Source: Caryophanales bacterium (lineage in GTDB: Bacteria > Bacillota_I > Bacilli_A > RF39 > UBA660). From it: a stretch of DNA of 64,000 nucleotides. The stretch's first letter is position 1. Every line of letters begins with the position of its first letter. Below are positions 1-64,000 of this stretch, piece by piece. Position numbers and translations under genes: made by a program. The DNA lies in contig JAEELI010000002.1 of assembly GCA_016288795.1 (NCBI GenBank), positions 62,001 through 126,000 on the forward strand, written 5' to 3'. The notes under the pieces were generated by a model, which saw only the letters and a program-made list of their open reading frames with translations, had not been told where the DNA came from and did not search any database.

Positions 1-93
1 ATATGCTTCACCTTTCATTTAATTATTATAAATTAAGATTATTTTATACACAAGATTATTCTCAAAAATGTTGAAAACTTATTGCTTTTGTTG

Positions 94-117
94 AAAAAAG
101 AAAAGCATATGCTTTTC
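94..117 (-). terminator. Terminator after the VanY-type gene
   Basis: A perfect palindrome (GAAAAGCATATGCTTTTC at 100-117) overlaps the end of the gene read on the minus strand and is followed in that direction by a T-rich run. It ends transcription of the carboxypeptidase gene. Confidence 0.65.
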
Positions 118-1559
118 TATTTGTATTGACTTGTTATTCCAAAATAAGACTCTAAAGTTATCCAATTACCATCATTATATAATTTAGTTGCTAAATCCTC
201 CCCAACATATCTTAAATGCCATGATTCATACTTATAACCTGTTTCATTACTTTTTCCCTGAGGATATCTAATAATAAATCCATATTTATATGCATTATCA
301 TTTAACCATATTGCTGGAGGCGTTCCATCAAATGCACTAGTTATACAAGAGTATCCTTTGTGGCAAATGTCCACGGCTAATCCTGTTTGATGCTCAGAAT
401 GACCAGGACGTGCTGAATATGTATCTGCTTTTGTTTGGCCATCTCTTTTAACATAACTATTATAAAGGCTCTTTTGGGTTTTATAAGATCTAAAACCACT
501 TCCTATAGACATAGAATCAAATCCAGCTTCCTTAGCAGCAGCAAACAATTCATCAACTTTATTTTTAACAGTTGAGTTTAAACCTGGATTATATGAATCT
601 GGTAAAGAATAAGTTTTATTAACAACTAAAACTCCATTTATATAGGTAATACCATTTTTAGTCACTGCACTATACCCCTTGGAAGTTGTCCAACTTTTAT
701 CTTCATTTTTTGGAGGTTTTATCTCAACTTTCTTGGGCTCTACCACTAAGGTAAAATCAACTTCCTTAGAATTTCCACTAGAATCCTTTGCTACATATTT
801 CAATTTATAGGTTCCAGCTTTTTTAATATTGTATTTACCATCTATTTTAGCTTCTATTTTTTCTTTAGAATTATCAGTAACTATAACACCTTTTAATAAG
901 TCAACTTTATCTCCTTCAGTAACAGTTATCTTATCTTTAAACTTTATTTCTGGTGGATTAGTATCTACAACTTTAACTTTAGCCTCTTTAGTAATATTAT
1001 TTTTATTTTTATCTTTAAAACTTAAAGTTATTTTATTTTCCCCCAAACTATCAAAACTTACTTTTTTATTCTTATTTATTTGTTCACAATTGACAACACT
1101 TTCCACAAATGATGATAGTGCATATTTTTCATTAATTTCTAACACATTTTCTTTTTTTAAATTAACTTCAACCTTAGATTGATTAAAATATGCCAAGGAA
1201 GAAGTTGATATTATTCCTAAAGCCGATAAAATAATAATTATCATTCTTAAAGGATTTTTTTCTTTTTTTATTTCCTCTATAGTTGTTTCTATATTAATAT
1301 TCTCTTTTTTAGGCACACTTTTTTTAGCAGTATTTTTCTTTTTAACTGTCTTAGAACTAGTTTTTGTTTGCGTAGTTTTGCCTTTATTTTTAGAACTAAC
1401 ATTTTTATTAGTTCCGGTTTTCTTCTTTGTTTTAGTAGTGCCTTTACTTGTTACCTTTTTAGAACTAGAACTTTTCTTTTTAGGTGACTTGCTATTATTA
1501 TTTTTAGGTGAACTACTTTTTTTAGTCTTATTTACTTTCTTTTTAACATTTTCAGCCAT
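117..1559 (-). CDS. Membrane-anchored D-Ala-D-Ala carboxypeptidase (M15/VanY type)
   Basis: This 480-residue protein trims peptidoglycan stem peptides at the cell surface. The first ~100 residues are almost only Lys, Ser, Thr and Asn in short repeats and should be cytoplasmic. One membrane segment follows at about 104-125. Next comes a DUF5011-like Ig domain (about 205-275, with the GTYKLKYVAKDSSGN pattern). The C-terminal M15 domain has the zinc motifs SEHQTGLAVD (about 385-395) and ESWH (about 445). The start has an AGAGGGA ribosome site. The basic tail is an unusual fusion that could bind nucleic acid or acidic partners. The neighbour at 1603 has the same Ig domain. Family call firm; the tail's role is unknown. 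Confidence 0.9.
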   Translation of the reverse strand: MAENVKKKVNKTKKSSSPKNNNSKSPKKKSSSSKKVTSKGTTKTKKKTGTNKNVSSKNKGKTTQTKTSSKTVKKKNTAKKSVPKKENINIETTIEEIKKEKNPLRMIIIILSALGIISTSSLAYFNQSKVEVNLKKENVLEINEKYALSSFVESVVNCEQINKNKKVSFDSLGENKITLSFKDKNKNNITKEAKVKVVDTNPPEIKFKDKITVTEGDKVDLLKGVIVTDNSKEKIEAKIDGKYNIKKAGTYKLKYVAKDSSGNSKEVDFTLVVEPKKVEIKPPKNEDKSWTTSKGYSAVTKNGITYINGVLVVNKTYSLPDSYNPGLNSTVKNKVDELFAAAKEAGFDSMSIGSGFRSYKTQKSLYNSYVKRDGQTKADTYSARPGHSEHQTGLAVDICHKGYSCITSAFDGTPPAIWLNDNAYKYGFIIRYPQGKSNETGYKYESWHLRYVGEDLATKLYNDGNWITLESYFGITSQYK

Positions 1560-1602
1560 AATGTCCCTCTAATCAAAATTTAATATAACAAAATAACTAT
1601 CA

Positions 1603-2667
1603 TTAATCAATATCATTATTCCAAGGATTTTTTGGAGACGGATCAGTCGGATCCCAACCGCGAGAGGAACTATCAACATCTATTTTTATTGCTGCAGGTT
1701 TTGTTACTCCTTCAGGTAAAGAATCGCTTTCAATTATTTCTATTGTAGTTCCTGGAGCTATATTTTCATATATCCACTTTGCATCTTTTACTGCCAAACG
1801 AACACATCCATGCGATGCCAAATCACCTAGTTTATTATATTCTTTATAGCTAAGCATGTTCCAATCCCCACCCTTTGCAGGTCTACCATTATAAGGAACT
1901 GAATGAAACCAAATAGATTTATAGATTCGAGTCGCATATCTTCCATATGCCCCACCCGAGAAAGAAATTACTTCTGTTTTAGTGCTAGTAGTAAATACCC
2001 CAACTGGAGTGGCATTCCCTGCCGAGACTACAAACACCCTTCTCAACTTTGTATATTCTCCATTTTTATCTTTATAATAAATCATTAAAGTATTTTGAGT
2101 TTTATTAAGAATGACATAATAGGCATCTGGAGATGGAATTATTTTCTTTTCTTCAACCACAAGATTAAATTCTTCAGTTGTTTTATTACCACTTGAATCT
2201 TCAGCATTTAGTTGCATTTTATATGTTCCAACTTTTTCTATATTGTAATTTCCAATTAATATTGGTTTTATTGTTTCTTGAGAATTATCTACAACAGTTA
2301 TGTCTTTTAATATATCTACATTAGAATCTTCCTCAACTATTAGTTCTTTTTTAAAGTTTATTATTGGATTTTCTTCATCAACAACTTGAACTTTTACTTT
2401 TTTATTTTTTAAAACACCAAATCCATTCTTATATTTTATAGTAATTGTTTTTGTTCCTAAAGAATCAAAGTATATCTCTTCATCTTTATTTATAACACTA
2501 TCCACAACCATATCACTAACAAATTCTTTAACTTTATGTAAAGTATTAATTCCAACAGAATTATTTTTAGAAATATTAGCGACAACAACATTAATATTAT
2601 TGTATAAAAGCATAGAAAGACATGCAATTAACAGAATTATTAATACTAAGCTAATTACTCTCTTCAT
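1603..2667 (-). CDS. Membrane-anchored L,D-transpeptidase (YkuD) with Ig-like domain
   Basis: This 354-residue protein cross-links or modifies peptidoglycan outside the membrane. It has an N-terminal membrane anchor (about 5-25), a DUF5011-like Ig domain (about 90-170, GTYKMQLNAEDSSGNKTT) close to that of the gene downstream, and a YkuD domain ending in SHGCVR (catalytic Cys near residue 286) with a conserved His in the WFHS segment. A short Pro/Ser tail follows. It lies 44 bases upstream of the VanY-type gene on the same strand, so the two wall enzymes are probably co-transcribed. An AGGTGA ribosome site supports the start. Confidence 0.92.
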   Translation of the reverse strand: MKRVISLVLIILLIACLSMLLYNNINVVVANISKNNSVGINTLHKVKEFVSDMVVDSVINKDEEIYFDSLGTKTITIKYKNGFGVLKNKKVKVQVVDEENPIINFKKELIVEEDSNVDILKDITVVDNSQETIKPILIGNYNIEKVGTYKMQLNAEDSSGNKTTEEFNLVVEEKKIIPSPDAYYVILNKTQNTLMIYYKDKNGEYTKLRRVFVVSAGNATPVGVFTTSTKTEVISFSGGAYGRYATRIYKSIWFHSVPYNGRPAKGGDWNMLSYKEYNKLGDLASHGCVRLAVKDAKWIYENIAPGTTIEIIESDSLPEGVTKPAAIKIDVDSSSRGWDPTDPSPKNPWNNDID

Positions 2668-2762
2668 ATGCTCACCTACTATACTAATACTATATCATTT
2701 AATACGGCAAGTTTACATTCGCAATATAAATGTAATGACAATTTTACAGTTAATTAACACAC

Positions 2763-2790
2763 AAAAGACACTGACTAAACAGTGTCTTTT
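2763..2790 (-). terminator. Terminator overlapping the leuS stop codon
   Basis: The inverted repeat AAAAGACACTG / CAGTGTCTTTT has the leuS TAG in its loop. Read on the minus strand it forms a strong hairpin with a short T run. Confidence 0.75.
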
Positions 2791-5192
2791 GCAACTATGT
2801 TAACAATCTTGTTTGGAACAACTATTGTTTTAACAATTTCTTTGTATTGCAAATGTTTTTGAACATTTGCCTCAGCTAAAGCTTTTTTTATTATTTCATC
2901 TTTATCTTCATCTTTAGCTATTAATATTTCTCCTCTTAATTTCCCGTTAACTTGGATACCAATTTTAAATTCTTTATCTATTGTTTTTTCTTCATTATAA
3001 ACTGGCCAAGCGCTTTCACAAATAGGTTTATAACCTATTTGTTCATTTAATTCCTCAGTGATATGAGGCGCTATGGGATTAAGTAAAGTTAACAACAAAC
3101 GATAATCCTCTTTAGTAATAGATTCTTTTTCATCATAACTATTAGCTAAAATCATTAAACTTGATATTGCGGTATTATAACCCATATTCATAATATCATT
3201 TTCTACTTTTTTAATAGTTTTATTTTGATTAACTTCTAAGTCTTCGCTAAATCCTTCTTTATCATTTATTTTATCTTTTAATCTAATTATTTTATCGACA
3301 AACCTTTTACATCCTTTTAACGAATCTGTGCTCCATGGAGCTGCCAATTGATAATCTCCCATAAATAATTCATAAATACGTAGTGTATCAGCCCCATACT
3401 CTTTAACTATATCATCTGGATTTATAACATTGCCTTTACTCTTACTCATTTTTTGATTATCAGGGCCCAAGACCATTCCATGAGACACTCTTGTCCAAAT
3501 CATTTCACTATTAGGAACCAAACCTATATTATATAAGAATTGAACCCAGAATCTAGCATATAATAAGTGTCTTGCTGTATGTTCCATTCCTCCATTATAC
3601 CAATCTACTTTGCCCCAATATTTCATAGCGTCCATTGAAGCAAATTCTTTATCATTGTTTGGATCCATAAATCTTAAGAAATACCAACTAGATCCTGCCC
3701 AGTTTGGCATTGTATCAGTTTCTCTTTTAGCATCTCCACCACACTTAGGGCATTTACAATTAACCCATTCCGTTATATTTGCTAACGGACTTTCACCATC
3801 TTCAGTAGGCTCATATTCTGCAACATCAGGCAAAAGAAGTGGTAAATCTTTTTCATCCATTGGAACCCAACCACATTTTGGACAATTAATCATTGGAATT
3901 GGCTCTCCCCAAAATCTTTGACGCGAGAATATCCAATCACGCATTTTATAGTTATTAGTCTTACGAGCAATTCCCTTCTTAACTAAATAATCTGTTATCT
4001 TTTCTTTTGCTTCTAAAACAGTTAAACCATTAAAATCACCACTATTGATTAAGTGCGAATTACTTTCTAAATATTCTCCTTTTTCATAAGCTTTCTCCTT
4101 GGTATCTTTACCATCTATAACTTGAATCATTTCAATATTATGTTCAATAGCGTATTCAAAATCTCTTTGATCATGACTAGGGACAGCCATTACTGCTCCA
4201 GTTCCATAATCGCCTAAAACAAAATCTCCCAAAAATATTGGAACTTCTTTGCCATTAACCGGATTAATTGCTTTAATACCTTTAACTAAGACACCAGTTT
4301 TACCTTTATTCAATTCCGTTCTATCCATATTTGACTTAGTTAATGTTTCTTTAATATAATCTTCAACTTCTTTTTTATTCTCAACTCTAGGCATTAATTC
4401 TTGAATTAATTTGCCATCTGGCGCTAAGACAAAGAATGTAATTCCATAGATAGTTTCAATACAAGTTGTAAATATTGAGAATTTTCCTCCTCCGACTATA
4501 TCAATATCTACTTCTACGCCTTCGCTTTTACCAATCCAATTAATTTGACCTAATTTAACCTTAGGAGCAAAGTTTGTATCATCCAAGCCTTTTAATAAGC
4601 TTTCTGAGTAATCACTCATTTTTAACATCCATTGGCTTTTTTTCTTTTGAACAACTTTGCTACCACATCTTTCACATACTCCCCCAGCTGCATCTTCATT
4701 AGATAAAACACTTTTACATGTAGGACACCAGTTAACAGGAATAGTTTCTTTATAAGCCATGCCATGTTTATAAAACTCTAAAAATTGCCATTGAGTCCAT
4801 TTATAATACTCTGGATCAGTAGTTGAAAACTCTCTGGACCAATCGAATGAAAAACCTAAAGATTTCATTTGTGCTTTAAATGTTTTAATATTTTCTTTAA
4901 CAGCTTCTTTAGGATGAATATGATTTTTAATTGCATATTGTTCGGCTGGGGCACCAAAAGCATCCCAACCCATTGGATATAAAACATTATATCCTTGTAA
5001 GCGCATCATTCTGGCTATTGCATCTTGAGCTGTATATCCTCTGACATGGCCAACATGTAATCCTGAACCACTAGGATAAGGAAATTCTACTAAAATATAA
5101 TAATGTTTCTTTTTATCACCGTTGTTGGCTTTAAAGGTTTCTTTTTCATCCCAATAATCTTGCCATTTTTTCTCTATAACTTTAAAATTCAT
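2775..5192 (-). CDS. leuS: Leucyl-tRNA synthetase
   Basis: LeuS charges tRNA-Leu in the cytoplasm. The 805-residue length is normal for the bacterial form. Visible features are the class I HVGH signature (residues 46-49, in SGSGLHVGHVRGYT), a zinc-binding Cys region (CPTC...CERC, about 155-175), the CP1 editing domain, and KMSKSKGN in the C-terminal part of the catalytic core. The start ATG shares one base with the stop of the upstream 127-residue gene (TAATG), so the two are translationally coupled. Transcription is controlled by the T-box leader at 5583-5772. Confidence 0.98.
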   Translation of the reverse strand: MNFKVIEKKWQDYWDEKETFKANNGDKKKHYYILVEFPYPSGSGLHVGHVRGYTAQDAIARMMRLQGYNVLYPMGWDAFGAPAEQYAIKNHIHPKEAVKENIKTFKAQMKSLGFSFDWSREFSTTDPEYYKWTQWQFLEFYKHGMAYKETIPVNWCPTCKSVLSNEDAAGGVCERCGSKVVQKKKSQWMLKMSDYSESLLKGLDDTNFAPKVKLGQINWIGKSEGVEVDIDIVGGGKFSIFTTCIETIYGITFFVLAPDGKLIQELMPRVENKKEVEDYIKETLTKSNMDRTELNKGKTGVLVKGIKAINPVNGKEVPIFLGDFVLGDYGTGAVMAVPSHDQRDFEYAIEHNIEMIQVIDGKDTKEKAYEKGEYLESNSHLINSGDFNGLTVLEAKEKITDYLVKKGIARKTNNYKMRDWIFSRQRFWGEPIPMINCPKCGWVPMDEKDLPLLLPDVAEYEPTEDGESPLANITEWVNCKCPKCGGDAKRETDTMPNWAGSSWYFLRFMDPNNDKEFASMDAMKYWGKVDWYNGGMEHTARHLLYARFWVQFLYNIGLVPNSEMIWTRVSHGMVLGPDNQKMSKSKGNVINPDDIVKEYGADTLRIYELFMGDYQLAAPWSTDSLKGCKRFVDKIIRLKDKINDKEGFSEDLEVNQNKTIKKVENDIMNMGYNTAISSLMILANSYDEKESITKEDYRLLLTLLNPIAPHITEELNEQIGYKPICESAWPVYNEEKTIDKEFKIGIQVNGKLRGEILIAKDEDKDEIIKKALAEANVQKHLQYKEIVKTIVVPNKIVNIVAKDTV

Positions 5193-5575
5193 TATTTTGT
5201 CATTCCTTTCTTGACTAAGCGTCTACCTAATATTTCATACATTGAGTAAATTAATGCAAATAATAATATAAAACCAATTAGTAATTTAAGAAGAATAAAG
5301 ATATTTAAAACTAACATTATAACTATAACTGTAGACATAATAAAGGCATTTATTAAAGATATCTCTATTAATAAATAATGCATATTTAATTTACTCTTAT
5401 CCAAATTAAATTTAGCAACTAAGTATGATATCTCCATTAGTTCATTATTCTTTTTGCTCTCCTTTTTACCCAAGTATTTTTTCAAATACCTTCTCTTTAC
5501 TAAAAAATAATCTACTAAGAATATAATTAATAGTAAAACTAAAAATACTATTATAGAAGCTTCCCTTTTATCCAT
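5192..5575 (-). CDS. Small membrane protein of the leuS operon
   Basis: This 127-residue protein has an N-terminal membrane helix (about 8-26), a basic loop with several KK pairs, and two further helices (about 68-90 and 93-112). I do not recognise the family. It is the first gene after the T-box and overlaps leuS by one base, so it is expressed when uncharged tRNA-Leu accumulates. A leucine or peptide transport accessory role is possible, but nothing in the sequence proves it. Confidence 0.8.
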   Translation of the reverse strand: MDKREASIIVFLVLLLIIFLVDYFLVKRRYLKKYLGKKESKKNNELMEISYLVAKFNLDKSKLNMHYLLIEISLINAFIMSTVIVIMLVLNIFILLKLLIGFILLFALIYSMYEILGRRLVKKGMTK

Positions 5576-5582
5576 AATTCCT

Positions 5583-5772
5583 CCTAAATAAAAAAGATGG
5601 TTCCCAAAGGGTGAGATAAACTCACGGTACCACCTTTATTTTTTGCTCAATGTCTATATAGCGACTAACCTAACACATCCAAAAGCAAGTTCATAATATT
5701 TTCTTATTAGTTTTCACCAGCCACTAACTCTCTATAAAAGAATAATATTACTAATACTCTTTCTTCATCTGC
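5583..5772 (-). promoter_or_regulatory. T-box riboswitch, leucine type
   Basis: Read on the minus strand the leader has the T-box core AAAGGTGGTACCGTG, followed by a terminator hairpin that pairs GGTGGTACC with GGGAACCATC and ends in T6. A GAA-CTT segment upstream fits a specifier loop with the Leu codon CUU. It controls the 127-residue membrane gene and leuS by sensing uncharged tRNA-Leu. Confidence 0.9.
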
Positions 5773-5778
5773 GCTTTT

Positions 5779-5807
5779 ATTATATTAAATTTGCTCAATA
5801 TATTCAA
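5779..5807 (-). promoter_or_regulatory. Promoter of the T-box operon, inside the GH31 3' end
   Basis: On the minus strand TTGAAT (5802-5807) and TATAAT (5779-5784) are 17 bases apart. The -35 box lies within the last codons of the GH31 gene. Confidence 0.75.
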
Positions 5808-8196
5808 GAAGTTTAATAAACATTTTTATAAATACTTCTCTTAAACCAACACTTCTTAATTTTCTAATTGCTATTCTCTTTCGATTAATTGGTTCTTCTC
5901 CAAATATGATTGCTGCAATTCTTTCCTTTAAATATGTCTCTATTTTTAAATCATTAATAATTTCATTAATATCTTCGTTGACAATTCTAACTGCATCTAT
6001 TTCGATATTATTTCCCATGCAACTAATATTTAGTTGCTTTTTAGTATCTACATTCTTAATATCTATAATAAAGTCATTATCATCTACATATGATTTAAAT
6101 CCTTCCATCTTTTTGCCATTAATATCTACTGCTACTTTTTCTGGCTCTCTAGTATTTCTAAATCTAATGCGATAATCTCTATTATCAGGAATTATACCTG
6201 TTTTTCCCTCAACTGGTTGAATAGTCAATTGATAATTATCACTAGCATAATTGAAATCTATTGTATTAATAACATAGAAACCTTCTTCATATAGTGATGA
6301 ATAGCCATCATCTTCATATAATCGATAAATGTTACTCTTTCCAGGGAAAATTTGTATTTCCATTCTCTTAGGAGAAGAAGTATCATTCAAATTATCTTTA
6401 ATAATACTCAAAGGAACTATTGATCCTGCTTTAGCAAACACTGGATAATCTTCATCTTTATAGAATGATATATATCTTTTGTTTCCTACAAACTTCTTAC
6501 CAGTTTTAAAATCATACCATATTCCTTTAGGTAGGAATATCTTTTCTACACTTCTATTCATGACTTCGTCTTTAGGTTTAGTAATCGGAGCCACTAATAA
6601 CTCGGTGCCAAAATAATATTCATTTTTGTAATCAGGTTCATCGACTAATTCCGGATAATAATAATATAATGGTTGAATTACTGGTAAAAAATTAGTTCTA
6701 TATTTATATCCCTCAGTGTATAAATAAGGAATTAGTCTATGTCTTAATTCACAATACTCTTTAACGATAGTATATGTTTTCATATCCCAACGCCATGGTT
6801 CTCTTTTATAATATATTCCTCTTCGAGAACTAAATCTAAATATTGGACTAAATGTTGAAAACTCGACATATCGCAAATATAATTCGCTATCTTCAACTCC
6901 GTTTTTGTATCCACCAACATCATGACTCCACCAAGAAAGTCCAATGTTACTAGCACTGGAATTAAATGATGGAAGATATTTTAAAGTTTTCCAACCAACT
7001 TGAGTTTCCCCAGAATAATGAACTGGATATAAATGAGATGCTTTACCACCATTTCTAGATAATAACATACCTCTTTTATCTTGAAATTTTTTATAATCAT
7101 TAAAATGATAATAATCTAAAATTCTAGTAGTTAATTCATCTTGACTATCTATCCAAAAGAAATCTACTCCAGTTTCATATAATGGTTCAATTAAATTTTT
7201 AAAATAACTAATAATAAAATCTGAGTTTAGAACTTTGAAAGGAATAACATTTCCTTTTTCAATGCCCAAATCTTCACACATCTTTGAGTATCCTTCATTC
7301 ATATCATTGATACCCTCAATTCCATCAAGATTTAGGCCAATTCTAACTCCAATTTCATGCATATATTTTGTAAAATCCTTAGGATTTGGAAACAATTTAT
7401 TATTAAATGTATAACCTGTTTTATATAAATTATAATTGCTTGCATCCTTTTTATGCCAAAATTCACTAAGTAATAAAACAGATAAAGGAATTTCATGTTT
7501 ATTAAAGGCTTGAACCAATTTCTTGGTGTCTTCATAACTATATATTTGATCTTTATTCCACCATATACCTAAAGCATATCTTGGTATTAAAGGTGGTTCT
7601 CCAGTTAAAGTAAAGTAATCTTTTAAACATAACCCAAAATCTCTTCTATAAATGAATAAGTAAAAATCTTGATATTTTTTATCACTAGGCTCTAATAAAC
7701 CATCTTTATTAATACGCATAGAGCGAGAATCATCTAAGTAAGCAAATCCGTCAGTTGAATACAAGCCTTTTCCTAAAGGGGTATCATAACCATACTCTTC
7801 TAGACTAAAAGCGCTTCCTTTAAAGTTTCTTGCTTCCGGATGATTTACATACCATATTCTATCAGTATTAACTAATTTAACTTTCAAATTAGAATCCGGA
7901 GCAAAAGATGGCCCCTTAAATGGTTTTTCTTTAGCATATTGTAAAACAAAGTATTTGGTAGTTATAACTAAAAATTTATCATCTTGCTCAGTTTTTATTT
8001 TAGGAGAGTTTGAAAACGTTCTATTATGAACTAATTCAGTCGCGCCATCATAAAACTTTCCGTCTAGAGAATATTCAAAACGGATTAAACGATCAGTTAA
8101 AATAGTAATACGATAATTAACCCCTTTAAAGGTATATTTACTATCACTAATTAGCTTTTCTGCATCAATTTTAAAATGATCACCTAAACTAGCCAT
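5785..8196 (-). CDS. Glycoside hydrolase family 31 (alpha-glucosidase/alpha-xylosidase type)
   Basis: This 803-residue enzyme should cleave alpha-linked glucosides or xylosides. The (beta/alpha)8 core spans about 200-540, with beta-sandwich domains on either side. The nucleophile segment is FFWIDSQDE (Asp350). The SWWSHDVGGY motif of this GH31 branch follows. At the usual acid/base position (SGD in most relatives) the sequence reads SGE, so Glu397 replaces Asp. No signal peptide is seen, so it probably acts in the cytoplasm on imported sugars. The AGGAGAAGGT site supports the start. No transporter is adjacent. The family is firm; the exact substrate is not. Confidence 0.93.
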   Translation of the reverse strand: MASLGDHFKIDAEKLISDSKYTFKGVNYRITILTDRLIRFEYSLDGKFYDGATELVHNRTFSNSPKIKTEQDDKFLVITTKYFVLQYAKEKPFKGPSFAPDSNLKVKLVNTDRIWYVNHPEARNFKGSAFSLEEYGYDTPLGKGLYSTDGFAYLDDSRSMRINKDGLLEPSDKKYQDFYLFIYRRDFGLCLKDYFTLTGEPPLIPRYALGIWWNKDQIYSYEDTKKLVQAFNKHEIPLSVLLLSEFWHKKDASNYNLYKTGYTFNNKLFPNPKDFTKYMHEIGVRIGLNLDGIEGINDMNEGYSKMCEDLGIEKGNVIPFKVLNSDFIISYFKNLIEPLYETGVDFFWIDSQDELTTRILDYYHFNDYKKFQDKRGMLLSRNGGKASHLYPVHYSGETQVGWKTLKYLPSFNSSASNIGLSWWSHDVGGYKNGVEDSELYLRYVEFSTFSPIFRFSSRRGIYYKREPWRWDMKTYTIVKEYCELRHRLIPYLYTEGYKYRTNFLPVIQPLYYYYPELVDEPDYKNEYYFGTELLVAPITKPKDEVMNRSVEKIFLPKGIWYDFKTGKKFVGNKRYISFYKDEDYPVFAKAGSIVPLSIIKDNLNDTSSPKRMEIQIFPGKSNIYRLYEDDGYSSLYEEGFYVINTIDFNYASDNYQLTIQPVEGKTGIIPDNRDYRIRFRNTREPEKVAVDINGKKMEGFKSYVDDNDFIIDIKNVDTKKQLNISCMGNNIEIDAVRIVNEDINEIINDLKIETYLKERIAAIIFGEEPINRKRIAIRKLRSVGLREVFIKMFIKLLEYIEQI

Positions 8197-8248
8197 AACC
8201 TACCTTCTCCTATTATATAGGATATCAAAAATGCAAGATTTTTTCAAT

Positions 8249-8269
8249 AAAAAAGAGATTATTAATCTC
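8249..8269 (-). terminator. Weak terminator after the 112-residue gene
   Basis: GAGATTATTAATCTC read on the minus strand is followed by T6. The loop is short. Confidence 0.5.
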
Positions 8270-8278
8270 AATAAAATA

Positions 8279-8617
8279 CTAATCGAAATATAATGTGCAA
8301 TATGCTGTCCCATCACTAGTTATCGTTATTTTATTGCTATTAGCGCTAAAAGGAACATTTACTATATCGCCATTATTATTTAAACACACTGATTTCGTTG
8401 TATTTAGAGTTTTTCCTGTTGGAAAAGTTTCATTATTATATCTAATATAACTACCATTTTGTTTAACATATATAGCTATTCCATTTTGTTTCATAGCAAG
8501 TTTTTTTAATTCTAACCTATTTTGATGAGTTTTATACAATAGAAAAGCACAACATAATGAAATAATTATGAATATACAAGATAATATTACTTTATGATGA
8601 CTGATAATATTTTTCAT
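8279..8617 (-). CDS. Small exported or membrane-anchored protein, unknown
   Basis: This 112-residue protein has one hydrophobic helix (about 10-30, with two Cys) followed by a short extracellular part rich in Asn, Ser and Thr. Two more Cys (SVCLNN, AYCTLYFD) could form a disulfide. The family is not recognised. The end resembles the Cys-containing repeat ends (VTCKFYF) of the exported proteins at 31710 and 35216, which suggests a shared surface module. A GTGAGAT site supports the start. Confidence 0.7.
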   Translation of the reverse strand: MKNIISHHKVILSCIFIIISLCCAFLLYKTHQNRLELKKLAMKQNGIAIYVKQNGSYIRYNNETFPTGKTLNTTKSVCLNNNGDIVNVPFSANSNKITITSDGTAYCTLYFD

Positions 8618-8691
8618 TAAATCTCACTTTCTATTCTATATGTTAAGTATAAACTAATAAAAAAAAATAATCAACAATTAAAAAGAATAAG

Positions 8692-9774
8692 TTAATTAAA
8701 CTTATCCTTCATTTCTTCTAAAAACTTTTCATTATCAAAGTAATCTATTTTCATGTGTTTTCTAACATCTTCCAAAGTCTCATTTGCTTTTTTATTAGCA
8801 ATCTCAGTTCCTTTTTTCAATACATCATATACATAATCTAAATCTTTAACCAATTCTTCTCTCTTTTCTCTAATAGGTTTGATTGTATCACATAAAATGT
8901 TAGCTAAGAACTTTTTAATTGTTACATCTCCTAAACCACCTTTTTGATAATGACTTTTTAATTCATCTAAACTGTTATACTCTGGCAAATACTTAGCAAA
9001 ATCTTCAGGTGAACAAAATACATCTAAATAAGTAAAAACAACGTTTCCTTCGATTTTGCCTGGGTCCGTTACTTTAATATGATCAGGATCTGTATACATT
9101 TGCATTACTTTTTTTCTAATATCTTCTTCACTATCGTCTAAATATATACAATTACCTAAGCTTTTACTCATTTTGCTCTTTCCATCAATTCCAGGTAATC
9201 TTTTAGCAGTCTTACTTTCTGGCAGTAATTCCTTAGGCTCAACTAAAGTTTCTCCATAAATTCTATTAAATGAATGAACTATTTCTCTTGCTTGTTCAAT
9301 CATTGGTAATTGATCTTCACCTACTGGTATAGTTGTAGCTTTAAATGCAGTGATATCAGCTGTTTGACTAACCGGATAATTTAAAAATCCAGAAGGAATA
9401 GATTCTTCAAATCCTCTTAGACCCAATTCTTGTTTAACAGTCGGATTACGATACAATCTTGATACTGTAACTAAATTCATATAATAAAAAGTTAACTCTG
9501 TTAATGCTGGTATTTGAGATTGAATAAAAATATGAGTTTTTTCTGGATCAATTCCACACGCCAAATAAAATAGTGCCACTTCTAAAACATTATCACGAAC
9601 TTTATCTGGATTATCAAAGTTATCAGTTAATGCTTGACTATCTGCAATCATCAAATATATTTCGTCATAATCACCGCTATTTTGTAATTTAACTCGATTT
9701 CTTAAAGAACCAACGTAGTGCCCTAAGTGAAGTTTTCCTGTTGGTCTATCACCAGTTAAAATTATCTTTTTCAT
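8692..9774 (-). CDS. trpS: Tryptophanyl-tRNA synthetase
   Basis: TrpS charges tRNA-Trp. The 360-residue form starts at the ATG at 9774, which has a good AAGGTGAT site; a longer reading adds 11 unlikely residues. The class I HLGH signature is at residues 16-19 (in GDRPTGKLHLGHYVGS) and KMSKS lies in GKSKMSKSLGN. The GDRPTG form of the N-terminal loop fits TrpS rather than TyrS. It is divergent from murE, with a 93-base shared promoter region that shows no T-box. Confidence 0.96.
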   Translation of the reverse strand: MKKIILTGDRPTGKLHLGHYVGSLRNRVKLQNSGDYDEIYLMIADSQALTDNFDNPDKVRDNVLEVALFYLACGIDPEKTHIFIQSQIPALTELTFYYMNLVTVSRLYRNPTVKQELGLRGFEESIPSGFLNYPVSQTADITAFKATTIPVGEDQLPMIEQAREIVHSFNRIYGETLVEPKELLPESKTAKRLPGIDGKSKMSKSLGNCIYLDDSEEDIRKKVMQMYTDPDHIKVTDPGKIEGNVVFTYLDVFCSPEDFAKYLPEYNSLDELKSHYQKGGLGDVTIKKFLANILCDTIKPIREKREELVKDLDYVYDVLKKGTEIANKKANETLEDVRKHMKIDYFDNEKFLEEMKDKFN

Positions 9775-9867
9775 AATATCACCTTTTTCAAAAGTATTAT
9801 AACACACCTATTTTTATTATTCTATGGTATACTTTAATTATATATTATTTATAAGAGGTGAATAATA

Positions 9868-11226
9868 ATGTTAAAATATGAAACAAATTCAAAATTAGTT
9901 CAAAAAGGACAAGTGTTTGTAGCTATCAAGGGGCACACTGTCGATGGTCACGAATATATAGAAGAAGCTATTAAAAATGGAGCTTCTAAAATAATTAGTG
10001 AAAAAGATTTAAATATAAGTGTGCCCTATGAAAAAGTTGAAGATACAAAAAAATATTTAGATGATATATTAGTTAAAGAATATAAAAATGAAATTAATAA
10101 AATAAAAATTATTGGAATTACTGGAACTAATGGTAAAACTACTAGTTGTTTTTTAACATATCAAATGTTACTTAAATTAAATAAAAATGCAGCATATTTA
10201 GGCACTATTGGCTATTATAGAAAAGATTATTATCAAATCATGAATAATACTACTCCAGATATTTTGACTCTATATAAGATACTTATGGACGCTAGAGATA
10301 ATAATGTTGAATACTTAGTTATGGAAGTATCTAGTCATGCTCTATCATATGAAAGAATTAAAGGATTAAAACTAATATGTGGAGCTTTCACTAACTTAAC
10401 TGAAGATCATTTGGATTATCATAAGACAATGGAAGCTTATTTAAATGAAAAATTAAAAATAACAAACTATCTAACTAAAGATGGCGTAATGATACTTAAT
10501 AGTGATGATAAAGCTTCCCAAAGTTTTATGAATAAATATCCAAATTATAAAACTTATGGTTTAAATGGTGATTATAAAATAGTTAATTATGAAATATTAC
10601 CAAATAAAACTAATTTAGAATTCTCTTATGATAATAAAACTTATAATGTAACAACTAATTTAACAAGTAAATTTAATATATATAATTATTTAACTTGCGT
10701 TGGAATCTTAAACAGTATTGGTTTTGAATTAAATGAATTAATAAAAATAACTAAAGATATCTACCCTCCTAAAGGAAGATGCGAAACTTATAAAGTTGGT
10801 AAAGGATATGCAATAGTTGATTATGCTCATACTCCGGATGCTGTTCAAAAAGTTATTGAAGCTTATTTAGAATTAAAACAAAATAGGATAATAACTATTA
10901 TAGGCTGTGGTGGCGATAGAGACCCAATTAAAAGACCTATTATGGGTGATATTGCTACAAAACTATCTGATTATGTTATATTTACTAATGATAATCCTAG
11001 AACAGAAGATCCAGTTAAAATAATGGATGATATTATTAAAGGAGTTCATAGTGACAATTATGAGATTATCCATGATAGAAAGAAAGCCATTATAAAAGGG
11101 ATTGAAATGATGGAAGATAATGATATATTACTAGTTTTAGGTAAAGGTCATGAAGACTATCAAATAATTGGTCATGAGAAAATACATTTTGATGATGCAG
11201 AAATAATTCAAAAATATGAATATTAA
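9868..11226 (+). CDS. murE: UDP-MurNAc-tripeptide synthetase, meso-DAP type
   Basis: MurE adds the third amino acid to UDP-MurNAc-L-Ala-D-Glu in the cytoplasm. The ATP loop GITGTNGKTT lies near residues 86-96. DNPR at 375-378 is the signature associated with meso-diaminopimelate, so the wall is predicted to be DAP type. At 452 residues it is shorter than most MurE; the N-terminal domain begins directly at the part that usually reads DSRxVxxGxxF. The AGAGGTG site and a TATACT box just upstream fit the start. It stands apart from other mur genes. Confidence 0.94.
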   Translation: MLKYETNSKLVQKGQVFVAIKGHTVDGHEYIEEAIKNGASKIISEKDLNISVPYEKVEDTKKYLDDILVKEYKNEINKIKIIGITGTNGKTTSCFLTYQMLLKLNKNAAYLGTIGYYRKDYYQIMNNTTPDILTLYKILMDARDNNVEYLVMEVSSHALSYERIKGLKLICGAFTNLTEDHLDYHKTMEAYLNEKLKITNYLTKDGVMILNSDDKASQSFMNKYPNYKTYGLNGDYKIVNYEILPNKTNLEFSYDNKTYNVTTNLTSKFNIYNYLTCVGILNSIGFELNELIKITKDIYPPKGRCETYKVGKGYAIVDYAHTPDAVQKVIEAYLELKQNRIITIIGCGGDRDPIKRPIMGDIATKLSDYVIFTNDNPRTEDPVKIMDDIIKGVHSDNYEIIHDRKKAIIKGIEMMEDNDILLVLGKGHEDYQIIGHEKIHFDDAEIIQKYEY

Positions 11227-11268
11227 CAAATGACAAATAATATGTTATATTATGATTAGGAGGAAAAG

Positions 11269-11508
11269 ATGCATTATTTAGTAGCCATTTTAATTGGTGC
11301 TGTATCTGGATGGTTAGCCGGATTAATAATGGGTTCAAAAGGTGGTTTAATTAGAAATATCATCTTAGGTATTGCTGGTGGTTTTGTCGGCAGTTTCATT
11401 TTTAGATTATTACCTATTTCTGTTGCTGATGGTTACCTTGGAACAATCATTACTTCCGTTGTTGGAGCAGCATTAATAATTTTCATAGTTAATAGATTCA
11501 TAAAATAA
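11269..11508 (+). CDS. GlsB/YeaQ/YmgE-family small membrane protein
   Basis: This 79-residue protein has three membrane helices with the glycine-rich pattern of the transglycosylase-associated family (GAVSGWLAGLIMGSKGG, then GIAGGFVGSFIF). These proteins are linked to envelope stress in Bacillota and enterobacteria, but their biochemical role is not settled. It follows murE by 42 bases with an AGGAGG site and shares a terminator with the convergent plsC. Confidence 0.85.
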   Translation: MHYLVAILIGAVSGWLAGLIMGSKGGLIRNIILGIAGGFVGSFIFRLLPISVADGYLGTIITSVVGAALIIFIVNRFIK

Positions 11509-11533
11509 AACAGATTATTTATTAATCTGTTTT
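11507..11533. terminator. Bidirectional terminator
   Basis: AAAACAGATTA and TAATCTGTTTT form a symmetric hairpin between the convergent GlsB-family gene and plsC. Confidence 0.8.
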
Positions 11534-12112
11534 ATTTAATTTTATAATCATTTTTCTAACAACATCTTCTAAGTATTTAACTTTATCTTCGTCTTTTATC
11601 TTCTCTACGTATATTGGTTTGCCAAATACTATTTTAGGATGGGAACGAAATTTCCAATTAGATTTCATTGCAAAAGGAATAATTGGAACCCCAGTTTTTT
11701 CAGCAAAACTAATTACTCCAGGTTTAAATGGTAATATCAAATCTTTTTTATGATATGTTCCCTCGGGAAAAATTCCAATAATTTTTCCTCTATTTAATAA
11801 ATCGATTACTTCCTTCTTTGCTTCTGGATTTTTTTGAGAGCGATCTATTCTTATTAGATGCATCATTTTGAAAAACCAAGCAGATGAGCCATCAAACAGT
11901 TCCTTTTTTCCCAAAAAATGAATAGGTCTATTAGTAGCTTTATATAACATGTAAGCATCATAATTGCTTAAATGGTTACCAGCTAGTATATATGCTCCTT
12001 TTTTGGGAATATTTTCCTTTCCTGAAACTTTACCGCCAAACCAAATATTACCTGCAAACTTTATTATATGAGAAACAATTTGATAACCTATATAAGATTT
12101 ATGCTTCCTCAT
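11522..12112 (-). CDS. plsC: 1-acyl-sn-glycerol-3-phosphate acyltransferase-like (left copy)
   Basis: This 196-residue membrane-associated enzyme should transfer an acyl group to lysophosphatidate. Motif I is NHLSNYD (H-x4-D) near residue 47, and motif III FPEGTYHKKD lies near 115. The start overlaps the end of the AMP-ligase gene by 14 bases, so the two are coupled. It is the last gene of a three-gene unit (E2-like acyltransferase, ligase, PlsC) that is repeated in mirror image at 61393-64000. Confidence 0.9.
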   Translation of the reverse strand: MRKHKSYIGYQIVSHIIKFAGNIWFGGKVSGKENIPKKGAYILAGNHLSNYDAYMLYKATNRPIHFLGKKELFDGSSAWFFKMMHLIRIDRSQKNPEAKKEVIDLLNRGKIIGIFPEGTYHKKDLILPFKPGVISFAEKTGVPIIPFAMKSNWKFRSHPKIVFGKPIYVEKIKDEDKVKYLEDVVRKMIIKLNKTD

Positions 12113-13826
12113 TTTTATTTTCCTCTTCTAGTTTAGTAAAAGCAACTTTACCAACTAAAGTTGTAGGTAATTTTTTACGATATTCATAAGATTTAGGTAA
12201 AGAATACTTACTAATATTCTTACGGCATAATTCTTGAATTTCCTTTTTTAATTCTGAAGTTTCCTCAACTCCATCTTTTAAAACAATATAGGCTTTAGCA
12301 ACTTGGCCTTTGTATGGATGAGGAACTCCAATAACTGTACATGCTAAAACGTCTTTATGACTAACAATAACATTTTCAATATATGATGGATATATATTAT
12401 AACCAGAAGATATAATAATTCTTTTTATTCTTTGTTTAAATATAATTATACCTTCTTTAGTCATACAACCAACATCACCGGTATGTAACCACACTTTTCC
12501 ATCATCATGATATCTTAATGTTTGATTGGTTTCTAATTCATTATTTAAATATCCCATCATTACTGTAGGACCACTTATACATATTTCACCATCTTCACCA
12601 AATGGAGCATTTTCATGAGAATCTATTTTAACTATTTTAAAATATGTATCAGGGAATGGTATACCAATGCAACCATCAGCAATATATCCGTCTTCATTTG
12701 TTAAGCAGGTTGCTGCAGTTGCTTCAGTTAGACCAAAACCTGGTCTAACGCTGGCATATGAGCCATGGTCATGAAGATATTCATCAACTTTTTTCTTTAA
12801 CTCTGGAGTTAATATATCTCCCCCAGAGATAACAGCTTCAACACATTCCAAATCATTACTTTTTAATTTTTGTTTTAATAAAGCCTCATATAAAGTTGGA
12901 ACTCCTACTATAAAGTTTGGTTTAGTTCTTTTAATTAAATCACCAAATTGTTTGGCATCAAACTGAGGTATTAATATACATTTCATTGCACTAATTAATG
13001 GAGTATGAATACATACAGCTAAACCAAAGCCGTGAAATATAGGCAATAGTGATAAAACTGAATTACCTGGTATAGTTTGTTTTATCATTTCATGAGCTCC
13101 CAAGGCTAAGGAATTGAAATTAAGATTAGATAGCATAATGCCCTTAGGAGTACCAGTTGTTCCCCCACTATATAGTATTACTGCTAAATCATTAGCTCCT
13201 CTAGCTTCATGACAAACTCCAACAAAATCTGGGGCTGAAGCAATAAAATGATTCCATAAAACTATATCTTCATCATCTTTAGGTATTTTTATTTTTTTCT
13301 TATAATTAGTAACTTTATACAAATAATGCATAAATGGTGGCATTGATGTATCAGGAGATGCCACAATTATTTTTTGCAACTTAGTATTCCTTTTTATTTT
13401 TAATGCTTTTTCTAAGCAACTATCTAAGATAACCATAAATTTAGATTCTGCTTGATTAACATAATTTTCTATTTCTTTTTCTGAAGATAAAGGATGTATC
13501 ATAGATACTACTGCTCCAATTAAATTAACTGCATAAACTGTGCAGATTGCTTCTGGAGTAGATGGCATACAAATAGTTACCCGATCATCTTTGTCCACCC
13601 CATAATTCTTCAATGCTTTAGCAACATCCTCTATTTGTTTCATAAATACTCGATAAGTTATTTTTTTACCAAAGTATTCATAAGCATAATACTCCGGATA
13701 TTTTCTAGATACTGCCATTAAAGCATCAACCATACTACCTGATGGATACTCTAGGTTTGGTCTAGCATCTTGATATTCTTTTAGCCAAGGCCTTAATAAT
13801 TCATCTTTAGTCAATTTTGATTTCAT
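12099..13826 (-). CDS. AMP-dependent acyl ligase (left copy)
   Basis: This protein of about 575 residues activates a carboxylic acid, probably a fatty acid, as an acyl-adenylate and then an acyl thioester. The adenylation loop LYSGGTTGTPKG is clear, as are the GFGLTEAT and LHTGDVG motifs and the C-terminal GKVAFTKL lysine region. I chose the ATG at 13826 because it aligns with the start of the right copy; a GTG nine bases upstream is possible. It overlaps both neighbours, so the acyltransferase, ligase and plsC form one operon. The right copy is at 62243. Confidence 0.92.
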   Translation of the reverse strand: MKSKLTKDELLRPWLKEYQDARPNLEYPSGSMVDALMAVSRKYPEYYAYEYFGKKITYRVFMKQIEDVAKALKNYGVDKDDRVTICMPSTPEAICTVYAVNLIGAVVSMIHPLSSEKEIENYVNQAESKFMVILDSCLEKALKIKRNTKLQKIIVASPDTSMPPFMHYLYKVTNYKKKIKIPKDDEDIVLWNHFIASAPDFVGVCHEARGANDLAVILYSGGTTGTPKGIMLSNLNFNSLALGAHEMIKQTIPGNSVLSLLPIFHGFGLAVCIHTPLISAMKCILIPQFDAKQFGDLIKRTKPNFIVGVPTLYEALLKQKLKSNDLECVEAVISGGDILTPELKKKVDEYLHDHGSYASVRPGFGLTEATAATCLTNEDGYIADGCIGIPFPDTYFKIVKIDSHENAPFGEDGEICISGPTVMMGYLNNELETNQTLRYHDDGKVWLHTGDVGCMTKEGIIIFKQRIKRIIISSGYNIYPSYIENVIVSHKDVLACTVIGVPHPYKGQVAKAYIVLKDGVEETSELKKEIQELCRKNISKYSLPKSYEYRKKLPTTLVGKVAFTKLEEENKNEEA

Positions 13827-14685
13827 CTTTTGCACTACCCTCTAATAATTTTGGATTATTTAATATATGTTGTATTAATTTGACTGACTTAATTAAGTAA
13901 AAACCATCTGAGGTTCTTTCATCCATTGTCATTCCAAATTCGCAATAATATTTTTTTTCAACCTTTCCATTTACTTTTACTTCTTCTTCTTTTATTTCTC
14001 CCATAGTAACTAATCCAGGGCTTGTTCCAAATTCAGTAACATTGTGATAAATACCCCCAAATTTTAAACTACCTAAATTAGATAATATCATACTGCTATA
14101 ATATAAATTATCTTTAACTAATGAAGAAGGTAATTTTCCTTTTTTATCTAACCATTTTAAAAATCCTACAACAGGTATTCTAATTGGATTAGGCATCTTT
14201 CCTAACACATTAATTGCGTCATTCGCACCTTCTCCAGTATCTCCTTCTTTTCTAATACTATTGACCTTATCAGCAATCTTCTTGCCAAATGTCCAAATAT
14301 TATCATCTTCTTCTAAAGGCATAACTACCATTATTTCATCAGATGTATCATTAAAATCTATTTTCATAACAAATGCTAAGCTAACATCATTATGCTCATA
14401 TACATGCCTATTAGCAACAAATCTATTTAATATCGGTCTATTGTATATTGTTTTACCAATAGTCAACGCAAAAGCATGAAAATAAGTTATATTATTACCT
14501 TTTTTCTTTTGATCTTCAATATAGTGAACTAAATTAGTTACATCCATTTTTTGATTTATATAAAGTTCACTCATATATCTTTTGGGTTTTAAATCAATAC
14601 ATATTTGGGTCATGCCACCAATATCGCGACAACGTCTTGCATCTTTTCTATCTCCAAATCTTCTCTTATACTTCTTCTTTTCCAT
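13807..14685 (-). CDS. E2-like (CAT-fold) acyltransferase without the usual catalytic His (left copy)
   Basis: This 292-residue protein has the catalytic-domain fold of 2-oxo acid dehydrogenase E2 and chloramphenicol acetyltransferase, but no lipoyl or subunit-binding domain. The C-terminal active-site segment normally reads DHRxxDG; here it is DERTSDG (residues 255-261), with Glu in place of His. The right copy has the same change, so it is inherited and not a sequencing slip. It is the first gene of the operon with the AMP-ligase and PlsC, which suggests acyl transfer in lipid or envelope synthesis. Substrate unknown. Confidence 0.85.
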   Translation of the reverse strand: MEKKKYKRRFGDRKDARRCRDIGGMTQICIDLKPKRYMSELYINQKMDVTNLVHYIEDQKKKGNNITYFHAFALTIGKTIYNRPILNRFVANRHVYEHNDVSLAFVMKIDFNDTSDEIMVVMPLEEDDNIWTFGKKIADKVNSIRKEGDTGEGANDAINVLGKMPNPIRIPVVGFLKWLDKKGKLPSSLVKDNLYYSSMILSNLGSLKFGGIYHNVTEFGTSPGLVTMGEIKEEEVKVNGKVEKKYYCEFGMTMDERTSDGFYLIKSVKLIQHILNNPKLLEGSAKDEIKID

Positions 14686-14705
14686 ACTTACCCTTTCATT
14701 TTATG

Positions 14706-14733
14706 TTGAAATATTTTTTATCTATGCTATAAT
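14706..14733 (+). promoter_or_regulatory. tRNA-Gly promoter (left)
   Basis: TTGAAA (14706-14711) and TATAAT (14728-14733) are 16 bases apart, 12 bases before the tRNA. The right-arm tRNA-Gly has the same boxes and spacing. Confidence 0.85.
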
Positions 14734-14745
14734 AGTTTACGTAAC

Positions 14746-14819
14746 GCAGGTGTAGTTTAATGGTAGAACTATAGCCTTCCAAGCTATTAACGTGGGTTCG
14801 ATTCCCATCACCTGCTCCA
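14746..14819 (+). tRNA. tRNA-Gly(TCC), left copy
   Basis: A 74-base cloverleaf with acceptor GCAGGTG/CACCTGC, anticodon loop CTTCCAA and encoded CCA. Its last 16 bases are the start of a 158-base direct repeat (14804-14961 and 16039-16196). Confidence 0.97.
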
Positions 14820-14961
14820 TAGATTATTCAAAAGTCCGTTTATTCGGGCTTTTTTCATTTTCTAAATATCAAAATTACAACTTTTTTTATTATCTAATAA
14901 AATCTGCGATAATTCTCCCAAAATAATTCAACCTTCCAACATCAATTATATCATATTTATT
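14804..14961 (+). repeat. 158-bp direct repeat, copy 1 (tRNA-Gly 3' end plus downstream)
   Basis: This copy holds the last 16 bases of tRNA-Gly, its terminator and about 105 further bases. It matches 16039-16196 with three mismatches and no gaps. The pair brackets the 274-residue gene at 15057-15881, with an offset of 1235 bases. Confidence 0.95.
14831..14855 (+). terminator. tRNA-Gly terminator
   Basis: AGTCCG / CGGGCT stem with T6. It is duplicated at 16066-16090 inside repeat copy 2. Confidence 0.85.
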
Positions 14962-14983
14962 ATTTTTTTATATAAAAACATTT

Positions 14984-15007
14984 AAAAAGATGAGCAAACA
15001 CTCATCC
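14984..15007 (-). terminator. Terminator after the 274-residue gene
   Basis: GATGAG / CTCATC hairpin followed by T5 on the minus strand, 50 bases after the stop. Confidence 0.7.
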
Positions 15008-15056
15008 ATAGCTTATAATTTAAATTTCTATTTTATTATTAACAATAAAACAATTA

Positions 15057-15881
15057 TTATTGATTATGTGTATTAAAACACCATGAAGCCAAGTCGTGAT
15101 TAACATAACAATAACTGCCACTTCCTACTACTACGCGTCCATCATCATGAATATAAATATATAGATCATCAAAATTAGACTCTTCTTTTTGACATAAAAC
15201 ATAATTTTGATTTTCTTGATCAGTTTTTGCACAAGTCCACCCAACTTTTTCAAATTTCGTTTTATAATCACTAACATTATTCCAATCATTAGGTTTTACG
15301 CATATAGTATTACTATTAGTTATAATACAAGCTTCACTATCAATTCTATCATATTTGTATCCAGTTTCATGTTCTACACATTTATAATAACTACCTTCTC
15401 CAATGTATATGTTAGAACTTCCATCACATTTTAAACCTTTATTAATATAACTTGAAAAAAAGTTGTTAAAGTCTTCTTTTGAATAAAAACCATATGTGAA
15501 ATACTCAATTGTATCTTTATCACTTTCATATGTACCATAAAAAACCTCGATTACAGGATTTGCTGATATGGCCTCACTAATAGTTTCTTTTATAAAGAAT
15601 TTTTTGTTTAGTGTTTTATAATCACTCACTTTTTTTGCTAAAGAACTTGGTGTAAACTCACCATTTTCCTCAATACTGTAATACATTACTTTGTTACTTG
15701 AACTATTACTCTGTTCTCTTTTTTCTGTTTCATCATTGTTTATTGGTAATTGTTTATTATTCGTTTTATAAAAAAAATAACCTATACCTATACCAATTAA
15801 TACAACTACTCCAATTAAAATAATATATAATGATATATTATTTTTCTTTTTTTCAACATTTTGAATATTATTTTCTTCCAC
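15057..15881 (-). CDS. Membrane-anchored Cys-rich extracellular protein between direct repeats
   Basis: This 274-residue protein has a short cytoplasmic tail, one membrane helix (about 17-38) and a polar extracellular part with about nine Cys, likely in disulfides (for example near CDGSSN, YYKCVE, EACII, TICVKP, WTCAK, LCQKE). No family is recognised. It has its own promoter (TTGCAT at 15932-15937 and TATAAT at 15909-15914 on the minus strand, 17 bases apart). It has no partner in the right arm and sits between 158-base repeats that begin inside tRNA-Gly, so it looks like inserted cargo. No recombinase is present. Confidence 0.75.
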   Translation of the reverse strand: MEENNIQNVEKKKNNISLYIILIGVVVLIGIGIGYFFYKTNNKQLPINNDETEKREQSNSSSNKVMYYSIEENGEFTPSSLAKKVSDYKTLNKKFFIKETISEAISANPVIEVFYGTYESDKDTIEYFTYGFYSKEDFNNFFSSYINKGLKCDGSSNIYIGEGSYYKCVEHETGYKYDRIDSEACIITNSNTICVKPNDWNNVSDYKTKFEKVGWTCAKTDQENQNYVLCQKEESNFDDLYIYIHDDGRVVVGSGSYCYVNHDLASWCFNTHNQ

Positions 15882-15908
15882 AATAAATCAACCTCTCAAA
15901 CCAGTTTA

Positions 15909-15937
15909 ATTATATTATGCTTTTTTAATTCATGCAA
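15909..15937 (-). promoter_or_regulatory. Promoter of the 274-residue gene
   Basis: TTGCAT, 17 bases, TATAAT on the minus strand. Just upstream (15959-15979) the tandem CCGGTAATT-CA-CCGGTAATT also reads as a CCGGT/ACCGG hairpin and could be an operator. Confidence 0.65.
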
Positions 15938-16026
15938 TATCTCAAGCCATAATTTTTCCCCGGTAATTCACCGGTAATTTTATTCATATTATTTTATAAA
16001 ACAATGTATTTATGGGCATTAAAAAA

Positions 16027-16224
16027 ACAAGTAACAAACCCATCACCTGCTCCATAAATTATTCAAAAGTCCGTATATTCGGGCTTTTTTCATTTTCTAA
16101 ATATCAAAATTACAACTTTTTTTATTATCTAATAAAATCTGCGATAATTCTCCCAAAATAATTCAACCTTCCAACATTAATTATATCATATTTATTGATA
16201 ATATAATACATATTTGTTACTTGT
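16027..16224. repeat. 12-bp inverted repeats around direct-repeat copy 2
   Basis: ACAAGTAACAAA at 16027-16038 and its exact reverse complement at 16213-16224 flank repeat copy 2. The left arm of the inverted repeat abuts the copy at base 16038/16039 exactly; 16 bases separate the other side. Confidence 0.85.
16039..16196 (+). repeat. 158-bp direct repeat, copy 2 (tRNA-Gly 3' fragment)
   Basis: Starts at CCCATCACCTGCTCCA, the 3' end of tRNA-Gly without the rest of the tRNA, and runs through the tRNA terminator and the same downstream sequence as copy 1. The 400-base gap 15882-16289 holds only this repeat, its inverted-repeat borders and the promoter above. Confidence 0.95.
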
Positions 16225-16242
16225 AAAATAAATAATTGTATT

Positions 16243-16270
16243 AAAAAAGTGAGTAAATAAAACTCACTTT
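16243..16270 (-). terminator. Terminator after the 163-residue gene
   Basis: AAAGTGAG / CTCACTTT hairpin with T6 on the minus strand. Confidence 0.8.
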
Positions 16271-16289
16271 ATCATGGTAGAATTTAAGA

Positions 16290-16781
16290 TTATCTTCTTC
16301 CAAATGACTCATTTTCACCTTTTTGTGGATAAAATATTGGATTATTAGTGGAATATCTAACCCAATCTTCAAATGAATTAGCATATCTTTCATTTTGATA
16401 AATTCCATCAACAATACTTCCAGCATATCTATAATTAACTATAGCCTCAACTTCTTTTTTTAAAACTTCTGGTCTAAATAATGTTCCGGCAGCTAACATA
16501 ATTTGTTGACTATGCGCCATTATTGCATCATATGTAGCTTTAGCGCCTTCATTAAATGCATATTCATAGTCTTGTTTAGTTATAACTTTTTCAATTGTCA
16601 TTCTTGATCTACCATATTCCGTAGCTAAAAACCATGTGTGAGCAAATTTAACTCTTGCCACTAATTGTGGATCAATGTAAGGAATTCCGGTCTTCCTATC
16701 AACTACAGCATATTCCCCATTTTGTTTAATAATATTATATCTATCAAATAAGCTTTTGACGTCTTCAAATTGATAACCCAT
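16290..16781 (-). CDS. Conserved-looking cytoplasmic protein, unknown
   Basis: This 163-residue protein has no membrane segment or signal peptide. It is mixed helical, with aromatic-rich segments such as FAHTWFLATEYGRSRM and NYRYAGSIVDGIYQNERYANSF. I do not recognise it. It is a single gene with its own terminator, is found only in the left arm, and is divergent from the lipoprotein gene at 16867. Confidence 0.75.
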   Translation of the reverse strand: MGYQFEDVKSLFDRYNIIKQNGEYAVVDRKTGIPYIDPQLVARVKFAHTWFLATEYGRSRMTIEKVITKQDYEYAFNEGAKATYDAIMAHSQQIMLAAGTLFRPEVLKKEVEAIVNYRYAGSIVDGIYQNERYANSFEDWVRYSTNNPIFYPQKGENESFGRR

Positions 16782-16866
16782 TTCAACACCTCTATTTAGA
16801 TTATAACTTACTTTGATATTATTCTCAATATATAGTATAATCCAAGTATACTAGGATGTGTTAAGT

Positions 16867-17589
16867 ATGAAAAGAATATTGATATGTGGAATTGTTTTAT
16901 TACTTGTAGCAGGATGTGGTAAAAAATATACTGTTGAAGATGTAGTAAACAATAAAAGTTTTAAGTTCATAACTAATAGCAAGGAATATAACTTAAAATG
17001 CAGTAAGGAAGTTGAAAAGAAAACTACAACAATTTCTGTTTACTTTAATAATGACCGTAAAACAGTTATATTCAATGTTAAAGGCTCTTCAAAATATGAT
17101 GGTGATATTACAATAACTGATAAGATTAACACATTTGATAATGCCTATTCCTTGCTAAACTCAGATGGATATAAATGTGAAATTGTTGAAGATGATAATG
17201 AATGGTTACAAAAAAGAATAGAAGAACAAGAAAGATTAAAAAAAGCATTAGCTAAATCTTCTGCTAAATCATCGTTTAATTACAAGGAAGCTGGTAAGCT
17301 TCTATGCAATAAATATAATGGTATAACAGATAATTCTTTCACAATTAAAAATGAGACTTTCTATTATAATAAATCAAAATGGAGCAACATTAAATATGAA
17401 TGCTCAGAACAATATATTTTTAGTTTCAATAAAAAAGGTAAAACTAAACATGTAAATTATTGGTTAATGTGTCCAAATGATGCTAAAAGAAATGAATATA
17501 TGCAAATAGCTACAATAGATGATAGTATTGATAATTTTCAAAAAGTTTATGAAAAATACACTAGCAATGATTTTGTGTGTGAGTATTAA
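16867..17589 (+). CDS. Lipoprotein, unknown
   Basis: This 240-residue protein starts with a lipoprotein signal (LLLVAGC, Cys17), so it should be lipid-anchored on the outer membrane face. The mature part begins with a beta-rich segment like small Bacillota lipoproteins, has a charged helix near 110-135 (QKRIEEQERLKKAL), then a second beta-rich segment with paired Cys. I chose the ATG at 16867 because the signal peptide begins there and AGGATG lies at a good distance; a GTG at 16858 is less likely. Left arm only. Confidence 0.82.
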   Translation: MKRILICGIVLLLVAGCGKKYTVEDVVNNKSFKFITNSKEYNLKCSKEVEKKTTTISVYFNNDRKTVIFNVKGSSKYDGDITITDKINTFDNAYSLLNSDGYKCEIVEDDNEWLQKRIEEQERLKKALAKSSAKSSFNYKEAGKLLCNKYNGITDNSFTIKNETFYYNKSKWSNIKYECSEQYIFSFNKKGKTKHVNYWLMCPNDAKRNEYMQIATIDDSIDNFQKVYEKYTSNDFVCEY

Positions 17590-17625
17590 AAATAATTATA
17601 TGGTATAATTATTCTAGTGATTAAT

Positions 17626-18036
17626 ATGAATAAAGAATTAATAAGAACAATAAAGTTTACTTTGTTTTCTATTTCTGCCGGAGCAATTGAATTTGGTTTA
17701 TTTACATTGCTTACATTATGGACAAATTGGAATTATTGGGTATGTTATTTAATTGCACTGGTGGCGTCAGTTATATGGAACTTTACTCTTAATAGAGAGT
17801 TTACATTTAAATCTAGCAATAATGTTCCTGTAGCTATGGCTAAAGTTTTAGCATTCTATGTAGTTTTTACTCCCCTTTCAACTATATTGGGCAATTATCT
17901 AGTTGAAACATGTCATTGGAATGAATTTCTAGTTACAATCATAAATATGTTATTAAATTTTATTCTTGAATACCTATATGATAGATTTTATGTATTTAAA
18001 GATAGTATGGATACTAAAAAGAAAAAAAACGCTTAA
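17626..18036 (+). CDS. GtrA-family membrane protein
   Basis: This protein of about 136 residues has four membrane helices and the GtrA pattern FTLFSISAGAIEFGLF, then WNFTLNREFTFK, and ends FYVFKD. GtrA proteins are thought to help move polyprenyl-linked sugars across the membrane for teichoic acid or glycan decoration. A TATAAT box lies only about 12 bases before a GTG at 17617, so the transcript may be nearly leaderless; the ATG at 17626 is the safer start. Left arm only. Confidence 0.85.
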   Translation: MNKELIRTIKFTLFSISAGAIEFGLFTLLTLWTNWNYWVCYLIALVASVIWNFTLNREFTFKSSNNVPVAMAKVLAFYVVFTPLSTILGNYLVETCHWNEFLVTIINMLLNFILEYLYDRFYVFKDSMDTKKKKNA

Positions 18037-18047
18037 AGCGTTTTTTT
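18023..18047. terminator. Bidirectional terminator
   Basis: AAAAAAACGC TTAAA GCGTTTTTTT lies across the stop codons of the convergent GtrA and TrmH-type genes. Confidence 0.9.
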
Positions 18048-18464
18048 CATTTCGTTTATTTTGTTATATGTATCATATAAAATCACGCTGGCTGCAGTTG
18101 ATCCATTTATTGAATTACACATGCCTAATAAAGGAAGATGAATAATTGCATCTGATAGATTAAGCAATTCTTGAGAAACTCCATCATATTCTCTTCCAAG
18201 AATAAAACATACTGGTGAAGAAGGATAAAATTCACGATAATCAATACTATTGTCTGCTACTTCGTCAGAAATGATTTGAACTCCTTTAGGTTTTAGTTTT
18301 TGGGCTATTTCAACTGGATTCTCATAATATTCCCAAGGAACCCACTTCTCTACTCCTCGAGAACTAGTCTTAATCTTTTTATTCGGAGGAACGATAGTCT
18401 TTCCACATATATATACTTTTTTTACTAATAAAGCATCAGATAATCTAGGAATAGTTATGTGCAA
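18033..18464 (-). pseudogene. TrmH/SpoU-family RNA 2'-O-methyltransferase, N-terminus broken
   Basis: The 143 residues keep the SAM-binding knot of the SPOUT family: FILGREYDGVSQELLNLSD and IHLPLLGMCNSINGSTAAS. The open frame starts at a TTG, just inside the motif that usually reads NxGAIxRxADA (here IPRLSDALLVKKVYICG). Just upstream, in another frame, ILDCLKVAHN looks like the missing half of that motif and is separated by a frameshift near 18447-18455. Further upstream a GGAGG site precedes more stops. This indicates a decayed gene, or a sequence error. No right-arm partner. Confidence 0.6.
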
Positions 18465-18587
18465 CTTTTAAACAGTCTAAAATTCCAATATCTTTTACAT
18501 ATCTTATTTACCTAAAGCATGTATAATGCAGTCCAGTATTCCTCCTTTAATATGTTTTATTATAAATAGATAAATAAAAAGTCAAAC

Positions 18588-18617
18588 AAAAAAGTAGATA
18601 ACCATTTCTACTTTTTT
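18588..18617 (-). terminator. Terminator of the metallophosphoesterase operon (left)
   Basis: AAGTAGA / TCTACTT hairpin with T6 on the minus strand, overlapping the stop codon. Confidence 0.85.
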
Positions 18618-19629
18618 AATATATACTATCTTTTATTTCTAATTTTCTAACTTTTTTCATATCTTTTCCAGCTTCATCCCATACATCTCGGTGATCGAAA
18701 GCCATTTCTTCAGCTTCAAAATATTGAATATGACCTTTTTTATCAGAATAAACATCTAAGAAGTATCCACCTAGAGCATTAGATAAACCTTTTTTTGTTT
18801 GGAATTGTGTAATATCACATAATGCTGGAGTTAATACACATTGAACATTACGATATAAGAATGTATAACTCTTATGATAATGACCAATTAATAATATTTT
18901 TGGTTTATTATGTGACTCTAATTTTTCTATTCTTTGTTGAGGATTATAAGAAACTGATTTAGAAGAACCTCCTCCTGGATGGTCTAAAAGAACTTTTACA
19001 CCGTCAAAACTAAACTCTCCTGTATCTTGTCCTAAATAAACCAAATCCTTTCTTACTCTCGAAATCCAACTATTAACTGTTGCTTGTCCATTTTTATAAT
19101 GAGTTTCATCGTGACTGCCTAAAATATAATAAGTTGTCATTCCATTTATTTCAGGATACATATCTACTACATAACCAGCTTGTTCATCAAAGCCATGCAA
19201 GAATTGTTGCCTTGGGCTCTCAGGTCTATTTGGATAATTACCATCAACAACATCACCAATGTGTAAAACAGTTTTAATTCCTCTTTTATAAGCCTCTTCA
19301 TATATTTCATTTAATAAATGTAATTGTTGATGAATATTACCAAAATGAGTATCAGAAACAACACAAATTTCATTATGATTTAATTCTTCAGCATTTCTAC
19401 TAGGCTTTTGAATTAAATTCTTCTTAACTGTTTTCCTTTTAAATACTAAGGTTCCATCTTCAACTTCCATAGATATATCTTTTCCATATATTCTACATAA
19501 TTCCATTAAAGCATTTAATTCATTTCTATTATAATGTAATTTTTCCATAAATGTTTCAACACTCATATTATGTTTCATATATCTATAAACTTTGTTTACG
19601 TATTCTCTTGTAGTATCTATATCAGCCAT
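18616..19629 (-). CDS. Metallophosphoesterase with N-terminal helical domain (left, active half)
   Basis: This 337-residue protein has an N-terminal helix-turn-helix-like segment (about 10-75) and a calcineurin-like phosphoesterase domain with intact metal ligands: SDTH, HIGDVVDG, GSHDETH, LLDHPGGG and GHYH. It should hydrolyse a phosphoester with two bound metal ions; the substrate is unknown. It overlaps the preceding gene (19622-20647) by eight bases. In the right arm the same two units are one polypeptide (54803-56932), so the pair very likely works as a complex. Confidence 0.88.
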   Translation of the reverse strand: MADIDTTREYVNKVYRYMKHNMSVETFMEKLHYNRNELNALMELCRIYGKDISMEVEDGTLVFKRKTVKKNLIQKPSRNAEELNHNEICVVSDTHFGNIHQQLHLLNEIYEEAYKRGIKTVLHIGDVVDGNYPNRPESPRQQFLHGFDEQAGYVVDMYPEINGMTTYYILGSHDETHYKNGQATVNSWISRVRKDLVYLGQDTGEFSFDGVKVLLDHPGGGSSKSVSYNPQQRIEKLESHNKPKILLIGHYHKSYTFLYRNVQCVLTPALCDITQFQTKKGLSNALGGYFLDVYSDKKGHIQYFEAEEMAFDHRDVWDEAGKDMKKVRKLEIKDSIY

Positions 19630-20647
19630 TCAATTCCTCTCCTTTAATTAAAACTAGTTTTTTAGGATTATCTTTTATATCCAGTTTCTTTGCTTTTGTA
19701 TAATCATTTTTATCAGTTGTATAATATGGAGAATTAAATGCTGTAAAACTATCTAATAAACCTTTTTCATTAGTTCTAACAGTTACATACCAAGCTCCAA
19801 CAGTATTAGCATATCTTTTATCATTCATTTCTTTAGTAGTGGCACAAACAGATGGAACAGATAAACAATGAACATTTCGATAATAGTATTTTTCCATTTG
19901 TAATAATCCGCCCATTATTAAGATATCTGGTTTATCCTCACTACGATAAGAATCTATTTGTTGTTGTGTTCTATATGAAGATGTATATGTTTTAGCAAGT
20001 TGGCTACTCAATAATTGAACTCTAACTTTATCAATTAATAAATCACATGACTTTGGTCCTAAATAAACCATATCACTTCTTTTATCAGCAATTCTTCTGC
20101 CTATATCTACTTTATATTTTTTTATATGCTTATCATCATTTTTACCAGTTATAAAATAAGTTGTCATTCCTTCTATTTTAGGGAAAAATTTACTAATATA
20201 CTCTATTTGTTCATAAGTATCATCTAAAAATAATGTTTCTTTATATCTATCAGTTATAGGATATATACCAGCAGAAATATTCCCACATAAGATAACATTA
20301 TCATATCCCATTTCATATCCCTTTTGATAAATATCATTCAAAATAGATAATTGTTGACTTTTACTTCCAAATAAAGTATCAGATACAGCAATAAATTTAA
20401 ATTCATTAGCATCATTCGTTTCAAAATTATATGTATTTTTGTCACGGAATTCTATATCTCCTTGATTAATCATATAAATATCGTCTTGTTCTTTTCTATA
20501 AACAATATTATTTCCACTTTCTCTAGCTTGATAAATTAAATCAAAAACTTCATATTCATGCAAGCCGAATTCCAAACATACTTGTTCTAAAGTTCTTTCT
20601 TTTTGAATAAACAAAAGAATATTCCTTATTAATTCCTCAGTTTCCAT
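19622..20647 (-). CDS. Degenerate metallophosphoesterase partner (left, inactive half)
   Basis: This protein of about 341 residues has the same layout as its downstream neighbour but has lost the metal site: SDTL for SDTH, CGN for GD, GKND for GNHD, and GGLL for GHxH. It is probably a structural or regulatory subunit. The N-terminal part (about 1-50) is helix-turn-helix-like. I chose the ATG at 20647, which has a GGGAGGT site; the longer reading runs back into that site. A leader peptide and terminator lie upstream (20661-20725). It corresponds to the N-terminal half of the right-arm fusion. Confidence 0.85.
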   Translation of the reverse strand: METEELIRNILLFIQKERTLEQVCLEFGLHEYEVFDLIYQARESGNNIVYRKEQDDIYMINQGDIEFRDKNTYNFETNDANEFKFIAVSDTLFGSKSQQLSILNDIYQKGYEMGYDNVILCGNISAGIYPITDRYKETLFLDDTYEQIEYISKFFPKIEGMTTYFITGKNDDKHIKKYKVDIGRRIADKRSDMVYLGPKSCDLLIDKVRVQLLSSQLAKTYTSSYRTQQQIDSYRSEDKPDILIMGGLLQMEKYYYRNVHCLSVPSVCATTKEMNDKRYANTVGAWYVTVRTNEKGLLDSFTAFNSPYYTTDKNDYTKAKKLDIKDNPKKLVLIKGEELNG

Positions 20648-20660
20648 TTTACCTCCCACT

Positions 20661-20695
20661 AAAAAAAGGTGGCACCTATATTAAGTCCAACCTTT
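20661..20695 (-). terminator. Putative attenuator before the metallophosphoesterase pair (left)
   Basis: AAAGGT(T)GG pairs with CCACCTTT and T7 follows on the minus strand. The leader-peptide stop codon lies in the loop, and the next gene starts 14 bases beyond the hairpin. Confidence 0.75.
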
Positions 20696-20725
20696 ATAAT
20701 TTCTTTTTGTTATACATACCTTCAT
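20681..20725 (-). CDS. Leader peptide MKVCITKRNYKGWT
   Basis: A 14-codon open frame follows a GGTGAT ribosome site and a TATAAT box. Its stop codon lies in the loop of the terminator at 20661-20695, the layout of a transcription attenuator. The right arm has a short frame at the same place (54722-54760) with a different peptide, so position and layout are kept but not the peptide. It could also be chance. The hairpin could serve only as terminator for the gene at 20796. Confidence 0.5.
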   Translation of the reverse strand: MKVCITKRNYKGWT

Positions 20726-20795
20726 GGTGATCACCTTATCCCCAATTATAATTATAACAAAATATTTTTTTATTTAAATACCATTTGGCATAATT

Positions 20796-21317
20796 TTACA
20801 TATTTTTTTGCCTACGTATTTTTTCATCTATTCTTCTTACTCTTTGATATCCTTTTTCGTTTGGTAATCCCCATCCATCAGTATTTGTTCCTTTTAAATC
20901 AAAGAACATAGGATAGCCTCCACCTTGGAACCAATCATCTAAGTTACGAATATTATCATCAACTAGGATATGCCCAAAAGGATTAACAATATCGCTTTTC
21001 CTTAACATCCAAGGAACAAGTATTATTCTTTGTTTTATTCCATCATTTCTCATATATTTCACTTTAGCGCATCCTTCATTTTCTAAAGAATAAACTGTTG
21101 TTAATATAGCTGATTTTTCAGGATTCGTATGCTTTAAGATATAAAGTGAATCATTTATTACCGGAGAATTATGAATAATATACTCCCAATTAGCTGTGCG
21201 AACATATTCAATTTTATCTTTTTCAGTTAATTCTTCTACATTAGGAAGTTTATACCATTCTTCAAATAATAAATCTGTTGTATCTAACATAACACCATCA
21301 AAATCAATATATCTCAT
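20796..21317 (-). CDS. HAD-superfamily phosphatase-like protein
   Basis: This 173-residue protein starts with the HAD nucleophile motif DFDGVMLD (residues 5-12) and has ILVDDNIRNLDDW near 118-130, which fits the late acidic motif. A Thr-Thr segment (AILTTVYS) fits motif II. Size and layout resemble small 5'-nucleotidase-like HAD proteins. The AGGAGGG site supports the start. It lies between tRNA-His and the leader peptide, and only in the left arm. Confidence 0.75.
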   Translation of the reverse strand: MRYIDFDGVMLDTTDLLFEEWYKLPNVEELTEKDKIEYVRTANWEYIIHNSPVINDSLYILKHTNPEKSAILTTVYSLENEGCAKVKYMRNDGIKQRIILVPWMLRKSDIVNPFGHILVDDNIRNLDDWFQGGGYPMFFDLKGTNTDGWGLPNEKGYQRVRRIDEKIRRQKNM

Positions 21318-21390
21318 AAACCCTCCTAATAATAATTAATATTTATTGTATAAAAAAAATAAATAAATGTCTATAAAAAGTTTAAAAATA

Positions 21391-21412
21391 AAAAGTCGCG
21401 TTAAGCGACTAA
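21391..21412 (-). terminator. tRNA-His terminator (left)
   Basis: AGTCGC / GCGACT hairpin with a T-rich run on the minus strand. Confidence 0.75.
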
Positions 21413-21421
21413 TTAACCAAA

Positions 21422-21498
21422 TGGGGCGAAATAAGGGGATCGAACCCTTGCGTACCGGAGCCACAATCCGGCGTGTTAACCACTTCACCAATTCCGCC
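21422..21498 (-). tRNA. tRNA-His(GTG), left copy
   Basis: The anticodon loop reads TTGTGGC and both G-1 and CCA are encoded. The right copy at 51049 differs at only a few positions. Confidence 0.96.
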
Positions 21499-21542
21499 AT
21501 AAACGTAGGATTATTATACCAAAAATTGATAGATATTGCAAT

Positions 21543-21565
21543 AAAAAAGACTATTTCTAGTCTTT
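21543..21565 (-). terminator. Terminator overlapping the ATPase stop (left)
   Basis: AAAGACTA / TAGTCTTT hairpin with T6 on the minus strand, containing the TAG stop. Confidence 0.8.
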
Positions 21566-22477
21566 ATCATTTAAATTAACATTTTCCGCTACTATTAAAT
21601 CACTAAAAGTCTCTTTAAATCTTTCTATTTCTTTTATTTTAACATCATCATATATGCTCTTAGCGTTACATATTGCTTTATAAAAATGTTTTGTTTTAAC
21701 TACTTTTTCGTTATCATATAAAGCATAGGTAAACGCATTAGAAACTATAGTCAAACATATATCTGGATATCTAGATGATATTTCGTAGATCCTTTTATAT
21801 TCATCTGTCATTTCAACAATAAATTTCATAAATTTTTCTATTTGAAATGGTTGATAATTAATTTTAACTCCTATTTGTTTTTCTAGCTTAGGAATTGTTC
21901 CCATTAATATTCGCACTACTGTAGGTTTATCTGCTTCTAAAACTTCAACTTTTTGAAATCTTCTTAAAAATGCTCTATCTCGTAAAATATATGTTTCGTA
22001 TTCTTCAGACGTAGTTGCACCAATCATTTTTATTAAACCACGATCTAAACTTGGTTTTAATAGGTTAGCAAAGTCTACTCCGCCACTTTTATTAATCAAT
22101 AAATGTGTTTCATCAATAAATAGAATTGTCTTTTCTCTTTTAGCTATTTCCCTAACAATAACATCTAATTTACTTTGCGTATCTTTTTCATTAGTAGCAG
22201 TTCCTAATAAACTAGCTACGTTCATCTTAATAACAGACCAGCCTTTCAAGGCATCTGGAACCATTCCCTTTTGAATACGATATGCTAATCCTTCAACTAT
22301 TGCTGTTTTACCAATGCCGGCTTTACCTACCAATAAGGCACTCTTTTCGGGTGTTAGTAATATTAATATACAAGCTTTAATTTCTTCATCTCTTGCTATC
22401 GCTGGATCTGTAATATATTCTTTAGCAGTTAAATCTTCTCCATAAATATCAATCAAAGATAATGTTTCCCCATTCAT
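21557..22477 (-). CDS. Stand-alone ClpA/ClpC D1-like AAA+ ATPase (left copy)
   Basis: This 306-residue protein is a single AAA+ module with Walker A GKAGIGKT (51-58), Walker B LFIDETH (119-125), and the [23 protein letters not shown] sensor and arginine-finger region typical of the first ATPase ring of ClpA, ClpB and ClpC. It has no Clp N-domain, no M-domain, no second ring and no ClpP-binding loop, so it is unlikely to feed ClpP. It is divergent from a CFI-box protein in both arms, which suggests a shared job. Right copy at 48577. Confidence 0.88.
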
Positions 22478-22570
22478 GTTATCACCGAATTAATTATACC
22501 ATATAAATAATTTTGTTGACAAAAAAAGAATTCATTTTATAATATTTATACAAGGAAAGGGAAAGTTTTT

Positions 22571-23146
22571 ATGGAAAGAAAATGTGCAAACTGCGTTGGA
22601 ATTGATTTTGATAAAAAATACAAAAATATGTGGGGAGAAACAATGTACTATTGCGAAAGAGAACATAAAGACGTTCGAATGGGATTTGATGCATGTCCTA
22701 AATTTAAGGCTGTTGAAAAAGATAAAGGCGATTATACACCATCAGGATGTTATATAACTACTATTCTTTGTGACATATTAGGATATGATGATGATTGTCA
22801 ATTATTAGTTTCTCTAAGAGATTTCAGAGATAACTATTTAAAAAAACACCCAGAATATTTAAACATGTTATTAGAATATGACTTTATTGGACCATTAATT
22901 AGTAGAAGAATTATTGAAGAAGATAATAATGCTTTATTTGCTCAAGGATTAGTTGAACACTTTATTATTCCTTGTGTCGAGGCAATTATTTATGAAGACT
23001 ACGATAAAGCTATAAGAATATATAGTAATATGGTTATTTATCTTAATGATGAATTTGACTTGCCTATGGTTAAATTTGACAATAGTGTTAAATATGATAT
23101 GGAAACTTTAGGTAAAGGAAGAGCTAGAGTTCTAACAAGTGAATAA
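22571..23146 (+). CDS. CFI-box-like Cys-rich protein (left copy)
   Basis: This 191-residue protein has an N-terminal four-Cys segment (CANC...YYC...DAC) that could bind zinc, then GCYITTILCDILG followed by SLRDFRDNYL. That pattern matches the CFI-box (GCFIAT...LRxFRD). The rest is helical. It is divergent from the AAA+ ATPase with a 93-base gap, and this arrangement is kept in the right arm (47889-48488). Function unknown; it may be an adaptor or substrate of the ATPase. Confidence 0.75.
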   Translation: MERKCANCVGIDFDKKYKNMWGETMYYCEREHKDVRMGFDACPKFKAVEKDKGDYTPSGCYITTILCDILGYDDDCQLLVSLRDFRDNYLKKHPEYLNMLLEYDFIGPLISRRIIEEDNNALFAQGLVEHFIIPCVEAIIYEDYDKAIRIYSNMVIYLNDEFDLPMVKFDNSVKYDMETLGKGRARVLTSE

Positions 23147-23163
23147 TATCACTTGTTTTTTTT
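23134..23163 (+). terminator. Terminator after the CFI-box gene (left)
   Basis: ACAAGTGA / TCACTTGT hairpin with T8, across the stop codon. Confidence 0.85.
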
Positions 23164-23165
23164 AT

Positions 23166-23193
23166 AAAAAAAAGTAAATCTCTCGATTTACTT
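23166..23193 (-). terminator. tRNA-Asn terminator (left)
   Basis: AAGTAAATC / GATTTACTT hairpin with T8 on the minus strand. Confidence 0.85.
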
Positions 23194-23203
23194 ATTTTTT
23201 AAA

Positions 23204-23279
23204 TGGCGCCCAATGTAGGACTCGAACCTACGACCTAACGGTTAACAGCCGTGCGCTCTACCGACTGAGCTAATTGGGC
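23204..23279 (-). tRNA. tRNA-Asn(GTT), left copy
   Basis: Acceptor GCCCAAT/ATTGGGC, anticodon GTT, encoded GCCA. The right copy at 47008 keeps the core, with compensated acceptor changes (GCCTCTT/AAGAGGC). Confidence 0.97.
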
Positions 23280-23290
23280 ATTACTCCATT

Positions 23291-23319
23291 AGTATAATAA
23301 ATAGTTTAATAAATGTCAA
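23291..23319 (-). promoter_or_regulatory. tRNA-Asn promoter (left)
   Basis: TTGACA, 17 bases, TATACT on the minus strand. The right copy has identical boxes and spacing. Confidence 0.9.
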
Positions 23320-23346
23320 CCTTAAAGTATTATACTAATGGTATTT

Positions 23347-24984
23347 TTATACTTCTTGAACTACAGCAATTATCATTGGTTTACATTCAGTTTCATGATA
23401 TAGATAATTGCTCAACTCTTCTCTAATCTCAACTTTAATTTTATTATAATCTACAAAAGTTGGTGTAATATTTCTTTCTATAATCTTTTCACAAATACTT
23501 TTAATTTCAGCAATTAAGTCTGCTGAATCCTTTACATAGATAAATCCTCTAGAAGTTACCTCGGGTCCTACAAGTAGGACTTTATCTTTCTTAGATATAG
23601 TCGCACTAATTAGAACTATACCATTTTCAGAAAGCATTTCTCTATCTTTAATTACTAACTCACCAATGTCTTCAGAAGACTTTCCGTCAATTAACACATC
23701 ATTTACTTTTACTTGACTATAATCTTCAATTAGGGCACCGTCTTCTATTGTCACTACATCACCATTTTGTTTTAAGATGACATTTTCTTTAGGTATACCT
23801 AAATTACTAGCCAAATTAGCATTATTTACCATATAACGGTATTCTCCCTTTACAGGCATATAATATTTTGGTTGAATTAATTTAATCATTAACATTATAT
23901 CTTCACTAGATGGATGATGTAATATTATTTTATCACTAGGTAAATTAATTATATTGCAGCCAAACTTAGCTAATTCATTCTCTAATTTAACTAAAGCCTT
24001 TTCATTACTATCATATCTTGGCTCAGCAAACACTATAGTATCCGTATTTTTACTAGTAATATACTTATCATAACCATGTAATATTTTACTAATATTTGCA
24101 AAAGGGTTTGCTCTTTCATCACAAATTAACAATATAACATTATCATCATTAATATTAGATAAATCACCAATTATACCCTCTTCAACATTTAAATATTTTT
24201 CTTTAATAGCAAAATTAACTACATTTTGTAATCTTTTACCCATTATAACTATTTTACGATGAGTATTTCTCGCAGCATTAAATATATCTGTTATTGTATA
24301 TAAATGATATGGTAATAAAGAAAATAATATTCTTTTTTCGTTATGTTTTAAAACATCTTTAAAATAATCTTCTAAGCGATGATTTGGTGAAGTATGCCCT
24401 TTTCTTTCTGAAAATGAAGATTCACACATTAAGCATAAAACTCCTTGTTTACCTACATATGCTATTTTCCCCAAATCCATGTCATAAGCCCCAAGCATCG
24501 CTGGATCTATCACAAAGTCTCCAGTATAACAAATTGCTCCATCTGGAGTATTAATAACAAACATTACAGCATCGGGGATGCTATGAGATACTGAAATTGG
24601 AAATATAGATATATTTTTATCGAAAGTTATTTTTTTATGTGGTTTTATTTCTATAATACTTTTTTCATCTATACCATGCTCTTCTAAAACAAATTTAGTA
24701 AACTTAGTTGCATATATTTTAATCTCTGGTAACATTCCATTTAAATCAGCAATACTACCCATATTTTCACTATGACCATGAGTTATAAATATACCTTTAA
24801 TTCTATTTTTATTATTCTCTAAATAATTAAAATCAGGCATTATATAATCAATACCCAAAAGATTAGAACTAGCGTATTTTAAGCCACAATCAAAAACAAA
24901 GATATCGTTATCTATCTCAATTACATAACAATTCTTTCCATTTTCAGCAAGCCCTCCCAAGCCAAAAATCTTTATTTTGCTCAT
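23347..24984 (-). CDS. RNase J paralogue with degenerate active site (left copy)
   Basis: This 545-residue protein has the metallo-beta-lactamase, beta-CASP and C-terminal layout of RNase J. The metal motif normally HxHxDH reads HGHSEN (residues 69-74), the usual HxSGH region reads HHPSSED, and PVHGEYR reads PVKGEYR. SHSIPD and TGDF remain. The loss of several ligands recalls RNase J2, which pairs with an active J1 in Bacillota, so a non-catalytic partner in RNA decay is likely. The right copy (545 residues) has the same substitutions. Confidence 0.88.
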   Translation of the reverse strand: MSKIKIFGLGGLAENGKNCYVIEIDNDIFVFDCGLKYASSNLLGIDYIMPDFNYLENNKNRIKGIFITHGHSENMGSIADLNGMLPEIKIYATKFTKFVLEEHGIDEKSIIEIKPHKKITFDKNISIFPISVSHSIPDAVMFVINTPDGAICYTGDFVIDPAMLGAYDMDLGKIAYVGKQGVLCLMCESSFSERKGHTSPNHRLEDYFKDVLKHNEKRILFSLLPYHLYTITDIFNAARNTHRKIVIMGKRLQNVVNFAIKEKYLNVEEGIIGDLSNINDDNVILLICDERANPFANISKILHGYDKYITSKNTDTIVFAEPRYDSNEKALVKLENELAKFGCNIINLPSDKIILHHPSSEDIMLMIKLIQPKYYMPVKGEYRYMVNNANLASNLGIPKENVILKQNGDVVTIEDGALIEDYSQVKVNDVLIDGKSSEDIGELVIKDREMLSENGIVLISATISKKDKVLLVGPEVTSRGFIYVKDSADLIAEIKSICEKIIERNITPTFVDYNKIKVEIREELSNYLYHETECKPMIIAVVQEV

Positions 24985-25047
24985 TTAATCACTCTTTCTA
25001 AAAAGTTCTTTTTCTAGATGAAATTATACCAAAAAAAGAGGAAAAAA

Positions 25048-25824
25048 TCAATCTCTTTCTTCTTTTATAAGGTCGCTTAAGAAGACTATATTCAAATCCT
25101 GATAATATATTTGCCTAAGCATAATTTTATAATCTGACAATTTAACTCCATCATCTATACATATAATTGATCCCTTTTCAATGCTACTTTTTACTACAGC
25201 CAAATTAGAAGTAGTTAATTCAATTCCACATGTAAATAAATATTTCTCATCTTTTAAACATTTATCTCTTAAACCACTATCAATAAAGCATAACTCTTTG
25301 TTTAAGCCATAGGTTTTAAGAAGCGTTTCTACTTGAGAATAATTTTCAAAATCATTATTAATTTGTTCACATTTAGTCTCCTTTTGAAAATTATTCTCTA
25401 CAATTAATCTATCTATCTTAATATTCTTTTCTTCAGAATAATTTAATACATCTATATTATTTTTAACAACTATAGCAACACTATTTTTATTTTTTATACC
25501 AGCTTTAATTACTTTATCTTTATTATTTTCTAAACTTAAACTAGGTTTAATAATGTCATATTCTAAATAAGAAGAATTAAATGCATTAATATATCGCATA
25601 TTATCATAACTATTTAAAACATTTACAGCATAGCCATTTAAACCAGGAATTATGTATTCAGAATCAATAATGGCACTGATGGGAGATATTTCGTAAAACC
25701 CGCTCTTTTGATTTATTTCTTTAACTAAAGCACTTCTTTCCATTACAACATTACTTAATCTCTCGGTCCAATAAAAACAGAACACAAAAATAGAGGCAAT
25801 ACCCAAATATTTAAAGAACTTCAT
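25048..25824 (-). CDS. Exported or membrane-anchored protein, unknown (left copy)
   Basis: This 258-residue protein has an N-terminal hydrophobic helix (about 4-22) and a mixed alpha/beta extracellular domain with conserved IIPGLNGYAVNVLNSY and a C-terminal IYYQDLNIVFLSDLI. The overall pattern resembles a polysaccharide-deacetylase-like barrel without recognisable metal ligands; that is only an impression. The right copy (43710-44381) is 35 residues shorter and lacks most of the Cys-containing middle part. It lies between ssb and the RNase J paralogue. Confidence 0.72.
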   Translation of the reverse strand: MKFFKYLGIASIFVFCFYWTERLSNVVMERSALVKEINQKSGFYEISPISAIIDSEYIIPGLNGYAVNVLNSYDNMRYINAFNSSYLEYDIIKPSLSLENNKDKVIKAGIKNKNSVAIVVKNNIDVLNYSEEKNIKIDRLIVENNFQKETKCEQINNDFENYSQVETLLKTYGLNKELCFIDSGLRDKCLKDEKYLFTCGIELTTSNLAVVKSSIEKGSIICIDDGVKLSDYKIMLRQIYYQDLNIVFLSDLIKEERD

Positions 25825-25852
25825 ATTATCTCCTTACTTAATTATAATAATT

Positions 25853-25878
25853 AAAAAAGCGAATTATTCATCCGCTTT
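25853..25878 (-). terminator. ssb terminator (left)
   Basis: AAAGCG / CGCTTT hairpin with T6 on the minus strand, across the stop codon. Confidence 0.75.
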
Positions 25879-26238
25879 AGCATTTCTATCCTCACTATCA
25901 TTTACTACTTCTTGTTTTTTATTAGTTGATAAGAATGTTACTCTTTCGGCAACTACATCAACTATATAATGAGTCTTTTTATTCTCATCTTCATATTTAC
26001 TTGATTGTAGTCTTCCCTTTATGCCTATAACATCGCCAACACGACAATACTCTGTTGTTGAAGAAGCTATATTATTCCATAAAATACACCTTATAAAATC
26101 AGTATCATATAATCCATCGGCATTTTTAAAATTACGATTGACTGCTAAAAGAACACTTGTAACTTTTTTATTTCCTTCAATTTCTATTATTTCTGGATTG
26201 CTAGTTAATCTACCAACTAATATAACATTATTCACCAT
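25864..26238 (-). CDS. ssb: Single-stranded DNA-binding protein (left copy)
   Basis: SSB coats single-stranded DNA in replication and repair. The OB fold is clear (NNVILVGRLTSNPEI...DTDFIRCILWN...GDVIGIKGRLQSS). I start it at the ATG at 26238, which follows AAAGGAGG by five bases; an in-frame ATG inside that site is less likely. At about 124 residues it is short and ends in ...AKADE without the acidic DDDIPF-type tip that recruits partners in most SSB. The right copy also lacks the tip. Confidence 0.93.
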   Translation of the reverse strand: MVNNVILVGRLTSNPEIIEIEGNKKVTSVLLAVNRNFKNADGLYDTDFIRCILWNNIASSTTEYCRVGDVIGIKGRLQSSKYEDENKKTHYIVDVVAERVTFLSTNKKQEVVNDSEDRNAKADE

Positions 26239-26344
26239 GAAACCTCCTTTCATGATAAAAATATCATATATAATTAATAACACCTAATTACCAATTTTTA
26301 GAATTTTAGTTATAAAAAGTGATTCGTTATTATACAAATTAAAC

Positions 26345-26382
26345 AAAAAATAATTACCAAACTTAATAAGTTTGGTAATTAT
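26345..26382 (-). terminator. sufB terminator (left)
   Basis: A 14-bp stem (TAATTACCAAACTT / AAGTTTGGTAATTA on the plus strand) followed by T6 on the minus strand. Confidence 0.9.
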
Positions 26383-27671
26383 TAATCTTTTATTAATCTA
26401 TTTAATTCTACAGCGTATTCCATTGGCAATTCCTTTTTAAAATCAGAGATAAAGCCCATGACAATTAGTTCCTTGGCTTTATCTTCGCTCAATCCTTTAC
26501 TCATTAAATATTGAAGTTTCTCTTCACTTACTTTTGATATAGTAGCTTCATGTTCTATAATAGAAGAATTGTTTTCAATTATATTTTTGGGAAATGTTGA
26601 GCTAGAAGAAATATCATCCAAAATTAGTGTATCACATTTAACCTGAGCTTTGCTATGCAAAGCACCGCTAGTTATTCTAACTAATCCCCTATAGTTGCTT
26701 ATTCCTCCTAAAGCAGCAATACTCTTGCTAACAATATTGCTTTTAGTTCCTTTACCTAAGTGAATCATTTTAGCACCGGCATCTAAAGATTGGTTATTTT
26801 TAGCATAAGCAATAGATAAACTATTACCCTTAGAATAATCTCCTTTTAAAATGCAACTAGGATATTTCATAGTTACATTAGAACCTATATTTCCATCTAT
26901 CCATTCCATTTGGCCATAATCATCGACTATAGCTCTTTTTGTAACCAAATTATAGACATCAGTTGACCAATTTTGAATTGTAGAATATCTACATTTAGCA
27001 TGCTTTCCTACGTAAATTTCTACTACTCCAGCATGCAAACTAGACTTAGAATAGCTTTTGGCAGTACAACCTTCAATATACTCTAATTCGGAATAATCAT
27101 CGACGATGATAATTGTTCTTTCGAATTGGCCTAAGGCTTCTGAGTCAATGCGGAAATAAGATTGTAAAGGACGATCTAATTTGGTTCTAGGAGGTATATA
27201 AATAAATGAACCGCCACTCCATAATGCTCCATTTAAAGCAGTATATTTATTTTCATCATATTTAACTAAATTATTAAAATACTTATTAAATAAATCAGGG
27301 TGTTTCTTTAAAGCTTCATCACTACTCATAAATATAATATCTTTATTAGTTTTATTTTTGTGATAAAAAACTTCACTCTCATATTGATTAGAAACACCAT
27401 CTAAATACTTTTCTTCAGCGTCTATTACACCCAAAGAAGAAAAAGTATTCTTAATATCTTTATTAACATTATCCCAAGTATCTTCTACTTTTTTTATATC
27501 ACTTTTATAATAATTAATATTATTAAAATCTATATTTATCTTTGGTCCAAAAGAGGGATTATCTAATTCTTGAAATTTTTTTAATGAATTAAGACGAAAT
27601 TTAAGCATACTTTCATCTTCACCCTTTTTATTAGATAGCCAAGTAACAAATTTTTCATCTAAAATATTCAT
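26382..27671 (-). CDS. sufB: Fe-S cluster scaffold SufB (left copy)
   Basis: SufB is the scaffold on which Fe-S clusters are built. At 429 residues it is near normal size, with SufB-type core segments YIPPRTKLDRPLQSYFRI, EYIEGCTA, MEWIDGNIGS and the C-terminal ATISKVSEEKLQYLMSKGL. It is not next to sufC, sufD, sufS or sufU here, unlike the usual suf operon. It is divergent from a tail-anchored protein in both arms. Right copy at 41217. Confidence 0.95.
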   Translation of the reverse strand: MNILDEKFVTWLSNKKGEDESMLKFRLNSLKKFQELDNPSFGPKINIDFNNINYYKSDIKKVEDTWDNVNKDIKNTFSSLGVIDAEEKYLDGVSNQYESEVFYHKNKTNKDIIFMSSDEALKKHPDLFNKYFNNLVKYDENKYTALNGALWSGGSFIYIPPRTKLDRPLQSYFRIDSEALGQFERTIIIVDDYSELEYIEGCTAKSYSKSSLHAGVVEIYVGKHAKCRYSTIQNWSTDVYNLVTKRAIVDDYGQMEWIDGNIGSNVTMKYPSCILKGDYSKGNSLSIAYAKNNQSLDAGAKMIHLGKGTKSNIVSKSIAALGGISNYRGLVRITSGALHSKAQVKCDTLILDDISSSSTFPKNIIENNSSIIEHEATISKVSEEKLQYLMSKGLSEDKAKELIVMGFISDFKKELPMEYAVELNRLIKD

Positions 27672-27770
27672 ACTTCATCACTGCACTTATAATACACTAA
27701 TTGTAAAAGAAAAACAATTGTATTTTATTAATCATTTTGATACAATATAATCATAATAGGAGTATAGGTT

Positions 27771-28370
27771 ATGACTAATGAATTATATTTAAATCAAATA
27801 AAACCAACATATGAATCATTACAAAACTTTCAAATACATAATAATACTCTTTATTTCAAAGATGATACTACTTATGTATTACCTTTGCAAACAGTTAAAT
27901 TATATGAATTAAATAATAATTTATTTTTACTTAAGCCAAGAAACATTTATAGAATTATATACTTACTAGAATTATTTCCTAAGCCTGAGTTAACAGACGG
28001 CGATGTAAAATTTATCGAGGCTTATGTTCAAAGATATTTAGAAAACGAAGATAGAAGACTTAAAGGCGAAGAAGTTGACGAAACAGAATTGTTTCAATTA
28101 GGAATACCTATATATAAATCTTATGATCCAATTTATATAGAATCTAAAACTAGTCAAGTTATTCAAAATGTTATTAATAATCATTCAAGTTCAATGGAAC
28201 AAAGCCGGGGGCCTAAATTAGTATTAGCTAATCCTACGTTTAAAGGAACAACTGATGAAGATAATTATTTAGCTAATTTAGAAAAAGCCGGATTTACAAC
28301 TATTTTCTTAATAGCTGCAGCAATTATTCTTACTTCACTTTATATAGCATTCTTTGTATTTAGCAAATAA
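27771..28370 (+). CDS. Tail-anchored membrane protein (left copy)
   Basis: This 199-residue protein has a cytoplasmic part and one C-terminal membrane helix (about 174-196), so it is inserted by its tail. The soluble part includes LKPRNIYRIIYLLELFPKPE and a helix with acidic residues. I do not recognise the family. It is divergent from sufB with a 99-base gap, and the same layout occurs in the right arm (40517-41121). Confidence 0.78.
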   Translation: MTNELYLNQIKPTYESLQNFQIHNNTLYFKDDTTYVLPLQTVKLYELNNNLFLLKPRNIYRIIYLLELFPKPELTDGDVKFIEAYVQRYLENEDRRLKGEEVDETELFQLGIPIYKSYDPIYIESKTSQVIQNVINNHSSSMEQSRGPKLVLANPTFKGTTDEDNYLANLEKAGFTTIFLIAAAIILTSLYIAFFVFSK

Positions 28371-28391
28371 AAAAAGACTTATAGTCTTTTT
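28371..28391. terminator. Bidirectional terminator
   Basis: AAAAAGACT / AGTCTTTTT between the convergent tail-anchored gene and spoVS. Confidence 0.85.
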
Positions 28392-28650
28392 ATTTTGCTT
28401 CCACAATTAATTTAATTGCTGTTTTTTGTTCACCATTTATTAAAATATCATTAAATGCCGGGATAACTACTAAGTTATCTCCAGTAGGAGCAACAAAACC
28501 TCTACAAATAGCAATAGCTTTAATTGCTTGATTTAATGAACCAGCTCCAATAGTTTGAATTTCTACACTCCCCTTTTCCCGATAAATACTTGCTATTGCT
28601 CCGGCAACTTTACTGGGGTTTGATTTACTAGATACTTTTAATATTTCCAT
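28390..28650 (-). CDS. spoVS: Stage V sporulation protein S (left copy)
   Basis: This 86-residue Alba-like protein is highly conserved in Bacillota, where it affects coat assembly and septation; homologues also occur in non-sporulating bacteria. The sequence MEILKVSSKSNPSKVAGAI is typical. It differs from the right copy (39874) at only four residues, making it the best-kept pair in the window. AGGATT is the ribosome site. Confidence 0.96.
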   Translation of the reverse strand: MEILKVSSKSNPSKVAGAIASIYREKGSVEIQTIGAGSLNQAIKAIAICRGFVAPTGDNLVVIPAFNDILINGEQKTAIKLIVEAK

Positions 28651-28708
28651 ATATTAATCCTTTCTTGTTCATTCTAATTATATGAAGAAAAAGAATAATA
28701 ATATGCAT

Positions 28709-28737
28709 AAAAAAAGCATCATTGATGCTATTTTTTT
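28709..28737 (-). terminator. Terminator after the six-helix gene (left)
   Basis: AGCATC / GATGCT hairpin with T7 on the minus strand. Confidence 0.85.
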
Positions 28738-29255
28738 GTTATTAAATATGCTGCTAAAGGATCCATTAATTCTAAAATTGCATTTATTAAGAAAAAGAAT
28801 CCCAATACTATTATTTGAACATCTCCATAATAATTTAAACTAATAGATGCTAGTATTCCTGTTACAATAAATAGTATTAAATTAACTATGTTTAGTTCCC
28901 ATAATTTATTTGCACGATCATGATAATAATCACTTTCTTTTAACTTAGTTAAACTCATTAGTATTACCCATATGAATAGAACTAATGCTAAATTCCAAGG
29001 TGAATCATTAACATCTAAAAATAATAATATGATAAGTACTACTAACGAAGCCGCGGCAGTTCTAAACCCTGAATAATCTTGACTTTTCAATATAAATGAG
29101 TTTTTTATGATATGAATAATTCCATAGAAGGAAATAATAAATACAAATACATTCTTAATATTACTAATATTAAATATTGGTAATATTATTACCACTGCTG
29201 CTAATAAAACTAAAAACCAAGCAACAACAAATTCTACTAATGTCCTTCGATCCAC
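28728..29255 (-). CDS. Six-helix membrane protein, DUF308/HdeD-like (left copy)
   Basis: This 175-residue protein has about six membrane helices in three pairs and a central DVNDSPWNLALVLFIWVILMS segment, with a layout like HdeD/DUF308 proteins. It starts at a GTG (the right copy uses ATG at the same point) behind AGGATGTG. It follows uppS in both arms, the place usually held by cdsA, but it is not a CdsA. A role in undecaprenyl lipid handling is possible from position only. Confidence 0.8.
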   Translation of the reverse strand: MDRRTLVEFVVAWFLVLLAAVVIILPIFNISNIKNVFVFIISFYGIIHIIKNSFILKSQDYSGFRTAAASLVVLIILLFLDVNDSPWNLALVLFIWVILMSLTKLKESDYYHDRANKLWELNIVNLILFIVTGILASISLNYYGDVQIIVLGFFFLINAILELMDPLAAYLITKK

Positions 29256-29294
29256 TAAATATCACATCCTATTTAAATTATAAAATATTTAATC

Positions 29295-30026
29295 TTATTT
29301 TTCAATTCTTTTAACATCCCCGTAGCGTCTTTCTACTTTAGAAAAGTCTTCAATTATACTATCTAATTCTTTTTCGTTAAAATCCGGAAAATATGAATCA
29401 GAAAAATATATTTCAGCATAAGACGCTTGGTATAGCATAAAATTGCTTAATCTATGTTCTTTACCAGTTCTTATTAATATATCTATTGGGGGTAAATCTT
29501 GATATAAATATTTATAAAAACTATCTTTATTTATACTATCTCTAGTTATTTTTTTGCTTTCTAAATCATTTGCTATCTTTAATGATGCATCGACTATCTC
29601 TTCTTGTGCTCCATAATTTAAACAGATATTTAAAACTAATCTATCATTATCTTTAGTTATCTTTTGAATATTATCAATAGATTCTAAAACATCATTTCTT
29701 AAATGGTCTTTTCTTCCACTAATAATAACTCTTATACCCTCTTTAGATAATTTTACTAATTTATTATTAAAATAATATATTAATAAGTCCATGAGAAAGC
29801 CTACTTCCTCAGCACTTCGTTTAAAATTATCTGTTGAGAATGCATATACGGATAAATATTTAATATTGATTTTATTTGCATATATTGCGATTTGCTCTAA
29901 GGTTTTTGCTCCCTGTTTATGACCTGCACTTCTCTTTTTTCCTCTGCTAGTTGCCCATCTCCCATTACCATCCATTATTATTGCCACATGGCAAGGAGCT
30001 TTTATCTTATCGTTGTTTTCCATCAT
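29295..30026 (-). CDS. uppS: Isoprenyl (undecaprenyl) diphosphate synthase (left copy)
   Basis: UppS makes the C55 lipid carrier for wall synthesis from isopentenyl and farnesyl diphosphates. The motif HVAIIMDGNGRWA holds the catalytic Asp, followed by GHKQGAKTL, YAFSTDNF, and the C-terminal PPIDILIRTGKEHRLSNFMLYQ and YAEIYF. The start lies inside the end of the fic gene (about 20 bases of overlap); ATG at 30026 or 30023 is likely, with a weak ribosome site, which suggests coupling to fic. Right copy at 37199. Confidence 0.94.
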   Translation of the reverse strand: MMENNDKIKAPCHVAIIMDGNGRWATSRGKKRSAGHKQGAKTLEQIAIYANKINIKYLSVYAFSTDNFKRSAEEVGFLMDLLIYYFNNKLVKLSKEGIRVIISGRKDHLRNDVLESIDNIQKITKDNDRLVLNICLNYGAQEEIVDASLKIANDLESKKITRDSINKDSFYKYLYQDLPPIDILIRTGKEHRLSNFMLYQASYAEIYFSDSYFPDFNEKELDSIIEDFSKVERRYGDVKRIEK

Positions 30027-30717
30027 TTCCCATACCATCTACATAACTATCAGTGCTTGGCACATCGTGAAGCATTTTATACAAACTAATTGCTGATGAT
30101 AATTCTTCTTTTGATTTGTTTTTTATAAAATTAGTTAAACCATCAACATCATATTTATTTATATATTCATAATACTCTTTAGTTTCATTTTCACTCATAA
30201 TTATAGGTGGAAAATTTTGCTTAATCAAGTGGGCATTTGTAAATAATTTTGCAGTTCTTTTATTGCCGTCTTCAAATGGATGAATACGCATTAATTCAAT
30301 ATGAAAAACCGCTTCTCTTTCATATGGGTCTCTTAAATCCCACACACGCATATAATTATTTGATAAATTGTAAAGCGAAGGTAAAATATCCGCAGCATTA
30401 GCTACTTCCCAAGTGGCAAATTCGCCAGGACTAACATGTGTTTTTCTAATCCCTTCAATTCCACTGTCTCTATTAATTATATTAGCAACATCAATAATAT
30501 CGTATGGAGATAATCTTGGACTATTATTATCAATAATATAATTGAATGCTTCCAAAAGATTAGAAATTAATTTTTTTCTTTTTTCTACATCCAAATCGCC
30601 TTCAACATCAGCGGTTTGATACACAAACCTATCTAAAAAAAATAAGAAATACTTCTTTTTAAAGTTTTCGTCTTGTAAAAGTTTTTTAAAAACATCATTT
30701 ACTTGAACTTTTTCCAT
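30007..30717 (-). CDS. Fic-domain protein, class II (self-inhibited)
   Basis: Fic enzymes transfer AMP or related groups to hydroxyl side chains of target proteins. The catalytic motif HPFEDGNKR is at residues 146-154. An N-terminal TADVEG (35-40) fits the inhibitory (S/T)xxxE(G/N) motif, so this is a class II enzyme held off by its own helix. The ATG at 30717 has GGAAGTGAT upstream; a longer reading has no site. It overlaps uppS and is found only in the left arm. Confidence 0.9.
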   Translation of the reverse strand: MEKVQVNDVFKKLLQDENFKKKYFLFFLDRFVYQTADVEGDLDVEKRKKLISNLLEAFNYIIDNNSPRLSPYDIIDVANIINRDSGIEGIRKTHVSPGEFATWEVANAADILPSLYNLSNNYMRVWDLRDPYEREAVFHIELMRIHPFEDGNKRTAKLFTNAHLIKQNFPPIIMSENETKEYYEYINKYDVDGLTNFIKNKSKEELSSAISLYKMLHDVPSTDSYVDGMGNDGKQR

Positions 30718-30821
30718 TAAATCACTTCCATAAACTATATGCCTATTATAACATAAAAAAGACATAATAGAAATTATGTCTTTAAATTGAATTAAAGCCT
30801 CTTAAGTATTTACTAAATGTT

Positions 30822-31139
30822 TTACATATGATGAGTATCAGATTGAGTAATGTTTTCAGTTTTTTCAACTGTTTCTTTCATCAAATAATCTAAACTATTG
30901 ACCATAAAACTACGCTCAGGTGTATGAGCCATAAGGCAGCTAGATGATAAACTGGAATCCAATTCCAATTCTAAAGTTAAACCTAATTGAGAACATGTTA
31001 ATGATATCCAAGCCATATCACCATAAACATGATTAATTTCAAAGTCATAACCTCTTTCAAATAAATAGTTCATATAAGTTTTAAATATAATCTTTTTTTC
31101 TTCTGGACTAATAGTTCCATATTGTATTACGTTTTTCAT
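30822..31139 (-). CDS. Small cytoplasmic protein, unknown
   Basis: This 105-residue protein has no membrane segment. It has an alpha/beta pattern with aromatic and Cys residues in the middle (DMAWISLTCSQLGL, SSSCLMAHTPE). An AAGGAAGG site supports the start. It lies between tRNA-Thr(CGT) and fic, only in the left arm. No family recognised. Confidence 0.65.
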   Translation of the reverse strand: MKNVIQYGTISPEEKKIIFKTYMNYLFERGYDFEINHVYGDMAWISLTCSQLGLTLELELDSSLSSSCLMAHTPERSFMVNSLDYLMKETVEKTENITQSDTHHM

Positions 31140-31195
31140 AAAAACCGCCTTCCTTTTCGGATGGTTATTATATATTAATAACTTGGAAAATGCAA

Positions 31196-31227
31196 ATAAA
31201 AATCAATCATTTCTGATTGATTGATTT
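31196..31227 (-). terminator. tRNA-Thr(CGT) terminator (left)
   Basis: AATCAATCA / TGATTGATT hairpin with a T-rich run on the minus strand. Confidence 0.75.
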
Positions 31228-31229
31228 TA

Positions 31230-31305
31230 TGGTGCCGAAAAGAGGACTTGAACCCCCAACCTCCTGATTACGATTCAGTTGCTCTACCAGTTAAGCTATT
31301 TCGGC
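31230..31305 (-). tRNA. tRNA-Thr(CGT), left copy
   Basis: Acceptor GCCGAAA/TTTCGGC, anticodon loop ATCGTAA, encoded CCA. Right copy at 35742. Confidence 0.96.
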
Positions 31306-31358
31306 AATAAAAGGTTCTTATAAATCTAAGAAACCAATTATTATAAAGTTAAACAAAT

Positions 31359-31559
31359 CTATTTGTTTATTTCAACTGATTTTATATACTTAATATTAAC
31401 TAATATATTATTGTCTAAAAAAATGAAATGTTCACCTGTATCAATAATAAGATCAGTTACTTTTCCTTTAAGCACTTCATTCCCTTCTCTAAATGCAACA
31501 TTGATTGTTACATTTTTTCCGTTCAATTCACTAAATAGACTTTTTGGTATTAGTCCCAT
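31359..31559 (-). CDS. Small beta-rich protein (Sm-like?)
   Basis: The real gene is 66 residues, starting MGLIPKSLF after an AGAAGGGA site. A longer reading to 31643 would translate part of tRNA-Thr(GGT) and is wrong. The protein is nearly all beta strands (VTINVAF, LKGKVTDLII, HFIFLDN, VNIKYIKSVEI), a pattern like Sm/LSm barrels; this is a guess from the pattern. It lies between the two tRNA-Thr genes in the left arm only. Confidence 0.65.
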   Translation of the reverse strand: MGLIPKSLFSELNGKNVTINVAFREGNEVLKGKVTDLIIDTGEHFIFLDNNILVNIKYIKSVEINK

Positions 31560-31583
31560 ATTATCCCTTCTTTCCAAAATAAA

Positions 31584-31657
31584 TGGTGCTGAATAACTGA
31601 ATTGAACAGTTCTCTGATGCTTACCATGCATCCGTTTTACCACTAAACTAAATCAGC
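31584..31657 (-). tRNA. tRNA-Thr(GGT), left copy
   Basis: 74 bases, anticodon loop ATGGTAA, encoded CCA. The anticodon stem GATGC/GCATC differs from the right copy (AGTGC/GCACT) by paired changes, which shows both fold. A T-T mismatch in the acceptor (6-67) is present in both copies. Confidence 0.9.
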
Positions 31658-31709
31658 AAGATATTTCTATTATACCATAAATACTATAATATATAGAAAA
31701 AAGTATTTA

Positions 31710-32567
31710 TTAGACAGCTAAATCTAAATAAACGTTACATGTTTCTCTTTCGGTTGAATTTACATTTATATACCCATTAACATATGTTGGTGCTGTTCCT
31801 GTAGTTCCTCTATTTGTCGTGCAAGAACTAGTTCTATGGGTTGATAAAACATATGTGTTATTTGCGGGAATAGCTTCAACATATTTATATACATATTCGC
31901 CAATTTCTTCTTGAACATAAACATTTACAATAATGTCGGCATCTCCTTTACTGGTGAAATACGCAGTACATGTAGTTTTGCTTCCTGTTACCACTGTAAA
32001 TTTTCTTGTTGTAGCATTAAATGTTGGTGTTACTCCATTATCACATGTTCCAGATAAATATTCATATCCATAAGCAGGAATAATATTTGATAATCTATAA
32101 TGTTTATTACCATAAGTATAAGTTCCCTCTGAATCCTCTAATAAGATATTAACGTTAATATCACTTGTTATATCTGGATTGAAATAAAACTTACAAGTAA
32201 CTTTTTTATTGCTAGTTAAAGTTATTTTCTTAGTTGTGGCATTATAAGAATAATAACATGCTGATAAAGAATTTGTGTCACATGTAGTAGTACATGACAC
32301 TTTATTCAAAGAGTAACCCATTGCAGGAACAGAATTAATTTTAACATATTTATCATCTTTTAACTTATAAACTATTGCATTAATATCCCCTTCTCCAGTA
32401 TCAAAGTCGCCAACTCTTCCAGCAAATATACTTAATGTATTAATAGTATTATAATAAGCATCTACAGCTTTCCAACTAACTACTGCAAGCAAAGCAAAAA
32501 CACCTATTACTAATGATAGGCTAATCAATTTTTTACGATATGCATTTCTAGTATCTTTATTGATCAT
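31710..32567 (-). CDS. Signal-anchored extracellular repeat protein (left copy, long form)
   Basis: This 285-residue protein has an N-terminal signal or membrane helix (about 14-34) ending near DAYYNT, then SIFAGRVGDFDTGEGDIN and at least three beta-rich repeats, each ending with a Cys strand (VTCKFYF, TTCTAYF, ETCNVYL) and holding a second Cys, so one disulfide per repeat is likely. The right copy (35216-35623) has only the first repeat. Surface exposure is likely; function unknown. Confidence 0.78.
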   Translation of the reverse strand: MINKDTRNAYRKKLISLSLVIGVFALLAVVSWKAVDAYYNTINTLSIFAGRVGDFDTGEGDINAIVYKLKDDKYVKINSVPAMGYSLNKVSCTTTCDTNSLSACYYSYNATTKKITLTSNKKVTCKFYFNPDITSDINVNILLEDSEGTYTYGNKHYRLSNIIPAYGYEYLSGTCDNGVTPTFNATTRKFTVVTGSKTTCTAYFTSKGDADIIVNVYVQEEIGEYVYKYVEAIPANNTYVLSTHRTSSCTTNRGTTGTAPTYVNGYINVNSTERETCNVYLDLAV

Positions 32568-32630
32568 TTTGCTTTCTTTTCCTATTCTACTATGTTAATT
32601 ATAGTCTATGAACAGTAAAAAGTAAAGTTA

Positions 32631-33485
32631 TTAACTGCAAAGATATTTTTTTAAATCTTGAATAATCTTTTGAGCATCGGCCATCCCCAATTCATACATT
32701 TTTTGAATTACACTTTCATCTCTTTCAATTAGTTTTATATCTAAAGGTTTTGATGGTCTTAGGACAAATACTTCTTTTTTACTTTCCATATCTACTATGA
32801 TATCTAAAGTTTTGTTATATGTTTTAGCTCTATTTTTCATGCTCTCAACAAATTTAGGATAATCTTTAAATTTTTTCTCTATTTTCTTTACAGTCTTATC
32901 ATCTAACTCTGGTTTTCTATACTCAATTGGTCTTGTCAATACAATCACTATTTTTTCAAAGCCCATTTCTTTGCACTTCAATACTGGTATACTATCACTA
33001 ACTGCTCCGTCTTGATACAAATCATTGCCAATTTTTACTGGTTTAATAGAAAGAGGCACAGCAGATGACGCCCTTAATGTTTCCATTTCTTTTAAACAAC
33101 TATTAATTTTTTTATATTCAGCTTCTCCTGTCCTCATATTAGTTACTACTGCATAAAAACTTCCTGGATTTTTCATATATGTTTCATCATCAAATGGATC
33201 TAATTCATTACTTACTCGATAATAAGCAAAGTTTTTGTTAATAGCATTACCAGTAAATATGTATGATAAAGCCCCCATGTATCTTTGGTCTTTACAAAAT
33301 CTTTTACTGTATCTAATAACTCTTCCCCTTTGTTTAGAATAATAGTTTACTCCAAACAAAGCTCCGGCAGATACTCCAAAAATTCCATCAAATTCTAAAT
33401 TGTTATCTAAGAATACATCTAGAACTCCAGCGGTCCACATTCCCCTCATGCCTCCGCCTTCCAAAACTAATCCAACTTTGCTCAT
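32631..33485 (-). CDS. Patatin-like phospholipase (left copy)
   Basis: This 284-residue enzyme should hydrolyse acyl ester bonds of lipids. It has the oxyanion loop EGGGMRG (about 9-15), the nucleophile elbow GVSAG (about 38-42) and the Asp of the dyad in DGAVSDSIP (about 158). It resembles bacterial YjjU-type patatins. A GGTGAT site supports the start. It follows tRNA-Leu in the same direction and mirrors 34208-35068 on the other side of the tRNA cluster. Confidence 0.93.
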   Translation of the reverse strand: MSKVGLVLEGGGMRGMWTAGVLDVFLDNNLEFDGIFGVSAGALFGVNYYSKQRGRVIRYSKRFCKDQRYMGALSYIFTGNAINKNFAYYRVSNELDPFDDETYMKNPGSFYAVVTNMRTGEAEYKKINSCLKEMETLRASSAVPLSIKPVKIGNDLYQDGAVSDSIPVLKCKEMGFEKIVIVLTRPIEYRKPELDDKTVKKIEKKFKDYPKFVESMKNRAKTYNKTLDIIVDMESKKEVFVLRPSKPLDIKLIERDESVIQKMYELGMADAQKIIQDLKKYLCS

Positions 33486-33518
33486 ACTATCACCTTAATA
33501 ATTATAACATAATCACAT

Positions 33519-33544
33519 AAAAAAAACGAACCTAAAGGTCCGTT
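33519..33544 (-). terminator. tRNA-Leu terminator
   Basis: AACGGACC / GGTTCGTT hairpin with T7 on the minus strand. Confidence 0.85.
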
Positions 33545-33555
33545 GTTTACTAAGA

Positions 33556-33644
33556 TGGTGCCCAAGGCCGGACTTGAACCGGCACGAGGTTTAAATCTCG
33601 CAGGATTTTAAGTCCTGTGCGTCTACCTATTCCGCCACTTGGGC
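33556..33644 (-). tRNA. tRNA-Leu(TAA)
   Basis: Type II tRNA with long variable arm, acceptor GCCCAAG/CTTGGGC, anticodon loop CTTAAAA, encoded CCA. First gene left of the symmetry centre; no right-arm partner. Confidence 0.96.
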
Positions 33645-33676
33645 AGGCACGGTCTTAAATAATTAAGACAATTTAG

Positions 33677-33705
33677 ATTATATCGTCTTTTTCCAAGAAT
33701 TTCAA
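33677..33705 (-). promoter_or_regulatory. tRNA-Leu promoter at the symmetry centre
   Basis: TTGAAA, 17 bases, TATAAT on the minus strand. Confidence 0.85.
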
Positions 33706-33738
33706 TAGTTTTTGCACATGTTTTTTACTTAAATTAGG

Positions 33739-33768
33739 TTGACATCCCCATTTCTTACGTGTTATAAT
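33739..33768 (+). promoter_or_regulatory. Promoter of the Ser-fMet-Asp-Phe tRNA cluster
   Basis: TTGACA and TATAAT, both consensus, 18 bases apart, 19 bases before tRNA-Ser. Divergent from the tRNA-Leu promoter; the two mark the centre of the mirrored region. Confidence 0.92.
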
Positions 33769-33787
33769 CATTTTGTCCTTTTGAAAT

Positions 33788-33880
33788 GGAGGAATACCCA
33801 AGTCTGGTTTAAGGGACCTGTCTTGAAAACCGGAAGGTCGGGTAACCGGCGCAGGGGTTCGAATCCCTTTTCCTCCGCCA
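33788..33880 (+). tRNA. tRNA-Ser(TGA)
   Basis: Type II tRNA, acceptor GGAGGAA/TTCCTCC, anticodon loop CTTGAAA, encoded CCA. Confidence 0.96.
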
Positions 33881-33895
33881 TTTTTTTAACAGTAT

Positions 33896-33973
<78 letters not shown>

Positions 33974-33976
33974 TTT

Positions 33977-34053
33977 GGTTCGTTAGTCTAGAGGCCTATG
34001 ACGTCTGCCTGTCACGCAGAAGATCACGGGTTCAAATCCCGTACGAACCGCCA
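33977..34053 (+). tRNA. tRNA-Asp(GTC)
   Basis: Acceptor GGTTCGT/ACGAACC, anticodon loop CTGTCAC, encoded GCCA. Confidence 0.96.
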
Positions 34054-34057
34054 TTTT

Positions 34058-34133
<76 letters not shown>

Positions 34134-34145
34134 TAAATGCAATAT

Positions 34146-34169
34146 AAATGTCCATATGGACATTTTTTT
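34146..34169 (+). terminator. tRNA cluster terminator
   Basis: AAATGTCC / GGACATTT palindrome with T7, 12 bases after tRNA-Phe. Confidence 0.9.
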
Positions 34170-34207
34170 GTTTTCATTAAATGTGTTATAATAGAAGTGG
34201 TGGTAAT

Positions 34208-35068
34208 ATGAGTAAAGCATGCCTAGTACTTGAAGGTGGCGCAATGAGAGGACTATTTACAGCAGGAGTATTAGATGTATTAATGGAAAACAATATTGAA
34301 TTAGACGCAGTAATAGGAGTATCTGCTGGGGCATTATTTGGAGCTAATTATTGTTCTCATCAAATAGGAAGAGCAATTAGATATAATAAAAAATACTGTA
34401 AAGATGTAAGGTATATAGGATTATTATCATATTTATTTACCGGAAATATAGTTAATAAAAACTTTGCATATTATAAGTTAAATACCAAGCTTGATAAATT
34501 TGACGATGAAGCGTTTATTAATAGTAAGAAGAATTTTTATGCAACTGTCACCAATATGGCAAGTGGAGAAGCCGAATATATTAAAATAAATAGTTGTATA
34601 AAGGATATGGAAGTATTGAGAGCTTCATCTGCAATGCCAATATTAGCCAAACCAGTAGAAATTAATGGAAAAATGTATTTAGATGGTGCAGTAGGAGACA
34701 GTATCCCAATTAAAAAGGCTTTAGACATGGACTTTGATAAAATAATTGTAGTGCTTACACAACCAAAAGGATTTATAAAAACACCATACAATGATGGAAT
34801 TATTAATAGAGCAAGTAAAAAATATAAAAATTATCCAAAATTTGTCAATACAATGAAAAATAGATATATAAATTATAATGATAGTCTCAAAGTAATTGCA
34901 GAACTTGAGAATAAAAAAGAGATATTTGTTATTAGACCAGAAGGCAATTTAAATGTTAAAAGAATAGAAAGAAACAAGGAAAAGTTACAGGAAGTATACG
35001 ATGCTGGTGTAAATGTTATGAAGAGTGAACTAGAAAGCATTAAACTTTTTTTAGCAAGTAAAAAATAA
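34208..35068 (+). CDS. Patatin-like phospholipase (right copy)
   Basis: This protein of about 286 residues has EGGAMRG, GVSAG and DGAVGDSIP at the same places as the left copy (32631-33485), so the Ser-Asp dyad is intact. I chose the ATG at 34208, which aligns with the left start; an upstream ATG adds residues with no ribosome site. It follows the tRNA cluster terminator. Sequence identity to the left copy is moderate by eye. Confidence 0.93.
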   Translation: MSKACLVLEGGAMRGLFTAGVLDVLMENNIELDAVIGVSAGALFGANYCSHQIGRAIRYNKKYCKDVRYIGLLSYLFTGNIVNKNFAYYKLNTKLDKFDDEAFINSKKNFYATVTNMASGEAEYIKINSCIKDMEVLRASSAMPILAKPVEINGKMYLDGAVGDSIPIKKALDMDFDKIIVVLTQPKGFIKTPYNDGIINRASKKYKNYPKFVNTMKNRYINYNDSLKVIAELENKKEIFVIRPEGNLNVKRIERNKEKLQEVYDAGVNVMKSELESIKLFLASKK

Positions 35069-35215
35069 TTGTTTTTACACTTTACGACAAAATGTGTCAA
35101 GTGTAAACATATTTCGGAAATTTCCTTTACAATTAAAAATGGCTATAATATAATTACAGTAGAAATAGGGAATTACTAAAGTAATTAACTAGATAGAATT
35201 GAAAGAGGCAGTGTT

Positions 35216-35623
35216 ATGGCTAGAAGGGAAAAAAATAAAAGTTTAAAAAGACAAGAAGCTTTCATATTTGGAGCAATTGTTATTTTCTTAGTTACTCTAG
35301 TACTAAGTACTAAAACAGTTTATGCTTATTATCATAATACAGAACCATATAGTATTCTAGCTAATTATGTTGGCGATTTCGATAATGGCTCTGGCGATAT
35401 TAATATTAAGTTATATAAACAAACTGGTGCCGGAAGATTTACAAGAATATATACTATACCAACTGGTTATAATTTTGATGATACAAGAACTGATTGTACA
35501 ATAACATGTGATACAAATAGTTCATCTGATTGTTATTATTCATATGATAGTACTAATAGAGAATTTTCTCTAACAAGTAATGAAAAAGTTACTTGTAGAT
35601 TCTATTTTGTACCTTCAAGTTAA
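35216..35623 (+). CDS. Signal-anchored extracellular protein (right copy, short form)
   Basis: This 135-residue protein has a signal or membrane helix (about 17-38) ending near YAYYHNTEP, then SILANYVGDFDNGSGDIN and one disulfide repeat (TCDTNSSSDCYYSYD, VTCRFYF). It matches the first 135 residues of the 285-residue left copy, then stops at VPSS; the later repeats are absent and no remnant is seen before tRNA-Thr 18 bases downstream. An AGAGGCAG site supports the start. Confidence 0.78.
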   Translation: MARREKNKSLKRQEAFIFGAIVIFLVTLVLSTKTVYAYYHNTEPYSILANYVGDFDNGSGDINIKLYKQTGAGRFTRIYTIPTGYNFDDTRTDCTITCDTNSSSDCYYSYDSTNREFSLTSNEKVTCRFYFVPSS

Positions 35624-35640
35624 TTAATGAATGAATAACT

Positions 35641-35714
35641 GCTGATTTAGTTTAGTGGTAGAACGAGTGCATGGTAAGCACTAAAGAACTGTTCAATTCA
35701 GTTATTCAGCACCA
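35641..35714 (+). tRNA. tRNA-Thr(GGT), right copy
   Basis: 74 bases, anticodon loop ATGGTAA, encoded CCA, same acceptor T-T mismatch as the left copy. Confidence 0.9.
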
Positions 35715-35741
35715 TTAATTAATTTTTTTTTACTTTAAAAT

Positions 35742-35817
35742 GCCGAAATAGCTCAATTGGTAGAGCAACTGAATCGTAATCAGTAGGTTGGGGGTTCAAG
35801 TCCTCTTTTCGGCACCA
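35742..35817 (+). tRNA. tRNA-Thr(CGT), right copy
   Basis: Acceptor GCCGAAA/TTTCGGC, anticodon loop ATCGTAA, encoded CCA. Confidence 0.96.
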
Positions 35818-35861
35818 TTAAAGGATCTGGTTAAACTTTGGTTCAATTTATTAATAAATAG

Positions 35862-35888
35862 CAATTCTAGAAATGGAATTGTTTTTTT
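35862..35888 (+). terminator. Terminator of the tRNA-Thr pair (right)
   Basis: CAATTC / GAATTG hairpin with T7. Confidence 0.8.
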
Positions 35889-35992
35889 GGTGTGTAAAAA
35901 GAAAGGACGATTGTGAGTGATAATTTAAAAAATTGTAAAAATAAAAATATATGTGTTACAATAAATAACTAAATGAGGGAGGTTTTGCAATA

Positions 35993-37033
35993 ATGCATGA
36001 AAAGTACTTAACTTTGGCACAAAATACTTGTGCTGCTAGAATATTTTTAAACGCTTTTGGTCTTACGTTAGAGAATGCTACTAACATTGATGATTTTTCT
36101 AGAATTAAAATATTTAATAAAGATATGAATGTAGTTGGTGAATTACATTTTGATAATGGAAAAGTTATGATTGCTGCAAATTATAATAATAGTTTATTAG
36201 AAGCTAGTTATGATATTGCTAAACTATCTGGTTTTATTGATATGGAATGTGGAAATGCATTATTTGTTCAGTGGTTTAGTAATATTGAATTTAAATATGA
36301 AAGTAGAAATAATATAAAATTAAGTGGAGAATTTTTATTTGAATGCTCAATGGATTCTCAGAATGGGATCAGATGTATATGTCATCCATTAATAAATTGT
36401 GATGTCCCTAATAATGGAAAAATTACTTTGATAATACTTAGAGATGGAAAAACATTTGGTGTTAATATCTCTTCTGGAAATTATAAAGAAACTATTGATA
36501 TAATGCCTTTGGATAATTGGGATGGATTTATTAAACATGTAATTTCAAATAATAAATATGATCCAAAAAGTTATACTTTTGAATATAGAAAATCTATGGG
36601 AGTCTTTCAAGCTGGCAAGGGTAATGAAGATAAACTTCGAGTATTTTTATCTGAAAGAGTATGGGATAAACTAATTTCTTTCAGAAATGAATTTCATCCA
36701 AAAATAGGAGACGATGATTCAGAAGAACTTCTAATTCAAAAAGGAATGCTAATGTATGATTTAGATCCTGATATGTTTGAGAAAATTAAAAGTTTAAGAG
36801 AAACGTTATCAATTGGTGAAGTTTCTTTGCTGGATAATTTATTTAGTATTTGTTATGATAGCTATTCTGATAAAGAATTAGAAGCACTTTTGGGAATAAG
36901 AAGAAACAAAATGAACTATCAAAATGGAGCAAACAGTTTAAATGAATCTTATTTTGGGATTGGTCAAGATAGTCAATTTTTATCTATAGAACAACAAAAA
37001 AGGCTATTAAAAACTAATAGAAAAAATTTATAA
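35993..37033 (+). CDS. Unknown 346-residue protein
   Basis: No family recognised. The N-terminal two thirds is beta-rich with scattered Cys (GIRCICHPLINCD) and has no signal peptide; the C-terminal third is helical and charged (IGDDDSEELLIQKGMLMYDLDPDMFEKIKSL), followed by a Gln/Asn-rich end. A GGGAGGT site supports the start. It lies between tRNA-Thr(CGT) and uppS, exactly where the left arm has the 105-residue and Fic genes. Confidence 0.72.
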   Translation: MHEKYLTLAQNTCAARIFLNAFGLTLENATNIDDFSRIKIFNKDMNVVGELHFDNGKVMIAANYNNSLLEASYDIAKLSGFIDMECGNALFVQWFSNIEFKYESRNNIKLSGEFLFECSMDSQNGIRCICHPLINCDVPNNGKITLIILRDGKTFGVNISSGNYKETIDIMPLDNWDGFIKHVISNNKYDPKSYTFEYRKSMGVFQAGKGNEDKLRVFLSERVWDKLISFRNEFHPKIGDDDSEELLIQKGMLMYDLDPDMFEKIKSLRETLSIGEVSLLDNLFSICYDSYSDKELEALLGIRRNKMNYQNGANSLNESYFGIGQDSQFLSIEQQKRLLKTNRKNL

Positions 37034-37198
37034 AAATATCTTTTTTTGTTACAACTCACCTCTAGTCTTTGTTAAGGGCTAGTGTTTCATTATTCATTTT
37101 TATTGCTTTCACTACATCAAATTGTATTTATTACTTACAAATTAATTGTTTACGTGTTTATAATTTTTAATGTTTGATATAATTAAATTGGTGATTAT

Positions 37199-37900
37199 AT
37201 GAAAAAAGTGCCAACCCACGTAGCAATTATAATGGATGGTAATGGAAGATGGGCTAAGGAAAAAGGCGAAAAAAGAAGTTATGGACATAAATATGGTGCC
37301 AAAACTTTAGAAACATTAGCATTACATGCCAAAAAAATTGGTATAAAGTATTTATCAGTATATGCTTTTTCAACTGATAATTTTAAAAGAAGTGTAGAAG
37401 AAGTATCATTTATTATGGATTTACTAGTTTACTACTGTAAAAACAGATTAAAAAGACTTGGAGAAGAAGGAGTAAGAGTTGTGTTTAGTGGAAGAAGAGA
37501 AGGCCTTCGAAGCGATGTACTTGATGCAATGGAAGATATTACCAAGAAAACTAGCAAGAATAGTAGTTGTACTTTAAATGTTTGCTTAAATTATGGTGGA
37601 CAAGAAGAAATAATAGATTCTTTTATTAAACTACATAATGATATTAATAATGATGATATAAAACTAGAAGAAATAGATAGAGAAACATTATATAAATATA
37701 TGTATCAAAATTTACCTCCAATTGATTTACTTATTAGAACAGGGAAAGAACATAGATTAAGTAACTTTATGTTATATCAAATGTTCTATGCAGAATTGTA
37801 TTTTGTAGATACTTATTTTCCAGATTTCAAGTGTAAAGATTTAGATGAGGCAATTAAGTATTATAATAATAAAGAGAGAAGATTTGGAAATGCAAAGTAA
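37199..37900 (+). CDS. uppS: Isoprenyl (undecaprenyl) diphosphate synthase (right copy)
   Basis: 233 residues with HVAIIMDGNGRWA (catalytic Asp), GHKYGAKTL, YAFSTDNF, PPIDLLIRTGKEHRLSNFMLYQ and YAELYF. It is a full-length enzyme, slightly shorter at the N-terminus than the left copy, and here it has its own promoter region because fic is absent. A TTGGTGAT site supports the start. Confidence 0.95.
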   Translation: MKKVPTHVAIIMDGNGRWAKEKGEKRSYGHKYGAKTLETLALHAKKIGIKYLSVYAFSTDNFKRSVEEVSFIMDLLVYYCKNRLKRLGEEGVRVVFSGRREGLRSDVLDAMEDITKKTSKNSSCTLNVCLNYGGQEEIIDSFIKLHNDINNDDIKLEEIDRETLYKYMYQNLPPIDLLIRTGKEHRLSNFMLYQMFYAELYFVDTYFPDFKCKDLDEAIKYYNNKERRFGNAK

Positions 37901-37950
37901 TTGAAAAATAATAATAAATAAATTATAATTTAACTAGGATGTGATTAGTT

Positions 37951-38478
37951 ATGAATAGAAGAACTTTAGTAGAATTTATTACTGCTTGGATACTAATATT
38001 AGTAGCTACAGTTGTTATATTAATGCCTATATTTAATATTAATAATGTTAAGAATATATTTATAGCAGTTATATCATTTTATGGAATAATTCACCTATTT
38101 AAGAATATATATATATTAAAATATAAAGAATATTCAGGATTTAGTACTGCTATTTCATCTGTAATAATATTAATAATTATGTTTTTCTTAGATGTAAATG
38201 ATTCACCATGGAATTTAGCATTAATATTATTTATTTGGATTATATTAATGAGTTTAACTAAATTAAAAGAAAGTGATTATTATCACGATAAAAAGAATAA
38301 ATTATGGGTTCTTAATATTGCTAACTTAATATTATTTATATTATCTGGAATATTAGCTACTATTAATTTATATTATACTAGTGATATTCAAACTTTAGTG
38401 TTAGGATTTTTCTTCTTAATTAATGGAATATTAGAACTTATTGATCCAATAGTAGCATATATATTAGAAAAAAAGTAA
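37951..38478 (+). CDS. Six-helix membrane protein, DUF308/HdeD-like (right copy)
   Basis: 175 residues, the same length as the left copy, with the same DVNDSPWNLALILFIWIILMS core and KLKESDYYHD loop. It follows uppS by 50 bases with an AGGATGTG site. It is convergent with a sigma factor gene found only in this arm. Confidence 0.82.
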   Translation: MNRRTLVEFITAWILILVATVVILMPIFNINNVKNIFIAVISFYGIIHLFKNIYILKYKEYSGFSTAISSVIILIIMFFLDVNDSPWNLALILFIWIILMSLTKLKESDYYHDKKNKLWVLNIANLILFILSGILATINLYYTSDIQTLVLGFFFLINGILELIDPIVAYILEKK

Positions 38479-38497
38479 TCATTGGATTACCTTTTTT
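38468..38497. terminator. Bidirectional terminator
   Basis: AAGTAATC / GATTACCTT with A7 and T6 flanks, between the convergent membrane protein and sigma genes. Confidence 0.85.
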
Positions 38498-39756
38498 AAT
38501 GTTAAATCATTATTAGCATAGTTATATTTACTACATAAATCAATTATTTCATCTACATAGTTCTCTAAAACTCTGTTTACCTCCTCAGTTGTTATTTTAA
38601 GATAATCTGCAATACTTTCGATTTTTAAAGTTTTATTAATTAATTCTGGAGAAGACAGTATAATAATAATCAATTCTCTTTTAGTATCTGTAAAAGAAAT
38701 TCCTCTATTATTTAGTTCTCTGGCCATTATCATTGCTTCCAAATAATCATCATGTGTTACTGTATTTATTTCTTTTTCATTAATTATTTCAGTATTAGTT
38801 ATTTCATCATCTTTTGATAACTCTTTATCAGTATTTTCATTGTAGTTTTCAAATAATCTATAAGGAATATTTGAATTCTTTTTAGCATTATTAATAGCTT
38901 CATCTGGATGATCCATATATATTGCTAGTGATTTTGAGTAAGCAGTTTTTCTTAATTTTGCAAGCACTACTTTTTGAATTTGTTCAATTCTTTGTCTACT
39001 TACATTATATTCTGCTGCTATTTCATTATAAGTTTTAGGTCTGGTATTATTTAATCCAAATATTTTAACCATTATGTCATTTTGAATAGGAGTTAATTTG
39101 GCTTTTTCAAATAGTATCTTTATTCTTTTTTTTAAGTCTTTTATTTCCATCATATCTTCAATACTAACACTATCGTCTATAGCAATAAATTCTTCTAATT
39201 CTGTGTTATCATCACTTACTATAGTGTTAATACTAACTGAGTTATCAACATTTTGCTTTAAAACATGTAATTCTTGAGTGTCTATACCTAGAGAATTAGC
39301 AAGTTCTCTTTCAGTTGGTTCTCTTTTAAGAGTATTTGAAAGCTCACTTTCTAATTTTATCATTTTGCTTATTTCTTCAACCACATTAACTGGAATACGT
39401 ATTGTTCTAGCTTGATTTGCTAATGCTCTTGTAATAGCTTGTCTAATCCACCATGTTGCATAAGTAGAAAACTTATAACCTTTACCATAATCATATTTTT
39501 CTACTGCTTTCATAAGACCTAAATTACCTTCTTGAATTAAATCTAAGAATGATAATCCCCTTCCAACATATCTTTTAGCTATTGATACAACTAAACGTAA
39601 GTTAGATTCAACAAGTATTCTTTTAGCAGCTGCATCACCATTTGCTATACGAATGGCTATGTTCAATTCTTCTTCTTTTCTTAGCAATTCATAAGTACCA
39701 ATCTCTTTTAGATATACTTTTAAGGCTTCATTTTCATAGGTAATTTTATTTTTCAT
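38479..39756 (-). CDS. Sigma-70 factor, RpoD/group 2 type, with C-terminal extension
   Basis: This 425-residue protein has region 1.2 ([11 protein letters not shown]), region 2 ([39 protein letters not shown] and the [14 protein letters not shown] promoter-melting segment), region 3 and region 4 with helix-turn-helix [20 protein letters not shown] (ending near 290). About 130 more residues follow: an acidic Asn/Glu linker, then a helical segment that looks like another helix-turn-helix ([22 protein letters not shown]). That extension is not in standard RpoD. It sits between the six-helix gene and spoVS only in the right arm. Confidence 0.9.
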
Positions 39757-39873
39757 AATAATCCCCCTAAAATTTGTGAGTTATTCTATCATTTTTTTAA
39801 ATATTTGTAAATATTTATGTATTTATTTACTACTCTAAACATATAAATAGAATAGATATGAAAGGAACGTAAT

Positions 39874-40134
39874 ATGGAAATATTAAAAGTATCTAGTAAA
39901 TCTAATCCTAGTAAAGTAGCTGGTGCAATAGCAAACATATATAGAGAGAAGGGCAGTGTTGAAATACAAACAATAGGGGCAGGATCATTAAATCAGGCTA
40001 TAAAAGCAATTGCAATATGTCGTGGTTTTGTTGCTCCAACTGGGGATAATTTAGTAGTAATACCAGCATTTAATGACATAGTTATTAACGGAGAACAGAA
40101 AACTGCTATTAAATTAATGGTAGAAAAAAAGTAA
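39874..40134 (+). CDS. spoVS: Stage V sporulation protein S (right copy)
   Basis: 86 residues, with four differences from the left copy at 28390 (S/N, L/V, I/M, A/K). An AAAGGAACG site supports the start. It is divergent from the sigma factor gene, with a 117-base intergenic region that must hold both promoters. Confidence 0.96.
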   Translation: MEILKVSSKSNPSKVAGAIANIYREKGSVEIQTIGAGSLNQAIKAIAICRGFVAPTGDNLVVIPAFNDIVINGEQKTAIKLMVEKK

Positions 40135-40157
40135 TAGTTTATCTATTACATTTTTTT
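40124..40157. terminator. Bidirectional terminator
   Basis: AAAGTAATAG / CTATTACATTT hairpin with A/T flanks between convergent spoVS and the MraZ-like gene. Confidence 0.8.
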
Positions 40158-40507
40158 ATGTATGTTTCATTTTCATCAGTTGTTATAATTACTACATCAT
40201 TTGGATTAACACCTATTGATTCTAATAACTTTTTAGGTATTGTAATTCTTCCATTTTCATCAGTATGTAAATCTATTAATCTAGCACAGTATTGACTATA
40301 TCTTCTCTTTAGCAATTCAATTAATTCTTCACCTCTAGCATTTTTATAGTCTTCTTTACATTCATGTGCTTTTTTTTCTGCTTCTTCTTCACTATATAAT
40401 GATATTTTATCCCCTGTTTCATTAATACCCAAAAGCTTACTATTCTTTTCTACTAATTCTTTTAAATATATTCTTCCTTTATCATCAACAGTTCTTTTAT
40501 ATTCCAT
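40139..40507 (-). CDS. MraZ-like protein with two AbrB-type halves
   Basis: This 122-residue protein has two SpoVT/AbrB-like DNA-binding halves with the paired DxxGR signature of MraZ: DDKGRIYL (about 8-15) and DENGRITIPKKLL (about 83-95). MraZ proteins bind tandem repeats upstream of division genes in many bacteria, but no mraW, ftsL or other dcw genes are nearby. It could be a regulator of the adjacent unit. Right arm only. An AGGGGGACATT site precedes the ATG. Confidence 0.72.
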   Translation of the reverse strand: MEYKRTVDDKGRIYLKELVEKNSKLLGINETGDKISLYSEEEAEKKAHECKEDYKNARGEELIELLKRRYSQYCARLIDLHTDENGRITIPKKLLESIGVNPNDVVIITTDENETYIKKCNR

Positions 40508-40516
40508 AATGTCCCC

Positions 40517-41121
40517 CTATGTAAGTATAAAAAACGCTATATATAAACAAGTTGCTACTATTCCAATTAAAATAATAGCAATAGTAGTAAATCCAGCTTT
40601 TTCAATATTTGCTAATAAATCATCATCATCTTCATTAACAGGATGAAAGTTAGGGTGTGTTAATACAAGTCTTGGAGTATTTGTTCTTCCTCCTTCATCT
40701 TCTTTTAAATGATTATTAATTATATCTCTAATTTGTTTACTAGCAACATTGTTTTCTAAAGTAGGATCATCAGATAAATAGATAGGAATTCCTAAAGAAA
40801 AAACTTCGTTTTCATCAACTTCCATATTTGCTAATTTTTTCTTTTCTAAATCTAAGTACTTATTAACATATTGATTAATAAATACAGTATCATTTTCAGT
40901 AATTTCTTGTTTATTTAAAAGTTCAATCATATATATTACACGATGAATATCTCTAGGCTTTAGTAAAAATATAATAGGATTTAGTCTTTCTAAAGAAATT
41001 GTAAGAGGAATTACGTATAATGAACCATTATCATTTAAATACAACTTATTTTCTTTAACAGAAAAGTTTTGCAATGATTCATATTTACTTTTAATTGTAT
41101 TAAAAAATGATTCATTATCCA
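40517..41121 (-). CDS. Tail-anchored membrane protein (right copy)
   Basis: 201 residues from the ATG at 41121, which has GGAGATAAT upstream; the longer reading has no site. One C-terminal membrane helix (about 177-199, AGFTTIAIILIGIVATCLYIA). It matches the left copy (27771-28370) along its length and is likewise divergent from sufB. Confidence 0.8.
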
Positions 41122-41216
41122 TACTATTATCTCCTATTATAATAATAACAAAAAGTAGAGTAAAATACAATTGTTTTTGGCTTATTTTTAGTGTATTATT
41201 ATTAGTGGGGATTACT

Positions 41217-42512
41217 ATGAATAATAAAAAACTTGATATAGATTTTGTTAATTGGTTATCAAATAAAAAAGGTGAAGATGAATATATGCGTGAATTTCGT
41301 CTTAAGAGTTATCAAGAATTTCTTAAACTTGATAATCCTTTATTTGGTCCAGAAATAAAAATAGATTTCGATAATATAAACTACTATAAAAGTGACGCTA
41401 AAAAGACAGAGAACAAATGGGAAAATGTTAATTGTGATATTCGTAAGACCTTTGAATCTTTAGGAGTTATTTCTGCTGAAAAGAAATATTTAGATGGAGT
41501 ATCTAATCAATATGAAAGTGAAGTAGTATATCATAAGAATAATACTGATAAAGATATTATTTTTATGAGTACTGATGATGCTTTAAAAAAATATCCTGAA
41601 CTATTTAAAAAATATTTTAATAACCTAGTTAAGTATGATGAAAATAAATATACAGCTTTAAACGGGGCTTTATGGAGCGGAGGATCATTTATTTATATAC
41701 CTCCTCATACTAAATTAGATAGACCACTTCAAAGTTATTTTAGAATTGATTCAGAATCTTTAGGTCAATTTGAAAGAACTATAATTATTGTTGATGACTA
41801 TTCTGAACTTGAATATATAGAAGGCTGTACCGCTAAAAGTTATAGTACTTCATCACTTCATGCTGGGGTAGTAGAAATATATGTTGGACGTCATGCTAAA
41901 TGTAGATATTCAACTATTCAAAATTGGTCTACTGATGTTTATAATTTAGTTACTAAAAGAGCTATAGTAGATGATTATGGAACTATGGAATGGATAGATG
42001 GTAATATTGGATCATCTGTAACTATGAAATATCCTAGTTGTATTTTAAAGGGAGATAATTCTGTAGGTAATAGTTTGTCAATTGCTTATGCTAAAAAAGG
42101 ACAATCTTTAGATGCTGGTGCTAAAATGATTCATATAGGTAAGAATAGTAAAAGTAATATTATAAGTAAGAGTATAGCAGAATATGGTGGTATGAGTAAT
42201 TATAGAGGAAAAGTAAGAATAACTAAAGACGCTATTAATAGTGTTGCAACAATAAAATGTGATACTTTAATACTTGATGATATATCATCAAGTAATACTT
42301 ATCCTAAAAATATAATTGAGAATAATTATAGTACTTTAGAACATGAAGCTACTATATCTAAAGTATCCCAAGAAAAACTTAATTATTTAATGAGTAAGGG
42401 ATTAAGTGAAGATAAAGCAAAAGAATTAATTGTTATGGGATTCATTGCAGATTTTAAAAAAGAATTACCTATGGAATATGCAGTTGAGTTAAATAGATTA
42501 ATAAAAGATTAA
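41217..42512 (+). CDS. sufB: Fe-S cluster scaffold SufB (right copy)
   Basis: 431 residues from the ATG at 41217 (GTGGGG site; a GTG at 41205 overlaps that site). It carries the same SufB core segments as the left copy, and by eye it is one of the most similar pairs. No sufC, sufD, sufS or sufU genes are adjacent, and no partner scaffold is seen in either arm. Confidence 0.95.
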   Translation: MNNKKLDIDFVNWLSNKKGEDEYMREFRLKSYQEFLKLDNPLFGPEIKIDFDNINYYKSDAKKTENKWENVNCDIRKTFESLGVISAEKKYLDGVSNQYESEVVYHKNNTDKDIIFMSTDDALKKYPELFKKYFNNLVKYDENKYTALNGALWSGGSFIYIPPHTKLDRPLQSYFRIDSESLGQFERTIIIVDDYSELEYIEGCTAKSYSTSSLHAGVVEIYVGRHAKCRYSTIQNWSTDVYNLVTKRAIVDDYGTMEWIDGNIGSSVTMKYPSCILKGDNSVGNSLSIAYAKKGQSLDAGAKMIHIGKNSKSNIISKSIAEYGGMSNYRGKVRITKDAINSVATIKCDTLILDDISSSNTYPKNIIENNYSTLEHEATISKVSQEKLNYLMSKGLSEDKAKELIVMGFIADFKKELPMEYAVELNRLIKD

Positions 42513-42546
42513 AATTACTAATTTTTAATAATTGGTAATTTTTTTT
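42511..42546 (+). terminator. sufB terminator (right)
   Basis: AAATTACTAATT / AATTGGTAATTT hairpin with T6-8. Confidence 0.85.
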
Positions 42547-42652
42547 ATATTATTAGTTATAATATTAGCTAATTAATTTAACAAATATCTACAGAATTGG
42601 CAATTAGGAGAAATATCTTTTTTATGTTATTTTTAACATGAAAGGAGGTTTC

Positions 42653-43036
42653 ATGTTGAATAATGTTATCTTAGTTGGTAGATTAACAGCAGATCCAGAA
42701 GTAATTGAATATGAAGAAGATAAAAAGGTTACTACAGTTATCTTAGCAGTTAATCGTAATTACAAAAATGTTGATGGTGTATATGACACAGATTTTATTA
42801 GATGCATACTATGGAATAGTATAGCATCCACTACTACAGAGTACTGCCATGTAGGTGATGTAATTGGAGTAAAGGGTAGACTTCAATCAAGTAGATATGA
42901 AGATGAACACAAAAAGATTCATTTTGTAACTGATGTGATTGCAGAACGGGTTACGTTTTTATCAACTAATAGAAGCAATAAAGATGAAGTAAATAATGAG
43001 GATAGTAATAATAAGAAGAATAAAGCAGACAAATAA
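42653..43036 (+). CDS. ssb: Single-stranded DNA-binding protein (right copy)
   Basis: 127 residues from the ATG at 42653 behind AAAGGAGG. The OB fold matches the left copy (DTDFIRCILWNSIASTTTEYC, GDVIGVKGRLQSS). It ends NNKKNKADK, so like the left copy it lacks the acidic C-terminal tip used by most SSB to recruit partners. Confidence 0.94.
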   Translation: MLNNVILVGRLTADPEVIEYEEDKKVTTVILAVNRNYKNVDGVYDTDFIRCILWNSIASTTTEYCHVGDVIGVKGRLQSSRYEDEHKKIHFVTDVIAERVTFLSTNRSNKDEVNNEDSNNKKNKADK

Positions 43037-43049
43037 TCTGCTTTATTTT
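43019..43049 (+). terminator. ssb terminator (right)
   Basis: AATAAAGCAGA / TCTGCTTTATT hairpin across the stop codon. Confidence 0.85.
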
Positions 43050-43089
43050 ATAATATGTGTTATAATTATTATGATGGAGGTTAGATATA

Positions 43090-43629
43090 ATGAGAGAAGA
43101 AGAATTTATTGCTAAAATTAATGAAATATTAAATAATTCTGACATAATGTCAGGTCTTGATGACTATTTTAGATCAAGTGATGGAAATTTTGATCTTGAT
43201 CAATCATATCATAACTCAGATTATTGGGATTTAGTAAGAAATAGTTATAATGAAGAAATATATGAAAATATTGCTAAAGCAGCATTATATGTAGCAAAAG
43301 GCGAAATTTCTAAGCTTAGAGAATATGAAATGTATAAAGATCTTTCAGATGATGAATTATTAATAGCAGCTGCTTGTGAAGCTGCAGAAGCTATTAGTCG
43401 TGATGAAAATAAACATTTAGCATATAAGCAAGCTGAAGAATGGAGCTATGATTCAAACAAAGTTGACCATTATGGTTCAAAAAGAAAAGCTTTTGATAGA
43501 GGATATGATGATTATATCAATAGTCATTTTCCTTCATATTATAGTTATTATGATGAAATAATGGGACAATATTTTGATGAAAAAAATATGGGAAATGAGC
43601 AAGAAGAAGATAATTCATTTAAAATTTAA
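43090..43629 (+). CDS. Acidic cytoplasmic protein, unknown
   Basis: This 179-residue protein is acidic and Tyr-rich, mostly helical, with no signal or membrane segment. Segments such as DELLIAAACEAAEAISRDENKHLAYKQ and the Tyr-rich FPSYYSYYDEI are distinctive but match no family I recognise. It lies between ssb and the exported protein only in the right arm, with a GGAGGTTAG site and its own terminator. Confidence 0.72.
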   Translation: MREEEFIAKINEILNNSDIMSGLDDYFRSSDGNFDLDQSYHNSDYWDLVRNSYNEEIYENIAKAALYVAKGEISKLREYEMYKDLSDDELLIAAACEAAEAISRDENKHLAYKQAEEWSYDSNKVDHYGSKRKAFDRGYDDYINSHFPSYYSYYDEIMGQYFDEKNMGNEQEEDNSFKI

Positions 43630-43638
43630 AGATTATTT

Positions 43639-43665
43639 AAGAAAGGTGATTAGCCTTTCTTTTTT
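43639..43665 (+). terminator. Terminator after the acidic protein
   Basis: AAGAAAGG / CCTTTCTT hairpin with T6. Confidence 0.8.
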
Positions 43666-43709
43666 GTAATAAAATAAAGAATAATAATTATAATTTATTA
43701 AGGTGAATT

Positions 43710-44381
43710 ATGAAAAATCTTTTTAAATATATTGGATTATTAACTATTCTTTTATTTGGATTCTATTATACTGAAAAAATAAATAATAAAGTTATATCTA
43801 ATACTAATTTAATGAAAGAAATAAATAAAGAAAGTAGAAGTTATAATACTTTAGCAGTAAATGCTTTTATTGAGGGTGAATATATTATTCCAGGATTAAA
43901 TGGATATGCAGTAAATGTATTAAAAAGTTATAATAAAATGAAATATATTAATACTTTCAATAGTAATTATTTAGTATATGATTTAATTAAACCTAATATA
44001 TCTTTAGAAGATAATAAAGAAAAGATAATTAAATATGGTAATAGTAGTAAAGAAAGTGTAAGTATTATAGTAAAAAATAATAAAGAAGTATTAGATTATA
44101 TAAAAGAAAAGAGTATTAAGATAACTAGATTATATGATGATAATGATAATAATGATATATGCTATATAAAGAATACTAATAATTGTAATGATAAATATAT
44201 ATTTGAAGAGAGTATTACACTTAATAATTATAATTTATCTAGTGTTAAAAAGAATATAAAAAGTGGATATATAATATATGTAAATGATAATGTTAGTTTA
44301 TCAGACTTTAAATTATTAATTAAACAAATATATTATCAAAATCTAAATATAATATATTTAAGTGATCTAATAAAAGAATAG
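43710..44381 (+). CDS. Exported or membrane-anchored protein, unknown (right copy)
   Basis: 223 residues, with an N-terminal hydrophobic helix (about 5-20). It shares EYIIPGLNGYAVNVLKSY and IYYQNLNIIYLSDLIKE with the left copy (25048-25824) but lacks about 35 residues of the middle, including most of the Cys region. The AAGGTGAA site supports the start. Function unknown. Confidence 0.72.
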   Translation: MKNLFKYIGLLTILLFGFYYTEKINNKVISNTNLMKEINKESRSYNTLAVNAFIEGEYIIPGLNGYAVNVLKSYNKMKYINTFNSNYLVYDLIKPNISLEDNKEKIIKYGNSSKESVSIIVKNNKEVLDYIKEKSIKITRLYDDNDNNDICYIKNTNNCNDKYIFEESITLNNYNLSSVKKNIKSGYIIYVNDNVSLSDFKLLIKQIYYQNLNIIYLSDLIKE

Positions 44382-44403
44382 AAGCTAATTAATTAGCTTC
44401 TAT
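44378..44403. terminator. Possible bidirectional terminator
   Basis: Perfect palindrome GAAGCTAATT/AATTAGCTTC between convergent genes, without a long T run. Confidence 0.45.
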
Positions 44404-45155
44404 ATTGTTTCTATATTAGTCATCATTGGATCATCAAGTTTATTTTTTTCTTCATTTGTTTCATAGTTTGTAACCATTTCTTCATCTTTTTTAGTAGATT
44501 TTAAACTAATCATTATTAGTAGTAAAAGAGCAATACCTGCACAAATAACTGATATTAATGCTCCCATATTATATATTTCAAATTCAAATTCAATTTTTTT
44601 ATCACTTAATTTATTATAATCCCAAGATAAAGTTTTTCCATCATTAGTTACTTCTGTAGCGTTATTATCTAATGCTTTCATAGGTAAGTTTAATTCAAAT
44701 ATAACATTAGCATTGTCACTATTTCCATCATTATTATTATAATCATTTATTCTATATGTTGCTCTATATGTGTTTTTAAAAAAGCTCTTTTTTACTTGAA
44801 AATAATATATTTTCTCTTTTGCTATTTGTAAAGTATCTATAATATTAATATCTACTTCATCTTCTTTACTAACATTATCTATACTATTTACTTTTAAATT
44901 AGCTCTAAAACCTTTATAACCATCTTCATTATAATCTGTAACTGTATACCCTAAAATCTCTAATTTATCTTTATCTATTACATCAGTATACTTTTCTAAC
45001 AGATTCTCTTCTTTTAATAATTCCTTATCAAATGAATATAATAGAGATATATCCATCTTTTTAAATAGAGATATACTCATATTGTAATTAATTCTTGCAC
45101 ATCCACTAGTTATTATTATTACTAGCATTAATAAGAATAATTTTAATCTTTTCAT
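44400..45155 (-). CDS. LppM-like lipoprotein with C-terminal membrane helix
   Basis: This 251-residue protein has a lipoprotein signal (IIITSGC, Cys19), a beta-rich extracellular part starting INYNMSISLFKKMDI, one membrane helix (about 198-217) and an acidic cytoplasmic tail. The layout resembles LppM/DUF3153-type proteins. It is on the minus strand between the exported protein and the RNase J paralogue, and it is found only in the right arm. An AAAAGGTAAT site supports the start. Confidence 0.8.
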   Translation of the reverse strand: MKRLKLFLLMLVIIITSGCARINYNMSISLFKKMDISLLYSFDKELLKEENLLEKYTDVIDKDKLEILGYTVTDYNEDGYKGFRANLKVNSIDNVSKEDEVDINIIDTLQIAKEKIYYFQVKKSFFKNTYRATYRINDYNNNDGNSDNANVIFELNLPMKALDNNATEVTNDGKTLSWDYNKLSDKKIEFEFEIYNMGALISVICAGIALLLLIMISLKSTKKDEEMVTNYETNEEKNKLDDPMMTNIETI

Positions 45156-45282
45156 ATTATTACCTTTTCTATATTAATTATTATACATTAATATAGAGTG
45201 TTAATAAATAGTAATATTGATTTATTTATAATTGTTTGATATAATAATAGCACTGAAAGAAACTTTAGAAAGAGTGATTAAA

Positions 45283-46920
45283 TTGAGTAAAATTAAGATT
45301 TTTGGCTTGGGTGGTCTAGCTGAAAACGGAAAGAATTGTTATGTTATAGAAATAGACGATAGTATATTTGTTTTTGATTGTGGGTTAAAGTATGCTAGTT
45401 CTAGTTTATTAGGTATAGATTATATTATGCCTGATTTTAGTTATTTAGTTAAGAATAAAAAAAGAATTAAAGGTATTTTTATTACTCATGGTCATAGTGA
45501 AAATATGGGTAGTGTGTCTGATTTAGTAGGAGCACTTCCAGATATTAAGATATACGCTACTAAGTTTACTAAGTTTGTATTAGAAGAACATGGAGTAGAA
45601 GATAAAAATATTATAGAAATAAAACCACATAAGAAGATAACTTTTGATAATAATGTTTCTATATTTCCAATTTCAGTATCTCATAGTATTCCAGATGCCT
45701 TAATGTATGTAGTTAATACAAAAGATGGTGCTATTTGTTATAGTGGAGACTTTGTTATTGATCCTACTATGTTAGGAGCATATGATATGGATTTAGGTAA
45801 AATAGCGTATGTTGGTAAACAAGGTGTATTATGCTTATTATGTGAATCATCTTTTTCAGAACGTCATGGTCATACATCTCCAAATCATCGTTTAGAAGAA
45901 TATTTTAAAGATATTATTAAACATAATGAAAAGAGAATAATATTCTCATTATTACCATATCATTTATACACTATTAATGATATATTTAATGCTGCTAGAA
46001 ATACACATAGAAAAATAGTTATTATGGGTAAAAAATTACAAAATGTTGTTAATTTTGCTGTTAAAGAGAAATATTTAAATATAGAAGAGGGTATAATTGG
46101 AGATTTATCTAATATAAATGATGATAATGTTATATTACTTGTTAGTGATGAAAGAGCTAATGCTTATGCTAATGTAAGTAAAATACTTCATGGTTATGAT
46201 AAGTATATTACTGCTAAAGAAAGTGATACAGTAGTATTTGCAGAGCCTAGATATGATAGTAATGAAAAAATGTTAGTAAAACTTGAAAATGATTTAGCTA
46301 AATTTGGATGTAATGTTGTTAGTTTACCAAAAGATAAAATAATATTGCATCACCCATCTAGTGAAGATATCATGTTAATGATAAAGCTTGTTCAACCTAA
46401 GTATTATATGCCAGTAAAGGGCGAATACCGTTATATGGTTAATAATGCTCAATTTGCATATAGATTAGGAATACCAAAAGATAATATTATATTAAAACAA
46501 AATGGAGATATAGTAGAGTTTGTTGATGGAAAACTAATAGAAAGTAATGAACAAATTAAAGTAAATGATGTATTAATTGATGGAATATCTTCAGAAGACA
46601 TTGGAGAATTAGTAATTAAAGATAGAGAAATGCTTTCTGAAAATGGAATAGTATTAATAAGTGCAACTATATCTAAGAAAGATAAAGTGTTATTAGTAGG
46701 ACCTGAAGTTACTACTAGGGGATTTATCTATGTAAAAGATTCTGCTGATTTAATTGAAGAGATAAAAAAGATATGTGAAGCAATTATAATTAGAAATATT
46801 ACTCCAACATTTGTTGATTATAATAAAATAAAAGTTGAAATAAGAGAAGAATTAAGTAATTTCTTATATGAAGAAACTGAATGTAAGCCAATGATTATTG
46901 CAGTAGTACAAGAAGTATAA
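45283..46920 (+). CDS. RNase J paralogue with degenerate active site (right copy)
   Basis: 545 residues from the TTG at 45283, exactly the length of the left copy and with the same AGAGTGATTAA site; a longer upstream reading is not supported. HGHSEN, HHPSSED and PVKGEYR replace the usual metal-binding motifs, as in the left copy. This is a J2-like, probably weakly active or inactive RNase J partner. By eye it is one of the most similar pairs of large proteins. Confidence 0.9.
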   Translation: MSKIKIFGLGGLAENGKNCYVIEIDDSIFVFDCGLKYASSSLLGIDYIMPDFSYLVKNKKRIKGIFITHGHSENMGSVSDLVGALPDIKIYATKFTKFVLEEHGVEDKNIIEIKPHKKITFDNNVSIFPISVSHSIPDALMYVVNTKDGAICYSGDFVIDPTMLGAYDMDLGKIAYVGKQGVLCLLCESSFSERHGHTSPNHRLEEYFKDIIKHNEKRIIFSLLPYHLYTINDIFNAARNTHRKIVIMGKKLQNVVNFAVKEKYLNIEEGIIGDLSNINDDNVILLVSDERANAYANVSKILHGYDKYITAKESDTVVFAEPRYDSNEKMLVKLENDLAKFGCNVVSLPKDKIILHHPSSEDIMLMIKLVQPKYYMPVKGEYRYMVNNAQFAYRLGIPKDNIILKQNGDIVEFVDGKLIESNEQIKVNDVLIDGISSEDIGELVIKDREMLSENGIVLISATISKKDKVLLVGPEVTTRGFIYVKDSADLIEEIKKICEAIIIRNITPTFVDYNKIKVEIREELSNFLYEETECKPMIIAVVQEV

Positions 46921-46924
46921 AAAT

Positions 46925-46956
46925 AAGCATCTATAACTAAATATAGATGCTTTTTT
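46925..46956 (+). terminator. RNase J terminator (right)
   Basis: AAGCATCTATA / TATAGATGCTT hairpin with T6. Confidence 0.88.
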
Positions 46957-46967
46957 GCTGATTTTTG

Positions 46968-46996
46968 TTGACATTTCAGGGCTTTTTATATATACT
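46968..46996 (+). promoter_or_regulatory. tRNA-Asn promoter (right)
   Basis: TTGACA, 17 bases, TATACT; identical boxes and spacing to the left-arm tRNA-Asn. Confidence 0.92.
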
Positions 46997-47007
46997 TAAG
47001 TAGAAAT

Positions 47008-47083
47008 GCCTCTTTAGCTCAGTTGGTAGAGCGCACGGCTGTTAACCGTTAGGTCGTAGGTCCGAGTCCTACAAGAGGCGCCA
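47008..47083 (+). tRNA. tRNA-Asn(GTT), right copy
   Basis: Acceptor GCCTCTT/AAGAGGC, anticodon GTT, encoded GCCA. The acceptor differs from the left copy (GCCCAAT/ATTGGGC) by paired changes. Confidence 0.97.
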
Positions 47084-47092
47084 TTTAAAATT

Positions 47093-47118
47093 AAAGTTCC
47101 TATAATGGAACTTTTTTT
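47093..47118 (+). terminator. tRNA-Asn terminator (right)
   Basis: AAAGTTCC / GGAACTTT hairpin with T7. Confidence 0.88.
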
Positions 47119-47173
47119 GTGCGCTCTAATTATTTCCAACTGAGCATTAAGAATATACTATTATAGGGGGATT

Positions 47174-47878
47174 ATGAAAGTTAATTTATTTTTAAATAGA
47201 TTATATTTAGCATTAAATAGTAAGACAAAGTATAAAAAAGGTGGATGGGGTAGCCATAAAGGCGATCTATGGTATTTTGATTGTGTATGTTTAATTAAGT
47301 CTATTTTATGGGGATGGGATAAAGATATTAATAAGTCTCATGGAGGAGCAGTATATAAATCAAATGGAGTACCAGACATAGGAGATAATAAATTAATTAA
47401 GGTATGTAAAAATGTATCTAATGATTTTAAGAATATAAAAAGGGGAGAATTAGTATGGATGGAAGGACATGTTGGAATATATGTTGGTGAAAGAAAAGTA
47501 ATTGAAGCTACTAAAGCATGGGAAGACAAAGTAGTATTGTCAGATATTAGTAATACTGGAGTAAGAAGCTATCATGGTAAAAAAGTAAAAAAATGGATAT
47601 CTCATGGATTTTTGCCTTATGTAGAATATAATACATATGATGGTGAATTACCTAAGTTACCTAAAAGAGGCTATTTTAAATTAAATGATAAAGGTATTGA
47701 AGTAAAAAAATTGCAAAAGTTTTTAAATTGGGCATTAGATATAAAATTAGATGTAGATGGAATATATGGGAATAATACTAAAAAAGCAGTAAAAGATTTT
47801 CAAAAGATAAATAATATTAAAGTAGATGGTTTATTTGGCACGGATAGTTTAAAGAAAGCTAAAGAATACATAAAATAA
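47174..47878 (+). CDS. NlpC/P60-like hydrolase with peptidoglycan-binding domain
   Basis: This 234-residue protein has an N-terminal Cys-His hydrolase domain (Cys in WYFDCVCLIKS, His in MEGHVGIYVGE) and a C-terminal PG_binding_1 domain (KGIEVKKLQKFLNW, VDGIYGNNTKKAVKDFQ). It has no signal peptide, the plan of a phage endolysin rather than a housekeeping autolysin. It follows the tRNA-Asn terminator and is absent from the left arm, so it may be a phage remnant. An AGGGGGG site precedes the ATG. Confidence 0.85.
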   Translation: MKVNLFLNRLYLALNSKTKYKKGGWGSHKGDLWYFDCVCLIKSILWGWDKDINKSHGGAVYKSNGVPDIGDNKLIKVCKNVSNDFKNIKRGELVWMEGHVGIYVGERKVIEATKAWEDKVVLSDISNTGVRSYHGKKVKKWISHGFLPYVEYNTYDGELPKLPKRGYFKLNDKGIEVKKLQKFLNWALDIKLDVDGIYGNNTKKAVKDFQKINNIKVDGLFGTDSLKKAKEYIK

Positions 47879-47904
47879 AAAAGGATAATTAATTATCCTT
47901 TTTT
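47877..47904. terminator. Bidirectional terminator
   Basis: AAAAAAGGATAATT / AATTATCCTTTTTT between convergent genes. Confidence 0.88.
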
Positions 47905-48488
47905 ACTCTTTTTAAAGCATTTCCAGTACCAGATTTACTAAAGTCATAATCATCAAGGTTTTCTAATTCTACTGGTGCTATATCATAAATATGCATTAAA
48001 TAATTTACCATAGCTTTATATGTTTCAATAGCACTATCATATTCATTATTATTAATATAACTAACACATGGTGCTATAAATCCTTTAAATAAGTTTCTAG
48101 CAGTAGCAACTCTTTCTCTTTCATCTGTTATACTTCCTAACATTTTACTTATTTCTGGACCAACTAAATCGTACTCAATTAATATAGAATGATATTCTTC
48201 ATGACTTCTTAAATAATTGTTTCTAAACTCTCTTAAAGTAGTTAATGCAAAACAATCATCTTTTAATCCTAACATATCACATACTATAGTAGTAATATAA
48301 CAGCCACTAGGTTGATATCCTTCATTTTTTCTTTCTATTTTTCTTATATTACCACAAGCTGAATCATTAATTTTTTTATAATTACCTTTTAATTTACATT
48401 TATATTTAGTTTCCCCAGACCAAAAGTCTTTATAAGTTTCATTTTCTTTTCTTCCTAAATATTCGCAATCTCCACAATATTCGTACAT
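47889..48488 (-). CDS. CFI-box-like Cys-rich protein (right copy)
   Basis: 199 residues with N-terminal Cys pairs (YEYCGDCEYLG, KYKCKL, SACGN), then YQPSGCYITTIVCDMLGL and TLREFRNNYL as in the left copy (22571-23146). The C-terminal helical part is more diverged. It is divergent from the AAA+ ATPase with an 88-base gap, so the gene pair is kept as a unit in both arms. Confidence 0.76.
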   Translation of the reverse strand: MYEYCGDCEYLGRKENETYKDFWSGETKYKCKLKGNYKKINDSACGNIRKIERKNEGYQPSGCYITTIVCDMLGLKDDCFALTTLREFRNNYLRSHEEYHSILIEYDLVGPEISKMLGSITDERERVATARNLFKGFIAPCVSYINNNEYDSAIETYKAMVNYLMHIYDIAPVELENLDDYDFSKSGTGNALKRVKKDN

Positions 48489-48576
48489 ATTATATATACC
48501 CCCTAAAAAAGACGAGTATTATTATAAATTATTTTTGTAAAATGTCAAGTTATGGTATAATTTAATTGGTGATAAC

Positions 48577-49497
48577 ATGAATGAAGAAGTATTAAGTTTA
48601 ATAGATACTTATGGAGAGGATTTAACTGGTAAAGAATACATTACTAATCCAGCAATAGCAAGAGATGAAGAAATAAAACAATGTATATTAATATTACTTA
48701 CTCCTGAAAAGAGTGCTCTTTTAGTAGGTAAAGCTGGTATAGGTAAAACTGCTATAGTAGAGGGTATTGCTTATAAGATTCAAAAAGGTGATGTGCCAGA
48801 TGCTTTAAAAGGTTGGAGTGTTATTAAAATTAATGTTGCTTCATTAATCGGAGTAGCTACTAATGAACATGATACTCAAAGTAAATTAGATGCCATAATA
48901 AGAGAAATTGCTAGTCGTGAAAAGACTATTCTATTTATTGATGAAACACATTTACTTGTAAATAAAAGTGGTGGAATAGATTTTGCTAATCTTTTAAAAC
49001 CTAGTCTAGATAGAGGACTTATAAAAATGATTGGTGCTACTACTAATGAAGAATATGAAACTTATATTTTAAGAGATAGGGCATTTTTAAGAAGGTTTCA
49101 AAAAGTAGAAGTAGTAGAAGCTGATAAAGAAACTACTGTTAAAATACTTATGGGTACTATTCCTAAATTAGAAAAACAAGTAGGAGTTAAATTAAACTAT
49201 CATCCATATCAAATTGAAAAATTTATGAAGTTTATCGTAGAGATGACTGATGAATATAAAAGAATATATGAAGTATCTTCAAGATACCCTGATATATGTT
49301 TAACAATTGTAGCAAATGCTTTTACATTTGCACTATATGATAATGAAAAAGTAGTTACTACTAAACATTTTTATAAAGCAATTTGTAATGCTAAAAGTGT
49401 ATATCCAGATGTACTTGTAAAAGAAAAAGAAAGGTTTAAAACTGAATTTGCAGATTTTATCCGTGAAGAAAATGTTAATTTAAATGAAATCAAATAA
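48577..49497 (+). CDS. Stand-alone ClpA/ClpC D1-like AAA+ ATPase (right copy)
   Basis: 306 residues, the same length as the left copy, with Walker A GKAGIGKT, Walker B LFIDETH and the [12 protein letters not shown] arginine-finger segment. It is a single ring module without Clp partner domains. In this arm the M14 peptidase-like gene overlaps its end by 14 bases, whereas the left copy ends in a terminator. Confidence 0.9.
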
Positions 49498-50995
49498 TAT
49501 TGTATATGAAAAATTAGACTATGATGTTTTTAATAAAAGAATTAATGATTCACTAGAAGATGAAAGATTAATTAAATTAGGTATAAGCAAGAATCCTCTT
49601 GGTTATACTTTTTATGGTTATGAATTATTTGAGTTAACTATTGGAAGTGGCAAGCATGATTTATTTATAGTGGGTGGAACTCATGGCAGTGAGATAATAG
49701 GAGTAGATTTTGTAACTCAACTTATTAATAATATTCCTAATTTAGAAGATTATGATCCTAATTTATTAACTATTCATATTATTCCTAATCAAAATCCTGA
49801 AGGATATGATATTACTACTCAAACTATGAAAGATATTAATAATGATAATTTAAATAAAGAATCTTATGATTATTATTTAAGGTATAGAATAGATAATTTA
49901 ATTAATAATTATTTAAAAGTATTAGATAAGAAATTTAATAATATAAAAGATATATTAATAACACCTCAAGTATTTATTAATATAATTAAAGAATCATTTA
50001 AAGATATATCTTGGTCTAATCTAATAGATAGTAAAAGAGGAATAAAAGAGTTATCTCTTTATCAAAATATTTTTAGTAATTTAGATAGTTATGATAATTA
50101 TAGTGATTTATTTAAAGATATTAAAATAAGAATAGATAACTTATCTAGTAGAGTATCTAATCCTTATTTTAAATCTGCTATTAAAAGAATTGAGTTAAGT
50201 CTTTTAAGTAATGAATTACAAAATATTATTATGTCTAAAAATTATATTTATTTAAATAAGAATATTGGAGAAAGATTATATCAAGATAAATTTAAAGATA
50301 ATAATATAACTAATACTAAGAGTGAAGAATTAAGTAAAAATGTTAGTGAAGTATTTAATAAACTTAATATTCCAAAGGGTTCACAAATTAAGTTTGATCC
50401 TAATGGTAATTTTGTTAACTTAAATAAAAATAGAGTAGATAATAAAGGAATAATAGATATGTTAAATAATAATATTATTTATGGTATTACTCCTAGTAAT
50501 AATATTTTAGATAATACTGATGGTCCTATAGGTAAACCAACAATAGATGCTAATAACTTTACTTATTCTTATGAAAATATAGTGTTAAAAGATTTATTAG
50601 ATAAATCTTATGAAAAAGGAAGATTATTAGGAACAATTTTATATCATAGTACTGGTGGAGTTATATATTCTAAGCCACATGATGATACAGATAGAGTTGA
50701 TTTATTAACTAAATATAATAATGCTTTAGCAGAAGTATACGTTGAAAGTTCTGATTATAAAATAGTTAAAGAAGGAGAAAATACCGGCTATGGTGATTAT
50801 TTAAGAAGTACTTTCCCTGGAGTCTTATTAATAGAGTTATCAAAAATGGGTGGAAATCCAATTGGGCCATATGGAGATACTAATAATTATAATTTAACTA
50901 TAGATAGTAATATTAAAGCAGTTAATGATTTAATAAAAAGATGTAATGAGATTATTTTAAATAATGAAGTAATAGAACCATCAAATAAAATTTGA
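49484..50995 (+). CDS. M14 (zinc carboxypeptidase)-like protein
   Basis: This 503-residue protein has the M14 zinc motif HxxE in [14 protein letters not shown] (about 65-78), [11 protein letters not shown] with the usual Asn/Arg-region layout, a later His in TILYHSTGG, and an Asp/Glu-containing C-terminal [13 protein letters not shown] long Asn/Lys-rich helical insert (about 120-290) is not usual. It lacks a signal peptide. The gene overlaps the ATPase by 14 bases and ends in TGA inside a terminator. Substrate unknown; right arm only. Confidence 0.78.
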
Positions 50996-51002
50996 TGGTT
51001 TT
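50976..51002 (+). terminator. Terminator after the M14-like gene
   Basis: AACCATCAAA / TTTGATGGTT hairpin with T4; the TGA stop lies in it. Confidence 0.8.
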
Positions 51003-51048
51003 ATATTGCTTTTTTTGCTTATTTTTGGTATTATTTATTTACATTTAT

Positions 51049-51125
51049 GGCGGAATTGGTGAAGTGGTTAACACGCCGGATTGTGGCTCCGGTATGCAAG
51101 AGTTCGATCCTCTTATTTCGCCCCA
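51049..51125 (+). tRNA. tRNA-His(GTG), right copy
   Basis: G-1 and CCA encoded, anticodon loop TTGTGGC. A few bases differ from the left copy in the variable and T regions. Confidence 0.96.
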
Positions 51126-51136
51126 TAATGTAATAT

Positions 51137-51158
51137 AGTTGCTTTATGCAACTTTTTT
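51137..51158 (+). terminator. tRNA-His terminator (right)
   Basis: AGTTGC / GCAACT hairpin with T6. Confidence 0.85.
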
Positions 51159-51294
51159 CTTTTGGTTATAATTGTATATTATTGTAAAGTTTTTTATGGT
51201 TTGTATAAAAATATGTGACTTTATGATATATTGAAATTGTATATAATAAATAATGATAATAGTGGTTCATTATAAATCAAAAGGAGTATAGAGT

Positions 51295-53115
51295 ATGGAA
51301 AATGATTTGAAAACTAAATATGAACAAGCAATAAAAAATGGTAAACAATTTGTTTTGACACCAGAAGATTTAAAATATGGTATAAATAATTCTGGAAAAG
51401 AAATAAAAAGTATTGATGACTTAGTTATGGTGCATTTAACTGATTTTTTTCCAAATGGTTCAATTAAAACACCTTTAGAAACAAAAAAGAGTGAAACTAC
51501 TGATATTTATGTTGAAAATGATGGAATAGAAAAAGAGTATAGTATTCCTGTTATGAGCCATAGAAACACAGTTCACTTTTGCTTAAATGGTGGAGTAGAG
51601 AGTCATAAATATGGTAACTGGGAAAACAAAAAATATGTTATTTTTACACCACTTTCTGCCAATTTAAATCAAATTATAGGTGGAGTAGAATGTGACATTT
51701 TTACTGAAGGTAGTGTTCCGATAACAAAAGACGCATATGTATTATGTCCTGAGGAAGAAATAGATGCTATGAAATTAGCAAACCCAAGTGCTACAATAGT
51801 TGGTTATAATGGAAGTACTGTTTTGCCCTATGTAAATGTATTTATGTCTCAGGTTTTAGGCTATAAATATGAAAAAACGGGTGATTATACTGAAAGCTTT
51901 TGGAAAAATTCAGAAGATCAAAAATTTGTTATCTCGATGTTTAAAGAACACGGTTGGGATTACACCATGCATAATGGTTCAAAGTGGGATTATGATGACT
52001 ATACTCAAAGGCGGACTGGTGTACTGGTTGGTATTATTAATACAATTAAAGAAGAAAGAATATTATATAATGAAAAAGACATTCCTATTGCAAAGCAACT
52101 ATTAAATGAAGTTTTTAATGGAGGAAACATTTTTAATGGTTTTAATTATATGGAGCAGCTTAGAAACAATGATGTGCTTCTTGAAGTATCTAATAGATTA
52201 AAGGAAGAAATTAATATTGATTTGGTATCATTAATTGATAAAGAAATACCTAGAGATGATAAAGAAGCTGTAGAGTTGTTTTCTACTGCTGTTCTAGAAG
52301 AAATGCGTTTTAGATGTGTATTGGAAAAGGAAAAAGAAAACACATTAACAGAAAAAGAAAAAATACAACTTCAATATATAAGAGAAAATGACAATAAAGA
52401 CGTAATAGTTGATGATAAATTGTTTCCAGATACTATCAGAAATAATTTTAAAAACTATGATGAATTACTTGATAAACAAATTAATGAATTATCAGAAAAT
52501 GAAAAACAAATTATTACCAATTTTATTAGCTATAAGTTACAATTAATGAATAAAGAAGATTTTGAGAATGGTATTTCATTTAAAATTGAGAATTTACCTG
52601 AGAATACTAAAGCTTCAGCAGAACGTTATAGAAATGTTGGCATTTATAAGCCTGAAAGAAAAGGTGGCTTTTATCTATCTTTCACATGTCCAAATATGCA
52701 AAAATTACTATCTTCATTAAGTGGAGTAAACACAGAAGAATTATGTGATAAAATTAATTATGCAGATTCATTAGAAGAAGAATATGAATATAACAGAAAA
52801 CTTAATGAACTTCCAAATTGTCATATAACTGAGAATTTGATAGAAAGAGTAATAACTGATTGTGATTTACACCAAAGTACTACAGCTAGAGAGCTTGAAA
52901 ATTTAGCTATATCATATGCCGAAAAATATAGAAAGTTTATTAATGGTGAAAAAAATATTTTTGATGATCATGCAAAGCAAAAAGGTGAAAATCAAGAAAA
53001 AGAATTTAAACAAGCTATTTCTAATATGACAAAAGAACAGTTGATGGAATTAAATAATCAAATTAGTTTGGTACAAAATAATGAAGAAATAATTGATTCT
53101 AATAGAAGCCTATAA
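51295..53115 (+). CDS. Large unknown protein beside tRNA-His
   Basis: This 606-residue cytoplasmic protein has an N-terminal alpha/beta domain (about 1-250) with segments VMVHLTDFFPNGSIKTP, PVMSHRNTVHFCLNGGV and YVIFTPLSANLNQIIGG, then a long helical, Glu/Lys-rich part with Cys-containing FYLSFTCPNMQKLL. It has no signal peptide and no recognised domain. The His-rich N-terminal motifs could be catalytic. It sits just after tRNA-His in the right arm only, as a single gene with its own terminator, typical of inserted cargo. Confidence 0.72.
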   Translation: MENDLKTKYEQAIKNGKQFVLTPEDLKYGINNSGKEIKSIDDLVMVHLTDFFPNGSIKTPLETKKSETTDIYVENDGIEKEYSIPVMSHRNTVHFCLNGGVESHKYGNWENKKYVIFTPLSANLNQIIGGVECDIFTEGSVPITKDAYVLCPEEEIDAMKLANPSATIVGYNGSTVLPYVNVFMSQVLGYKYEKTGDYTESFWKNSEDQKFVISMFKEHGWDYTMHNGSKWDYDDYTQRRTGVLVGIINTIKEERILYNEKDIPIAKQLLNEVFNGGNIFNGFNYMEQLRNNDVLLEVSNRLKEEINIDLVSLIDKEIPRDDKEAVELFSTAVLEEMRFRCVLEKEKENTLTEKEKIQLQYIRENDNKDVIVDDKLFPDTIRNNFKNYDELLDKQINELSENEKQIITNFISYKLQLMNKEDFENGISFKIENLPENTKASAERYRNVGIYKPERKGGFYLSFTCPNMQKLLSSLSGVNTEELCDKINYADSLEEEYEYNRKLNELPNCHITENLIERVITDCDLHQSTTARELENLAISYAEKYRKFINGEKNIFDDHAKQKGENQEKEFKQAISNMTKEQLMELNNQISLVQNNEEIIDSNRSL

Positions 53116-53138
53116 ACCTATTTATATTAGGCTTTTTT
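53106..53138 (+). terminator. Terminator after the 606-residue gene
   Basis: AAGCCTA / TAGGCTT hairpin with T6 across the stop codon. Confidence 0.82.
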
Positions 53139-53179
53139 GTTTTATTAATAATTGTTATAATACTTGTAGGTGATTAACT

Positions 53180-54622
53180 ATGAAAAAGAATATTCTAAAA
53201 ATTGGATTATTATCACTAATATTGTTAACTATATCTTATATAGTAATATTGATATTTGGAAGAACATATACTGTTAAGTTTGATAACATTTTAAATAATG
53301 ATGTAAATGTTCAAATAAATGATAAGAGTATAATTAAAATAATTGATGAGAAAAAAGATGGCAATAATTATTATGTTAAAGTAAAAGGATTAAAAAGAGG
53401 TAGTACATATATTTTTATTGAATATGAAGATTATACTTTTAGTAATACTATATATGTTCATAAGAATAAAGTATTAACTAATAATTCATTCTTTGGAAAG
53501 TCTAATGCATCAGAAGTAATACCTATTTCTTTATCTATTATTTATTTATATACTTCATATATTCTTATAAAACAATATAAAAAATCAAAGAATGATAATT
53601 TATATCAATATAAAAATATAGCATATATAGGTATCATTATATTTATATTATTCTTTGCTATTTATAATATATTATCTATATTTAATTATAATGGGTTATC
53701 TCAAACAATTAGAAGTCTTAAGAGTTCCATGTCTTTTATATCAATTGCTTTACTTCCAATAGTGTTAATAACATTTACACTAGTTACTATTAGTAATATT
53801 ATCTTAATAAGAAAAGAAGGAAGAAACTTAAGAAATATGCTTGGTTTATTTATGGGAATATTTATTATACTTTGTACATTATTACCAGATTTTTTATATA
53901 GAGTATTAATGAAAAGTCAAGTAATAGATATATATAATTTAAATGGGCCAGGGCCATATATTTATAACTTTGTAGAGACATTAGTATATCTAAGTGTAGC
54001 ATACTTAGAGTGTGTTTTTATTGGCACAATAATACTAGCAATTGTTTCTGTTAAAAGAAAAGTTAGTTTAGATAAAGATTATATGATTATTTTAGGTTGT
54101 CAAATTAAGAAAGATGGATCTTTAACTCCACTTTTAAAAAGTAGAGTAGATAGAGCAATAGAGTTTAGATGCGAACAACTAGAGTCTACTGGAAAAGATT
54201 TAGTATTTATCCCATCAGGTGGTAAGGGTAGTGATGAAATTATTTCAGAAGCTGAAGCTATGAAAAATTATCTTTTATCTAAAGGAATAGATAAGAAAAA
54301 TATATTATTAGAGAATAAATCAAAGAATACTTATGAGAATATTAATTTTTCAAATAAATTAATAAAGAATAAGAAAGCTAAGGTATGTTTTTCTACAAAT
54401 AATTATCATGTTTTAAGAGCAGGTATTATTGCTACAGAACAAGGATTAAAACTAGATGGTATTGGAAGTGTTACTAAAACATATTTCTGGATAAATGCTT
54501 TTATTAGAGAGTTTATTGGAACAATTTATTCAGAAAGAAAGAAACATATATTAATGTTTATTTTAACAAGCTTTGTTATATTGTTAATGATAGTGATTTC
54601 CTTTATAGATAATAATATTTAA
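53180..54622 (+). CDS. Polytopic membrane protein with DUF218 (YdcF/SanA-like) domain
   Basis: This 480-residue protein has an N-terminal helix, a small extracellular beta-rich part (about 30-105), six or more membrane helices, then a DUF218 domain (about 295-440: YMIILGCQIKKDGSLTP, FIPSGGKGSDE, EAEAMKNYL, ENKSKNTYENINFS), and a last membrane helix. DUF218 proteins act in envelope sugar or vancomycin-tolerance pathways in other bacteria, with poorly known chemistry. A TAGGTGATT site supports the start. Right arm only. Confidence 0.85.
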   Translation: MKKNILKIGLLSLILLTISYIVILIFGRTYTVKFDNILNNDVNVQINDKSIIKIIDEKKDGNNYYVKVKGLKRGSTYIFIEYEDYTFSNTIYVHKNKVLTNNSFFGKSNASEVIPISLSIIYLYTSYILIKQYKKSKNDNLYQYKNIAYIGIIIFILFFAIYNILSIFNYNGLSQTIRSLKSSMSFISIALLPIVLITFTLVTISNIILIRKEGRNLRNMLGLFMGIFIILCTLLPDFLYRVLMKSQVIDIYNLNGPGPYIYNFVETLVYLSVAYLECVFIGTIILAIVSVKRKVSLDKDYMIILGCQIKKDGSLTPLLKSRVDRAIEFRCEQLESTGKDLVFIPSGGKGSDEIISEAEAMKNYLLSKGIDKKNILLENKSKNTYENINFSNKLIKNKKAKVCFSTNNYHVLRAGIIATEQGLKLDGIGSVTKTYFWINAFIREFIGTIYSERKKHILMFILTSFVILLMIVISFIDNNI

Positions 54623-54721
54623 ATTTTAACGTTAAAATTTTGTAAATTTTTTATGTTTTTGGTTTCTATTTTTTTTATTATCTGGTATACTTTTATTGTA
54701 ATGATAGGTGGGGCGGTTCAC

Positions 54722-54760
54722 ATGACACTATTGAGATTTGGAAATGATTATTTATTTTAA
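54722..54760 (+). CDS. Leader peptide MTLLRFGNDYLF
   Basis: A 12-codon frame behind AGGTGGGG, about 30 bases after a TATACT box. Its stop codon overlaps the start of the terminator at 54759-54789. It has the same position as the left leader (20681-20725) but a different peptide. Translation is not proven. Confidence 0.5.
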   Translation: MTLLRFGNDYLF

Positions 54761-54789
54761 GATAGCAACTGAATTGCCATCTTTTTTTG
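54759..54789 (+). terminator. Putative attenuator before the fused metallophosphoesterase
   Basis: AAGATAGCAA / TTGCCATCTT hairpin with T7, 14 bases before the next start codon. It may also end transcripts from the DUF218 gene. Confidence 0.75.
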
Positions 54790-54802
54790 TGGAGGAAATA
54801 GT

Positions 54803-56932
54803 ATGGGCGAGATAAAAGTGGATAATAGTTATGAATTAACAAAAGATAACGAATTAATAAAGATAACTGAAGAAAATTTAAAAGATTATGCTGATGATTT
54901 ACAGTTTGATACTTTAGCACAAGAGTGTATTTTAGAAGATATAGCAAAATCTTATAATATAAGTAAAGAAGATGTATTTATATTAATTCATGATTTAAGA
55001 AAAAGAGGTAATAATATTGTACTTAAAAATATTACTGCCTATAAAGATTCTAAAGATCATGAAGAAGCTACTCAAATAACTTTAATTAGAAATTTTGGAC
55101 ATGAAAAGTTAATTGATGATTTATCTTATGATATTGTAGATAATGATGAAAAGATAAAAGCAATGCTTATATCTGATACTAGAATGGGTAGTATATATGA
55201 ACAATTAACTATCCTAAATGATTTATATTCAAAAGCTAAAAGTATGGGTGTTAAATATGTGTTCTTAACCGGTGATGTAGTAGAAGGTACTTATAGTGGT
55301 ACTAAAAGCATTTATAATACAACACTACACTGTGAAGGAGTTGTAGATCAAGCTTTATATGTTGCTAAGATGTTTCCAAGAGTTGATGGTATTACAACAT
55401 ACTTCTTAACTGGTGAGCATGATTTATCTTTTTTAAAAACTGATGAAGTAGTAGATATTGGTGAAATAATTGCTAGTCATAGAGAAGATATGATTTATTT
55501 AGGACCTAGAAGAAGAAAGGTTAACTTTATTACTAGTGATAATAAGGGCGGTAAAACATCTTTATATTTACAACATGCTAAAGGATCTGTTCCATATACT
55601 GTTTCTTATAAACCACAACAAAAGATTTCATCTATGCGTAATGAAGATAAAACAGATATATTAGTTACTTCTCACTTTGGAGCATGTGATTCATTTTTAA
55701 GAAGAGGAGTACGTTCTTATCAAGTACCTACAGTAGTAGCAACTACTGATGAAATGAACGATGCATCAACTCCTGTTTATAATACAATTGGAGGATGGGT
55801 AGTAACTTTAGAAAGAAATAAAAAAGGATATTTAAAGAATACTTCTCAAATGTGGATACCTTACTATAATACAATAGTAGATGATTATAAAATGGCTAAA
55901 TCATTATATCTAAATGATGATAAAAAAGTATTTATTTCTCATAAAGAAATAAAAGATGATAAAGATAAAATGTTTGTTAGCATTAAGAATAATGAATTGT
56001 TATCTGACACTTTAGATAGACTAGGTTTAAGTGAATTAGAATTTGGTGGTTTATTAGAAGAGTTTGCACTTCGTGGATATGACATTGGAGTGGACGAAGA
56101 AAGTGGAATTAAAAGAATAGTTAAAAAAAGAAATAAATCATCATTAAAAGAAGTAAAACCTGAGCTTGAAGACTTGACTAAAATAAGTCAGGTTTGGATA
56201 TCAGATACTCACCTTTGTAATGAAGGACAACAACTTAATATGATCAATAAAGTATATGAAGAAGCACATAAAAGAGATATTAAGACTGTTCTTCACTTTG
56301 GTGATATAACAGATGGCGACTATCAAAATAGACCAGACCATCGTTATGAATTATTCCGTTTAGGAGCGTCAAGACAAATTAATTATGTAGTAGATAATTA
56401 TCCTTATGTTGAAGGTATTAATACTTATTTTATTACAGGTAATCATGACTCAACCCACAAGAAAAATGGTGGAGTTGAAATAGGTCCAATTATAACTGAA
56501 AGAAGACCTGATTTAATCTTTGTAGGAGATGAACATGCAATGTTTACTCCAAAAGAGAGTGAAAAAACTATAATCGAAATGTATCACCCAGGAGGTGGAG
56601 GGGCATCAAGCCTTTCTTATAGACCTCAAAAATACATTGATAAAATGGAACCAGGAAACAAACCTAATGTAGGTGGTATGGGACATTTCCATCAAAGTGA
56701 ATTTTTAGCATATCGTAATGTAATTGAGCTAGTTCTTCCATGCTTAACAAGTAAAAGTCCATTTGTAATAAGACAAGGACTTGAAAATACTATGGGAGCA
56801 TATTTCATTAATATGTATGTTAATAAAAATGGTGAAATAGAAATGTTTGAATTTGAGGAAAAGAGATTTACTCAAAAAGATGTTAAACAAAATGATTATT
56901 TGAAAACAAAAAGACTAGTATTAAAAAGGTAA
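54803..56932 (+). CDS. Fused double metallophosphoesterase (right copy)
   Basis: This 709-residue protein joins the two units that are separate genes in the left arm. Half one (about 1-370) has a helical N-domain and a damaged site: DTR (125-127), GDVVEG and GEHD kept, SHFG (290-293) for GHxH. Half two (about 390-709) has its own helical N-domain and an intact site: SDTH (Asp468, His470), FGDITDG, GNHD (546-549) and GHFH (627-630). The join confirms that one inactive and one active domain work together. A GGAGGA site supports the start. Confidence 0.9.
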   Translation: MGEIKVDNSYELTKDNELIKITEENLKDYADDLQFDTLAQECILEDIAKSYNISKEDVFILIHDLRKRGNNIVLKNITAYKDSKDHEEATQITLIRNFGHEKLIDDLSYDIVDNDEKIKAMLISDTRMGSIYEQLTILNDLYSKAKSMGVKYVFLTGDVVEGTYSGTKSIYNTTLHCEGVVDQALYVAKMFPRVDGITTYFLTGEHDLSFLKTDEVVDIGEIIASHREDMIYLGPRRRKVNFITSDNKGGKTSLYLQHAKGSVPYTVSYKPQQKISSMRNEDKTDILVTSHFGACDSFLRRGVRSYQVPTVVATTDEMNDASTPVYNTIGGWVVTLERNKKGYLKNTSQMWIPYYNTIVDDYKMAKSLYLNDDKKVFISHKEIKDDKDKMFVSIKNNELLSDTLDRLGLSELEFGGLLEEFALRGYDIGVDEESGIKRIVKKRNKSSLKEVKPELEDLTKISQVWISDTHLCNEGQQLNMINKVYEEAHKRDIKTVLHFGDITDGDYQNRPDHRYELFRLGASRQINYVVDNYPYVEGINTYFITGNHDSTHKKNGGVEIGPIITERRPDLIFVGDEHAMFTPKESEKTIIEMYHPGGGGASSLSYRPQKYIDKMEPGNKPNVGGMGHFHQSEFLAYRNVIELVLPCLTSKSPFVIRQGLENTMGAYFINMYVNKNGEIEMFEFEEKRFTQKDVKQNDYLKTKRLVLKR

Positions 56933-56945
56933 TGGGTGATTATTA

Positions 56946-57368
56946 ATGAGAGTAGCAAAGAAAAATTTAATAGAGACTTTTGAACTAGATAGACTTAAGT
57001 ATGATTTTATGGGATATGATTTTAAAGATTTAGATGAATTATCATTTCACCATTTAATTGTGTCTAATAGTTTCTGTACAAATGAAGATATAGAAGATGA
57101 AGGTTATGTTGAATGTAATGGTGTTATCTTAAAAAGAGCTACTTCTCATGATTATTTACACGTTATTGAAAGATATGATTTAGATATGTTTTATGCAATA
57201 ACTAGTGAAATGTTAGATGAAAAAATAAAAGGATATTTAGATTTTGAAAATTTTAAATATATAGATGATATATTAAATAATTTTGAAAGGGAATATTCTG
57301 GTAAAAGAAATAGAAGAGGAAATGAAATAATAAAAGAAGAATATACAAGAAGACTTATTAAAAGATAA
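56946..57368 (+). CDS. Small HNH-like protein, function unknown
   Basis: This 140-residue protein starts 14 bases after the double phosphoesterase, so it is probably co-transcribed. The central SFHHLIVSNSFC ... NGVILKRATSHDYLHVIERYD has the His spacing of an HNH-like fold, but the zinc Cys pairs and the central Asn are not clear. The end is basic (KRNRRGNEIIKEEYTRRLIKR). No left-arm partner. Confidence 0.65.
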   Translation: MRVAKKNLIETFELDRLKYDFMGYDFKDLDELSFHHLIVSNSFCTNEDIEDEGYVECNGVILKRATSHDYLHVIERYDLDMFYAITSEMLDEKIKGYLDFENFKYIDDILNNFEREYSGKRNRRGNEIIKEEYTRRLIKR

Positions 57369-57431
57369 TTCTTTTTTTATTGAAATAATTATACTTTTTA
57401 AGTATAATAACTATTACTTAGAGAGGTTTTT

Positions 57432-58178
57432 ATGGGTAATGAACATTATTTTAAGAAACTAGTAAGCGAAATATGTACTTCTTTTGATGATGATCCAGTA
57501 AGTCTTTTTAATGATATTAATGATGGATTATATAATATTAATGATATAAAAAGTGCTTTATATAAACATAAAGGATTATTAAGTCATAATGAAAGAGTAA
57601 AAATTAGCAAGATAATTAATGAATATACATCTTATTTCTATTTAAAAGATATATTAAAAGCATATAAGAGTGGTATGATTAACACAGATAAGTTTTTAAA
57701 TACAATTAAAGATAAATCCCATTTACTTATGAGTAAAAAATATTTTAAAGATGAACCAGTTAATATTGATGATTTAATTAAAAAATTAAAGAATAAGTCT
57801 AATATAGAAGTATGTGAAGTATCTGATGCTAAATTATTATATTTAGCAAAATTAATAGTGCTTACTATTAGAAATAATCCCGATAGAGAATTTGATCTTA
57901 TAGATTATTATAACTTATGTAAAATAAGTCCTTCTGAGTTACTTAAAAATGTAGAGAATAACATGAATAAAAATGATTTAAAAGTATTAAAAGAATTTGC
58001 AAGTAAGTATATTGATGATAAAGAATTAACAGAAGAAGAAACTAATAATATTAAAGATGCTTTAAGTATTAAAACTTTAGAAGAATTATATGAATTAGAT
58101 ATTCCAATAACTATGTATACTTTAAAATGTATGATTAATAGAAAACTAAGTACTAAAGAAAATAAAACTTTAAAATAA
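57432..58178 (+). CDS. Helical cytoplasmic protein, unknown
   Basis: 248 residues, almost entirely helical and Lys/Asp/Asn-rich, with no signal, membrane segment or recognised motif. It follows the HNH-like gene by 63 bases with a GAGAGG site and precedes the 135-residue membrane gene by 21 bases, which suggests a short operon. Right arm only. Confidence 0.7.
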   Translation: MGNEHYFKKLVSEICTSFDDDPVSLFNDINDGLYNINDIKSALYKHKGLLSHNERVKISKIINEYTSYFYLKDILKAYKSGMINTDKFLNTIKDKSHLLMSKKYFKDEPVNIDDLIKKLKNKSNIEVCEVSDAKLLYLAKLIVLTIRNNPDREFDLIDYYNLCKISPSELLKNVENNMNKNDLKVLKEFASKYIDDKELTEEETNNIKDALSIKTLEELYELDIPITMYTLKCMINRKLSTKENKTLK

Positions 58179-58199
58179 TAATATAACAGGGAGGTTTTT

Positions 58200-58607
58200 A
58201 TGGATAATAATAGATTATATGAAGTTGGAAAAGAATATGGTTTAAGTGAACAAGATATAAGCACTATAGAAAAGGGTTTAAAGAATGTTTCAAAAGAAGA
58301 ATTATTAAGTTTAAAAGAACACTTAAATAATCTTAGTGAAAAACTAAAAGATAATTATTTAGATAGAGGTATATTCTTAGTAGCTAATGCAATTAATGGA
58401 GTAGGCTTAGGAACATTACTATCTAATTATATTCAAAGTGGTGAAGTAGGTAAATCAATTACTATATCAACTATAATTCTTTTAAATTTATTTTTAACTG
58501 TATGTAATGGTGTTTATTATAGTGATAACTATGTAGCTCATAAAGAATCTAAAAAAGTATTAGATAGTATTGATAAAGAAAGTAAATTAAGATTGAAGAA
58601 AGAATGA
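58200..58607 (+). CDS. Small membrane protein, unknown
   Basis: 135 residues: a helical N-terminal half with Lys/Glu pattern, then two membrane helices (about 58-80 and 87-108), and a charged tail. A GGGAGG site supports the start. TGA is the stop, in a hairpin. Likely co-expressed with the gene upstream; partner function unknown. Confidence 0.7.
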   Translation: MDNNRLYEVGKEYGLSEQDISTIEKGLKNVSKEELLSLKEHLNNLSEKLKDNYLDRGIFLVANAINGVGLGTLLSNYIQSGEVGKSITISTIILLNLFLTVCNGVYYSDNYVAHKESKKVLDSIDKESKLRLKKE

Positions 58608-58623
58608 TATTATCATTCTTTTT
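58599..58623 (+). terminator. Terminator after the small membrane protein
   Basis: AAAGAATGATA / TATCATTCTTT hairpin with T run across the TGA stop. Confidence 0.8.
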
Positions 58624-58664
58624 ATGTTATAATTTAATTAATAAAAAAGAAAAGAGGTGATAAT

Positions 58665-59291
58665 ATGGACAAGAAAAAAATATGTATGTATGTAGGTATT
58701 TGTTTTTTAGTAGCAGCACTATGTGTTGGAGGATACTTCCTACTTAAAGATAAAGGAAGTAAACCATCAAATGATGAAGATAGTAGTAAGTATATAGAAA
58801 TTTTAGATGGTAAAAAGAAAATATTAAAATCTGATTTAGATCTTACTGAGAATGCTAAAGTTAATTCATCTAGAATGGATGATAAGAATGGTATTGAAAT
58901 TATTGATGTAATTGAACCAGACTTTCAATTTGAAACACATTATTTATTAGTTTATAACAAAGATGGTGAAAAGATTTTAGATATTCGTAAGTTAACTGAT
59001 AAAGATAATGATAATAATAATTATAAATATAATGGTAAATTTGAATATGAAAATGGTAAACTAGTATTCTATACATCATTATTCTTAGGAGAAAGTGATG
59101 AATCAACTGGTACAGCATTTAAAGATAAAATGTTATCTGAGCTTACTAAAGATGAAAAGAAAAAACTAGGCAATTATTCTGATACAGTTAAATATGAATA
59201 CAAATTTGAAAATAAAAAGATGTCTTTTGTTAAAAAGAGTGAAGTTAGTAAACTAAAAGATAATGAATATTATAAAAACGAATTAAAATAA
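58665..59291 (+). CDS. Signal-anchored extracellular protein, unknown
   Basis: 208 residues with an N-terminal membrane helix (about 8-27, with two Cys) and a polar Lys/Asp/Asn-rich extracellular part that looks beta-rich (YLLVYNKDGEKILDIRKL, KFEYENGKLVFYTS). No family recognised. An AGAGGTGAT site supports the start. Confidence 0.7.
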   Translation: MDKKKICMYVGICFLVAALCVGGYFLLKDKGSKPSNDEDSSKYIEILDGKKKILKSDLDLTENAKVNSSRMDDKNGIEIIDVIEPDFQFETHYLLVYNKDGEKILDIRKLTDKDNDNNNYKYNGKFEYENGKLVFYTSLFLGESDESTGTAFKDKMLSELTKDEKKKLGNYSDTVKYEYKFENKKMSFVKKSEVSKLKDNEYYKNELK

Positions 59292-59324
59292 AAATAACAA
59301 GTGATTAATCACTTGTTATTTTTT
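59291..59324 (+). terminator. Terminator
   Basis: AATAACAAGTGATT / AATCACTTGTTATT, a perfect 14-bp stem with T run. Confidence 0.9.
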
Positions 59325-59417
59325 AACTCAACTTAAAGTTTAGTGTGTTCAACTTATTCATTATATATTTATATAATATAATATTGATATAATTTATATA
59401 CAGAAAGGAAAATTTAT

Positions 59418-60155
59418 ATGAATAGAAAAGTAAAAAATATCATAGGAGTGGTAGCTTTAATTGCAGTAGCAATTTTAATTGTTTTTATAGGAAATAGTAA
59501 GAAGGAAGAATACAAGCAAAGTGCATTAGACTTTAAAGAAGAATATGAAAAAGTAAATGGCTTAACTATGAGGGATGATATTAAATATAGATCATTAGAT
59601 ATTGATAAAAAGAACCCCTATGTTAAAGTATCTATAGATGAAATTGCAAAAAAAATTAATAATAAAGAATCTTTTTATTTGTATGTTGGAGATCATTTAT
59701 GTCCATGGTGTAGATCTGGAATAGAAAAAATGATTGAAGTTGCAAATAGAGAAAAAGTAGATACTATTTATTATGTTGACTTTTGGGATGATGAACATAA
59801 TGAAATATTAAGAGATTTATATGAAGTAAAACAAGATAGAAAGAAAGTTAAAATTGTTCAAACAAAAGAAGCTACTGAAGGATATAAAGTACTATATGAT
59901 GCTGTAAAAGATTATATTCAAGACTATGTAATAACTAAGGATGGAAAAGACTATAATGTTGGTGTTAAAAAAGTTTATGGTGGAGATCATTTCTTTTTCA
60001 ATAAAGGTGTATGTGAAAGATATGTAACATTAAGAGTTCCATCATTAGAAAAAGCAACTGATGAACTAACTGAAAGTGTTTTAAAAGAACAAGATGAAAC
60101 TTATACAAAGTTATTCGTTAGCAAAAAAGCCTGTACTGGTGAAACAGACTGTTAA
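59418..60155 (+). CDS. Membrane-anchored thioredoxin-like protein
   Basis: 245 residues with one N-terminal membrane helix (about 7-26) and an extracellular thioredoxin-like domain with the active motif CPWC (residues 95-98, in YVGDHLCPWCRSG). Extra Cys near the C-terminus (GVCERYV, KKACTGETDC) could pair. It should make or break disulfides outside the membrane. This fits the many Cys-containing exported proteins in the window, which is an inference. An AGAAAGGAA site supports the start. Right arm only. Confidence 0.82.
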   Translation: MNRKVKNIIGVVALIAVAILIVFIGNSKKEEYKQSALDFKEEYEKVNGLTMRDDIKYRSLDIDKKNPYVKVSIDEIAKKINNKESFYLYVGDHLCPWCRSGIEKMIEVANREKVDTIYYVDFWDDEHNEILRDLYEVKQDRKKVKIVQTKEATEGYKVLYDAVKDYIQDYVITKDGKDYNVGVKKVYGGDHFFFNKGVCERYVTLRVPSLEKATDELTESVLKEQDETYTKLFVSKKACTGETDC

Positions 60156-60161
60156 TAAATT

Positions 60162-60200
60162 AAAATCATCTAATTCATTTCGAATTAGATGGTTTTCTTT
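60162..60200. terminator. Bidirectional terminator
   Basis: AAATCATCTAATTC / GAATTAGATGGTTT between convergent genes, T-rich on both sides. Confidence 0.85.
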
Positions 60201-60213
60201 TGGAATTTTTTAA

Positions 60214-60966
60214 TTATTTATCTACTTTCTGATTATATTTATATTCGATATAGTTATCAAACAAATTATACCATTTAATTTGAATGCAATATCTATCTTT
60301 TTCATATTTTGGATTATTATTTAAACATCTGTTTTTAGGCTGAACCTGTAAGGAGCCAATGTGTATACCAGTTGATTTCATGTCCTTTTTTTTAACAATC
60401 ATTTCTTGAATTTCTTTTGGCAAAATAAAAATATAGTCATTCGGTTCACCATATATTAAGGCACTAATTGGATATGCGCTATTAACACCAGTTATAATAA
60501 ATCTATTAATGCATTTAATAATGAACTGTTCATTATTAAAATAGTAATTGATTTCATCAATTTTATCTTGATGATTCAATTTATAATCATCTGTGCTAAT
60601 TCTTTTTTTCCCTTTTCCATTTATTGTACCATCGGCATAATGAAACTTTAAATATTCTTTAATAACGTTTAGAGGTATATTACTATCTTTTAAAAAGTCT
60701 ACAAAGTAAGATATTCCTTCTGCATGTACGGAATTTTTGATGCCTTTTTTAATGCTAATGCCTTTTATATGATTTTCAATTTTAATCAAAATATCTGCTT
60801 TTTGTTGATAATGATTTTTCCAACAAGTAATAATTGATAAATCACTTTCATAATTAAATATTGTGTCTATTAATTCTCTAGATTTTGGATCTAGATCTTT
60901 AATATGTTTTTGATTAAATAATTTTACAAAAGCATATTCATTATCATAACCATTTGTTTTGCACAT
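60214..60966 (-). CDS. Possible PD-(D/E)XK-type nuclease (orphan restriction-like)
   Basis: 250 residues, cytoplasmic. The segment KADILIKIENHIKGISIKKGIKNSVHAEG (about 55-82; Asp at 57, later Ser-x-Lys and His) has the Asp ... (E/S)xK spacing of PD-(D/E)XK nucleases, and the NSVHAE ending resembles some type II restriction enzymes. No methyltransferase is nearby. A tRNA-Gly fragment (61038-61059) lies between it and the intact tRNA-Gly. An AGGAGG site supports the start. Nuclease assignment is tentative; horizontal gain is likely. Confidence 0.55.
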   Translation of the reverse strand: MCKTNGYDNEYAFVKLFNQKHIKDLDPKSRELIDTIFNYESDLSIITCWKNHYQQKADILIKIENHIKGISIKKGIKNSVHAEGISYFVDFLKDSNIPLNVIKEYLKFHYADGTINGKGKKRISTDDYKLNHQDKIDEINYYFNNEQFIIKCINRFIITGVNSAYPISALIYGEPNDYIFILPKEIQEMIVKKKDMKSTGIHIGSLQVQPKNRCLNNNPKYEKDRYCIQIKWYNLFDNYIEYKYNQKVDK

Positions 60967-61037
60967 AATTTCCTCCTGTAATATAGTCTTACTTATAAAA
61001 CAATTCTATTTAAGATGAACCCTATTTTTTTAAACAT

Positions 61038-61059
61038 CCTTCCTGTCTATTAACGTGGG
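61038..61059 (+). repeat. tRNA-Gly fragment (remnant)
   Basis: CCTTCC, three bases, CTATTAACGTGGG: 19 of 22 positions match the anticodon loop, stem and T-stem start of tRNA-Gly at the same spacing. It is not a complete tRNA. The 290-base gap between the nuclease-like gene and tRNA-Gly (61253) otherwise shows nothing I can assign. Confidence 0.6.
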
Positions 61060-61252
61060 GATAATAAACATTGGCTTTTTTCACATATATTTATTTCAAA
61101 TACTATAAAAGTATTTTATTATATTATTTTGTATTAATAATAAATATGTTATAATTATTGATGTAAAGTGAATTATTCAAGAGAGTTTTATTGTGAAAAT
61201 AGAAATTGTGGAATTAAAAAAGCCCGCAACAACGGACCTTTGAATAATCATA

Positions 61253-61326
61253 TGGAGCAGGTGATGGGAATCGAACCCACGTTAATAGCTTGGAAGGCTA
61301 TAGTTCTACCATTAAACTACACCTGC
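61253..61326 (-). tRNA. tRNA-Gly(TCC), right copy
   Basis: 74 bases, identical cloverleaf to the left copy, encoded CCA, with its terminator at 61216-61242 (GTCCG/CGGGC type). Confidence 0.97.
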
Positions 61327-61339
61327 AACACGTAAATTA

Positions 61340-61367
61340 ATTATAGCATATAATTATTATTTTTCAA
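61340..61367 (-). promoter_or_regulatory. tRNA-Gly promoter (right)
   Basis: TTGAAA, 16 bases, TATAAT on the minus strand, as in the left arm. Confidence 0.85.
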
Positions 61368-61392
61368 GTAGAAAGTTATGGTGAGGTATAAA

Positions 61393-62268
61393 ATGGCTAA
61401 GTATAAGAGAAGATTTGGGGATAGGAAAGATGCTAGAAGAGTAAGAGATATTAAGGGAATGAATCAAATATGTATTGATCTTAAACCTACTAGATATATG
61501 AGTGAGTTATATCTAAATGAAAAAGTGGATGTTACTAATCTAGTTAAGTATATTAAAGAGGAAAAAGAAAAAGGAAATAAAATTACATATTTCCATGCTT
61601 TTTCTTTAGCTATTGGTAAGACTATATATAATAGACCATTACTAAATAGATTTGTTGCTAATAGACATATATATGAGCATAATGACGTTTCATTATCATT
61701 TGTTATGAAAATAGATTTTACAGATAAGTCTGAAGAATTAATGGTAGTTATGCCAGTAGAAGAAAAAGATAATATTTTCTCTTGGAGTGAAAAAATTGGT
61801 AATAAAGTTAATAGTATAAGAGAGAAAAAAGATTCTGGAACTGGCGCTAATGATATAATACAAATAGTTGGAAAAATGCCTAATCTTATTAGAATTCCTA
61901 TAGTTGGATTCTTGAAATGGTTAGATAAAATAGGTAAATTACCTTCTTCTATAATAGAAGATAATTTATATTATAGTAGTATGATATTATCTAATTTAGG
62001 AAGTTTAAAATGTGGAGCAATATATCATAATGTTACTGAATTTGGAACTTGTCCTGGACTTATAACAATGGGAGAAATAAAAGAAGAAGAAGTTATTATT
62101 AATGGTAAAAAAGAAAAGAGATATTTCTGTGACTTTGGTATGACTATGGACGAAAGAACTTCTGATGGATTTTATTTAATTAAGTCAATAAAATTAATGG
62201 AATATATATTAGATAATCCAAAACTACTAGAGGGTAAAGCAAATGAAAAGATTGAATTCGAAGGATAA
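61393..62268 (+). CDS. E2-like (CAT-fold) acyltransferase without the usual catalytic His (right copy)
   Basis: About 291 residues from the ATG at 61393 (GAGGT site). It aligns with the left copy along its length (YKRRFGDRKDARR, TYFHAFSLAIGKTIYNRP, GSLKCGAIYHNVTEFGTCPG). The active-site segment reads DERTSDG, again with Glu in place of the usual His. It overlaps the AMP-ligase by 26 bases, so the operon is preserved in both arms. Confidence 0.86.
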   Translation: MAKYKRRFGDRKDARRVRDIKGMNQICIDLKPTRYMSELYLNEKVDVTNLVKYIKEEKEKGNKITYFHAFSLAIGKTIYNRPLLNRFVANRHIYEHNDVSLSFVMKIDFTDKSEELMVVMPVEEKDNIFSWSEKIGNKVNSIREKKDSGTGANDIIQIVGKMPNLIRIPIVGFLKWLDKIGKLPSSIIEDNLYYSSMILSNLGSLKCGAIYHNVTEFGTCPGLITMGEIKEEEVIINGKKEKRYFCDFGMTMDERTSDGFYLIKSIKLMEYILDNPKLLEGKANEKIEFEG

Positions 62269-63961
62269 AGATAATAGATTATGGATTAATGAATATCATA
62301 ATGTTAGACCTAATTTAGAGTATCCAGACTGTAGTATAGTAGATGCTTTAATGGCTGTATCAAGAAAGTATCCTGAATATTTTGCTTATGAATATTTTGG
62401 TAAAAAAGTTACTTACAGAGAATTTATGCGACAAATTGAAGATGTTGCAAAATCGCTTAAGAATTATGGCGTAGGTAAGGGTGATAGAGTAACTGTTTGC
62501 ATGCCTAGCACTCCTGAGGCGATTGCTACTATTTATGGGGTTAATTTAATTGGGGCAGTAGCATGTATGATTCATCCATTATCTAGCGAAAAAGAGATAG
62601 AGAATTATGTTAATCAATCTAAATCTACTTTTATGGTAACTTTAGATAGTACTTTAGAAAAAGTATTAAATATAAAAAGAAATACTAAATTACAAAAAAT
62701 AATAGTGGCTAGTCCTGATACATCTATGCCACCACTTAAACATTATTTATATAAAATAACTCATTATAAAAGAAAAGTTAGAATGCCTAAAAATGATGAA
62801 GATATAGTATTATGGAATAATTTTGTTAGTAGCGCTCCATCATATGTTGGAGTATGTCATGAAGCTAGTGGTGCTAATGATCCTGCAGTTATTCTATATA
62901 GTGGAGGAACTACTGGAACACCTAAAGGGATAGTATTATCAAACTTGAATTTTAATGCTCTAGCTTATGGAGCTCATGAAATGATAGAAGAAACTATGCC
63001 TGGTAATTCAATCTTATCTCTTCTTCCTATATTTCATGGATTTGGACTTGCTGTATGTATTCATGCACCTTTACTTTCTGGAATGAAATGTATTTTAATA
63101 CCACAGTTTAATTCTAAACAATTTGGAGATATTATTAAAAAGACTAAACCCAACTTCTTAGTTGGAGTACCAACTTTATTTGAAGCATTATTAAAGCAAA
63201 AGTTAAGGCCTAAAGATTTAGAGTGTGTTGAAGGAGCTATTTCAGGTGGAGATATATTATCATCTTCACTTAAAAAAAGAGTAGATGCTTATTTAAAAGC
63301 TCATAGTTCTTATGCTGAGGTTAGACCAGGATATGGTCTTACTGAAGCAACTGCATCAGTTTGTTTAACTAATAAAGGAGAATATATTAATAATGGAATA
63401 GGTATTCCTTTTCCAGATACATATTTTAAAATAGTAAAACCAGAAAATCATGAAGAAGCTAAAATAGGTGAGTATGGAGAAATATGTATTAGTGGCCCTA
63501 CTGTAATGATGGGATACTTAAATAATGATAAAGAAACTAATCAAGTACTAAGATATCATGATGATAAAAGATTATGGTTGCACACTGGTGATATTGGAGC
63601 TATGACTTCAAATGGTAATATTATATTTAAGCAAAGAATGAAAAGAATTATTATTTCTAGTGGATATAATATTTATCCATCATATATAGAAAGTGTTATT
63701 TTATCTCATAAAGATGTAGCATCTTGTACTGTAATAGGTGTTCCTCATAAATATAAAGGTCAAGTTGCTAAAGCATTTATAGTATTAAAAGATGGTAAAG
63801 AAGTTAATTCAGAAATAAAAAGAGAAATACAAGAATTATGTAAAAAGAATATTAGTAAATATGCATTACCAAAAGAATTTGAATATCGTAAAAAATTACC
63901 AACAACTTTAATAGGAAAAGTAGCTTTTACCAAATTAGAGGAGGAAAATGATGAAAAATAG
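62243..63961 (+). CDS. AMP-dependent acyl ligase (right copy)
   Basis: 572 residues with adenylation loop LYSGGTTGTPKG, GYGLTEAT, LHTGDIG and the C-terminal GKVAFTKL region. It starts inside the acyltransferase gene behind GAGGG and ends in TAG within the start of plsC. Together these form a coupled three-gene unit for activating and transferring an acyl chain. By eye the right and left ligases are very similar. Confidence 0.93.
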   Translation: MKRLNSKDKDNRLWINEYHNVRPNLEYPDCSIVDALMAVSRKYPEYFAYEYFGKKVTYREFMRQIEDVAKSLKNYGVGKGDRVTVCMPSTPEAIATIYGVNLIGAVACMIHPLSSEKEIENYVNQSKSTFMVTLDSTLEKVLNIKRNTKLQKIIVASPDTSMPPLKHYLYKITHYKRKVRMPKNDEDIVLWNNFVSSAPSYVGVCHEASGANDPAVILYSGGTTGTPKGIVLSNLNFNALAYGAHEMIEETMPGNSILSLLPIFHGFGLAVCIHAPLLSGMKCILIPQFNSKQFGDIIKKTKPNFLVGVPTLFEALLKQKLRPKDLECVEGAISGGDILSSSLKKRVDAYLKAHSSYAEVRPGYGLTEATASVCLTNKGEYINNGIGIPFPDTYFKIVKPENHEEAKIGEYGEICISGPTVMMGYLNNDKETNQVLRYHDDKRLWLHTGDIGAMTSNGNIIFKQRMKRIIISSGYNIYPSYIESVILSHKDVASCTVIGVPHKYKGQVAKAFIVLKDGKEVNSEIKREIQELCKKNISKYALPKEFEYRKKLPTTLIGKVAFTKLEEENDEK

Positions 63962-64000
63962 TTATATTGGTTATCATATTGTTTCTGGTGTAATAAAGTT
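63951..64000 (+). CDS. plsC: plsC-like acyltransferase, start only (right copy)
   Basis: The window ends 17 codons into this gene. MKNSYIGYHIVSGVIKF matches the start of the left copy (KSYIGYQIVSHIIKF). An AGAGGAGG site lies upstream; an ATG three bases earlier is also possible. It shows the mirror continues past the window edge. Confidence 0.85.
   Translation, partial: MKNSYIGYHIVSGVIK

Follow-up and report, generated by a model that had tools for sequence, protein, structure and literature searches.

An E2-fold protein family with glutamate at the catalytic histidine position, linked to lipid genes in gut bacteria

Proteins shaped like the catalytic core of E2, and always carrying glutamate at the position of the catalytic histidine, make up a family that is widespread among gut bacteria. 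Two members are encoded in the window, by which we mean the whole 64,000-nucleotide stretch of DNA analyzed here (G000:C5:62001-126000), part of a 0.98-Mb genome in 22 contigs. We give about even chances to our preferred explanation: that these proteins are membrane-associated, acyl-CoA-dependent O-acyltransferases of the CAT/E2 fold, which would use the glutamate as base and acylate glycerolipids together with a ligase and PlsC.

The open reading frames of the window include two E2-like/AMP-ligase/PlsC units, as the first-pass annotation had described; the units are in inverted orientation, ∼47 kb apart. Unit 1 lies on the reverse strand. It consists of an E2/CAT-fold acyltransferase-like gene (positions 13807 to 14685; 292 amino acids), an AMP-forming fatty acyl ligase gene (12099 to 13835; 578 amino acids) with intact signature motifs YSGGTTGTPKG and HTGD, and a PlsC-family acyltransferase gene (11522 to 12112; 196 amino acids) with intact NHLSNYD (HX4D) and FPEGT motifs. 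The E2-like and ligase genes overlap by 29 nucleotides, and the ligase and PlsC genes overlap by 14. Residues 255 to 261 of the E2-like protein (13903 to 13923, reverse strand) read DERTSDG (D255-E256-R257-T-S-D260-G261), which places E256 at the catalytic histidine position. Unit 2, on the forward strand, comprises an E2-like gene (61378 to 62268), a ligase gene (62243 to 63961), and a 191-amino-acid PlsC gene (63948 to about 64524; L007:4949-5524), of which only positions 63948 to 64000 fall inside the window, the gene ending about 524 nucleotides past it. DERTSDG in place of DHRxxDG, the substitution first noted by that annotation, is present in both E2-like proteins. These are 76% identical, and a tree of 141 homologues pairs them as sister paralogues (SH-aLRT, 99).

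Both E2-like proteins matched PF00198, and nothing else, above the Pfam cut-off, the ligases matched PF00501 and PF13193, and PlsC matched PF01553. No lipoyl or subunit-binding domain was detected by Pfam in either E2-like protein, in agreement with the earlier reading, and the 292 residues of the unit 1 protein are accounted for by the core plus an insertion. There are no PF00198 proteins in the genome beyond these two, and so no ordinary E2 was found there. A true pyruvate dehydrogenase (PDH) E2 was ruled out by the missing lipoyl domain together with the lack of any other PF00198 protein.

Elsewhere in this genome, a third ligase and PlsC pair without an E2-like gene (L008:5820-8246; G000:C10 about 122819-125245) sits between a gene for a short gtrA-like membrane protein and murF. 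A murE-type gene (window 9868 to 11226, forward strand) adjoins unit 1 on the opposite strand, and 13 of 75 related loci also have a Mur-ligase gene close to the E2-like one. At G000:C3 about 11965-16227, genes for a carrier protein, a 532-amino-acid AMP-ligase, and a PF01553 protein lie close together, perhaps as a dlt-type cluster. A search for defense systems with PADLOC gave no match.

The E2-like protein is confidently predicted to have the E2/CAT fold. Searches with a profile built from 31 members retrieved solved E2 cores (3mae, 7e-11; 1b5s, 3e-9), and in the profile alignment E256 falls on the catalytic histidine of DHRxxDG. An AlphaFold2 model built with 74 window and contig sequences (pLDDT, 94.1; pTM, 0.91) was compared with solved structures by VIA-align, which superposed it on E2 cores (Z about 20 to 22, about 200 residues, rmsd 2 to 3) and on CAT I (1pd5; Z 19.3, 206 residues, rmsd 2.9); Foldseek agrees on the fold. 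Relative to E2 cores, the model has an insertion of about 30 residues at about 148 to 190, and in the alignment to 1b5s the family has 41 to 48 residues where E2 has about 9. Within it, helix 166-181 is hydrophobic and amphipathic across the family (mean hydrophobicity, 0.70; moment, 0.44), making it a candidate membrane contact.

To collect homologues, we searched 145 genomes of the window's taxonomic family (here, the host family) with the protein, which gave 30 positives, and 392 genomes of the phylum with a profile, which gave 105 positives at an E value of ≤1e-3; the weak profile matches for the most part cover the C-terminal end alone, and those are probably ordinary E2 proteins. A further 80 loci came from contigs of named genomes, and 85 positives at 1e-15 came from 291 genomes of the class to which a Clostridia member belongs. 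Among 156 distinct homologues, with a median pairwise identity of 37% and a minimum of 19%, residues D255, E256, G261, K108, H214, and P278 are present in all 156; R36, P186, G229, and G220 in 155; and R257, N87, and D260 in 154. Position 202 is serine in 122 and threonine in 28, hence Ser/Thr in 150/156. The contig loci were chosen with patterns that included DER..DG and are therefore a biased test of the glutamate. A fairer one comes from the host family, phylum, and Clostridia-class samples, in which loci were retrieved with the whole protein or a profile; all of these loci have glutamate. Retention of the change, as the first-pass annotation had supposed, extends to all 156 homologues, which rules out a sporadic mutation or pseudogene. 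Judged from these alignments, glutamate for histidine is a signature of the family and not a lesion. We found no description of such an E2-like family in the open-access full texts that we searched.

Two observations on distribution stand apart. A different family in this class, also of small genomes, has an E2-like protein (L153:1513-2799, reverse strand) that reads DQRIIDA where E2 has DHRxxDG, apparently a different loss of the catalytic histidine. Contigs titled "Candidatus Saccharibacteria" (L056, L061-L064, L068, and L070) also carry the family; their copies cluster deep within the Bacilli clade of the tree, and the titles are probably wrong.

We then related the family to its gene neighbors. 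Of 167 loci (about 7 of them repeats), 64 have a ligase homologue encoded directly after the E2-like gene, with both genes on one strand: by set, it follows directly in 27/80 named-genome loci, 12/29 host family loci, and 17/30 Clostridia-class loci. The stop-to-stop open reading frame overlap has a median of about 33 nucleotides in the Bacilli and Clostridia sets. Distances among E2-like proteins and among their ligases are correlated (r = 0.79 over 59 pairs; at most 0.25 in 1,000 permutations), which points mainly to joint inheritance. PlsC follows the E2-like gene directly in 8 loci, all in the same small clade of the tree as the window copies, and so the ligase between them was gained or lost recently there. 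In over half of the homologous loci the next gene downstream is not a ligase gene, and many members lack lipid genes in their neighborhood altogether. The operon of the first-pass annotation recurs, but it is one of several arrangements, and many members stand alone. The remaining flanks are mostly housekeeping genes that vary by lineage, and we gave them up as a source of functional clues.

Membrane-protein partners occur as well. A PlsC-like gene is followed by one for a PAP2-like membrane protein in three Clostridia-class genomes. The PAP2-like protein is separate from the E2-like protein, in an operon, in L187 and is fused to it in L185 and L186. The PAP2 matches are below the Pfam gathering cut-off (E about 1e-3), a PSLH...H...D motif is present, and a sequence comparison of the PAP2-like domain with solved structures gave no match. 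In another member (L184:2345-3766, forward strand), the fusion partner is a polytopic membrane domain of a different kind, for which Pfam gave no match. In some Clostridia, a gene for a metallo-beta-lactamase-fold protein lies between the ligase and E2-like genes. The lipid connection drawn in the first-pass annotation is thus supported by independent gene associations, namely, ligase, PlsC, and PAP2-like fusion.

At the genome level, PlsX and PlsY were each detected in 0 of 145 host family genomes, with controls positive in 8 of 14. PF01553 acyltransferases were found in 84 of the 145, comprising 27/30 E2-positive and 57/115 E2-negative genomes (P = 5e-5, relatedness ignored); three E2-positive genomes have no PF01553 match. 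PF00501 was found in 30/30 E2-positive and 80/115 E2-negative genomes (P = 1.7e-4, relatedness ignored). The absence of PlsX and PlsY, combined with the 61 of 145 genomes in which no PF01553 acyltransferase was matched, indicates that phospholipid synthesis in the host family proceeds by another route or that uptake replaces it. Carrier-protein domains occur in 23/145 host family genomes, including 7 of the 30 E2-positive ones; since a carrier protein was undetected in the other 23 of these 30, CoA is the likely acyl donor in most of them. Outside the host family sample, 34 of 44 E2-positive genomes are without PlsY, and the 10 that have it imply that the E2-like protein is no plain replacement for PlsX/PlsY.

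Known enzymes of the fold suggest how such a site might work. Lewendon et al. in 1994, as cited in PMC5986005, reportedly replaced His195 of CAT, and His195Glu provides a mutational precedent for glutamate as general base. In Escherichia coli E2o, about 60% of activity is kept by His375Trp and about 2% by His375Ala (PMC5986005). CAT His195Glu and E2o His375Trp together make glutamate compatible with ordinary acyl transfer, so that exotic chemistry is unneeded. The CAT base His195 (saCAT1 His189) is supplied by one protomer and the oxyanion Ser148 (saCAT1 Ser142) by the other, and the acceptor pocket is formed by Leu154, Ile156, and Asn158 on the Ser-bearing protomer, with Phe152 also for fusidic acid (PMC12549896). 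S202 of the E2-like protein corresponds to the CAT oxyanion serine by sequence register, not superposition. A histidine elsewhere that might fill the active site, which would count against the first-pass annotation, is the invariant H214, 12 residues after S202 within loop 204-223 of the model. In saCAT1, residues Ser142+10, +12, and +14 (to +16) form the wall of the acceptor pocket across from the other protomer's catalytic histidine. By analogy, the lining of the acceptor pocket is predicted to include H214, and E256 of one chain would face S202 and H214 of its neighbor; the register is uncertain here because the loop carries insertions that CAT and E2 do not have.

In the mechanism that we propose, the ligase would activate fatty acids, mostly exogenous, to acyl-CoA, after which the E2-like enzyme and PlsC would attach acyl groups in ester linkage to glycerolipid-type acceptors. 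E256 would replace the usual histidine as general base at the subunit interface of a probable trimer, S/T202 of the neighboring subunit would stabilize the oxyanion, and H214, in the loop after S202, would pair with E256 or position the acceptor.

The division of labor between E256 and H214 could also be reversed. The base of the same acyltransferase may be H214 of the neighbor subunit, oriented by E256 in a Glu-His dyad across the interface, in which case the glutamate would be part of a rearranged, not a replaced, catalytic apparatus. The presence of H214 in 156/156 homologues, at S202+12 where saCAT1 Ser142+10 to +16 line the pocket, fits this arrangement, but the loop insertions leave the register uncertain, and H214 could equally well bind a lipid phosphate; we hold this alternative to be possible but rather doubtful. 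A noncatalytic trimeric scaffold that brings the ligase together with PlsC on the membrane, in the manner of the E2-derived E3-binding protein (E3BP), would account for the lost catalytic histidine and for the tight gene overlap with the ligase and PlsC, and the E3BP core (6h60) is among the structural matches. Such a protein would be expected to show drift in the active site, yet the family always has Glu and retains D255, R257, D260, S/T202, K108, and R36, and for many homologues there is no neighboring ligase or PlsC to gather. We therefore judge the scaffold to be unlikely. The first-pass annotation had offered a working enzyme of different chemistry or a scaffold: the invariance of the remaining active-site positions speaks against the scaffold, and different chemistry is not needed.

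Activities other than the one we prefer would also be compatible with parts of the genomic record. That the E2-like protein is a glycerol-3-phosphate acyltransferase standing in for PlsX and PlsY seems improbable: both are absent from 145/145 host family genomes and PlsY from 34/44 other E2-positive genomes, but the E2-like gene is present in only 30 of the 145 host family genomes, all PlsY-less, ten E2-positive genomes keep PlsY, and tandem PlsC genes and the ligase-PlsC unit without E2 (L008) could do the job. We find it more improbable still that the protein is a hydrolase of acyl-CoA or acyl-adenylate that proofreads or drains the ligase. Glutamate can activate water, as it would have to here, and both the coupling to the ligase and the intervening metallo-beta-lactamase-fold gene in some Clostridia would suit a hydrolase, but a soluble thioesterase needs neither an amphipathic insertion nor fusion to a membrane domain.

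If glutamate is indeed the base in an acyltransferase of this kind, the family is a natural Glu-for-His version of a much-studied acyltransferase fold, in which a laboratory CAT mutant is the wild type, and it also matters for membrane construction in gut Bacilli that have neither PlsX nor PlsY. More tentatively, we suggest that it may be an undescribed large Bacillota acyltransferase family that acylates membrane lipids together with ligase, PlsC, or PAP2-like partners, making a lipid class unrecognized in PlsX/PlsY-less gut bacteria. The route for exogenous fatty acids in Firmicutes runs through acyl-phosphate and PlsY, and the PlsY of that route is absent from the host family. RF39 Bacilli, which are without fatty-acid synthesis, were suggested by Nayfach et al. 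to incorporate exogenous fatty acids by a mechanism recently described in Firmicutes (PMC6784871). E2-like proteins of this family are apt to be labeled "2-oxo acid dehydrogenase subunit E2," and they are no evidence for pyruvate dehydrogenase in these genomes.

The family can be compared with several known systems. It shares with the E2 catalytic core PF00198 (3mae, 1b5s, and 3l60) the predicted fold (Z about 22), the order of elements, the DxRxxDG motif frame, and a Ser/Thr at the oxyanion position; it differs in having glutamate for histidine, no lipoyl or subunit-binding domain, an amphipathic insertion, and lipid genes among its neighbors. Because the lipoyl/subunit-binding domain and the catalytic histidine are both missing, we do not count it as E2 in a functional sense. 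E3BP/PDHX of PDH complexes has lost its catalytic histidine and shares the E2-core fold, with 6h60 among the structural matches, but it serves the PDH complex, whereas the active-site set of the E2-like family is otherwise invariant or nearly so and not degenerate. The WS/DGAT and condensation-domain acyltransferases belong, like the E2-like family, to the HHxxxDG superfamily and have the acyl-CoA to lipid hydroxyl chemistry that we propose for it; they are two-lobed and carry HHxxxDG, and the window E2-like proteins have no Pfam match to them. Aas and LplT-Aas are of the PRK08633 type, a fused acyl-acyl carrier protein synthetase/lysophospholipid acyltransferase. The window ligase (191.7 bits) and PlsC (87.8 bits) match the corresponding parts, scores well under the curated cut-off of 1221; the window encodes them as separate open reading frames, not one polypeptide, and adds the E2-like protein as a third member. 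Type A CAT is likewise lipoyl-less, with about 200 matched residues (Z 19.3) and Ser/Thr at the Ser148 equivalent, and the proposed likeness extends to the chemistry, in which an acyl group passes from acyl-CoA to a hydroxyl where subunits meet. CAT has His195 in HHxxxDG, whereas the E2-like family has DExxxDG and no drug-resistance context, and because the catalytic histidine is missing, we do not assign it to CAT, but the E2-like protein most likely works like CAT.

Follow-up and report, generated by a model that had tools for sequence, protein, structure and literature searches.

A duplicated 158-bp tRNA-Gly trailer brackets a single membrane-protein gene and may be a recombination scar at an insertion-prone tRNA end

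How does a single gene come to lie between two nearly identical repeats that begin inside a tRNA gene, and could such a unit have moved? In the window (64,000 nucleotides of contig JAEELI010000002.1 of a Caryophanales bacterium), an intact tRNA-Gly (TCC) gene (14746–14819, plus strand; ARAGORN) runs at its 3' end into a 158-bp sequence, R1 (14804–14961, plus strand), which comprises the last 16 nt of the tRNA, its predicted intrinsic terminator (14830–14853, plus strand) and a native trailer. A second copy, R2 (16039–16196, plus strand), follows at a spacing of 1235 bp, lacks a tRNA body upstream and carries a second copy of the terminator (16065–16088, plus strand). One gene, gene X, separates the two. 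The resulting R-X-R structure is real and was found once; the history that we propose for it is plausible and unproven.

A repeat search and blastn (E 6e-73) aligned R1 and R2 without gaps at 155 of 158 positions (98.1%), a match far above chance. The first-pass annotation had described two 158-nt copies with three mismatches, each opening with the final 16 nt of tRNA-Gly, and both statements hold. Beyond either end of R the flanks show no evident similarity in sequence or alignment, as opposed to 98% identity across the 158 bp, and in a local test the 5' flank of R2 did not resemble the tRNA region (123 of 300 shuffles scored equally). The left end of R1, which coincides with the first base of the T-stem's 3' strand in tRNA-Gly(TCC) (CCCATCACCTGCTCCA), places one of the breakpoints on the T-loop/T-stem border. 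Of the 158 bases of R, 142 are native trailer and terminator beyond the tRNA. An origin of R from the tRNA transcript by copying into DNA is unlikely, given that R continues for about 100 nt past the tRNA-Gly terminator. In a search of R and the inter-copy tract against known RNA families, the tRNA alone reached its gathering score. The organism's own genome (979 kb in 22 contigs, 93% complete) holds no third copy, the sole other match being the trailer of a second tRNA-Gly described below.

R2 is additionally enclosed by a perfect 12-bp inverted repeat (left arm ACAAGTAACAAA, 16027–16038, plus strand; right arm TTTGTTACTTGT, 16213–16224, minus strand). The first-pass annotation did not list this feature. 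A length of 12 bp was reached in 4 of 1000 shuffles, and the exact 12-mer pair occurs once within the window. We considered R2 as an inverted-repeat transposon or MITE and rejected this, as R is present in the genome only twice plus the one related trailer. Transposition of R2 via the 12-bp repeat was likewise discarded, there being no further R copies and, as target duplication, only an uninformative A-run.

The window also contains a diverged inverted duplication (12057–33526 versus 64000–34163; 68–82% identity over most blocks) with a palindromic tRNA order; its right arm extends almost to the end of the contig (126,789). The right-arm tRNA-Gly (61253–61326, minus strand) offers a paralogous comparison site: its 3' end and trailer (61110–61268, minus strand) are present in single copy and match R at about 89% over the first 56 nt and at 84% over the last ~40 nt, with a diverged middle (1 of 300 shuffles). 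The first-pass statement that this tRNA-Gly has no such repeat is thus incorrect, a diverged but homologous trailer being present once. Homology of this trailer to R at both ends shows that R is the locus's own tRNA trailer, composed of tRNA 3' end, terminator and spacer, rather than a short att core brought in by an element. Where R1 and R2 differ, the right arm agrees with R1 at three of three positions (alignment read by eye), so that R2 carries all three changes. The duplication of R is then young relative to the split of the arms, which are about 79% identical around the tRNA. When the two 3' flanks were compared with the right arm to find the ancestral one, a local test leaned to that of R2 (20/300 versus 140/300 shuffles) and an anchored test did not.

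Gene X (15057–15881, minus strand) encodes 274 aa, with a predicted N-terminal membrane helix followed by a beta-rich domain with conserved cysteines; the exported protein of the earlier annotation is better described as predicted to be membrane-anchored. Gene X forms one transcription unit with a terminator of its own. Of the promoter and terminator previously assigned to it, the intrinsic terminator (predicted at 15007–14988, minus strand) stands, and a TATAAT that lacks a good -35 element hints at the promoter. No family scored above its curated cut-off in family searches, which returned no recombinase or mobilization match either, and the predicted fold (mean pLDDT 66) had no significant PDB match. 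With 26% G+C against 27% for the host, gene X is host-like in composition. A 41% paralog lies on another contig (C7) of the same genome, and three larger proteins of this genome resemble the gene X protein in the C-terminal domain only. In the congeneric genomes searched there are no homologs apart from weak partial matches in three, and collections of phage, plasmid and viral sequences gave no match.

We also looked for an enzyme that could have moved the unit. Gene X alone lies between R1 and R2, and no recombinase accompanies it, as had been noted before. In the assembled genome there is a single tyrosine recombinase, of XerD-like type, while other contigs carry two serine recombinases; an integrase acting in trans was dismissed as a candidate, since only these enzymes would be available. 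Contig C12 of the same genome (L138, ~1192–7833) carries a ~6.6-kb segment with a large serine recombinase and glycosyltransferase-, UbiA- and GtrA-like genes (functions assigned by eye), which seems to interrupt a gene for a penicillin-binding protein at the STFK motif. No solitary tRNA 3'-end fragments were found near 124 tRNA predictions, which are partly redundant. Neither R nor gene X occurs in any other genome searched, R is also absent from the viral contigs searched, and no element with R-type ends turned up in the genus or among the viral sequences. The first-pass annotation had proposed searching relatives for other genes between the same repeats; the relatives searched yielded no shared cassette, and this candidate was dropped.

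The neighborhood of tRNA-Gly is variable in the genus. Between tRNA-Gly and a conserved gene pair (homologs of window 18616–20659), gene content differs among lineages and species, and several relatives' assemblies end 58–71 bp past tRNA-Gly. The same DNA (GTGACGTTTCTGTTCGAACTTTTATAG...) lies 3' of tRNA-Gly in different species and also follows Gly-GCC, Gly-CCC, Thr-CGT and Cys tRNAs; longer copies run into a ~91-aa protein, a ~640-aa serine recombinase and a mobilization-like protein (functions from sequence motifs). In many species, the ends of such serine-recombinase elements (L120, L121, L124, L130, L131) abut the CCA of a tRNA (Gly-TCC, GCC, CCC, Thr or Cys) or a non-tRNA CCA. Insertions thus occur at tRNA 3' ends in the genus, although no R-like repeat results from the mechanism involved. 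Viral contigs contained no exact match to the ends of these elements (GTGACGTTTCTG... and GATTGATAGG...). These elements share with R-X-R the genus and the tRNA-Gly 3' neighborhood; they differ in carrying a recombinase and in adjoining the CCA with an end sequence of their own, and in the window's genome none is found at the R1/R2 site.

Based on these results, we tentatively favor, at somewhat less than even confidence, a scar left when recombination brought gene X and another copy of the trailer to a tRNA end prone to insertions, working like a cis-mobilizable element (CIME; att-bracketed and integrase-less) and now at most excisable via the R copies. In this reading the native 158-bp R block was duplicated recently and now brackets gene X. 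Most probably, a small circle with gene X and one R recombined with the chromosomal R; a crossover anywhere within R would yield exactly tRNA-R-X-R with the tRNA kept intact. Both the abrupt ends and the preserved tRNA would follow from such a crossover. Excision, if any, would then run through the pair of R copies, with RecA or a recombinase acting in trans. What we observe are two R copies made of native trailer, one cargo gene, an assembled genome with no fitting integrase and the absence of gene X from the congeners searched; we infer that gene X arrived together with one R and that a circle was the intermediate, as well as any excision today. The sharp ends of R, the T-loop/T-stem breakpoint, the absence of gene X from the congeners and from the phage, plasmid and viral collections searched, the variable tract, the CCA-end elements of the genus and the single transcription unit are consistent with this reading. 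It is opposed by the length of R, far beyond that of the usual att repeats of tyrosine recombinases, and its mostly native sequence, by the lack of a fitting integrase, by the paralogs and host-like G+C of gene X, and by the lack of a second tRNA fragment. The circle model gives no account of how the circle obtained R. If a circle did integrate, this would be a very small form of tRNA-end acquisition, comprising one gene and a duplicated terminator with neither state harming the tRNA, and would suggest that homology is sufficient for a tRNA end to gain individual accessory genes.

Nearly as likely as a recombination scar is an immobile local duplication, in which gene X is a resident. Either template switching would have set a 158-bp R copy downstream of it, or R2 would be what remains of another tRNA-Gly gene that lost its 5' part. 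Either route accounts more simply for a native trailer, which is found in both arms, and fits a gene with host composition and own-genome paralogs in a genome without a fitting integrase or a second case. The large diverged inverted arms, provided that they are real, would mean that duplications are no rarity in this region; they could reflect ancient merodiploidy or a mixed assembly. On the other hand, a local duplication demands that a breakpoint at the T-loop border coincide with a gene unknown in congeners, and no trace of a tRNA body remains upstream of R2. Should R-X-R prove to be merely a local duplication, it would be a warning against calling islands from tRNA-end repeats.

We consider it unlikely that R-X-R is a true site-specific cassette, in which an integrase absent from the assembly moves gene X, the tRNA 3' end is the core site and related strains place other genes between the same repeats. 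The tRNA 3'-end geometry and the T-loop border would suit such a cassette, and the assembly is estimated to lack about 7% of the genome; the 142 bp of repeat beyond the tRNA are, however, native, and no other genome searched contains R or gene X. With neither an enzyme nor another case nor a related cassette found, a cassette driven by a dedicated integrase is less likely. Equally doubtful is a minimal passenger cassette, one accessory membrane-protein gene on a 1.2-kb circle that would enter and leave the tRNA-Gly 3' end via the 158-bp repeat without a recombinase of its own, leaving tRNA and terminator intact in both states. The proposal in the first-pass annotation of a minimal passenger element or cassette at a tRNA end finds partial support: the geometry (an intact tRNA, then cargo, then a displaced tRNA 3' end), the T-loop/T-stem border, the absence of gene X from the congeners searched and the variable locus agree with it, while the mostly native repeat, the lack of any integrase but XerD and of a second case, and the absence of the cassette from all other genomes searched do not. 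An assembly artefact is very improbable: although the draft genome (22 contigs) is probably metagenome-derived, with strain mixture conceivable, and the diverged inverted arms around the locus are unusual in their own right, R1 and R2 are distinguished by three sites and by their flanks, and both lie inside a 126.8-kb contig.

CIMEs, integrase-less remnants of ICEs or IMEs at gene ends (PMC5704250), are among the closest known systems. R-X-R likewise has cargo between attL/attR-like direct repeats, one of which overlaps and completes the end of the target gene, and encodes no integration or transfer genes, gene X being alone between the repeats. It differs in that att repeats of tyrosine recombinases usually span 8–60 bp (PMC5704250), whereas R comprises 158 bp of mostly native trailer, and in that no related intact ICE or IME with the same ends was found. 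R-X-R would work like a CIME; we do not claim membership, because R is longer than typical att repeats, the searches gave no intact relative of the unit, and its excision is putative. An autonomous tRNA-integrated island would have its own integrase beside the att site, and R-X-R has none. In Dehalococcoides, serine-recombinase islands insert in the T-loop of tmRNA and leave a 20-bp 3'-end repeat, and 15 islands lack an integration module (PMC3146451). These ssrA islands resemble R-X-R in a break in the T-loop region, a displaced 3' end downstream and, in some, the lack of an integration module; they differ in their 20-bp repeats, tandem arrays and DsiB serine integrase, whereas R-X-R is one unit with no such integrase at the site and a single extra copy at tRNA-Gly, with none at the other tRNAs examined. 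Integration of mobile elements is also known to leave partial tRNA genes (PMC9897764). As there, R-X-R has a complete tRNA at one end and a partial copy at the other, but at ~1.2 kb it contrasts with examples of ~9–23 kb, and its repeat extends 142 bp beyond the tRNA.

Several further features of tRNA genes in this genome and its relatives were noted. Contig C4 of the same genome opens with a second Asp-Phe tRNA cluster (L173, 1–204), 98.5% identical to 33934–34138 at the center of the inverted arms. None of the other congeners searched yielded more than a single copy of the 292-aa gene that adjoins tRNA-Gly. A ~250-aa 'INGYDNEYEF' protein of no known family adjoins tRNA-Gly, in either orientation, in four relatives (L075, L082, L083, L084) and in the right arm (60214–60966, minus strand). 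The tRNA-Gly anticodon arm (about tRNA nt 21–54) recurs as an antisense copy 42–51 nt past the tRNA-Gly 3' end in six relatives (L075, L081, L082, L083, L084, L087; 0 of 200 shuffles each), and one of these copies bears a T-stem variant of its own tRNA. The right arm carries such a copy at 61038–61059 (read on the minus strand), ~194 nt past the 3' end of its tRNA-Gly (0 of 200 shuffles).
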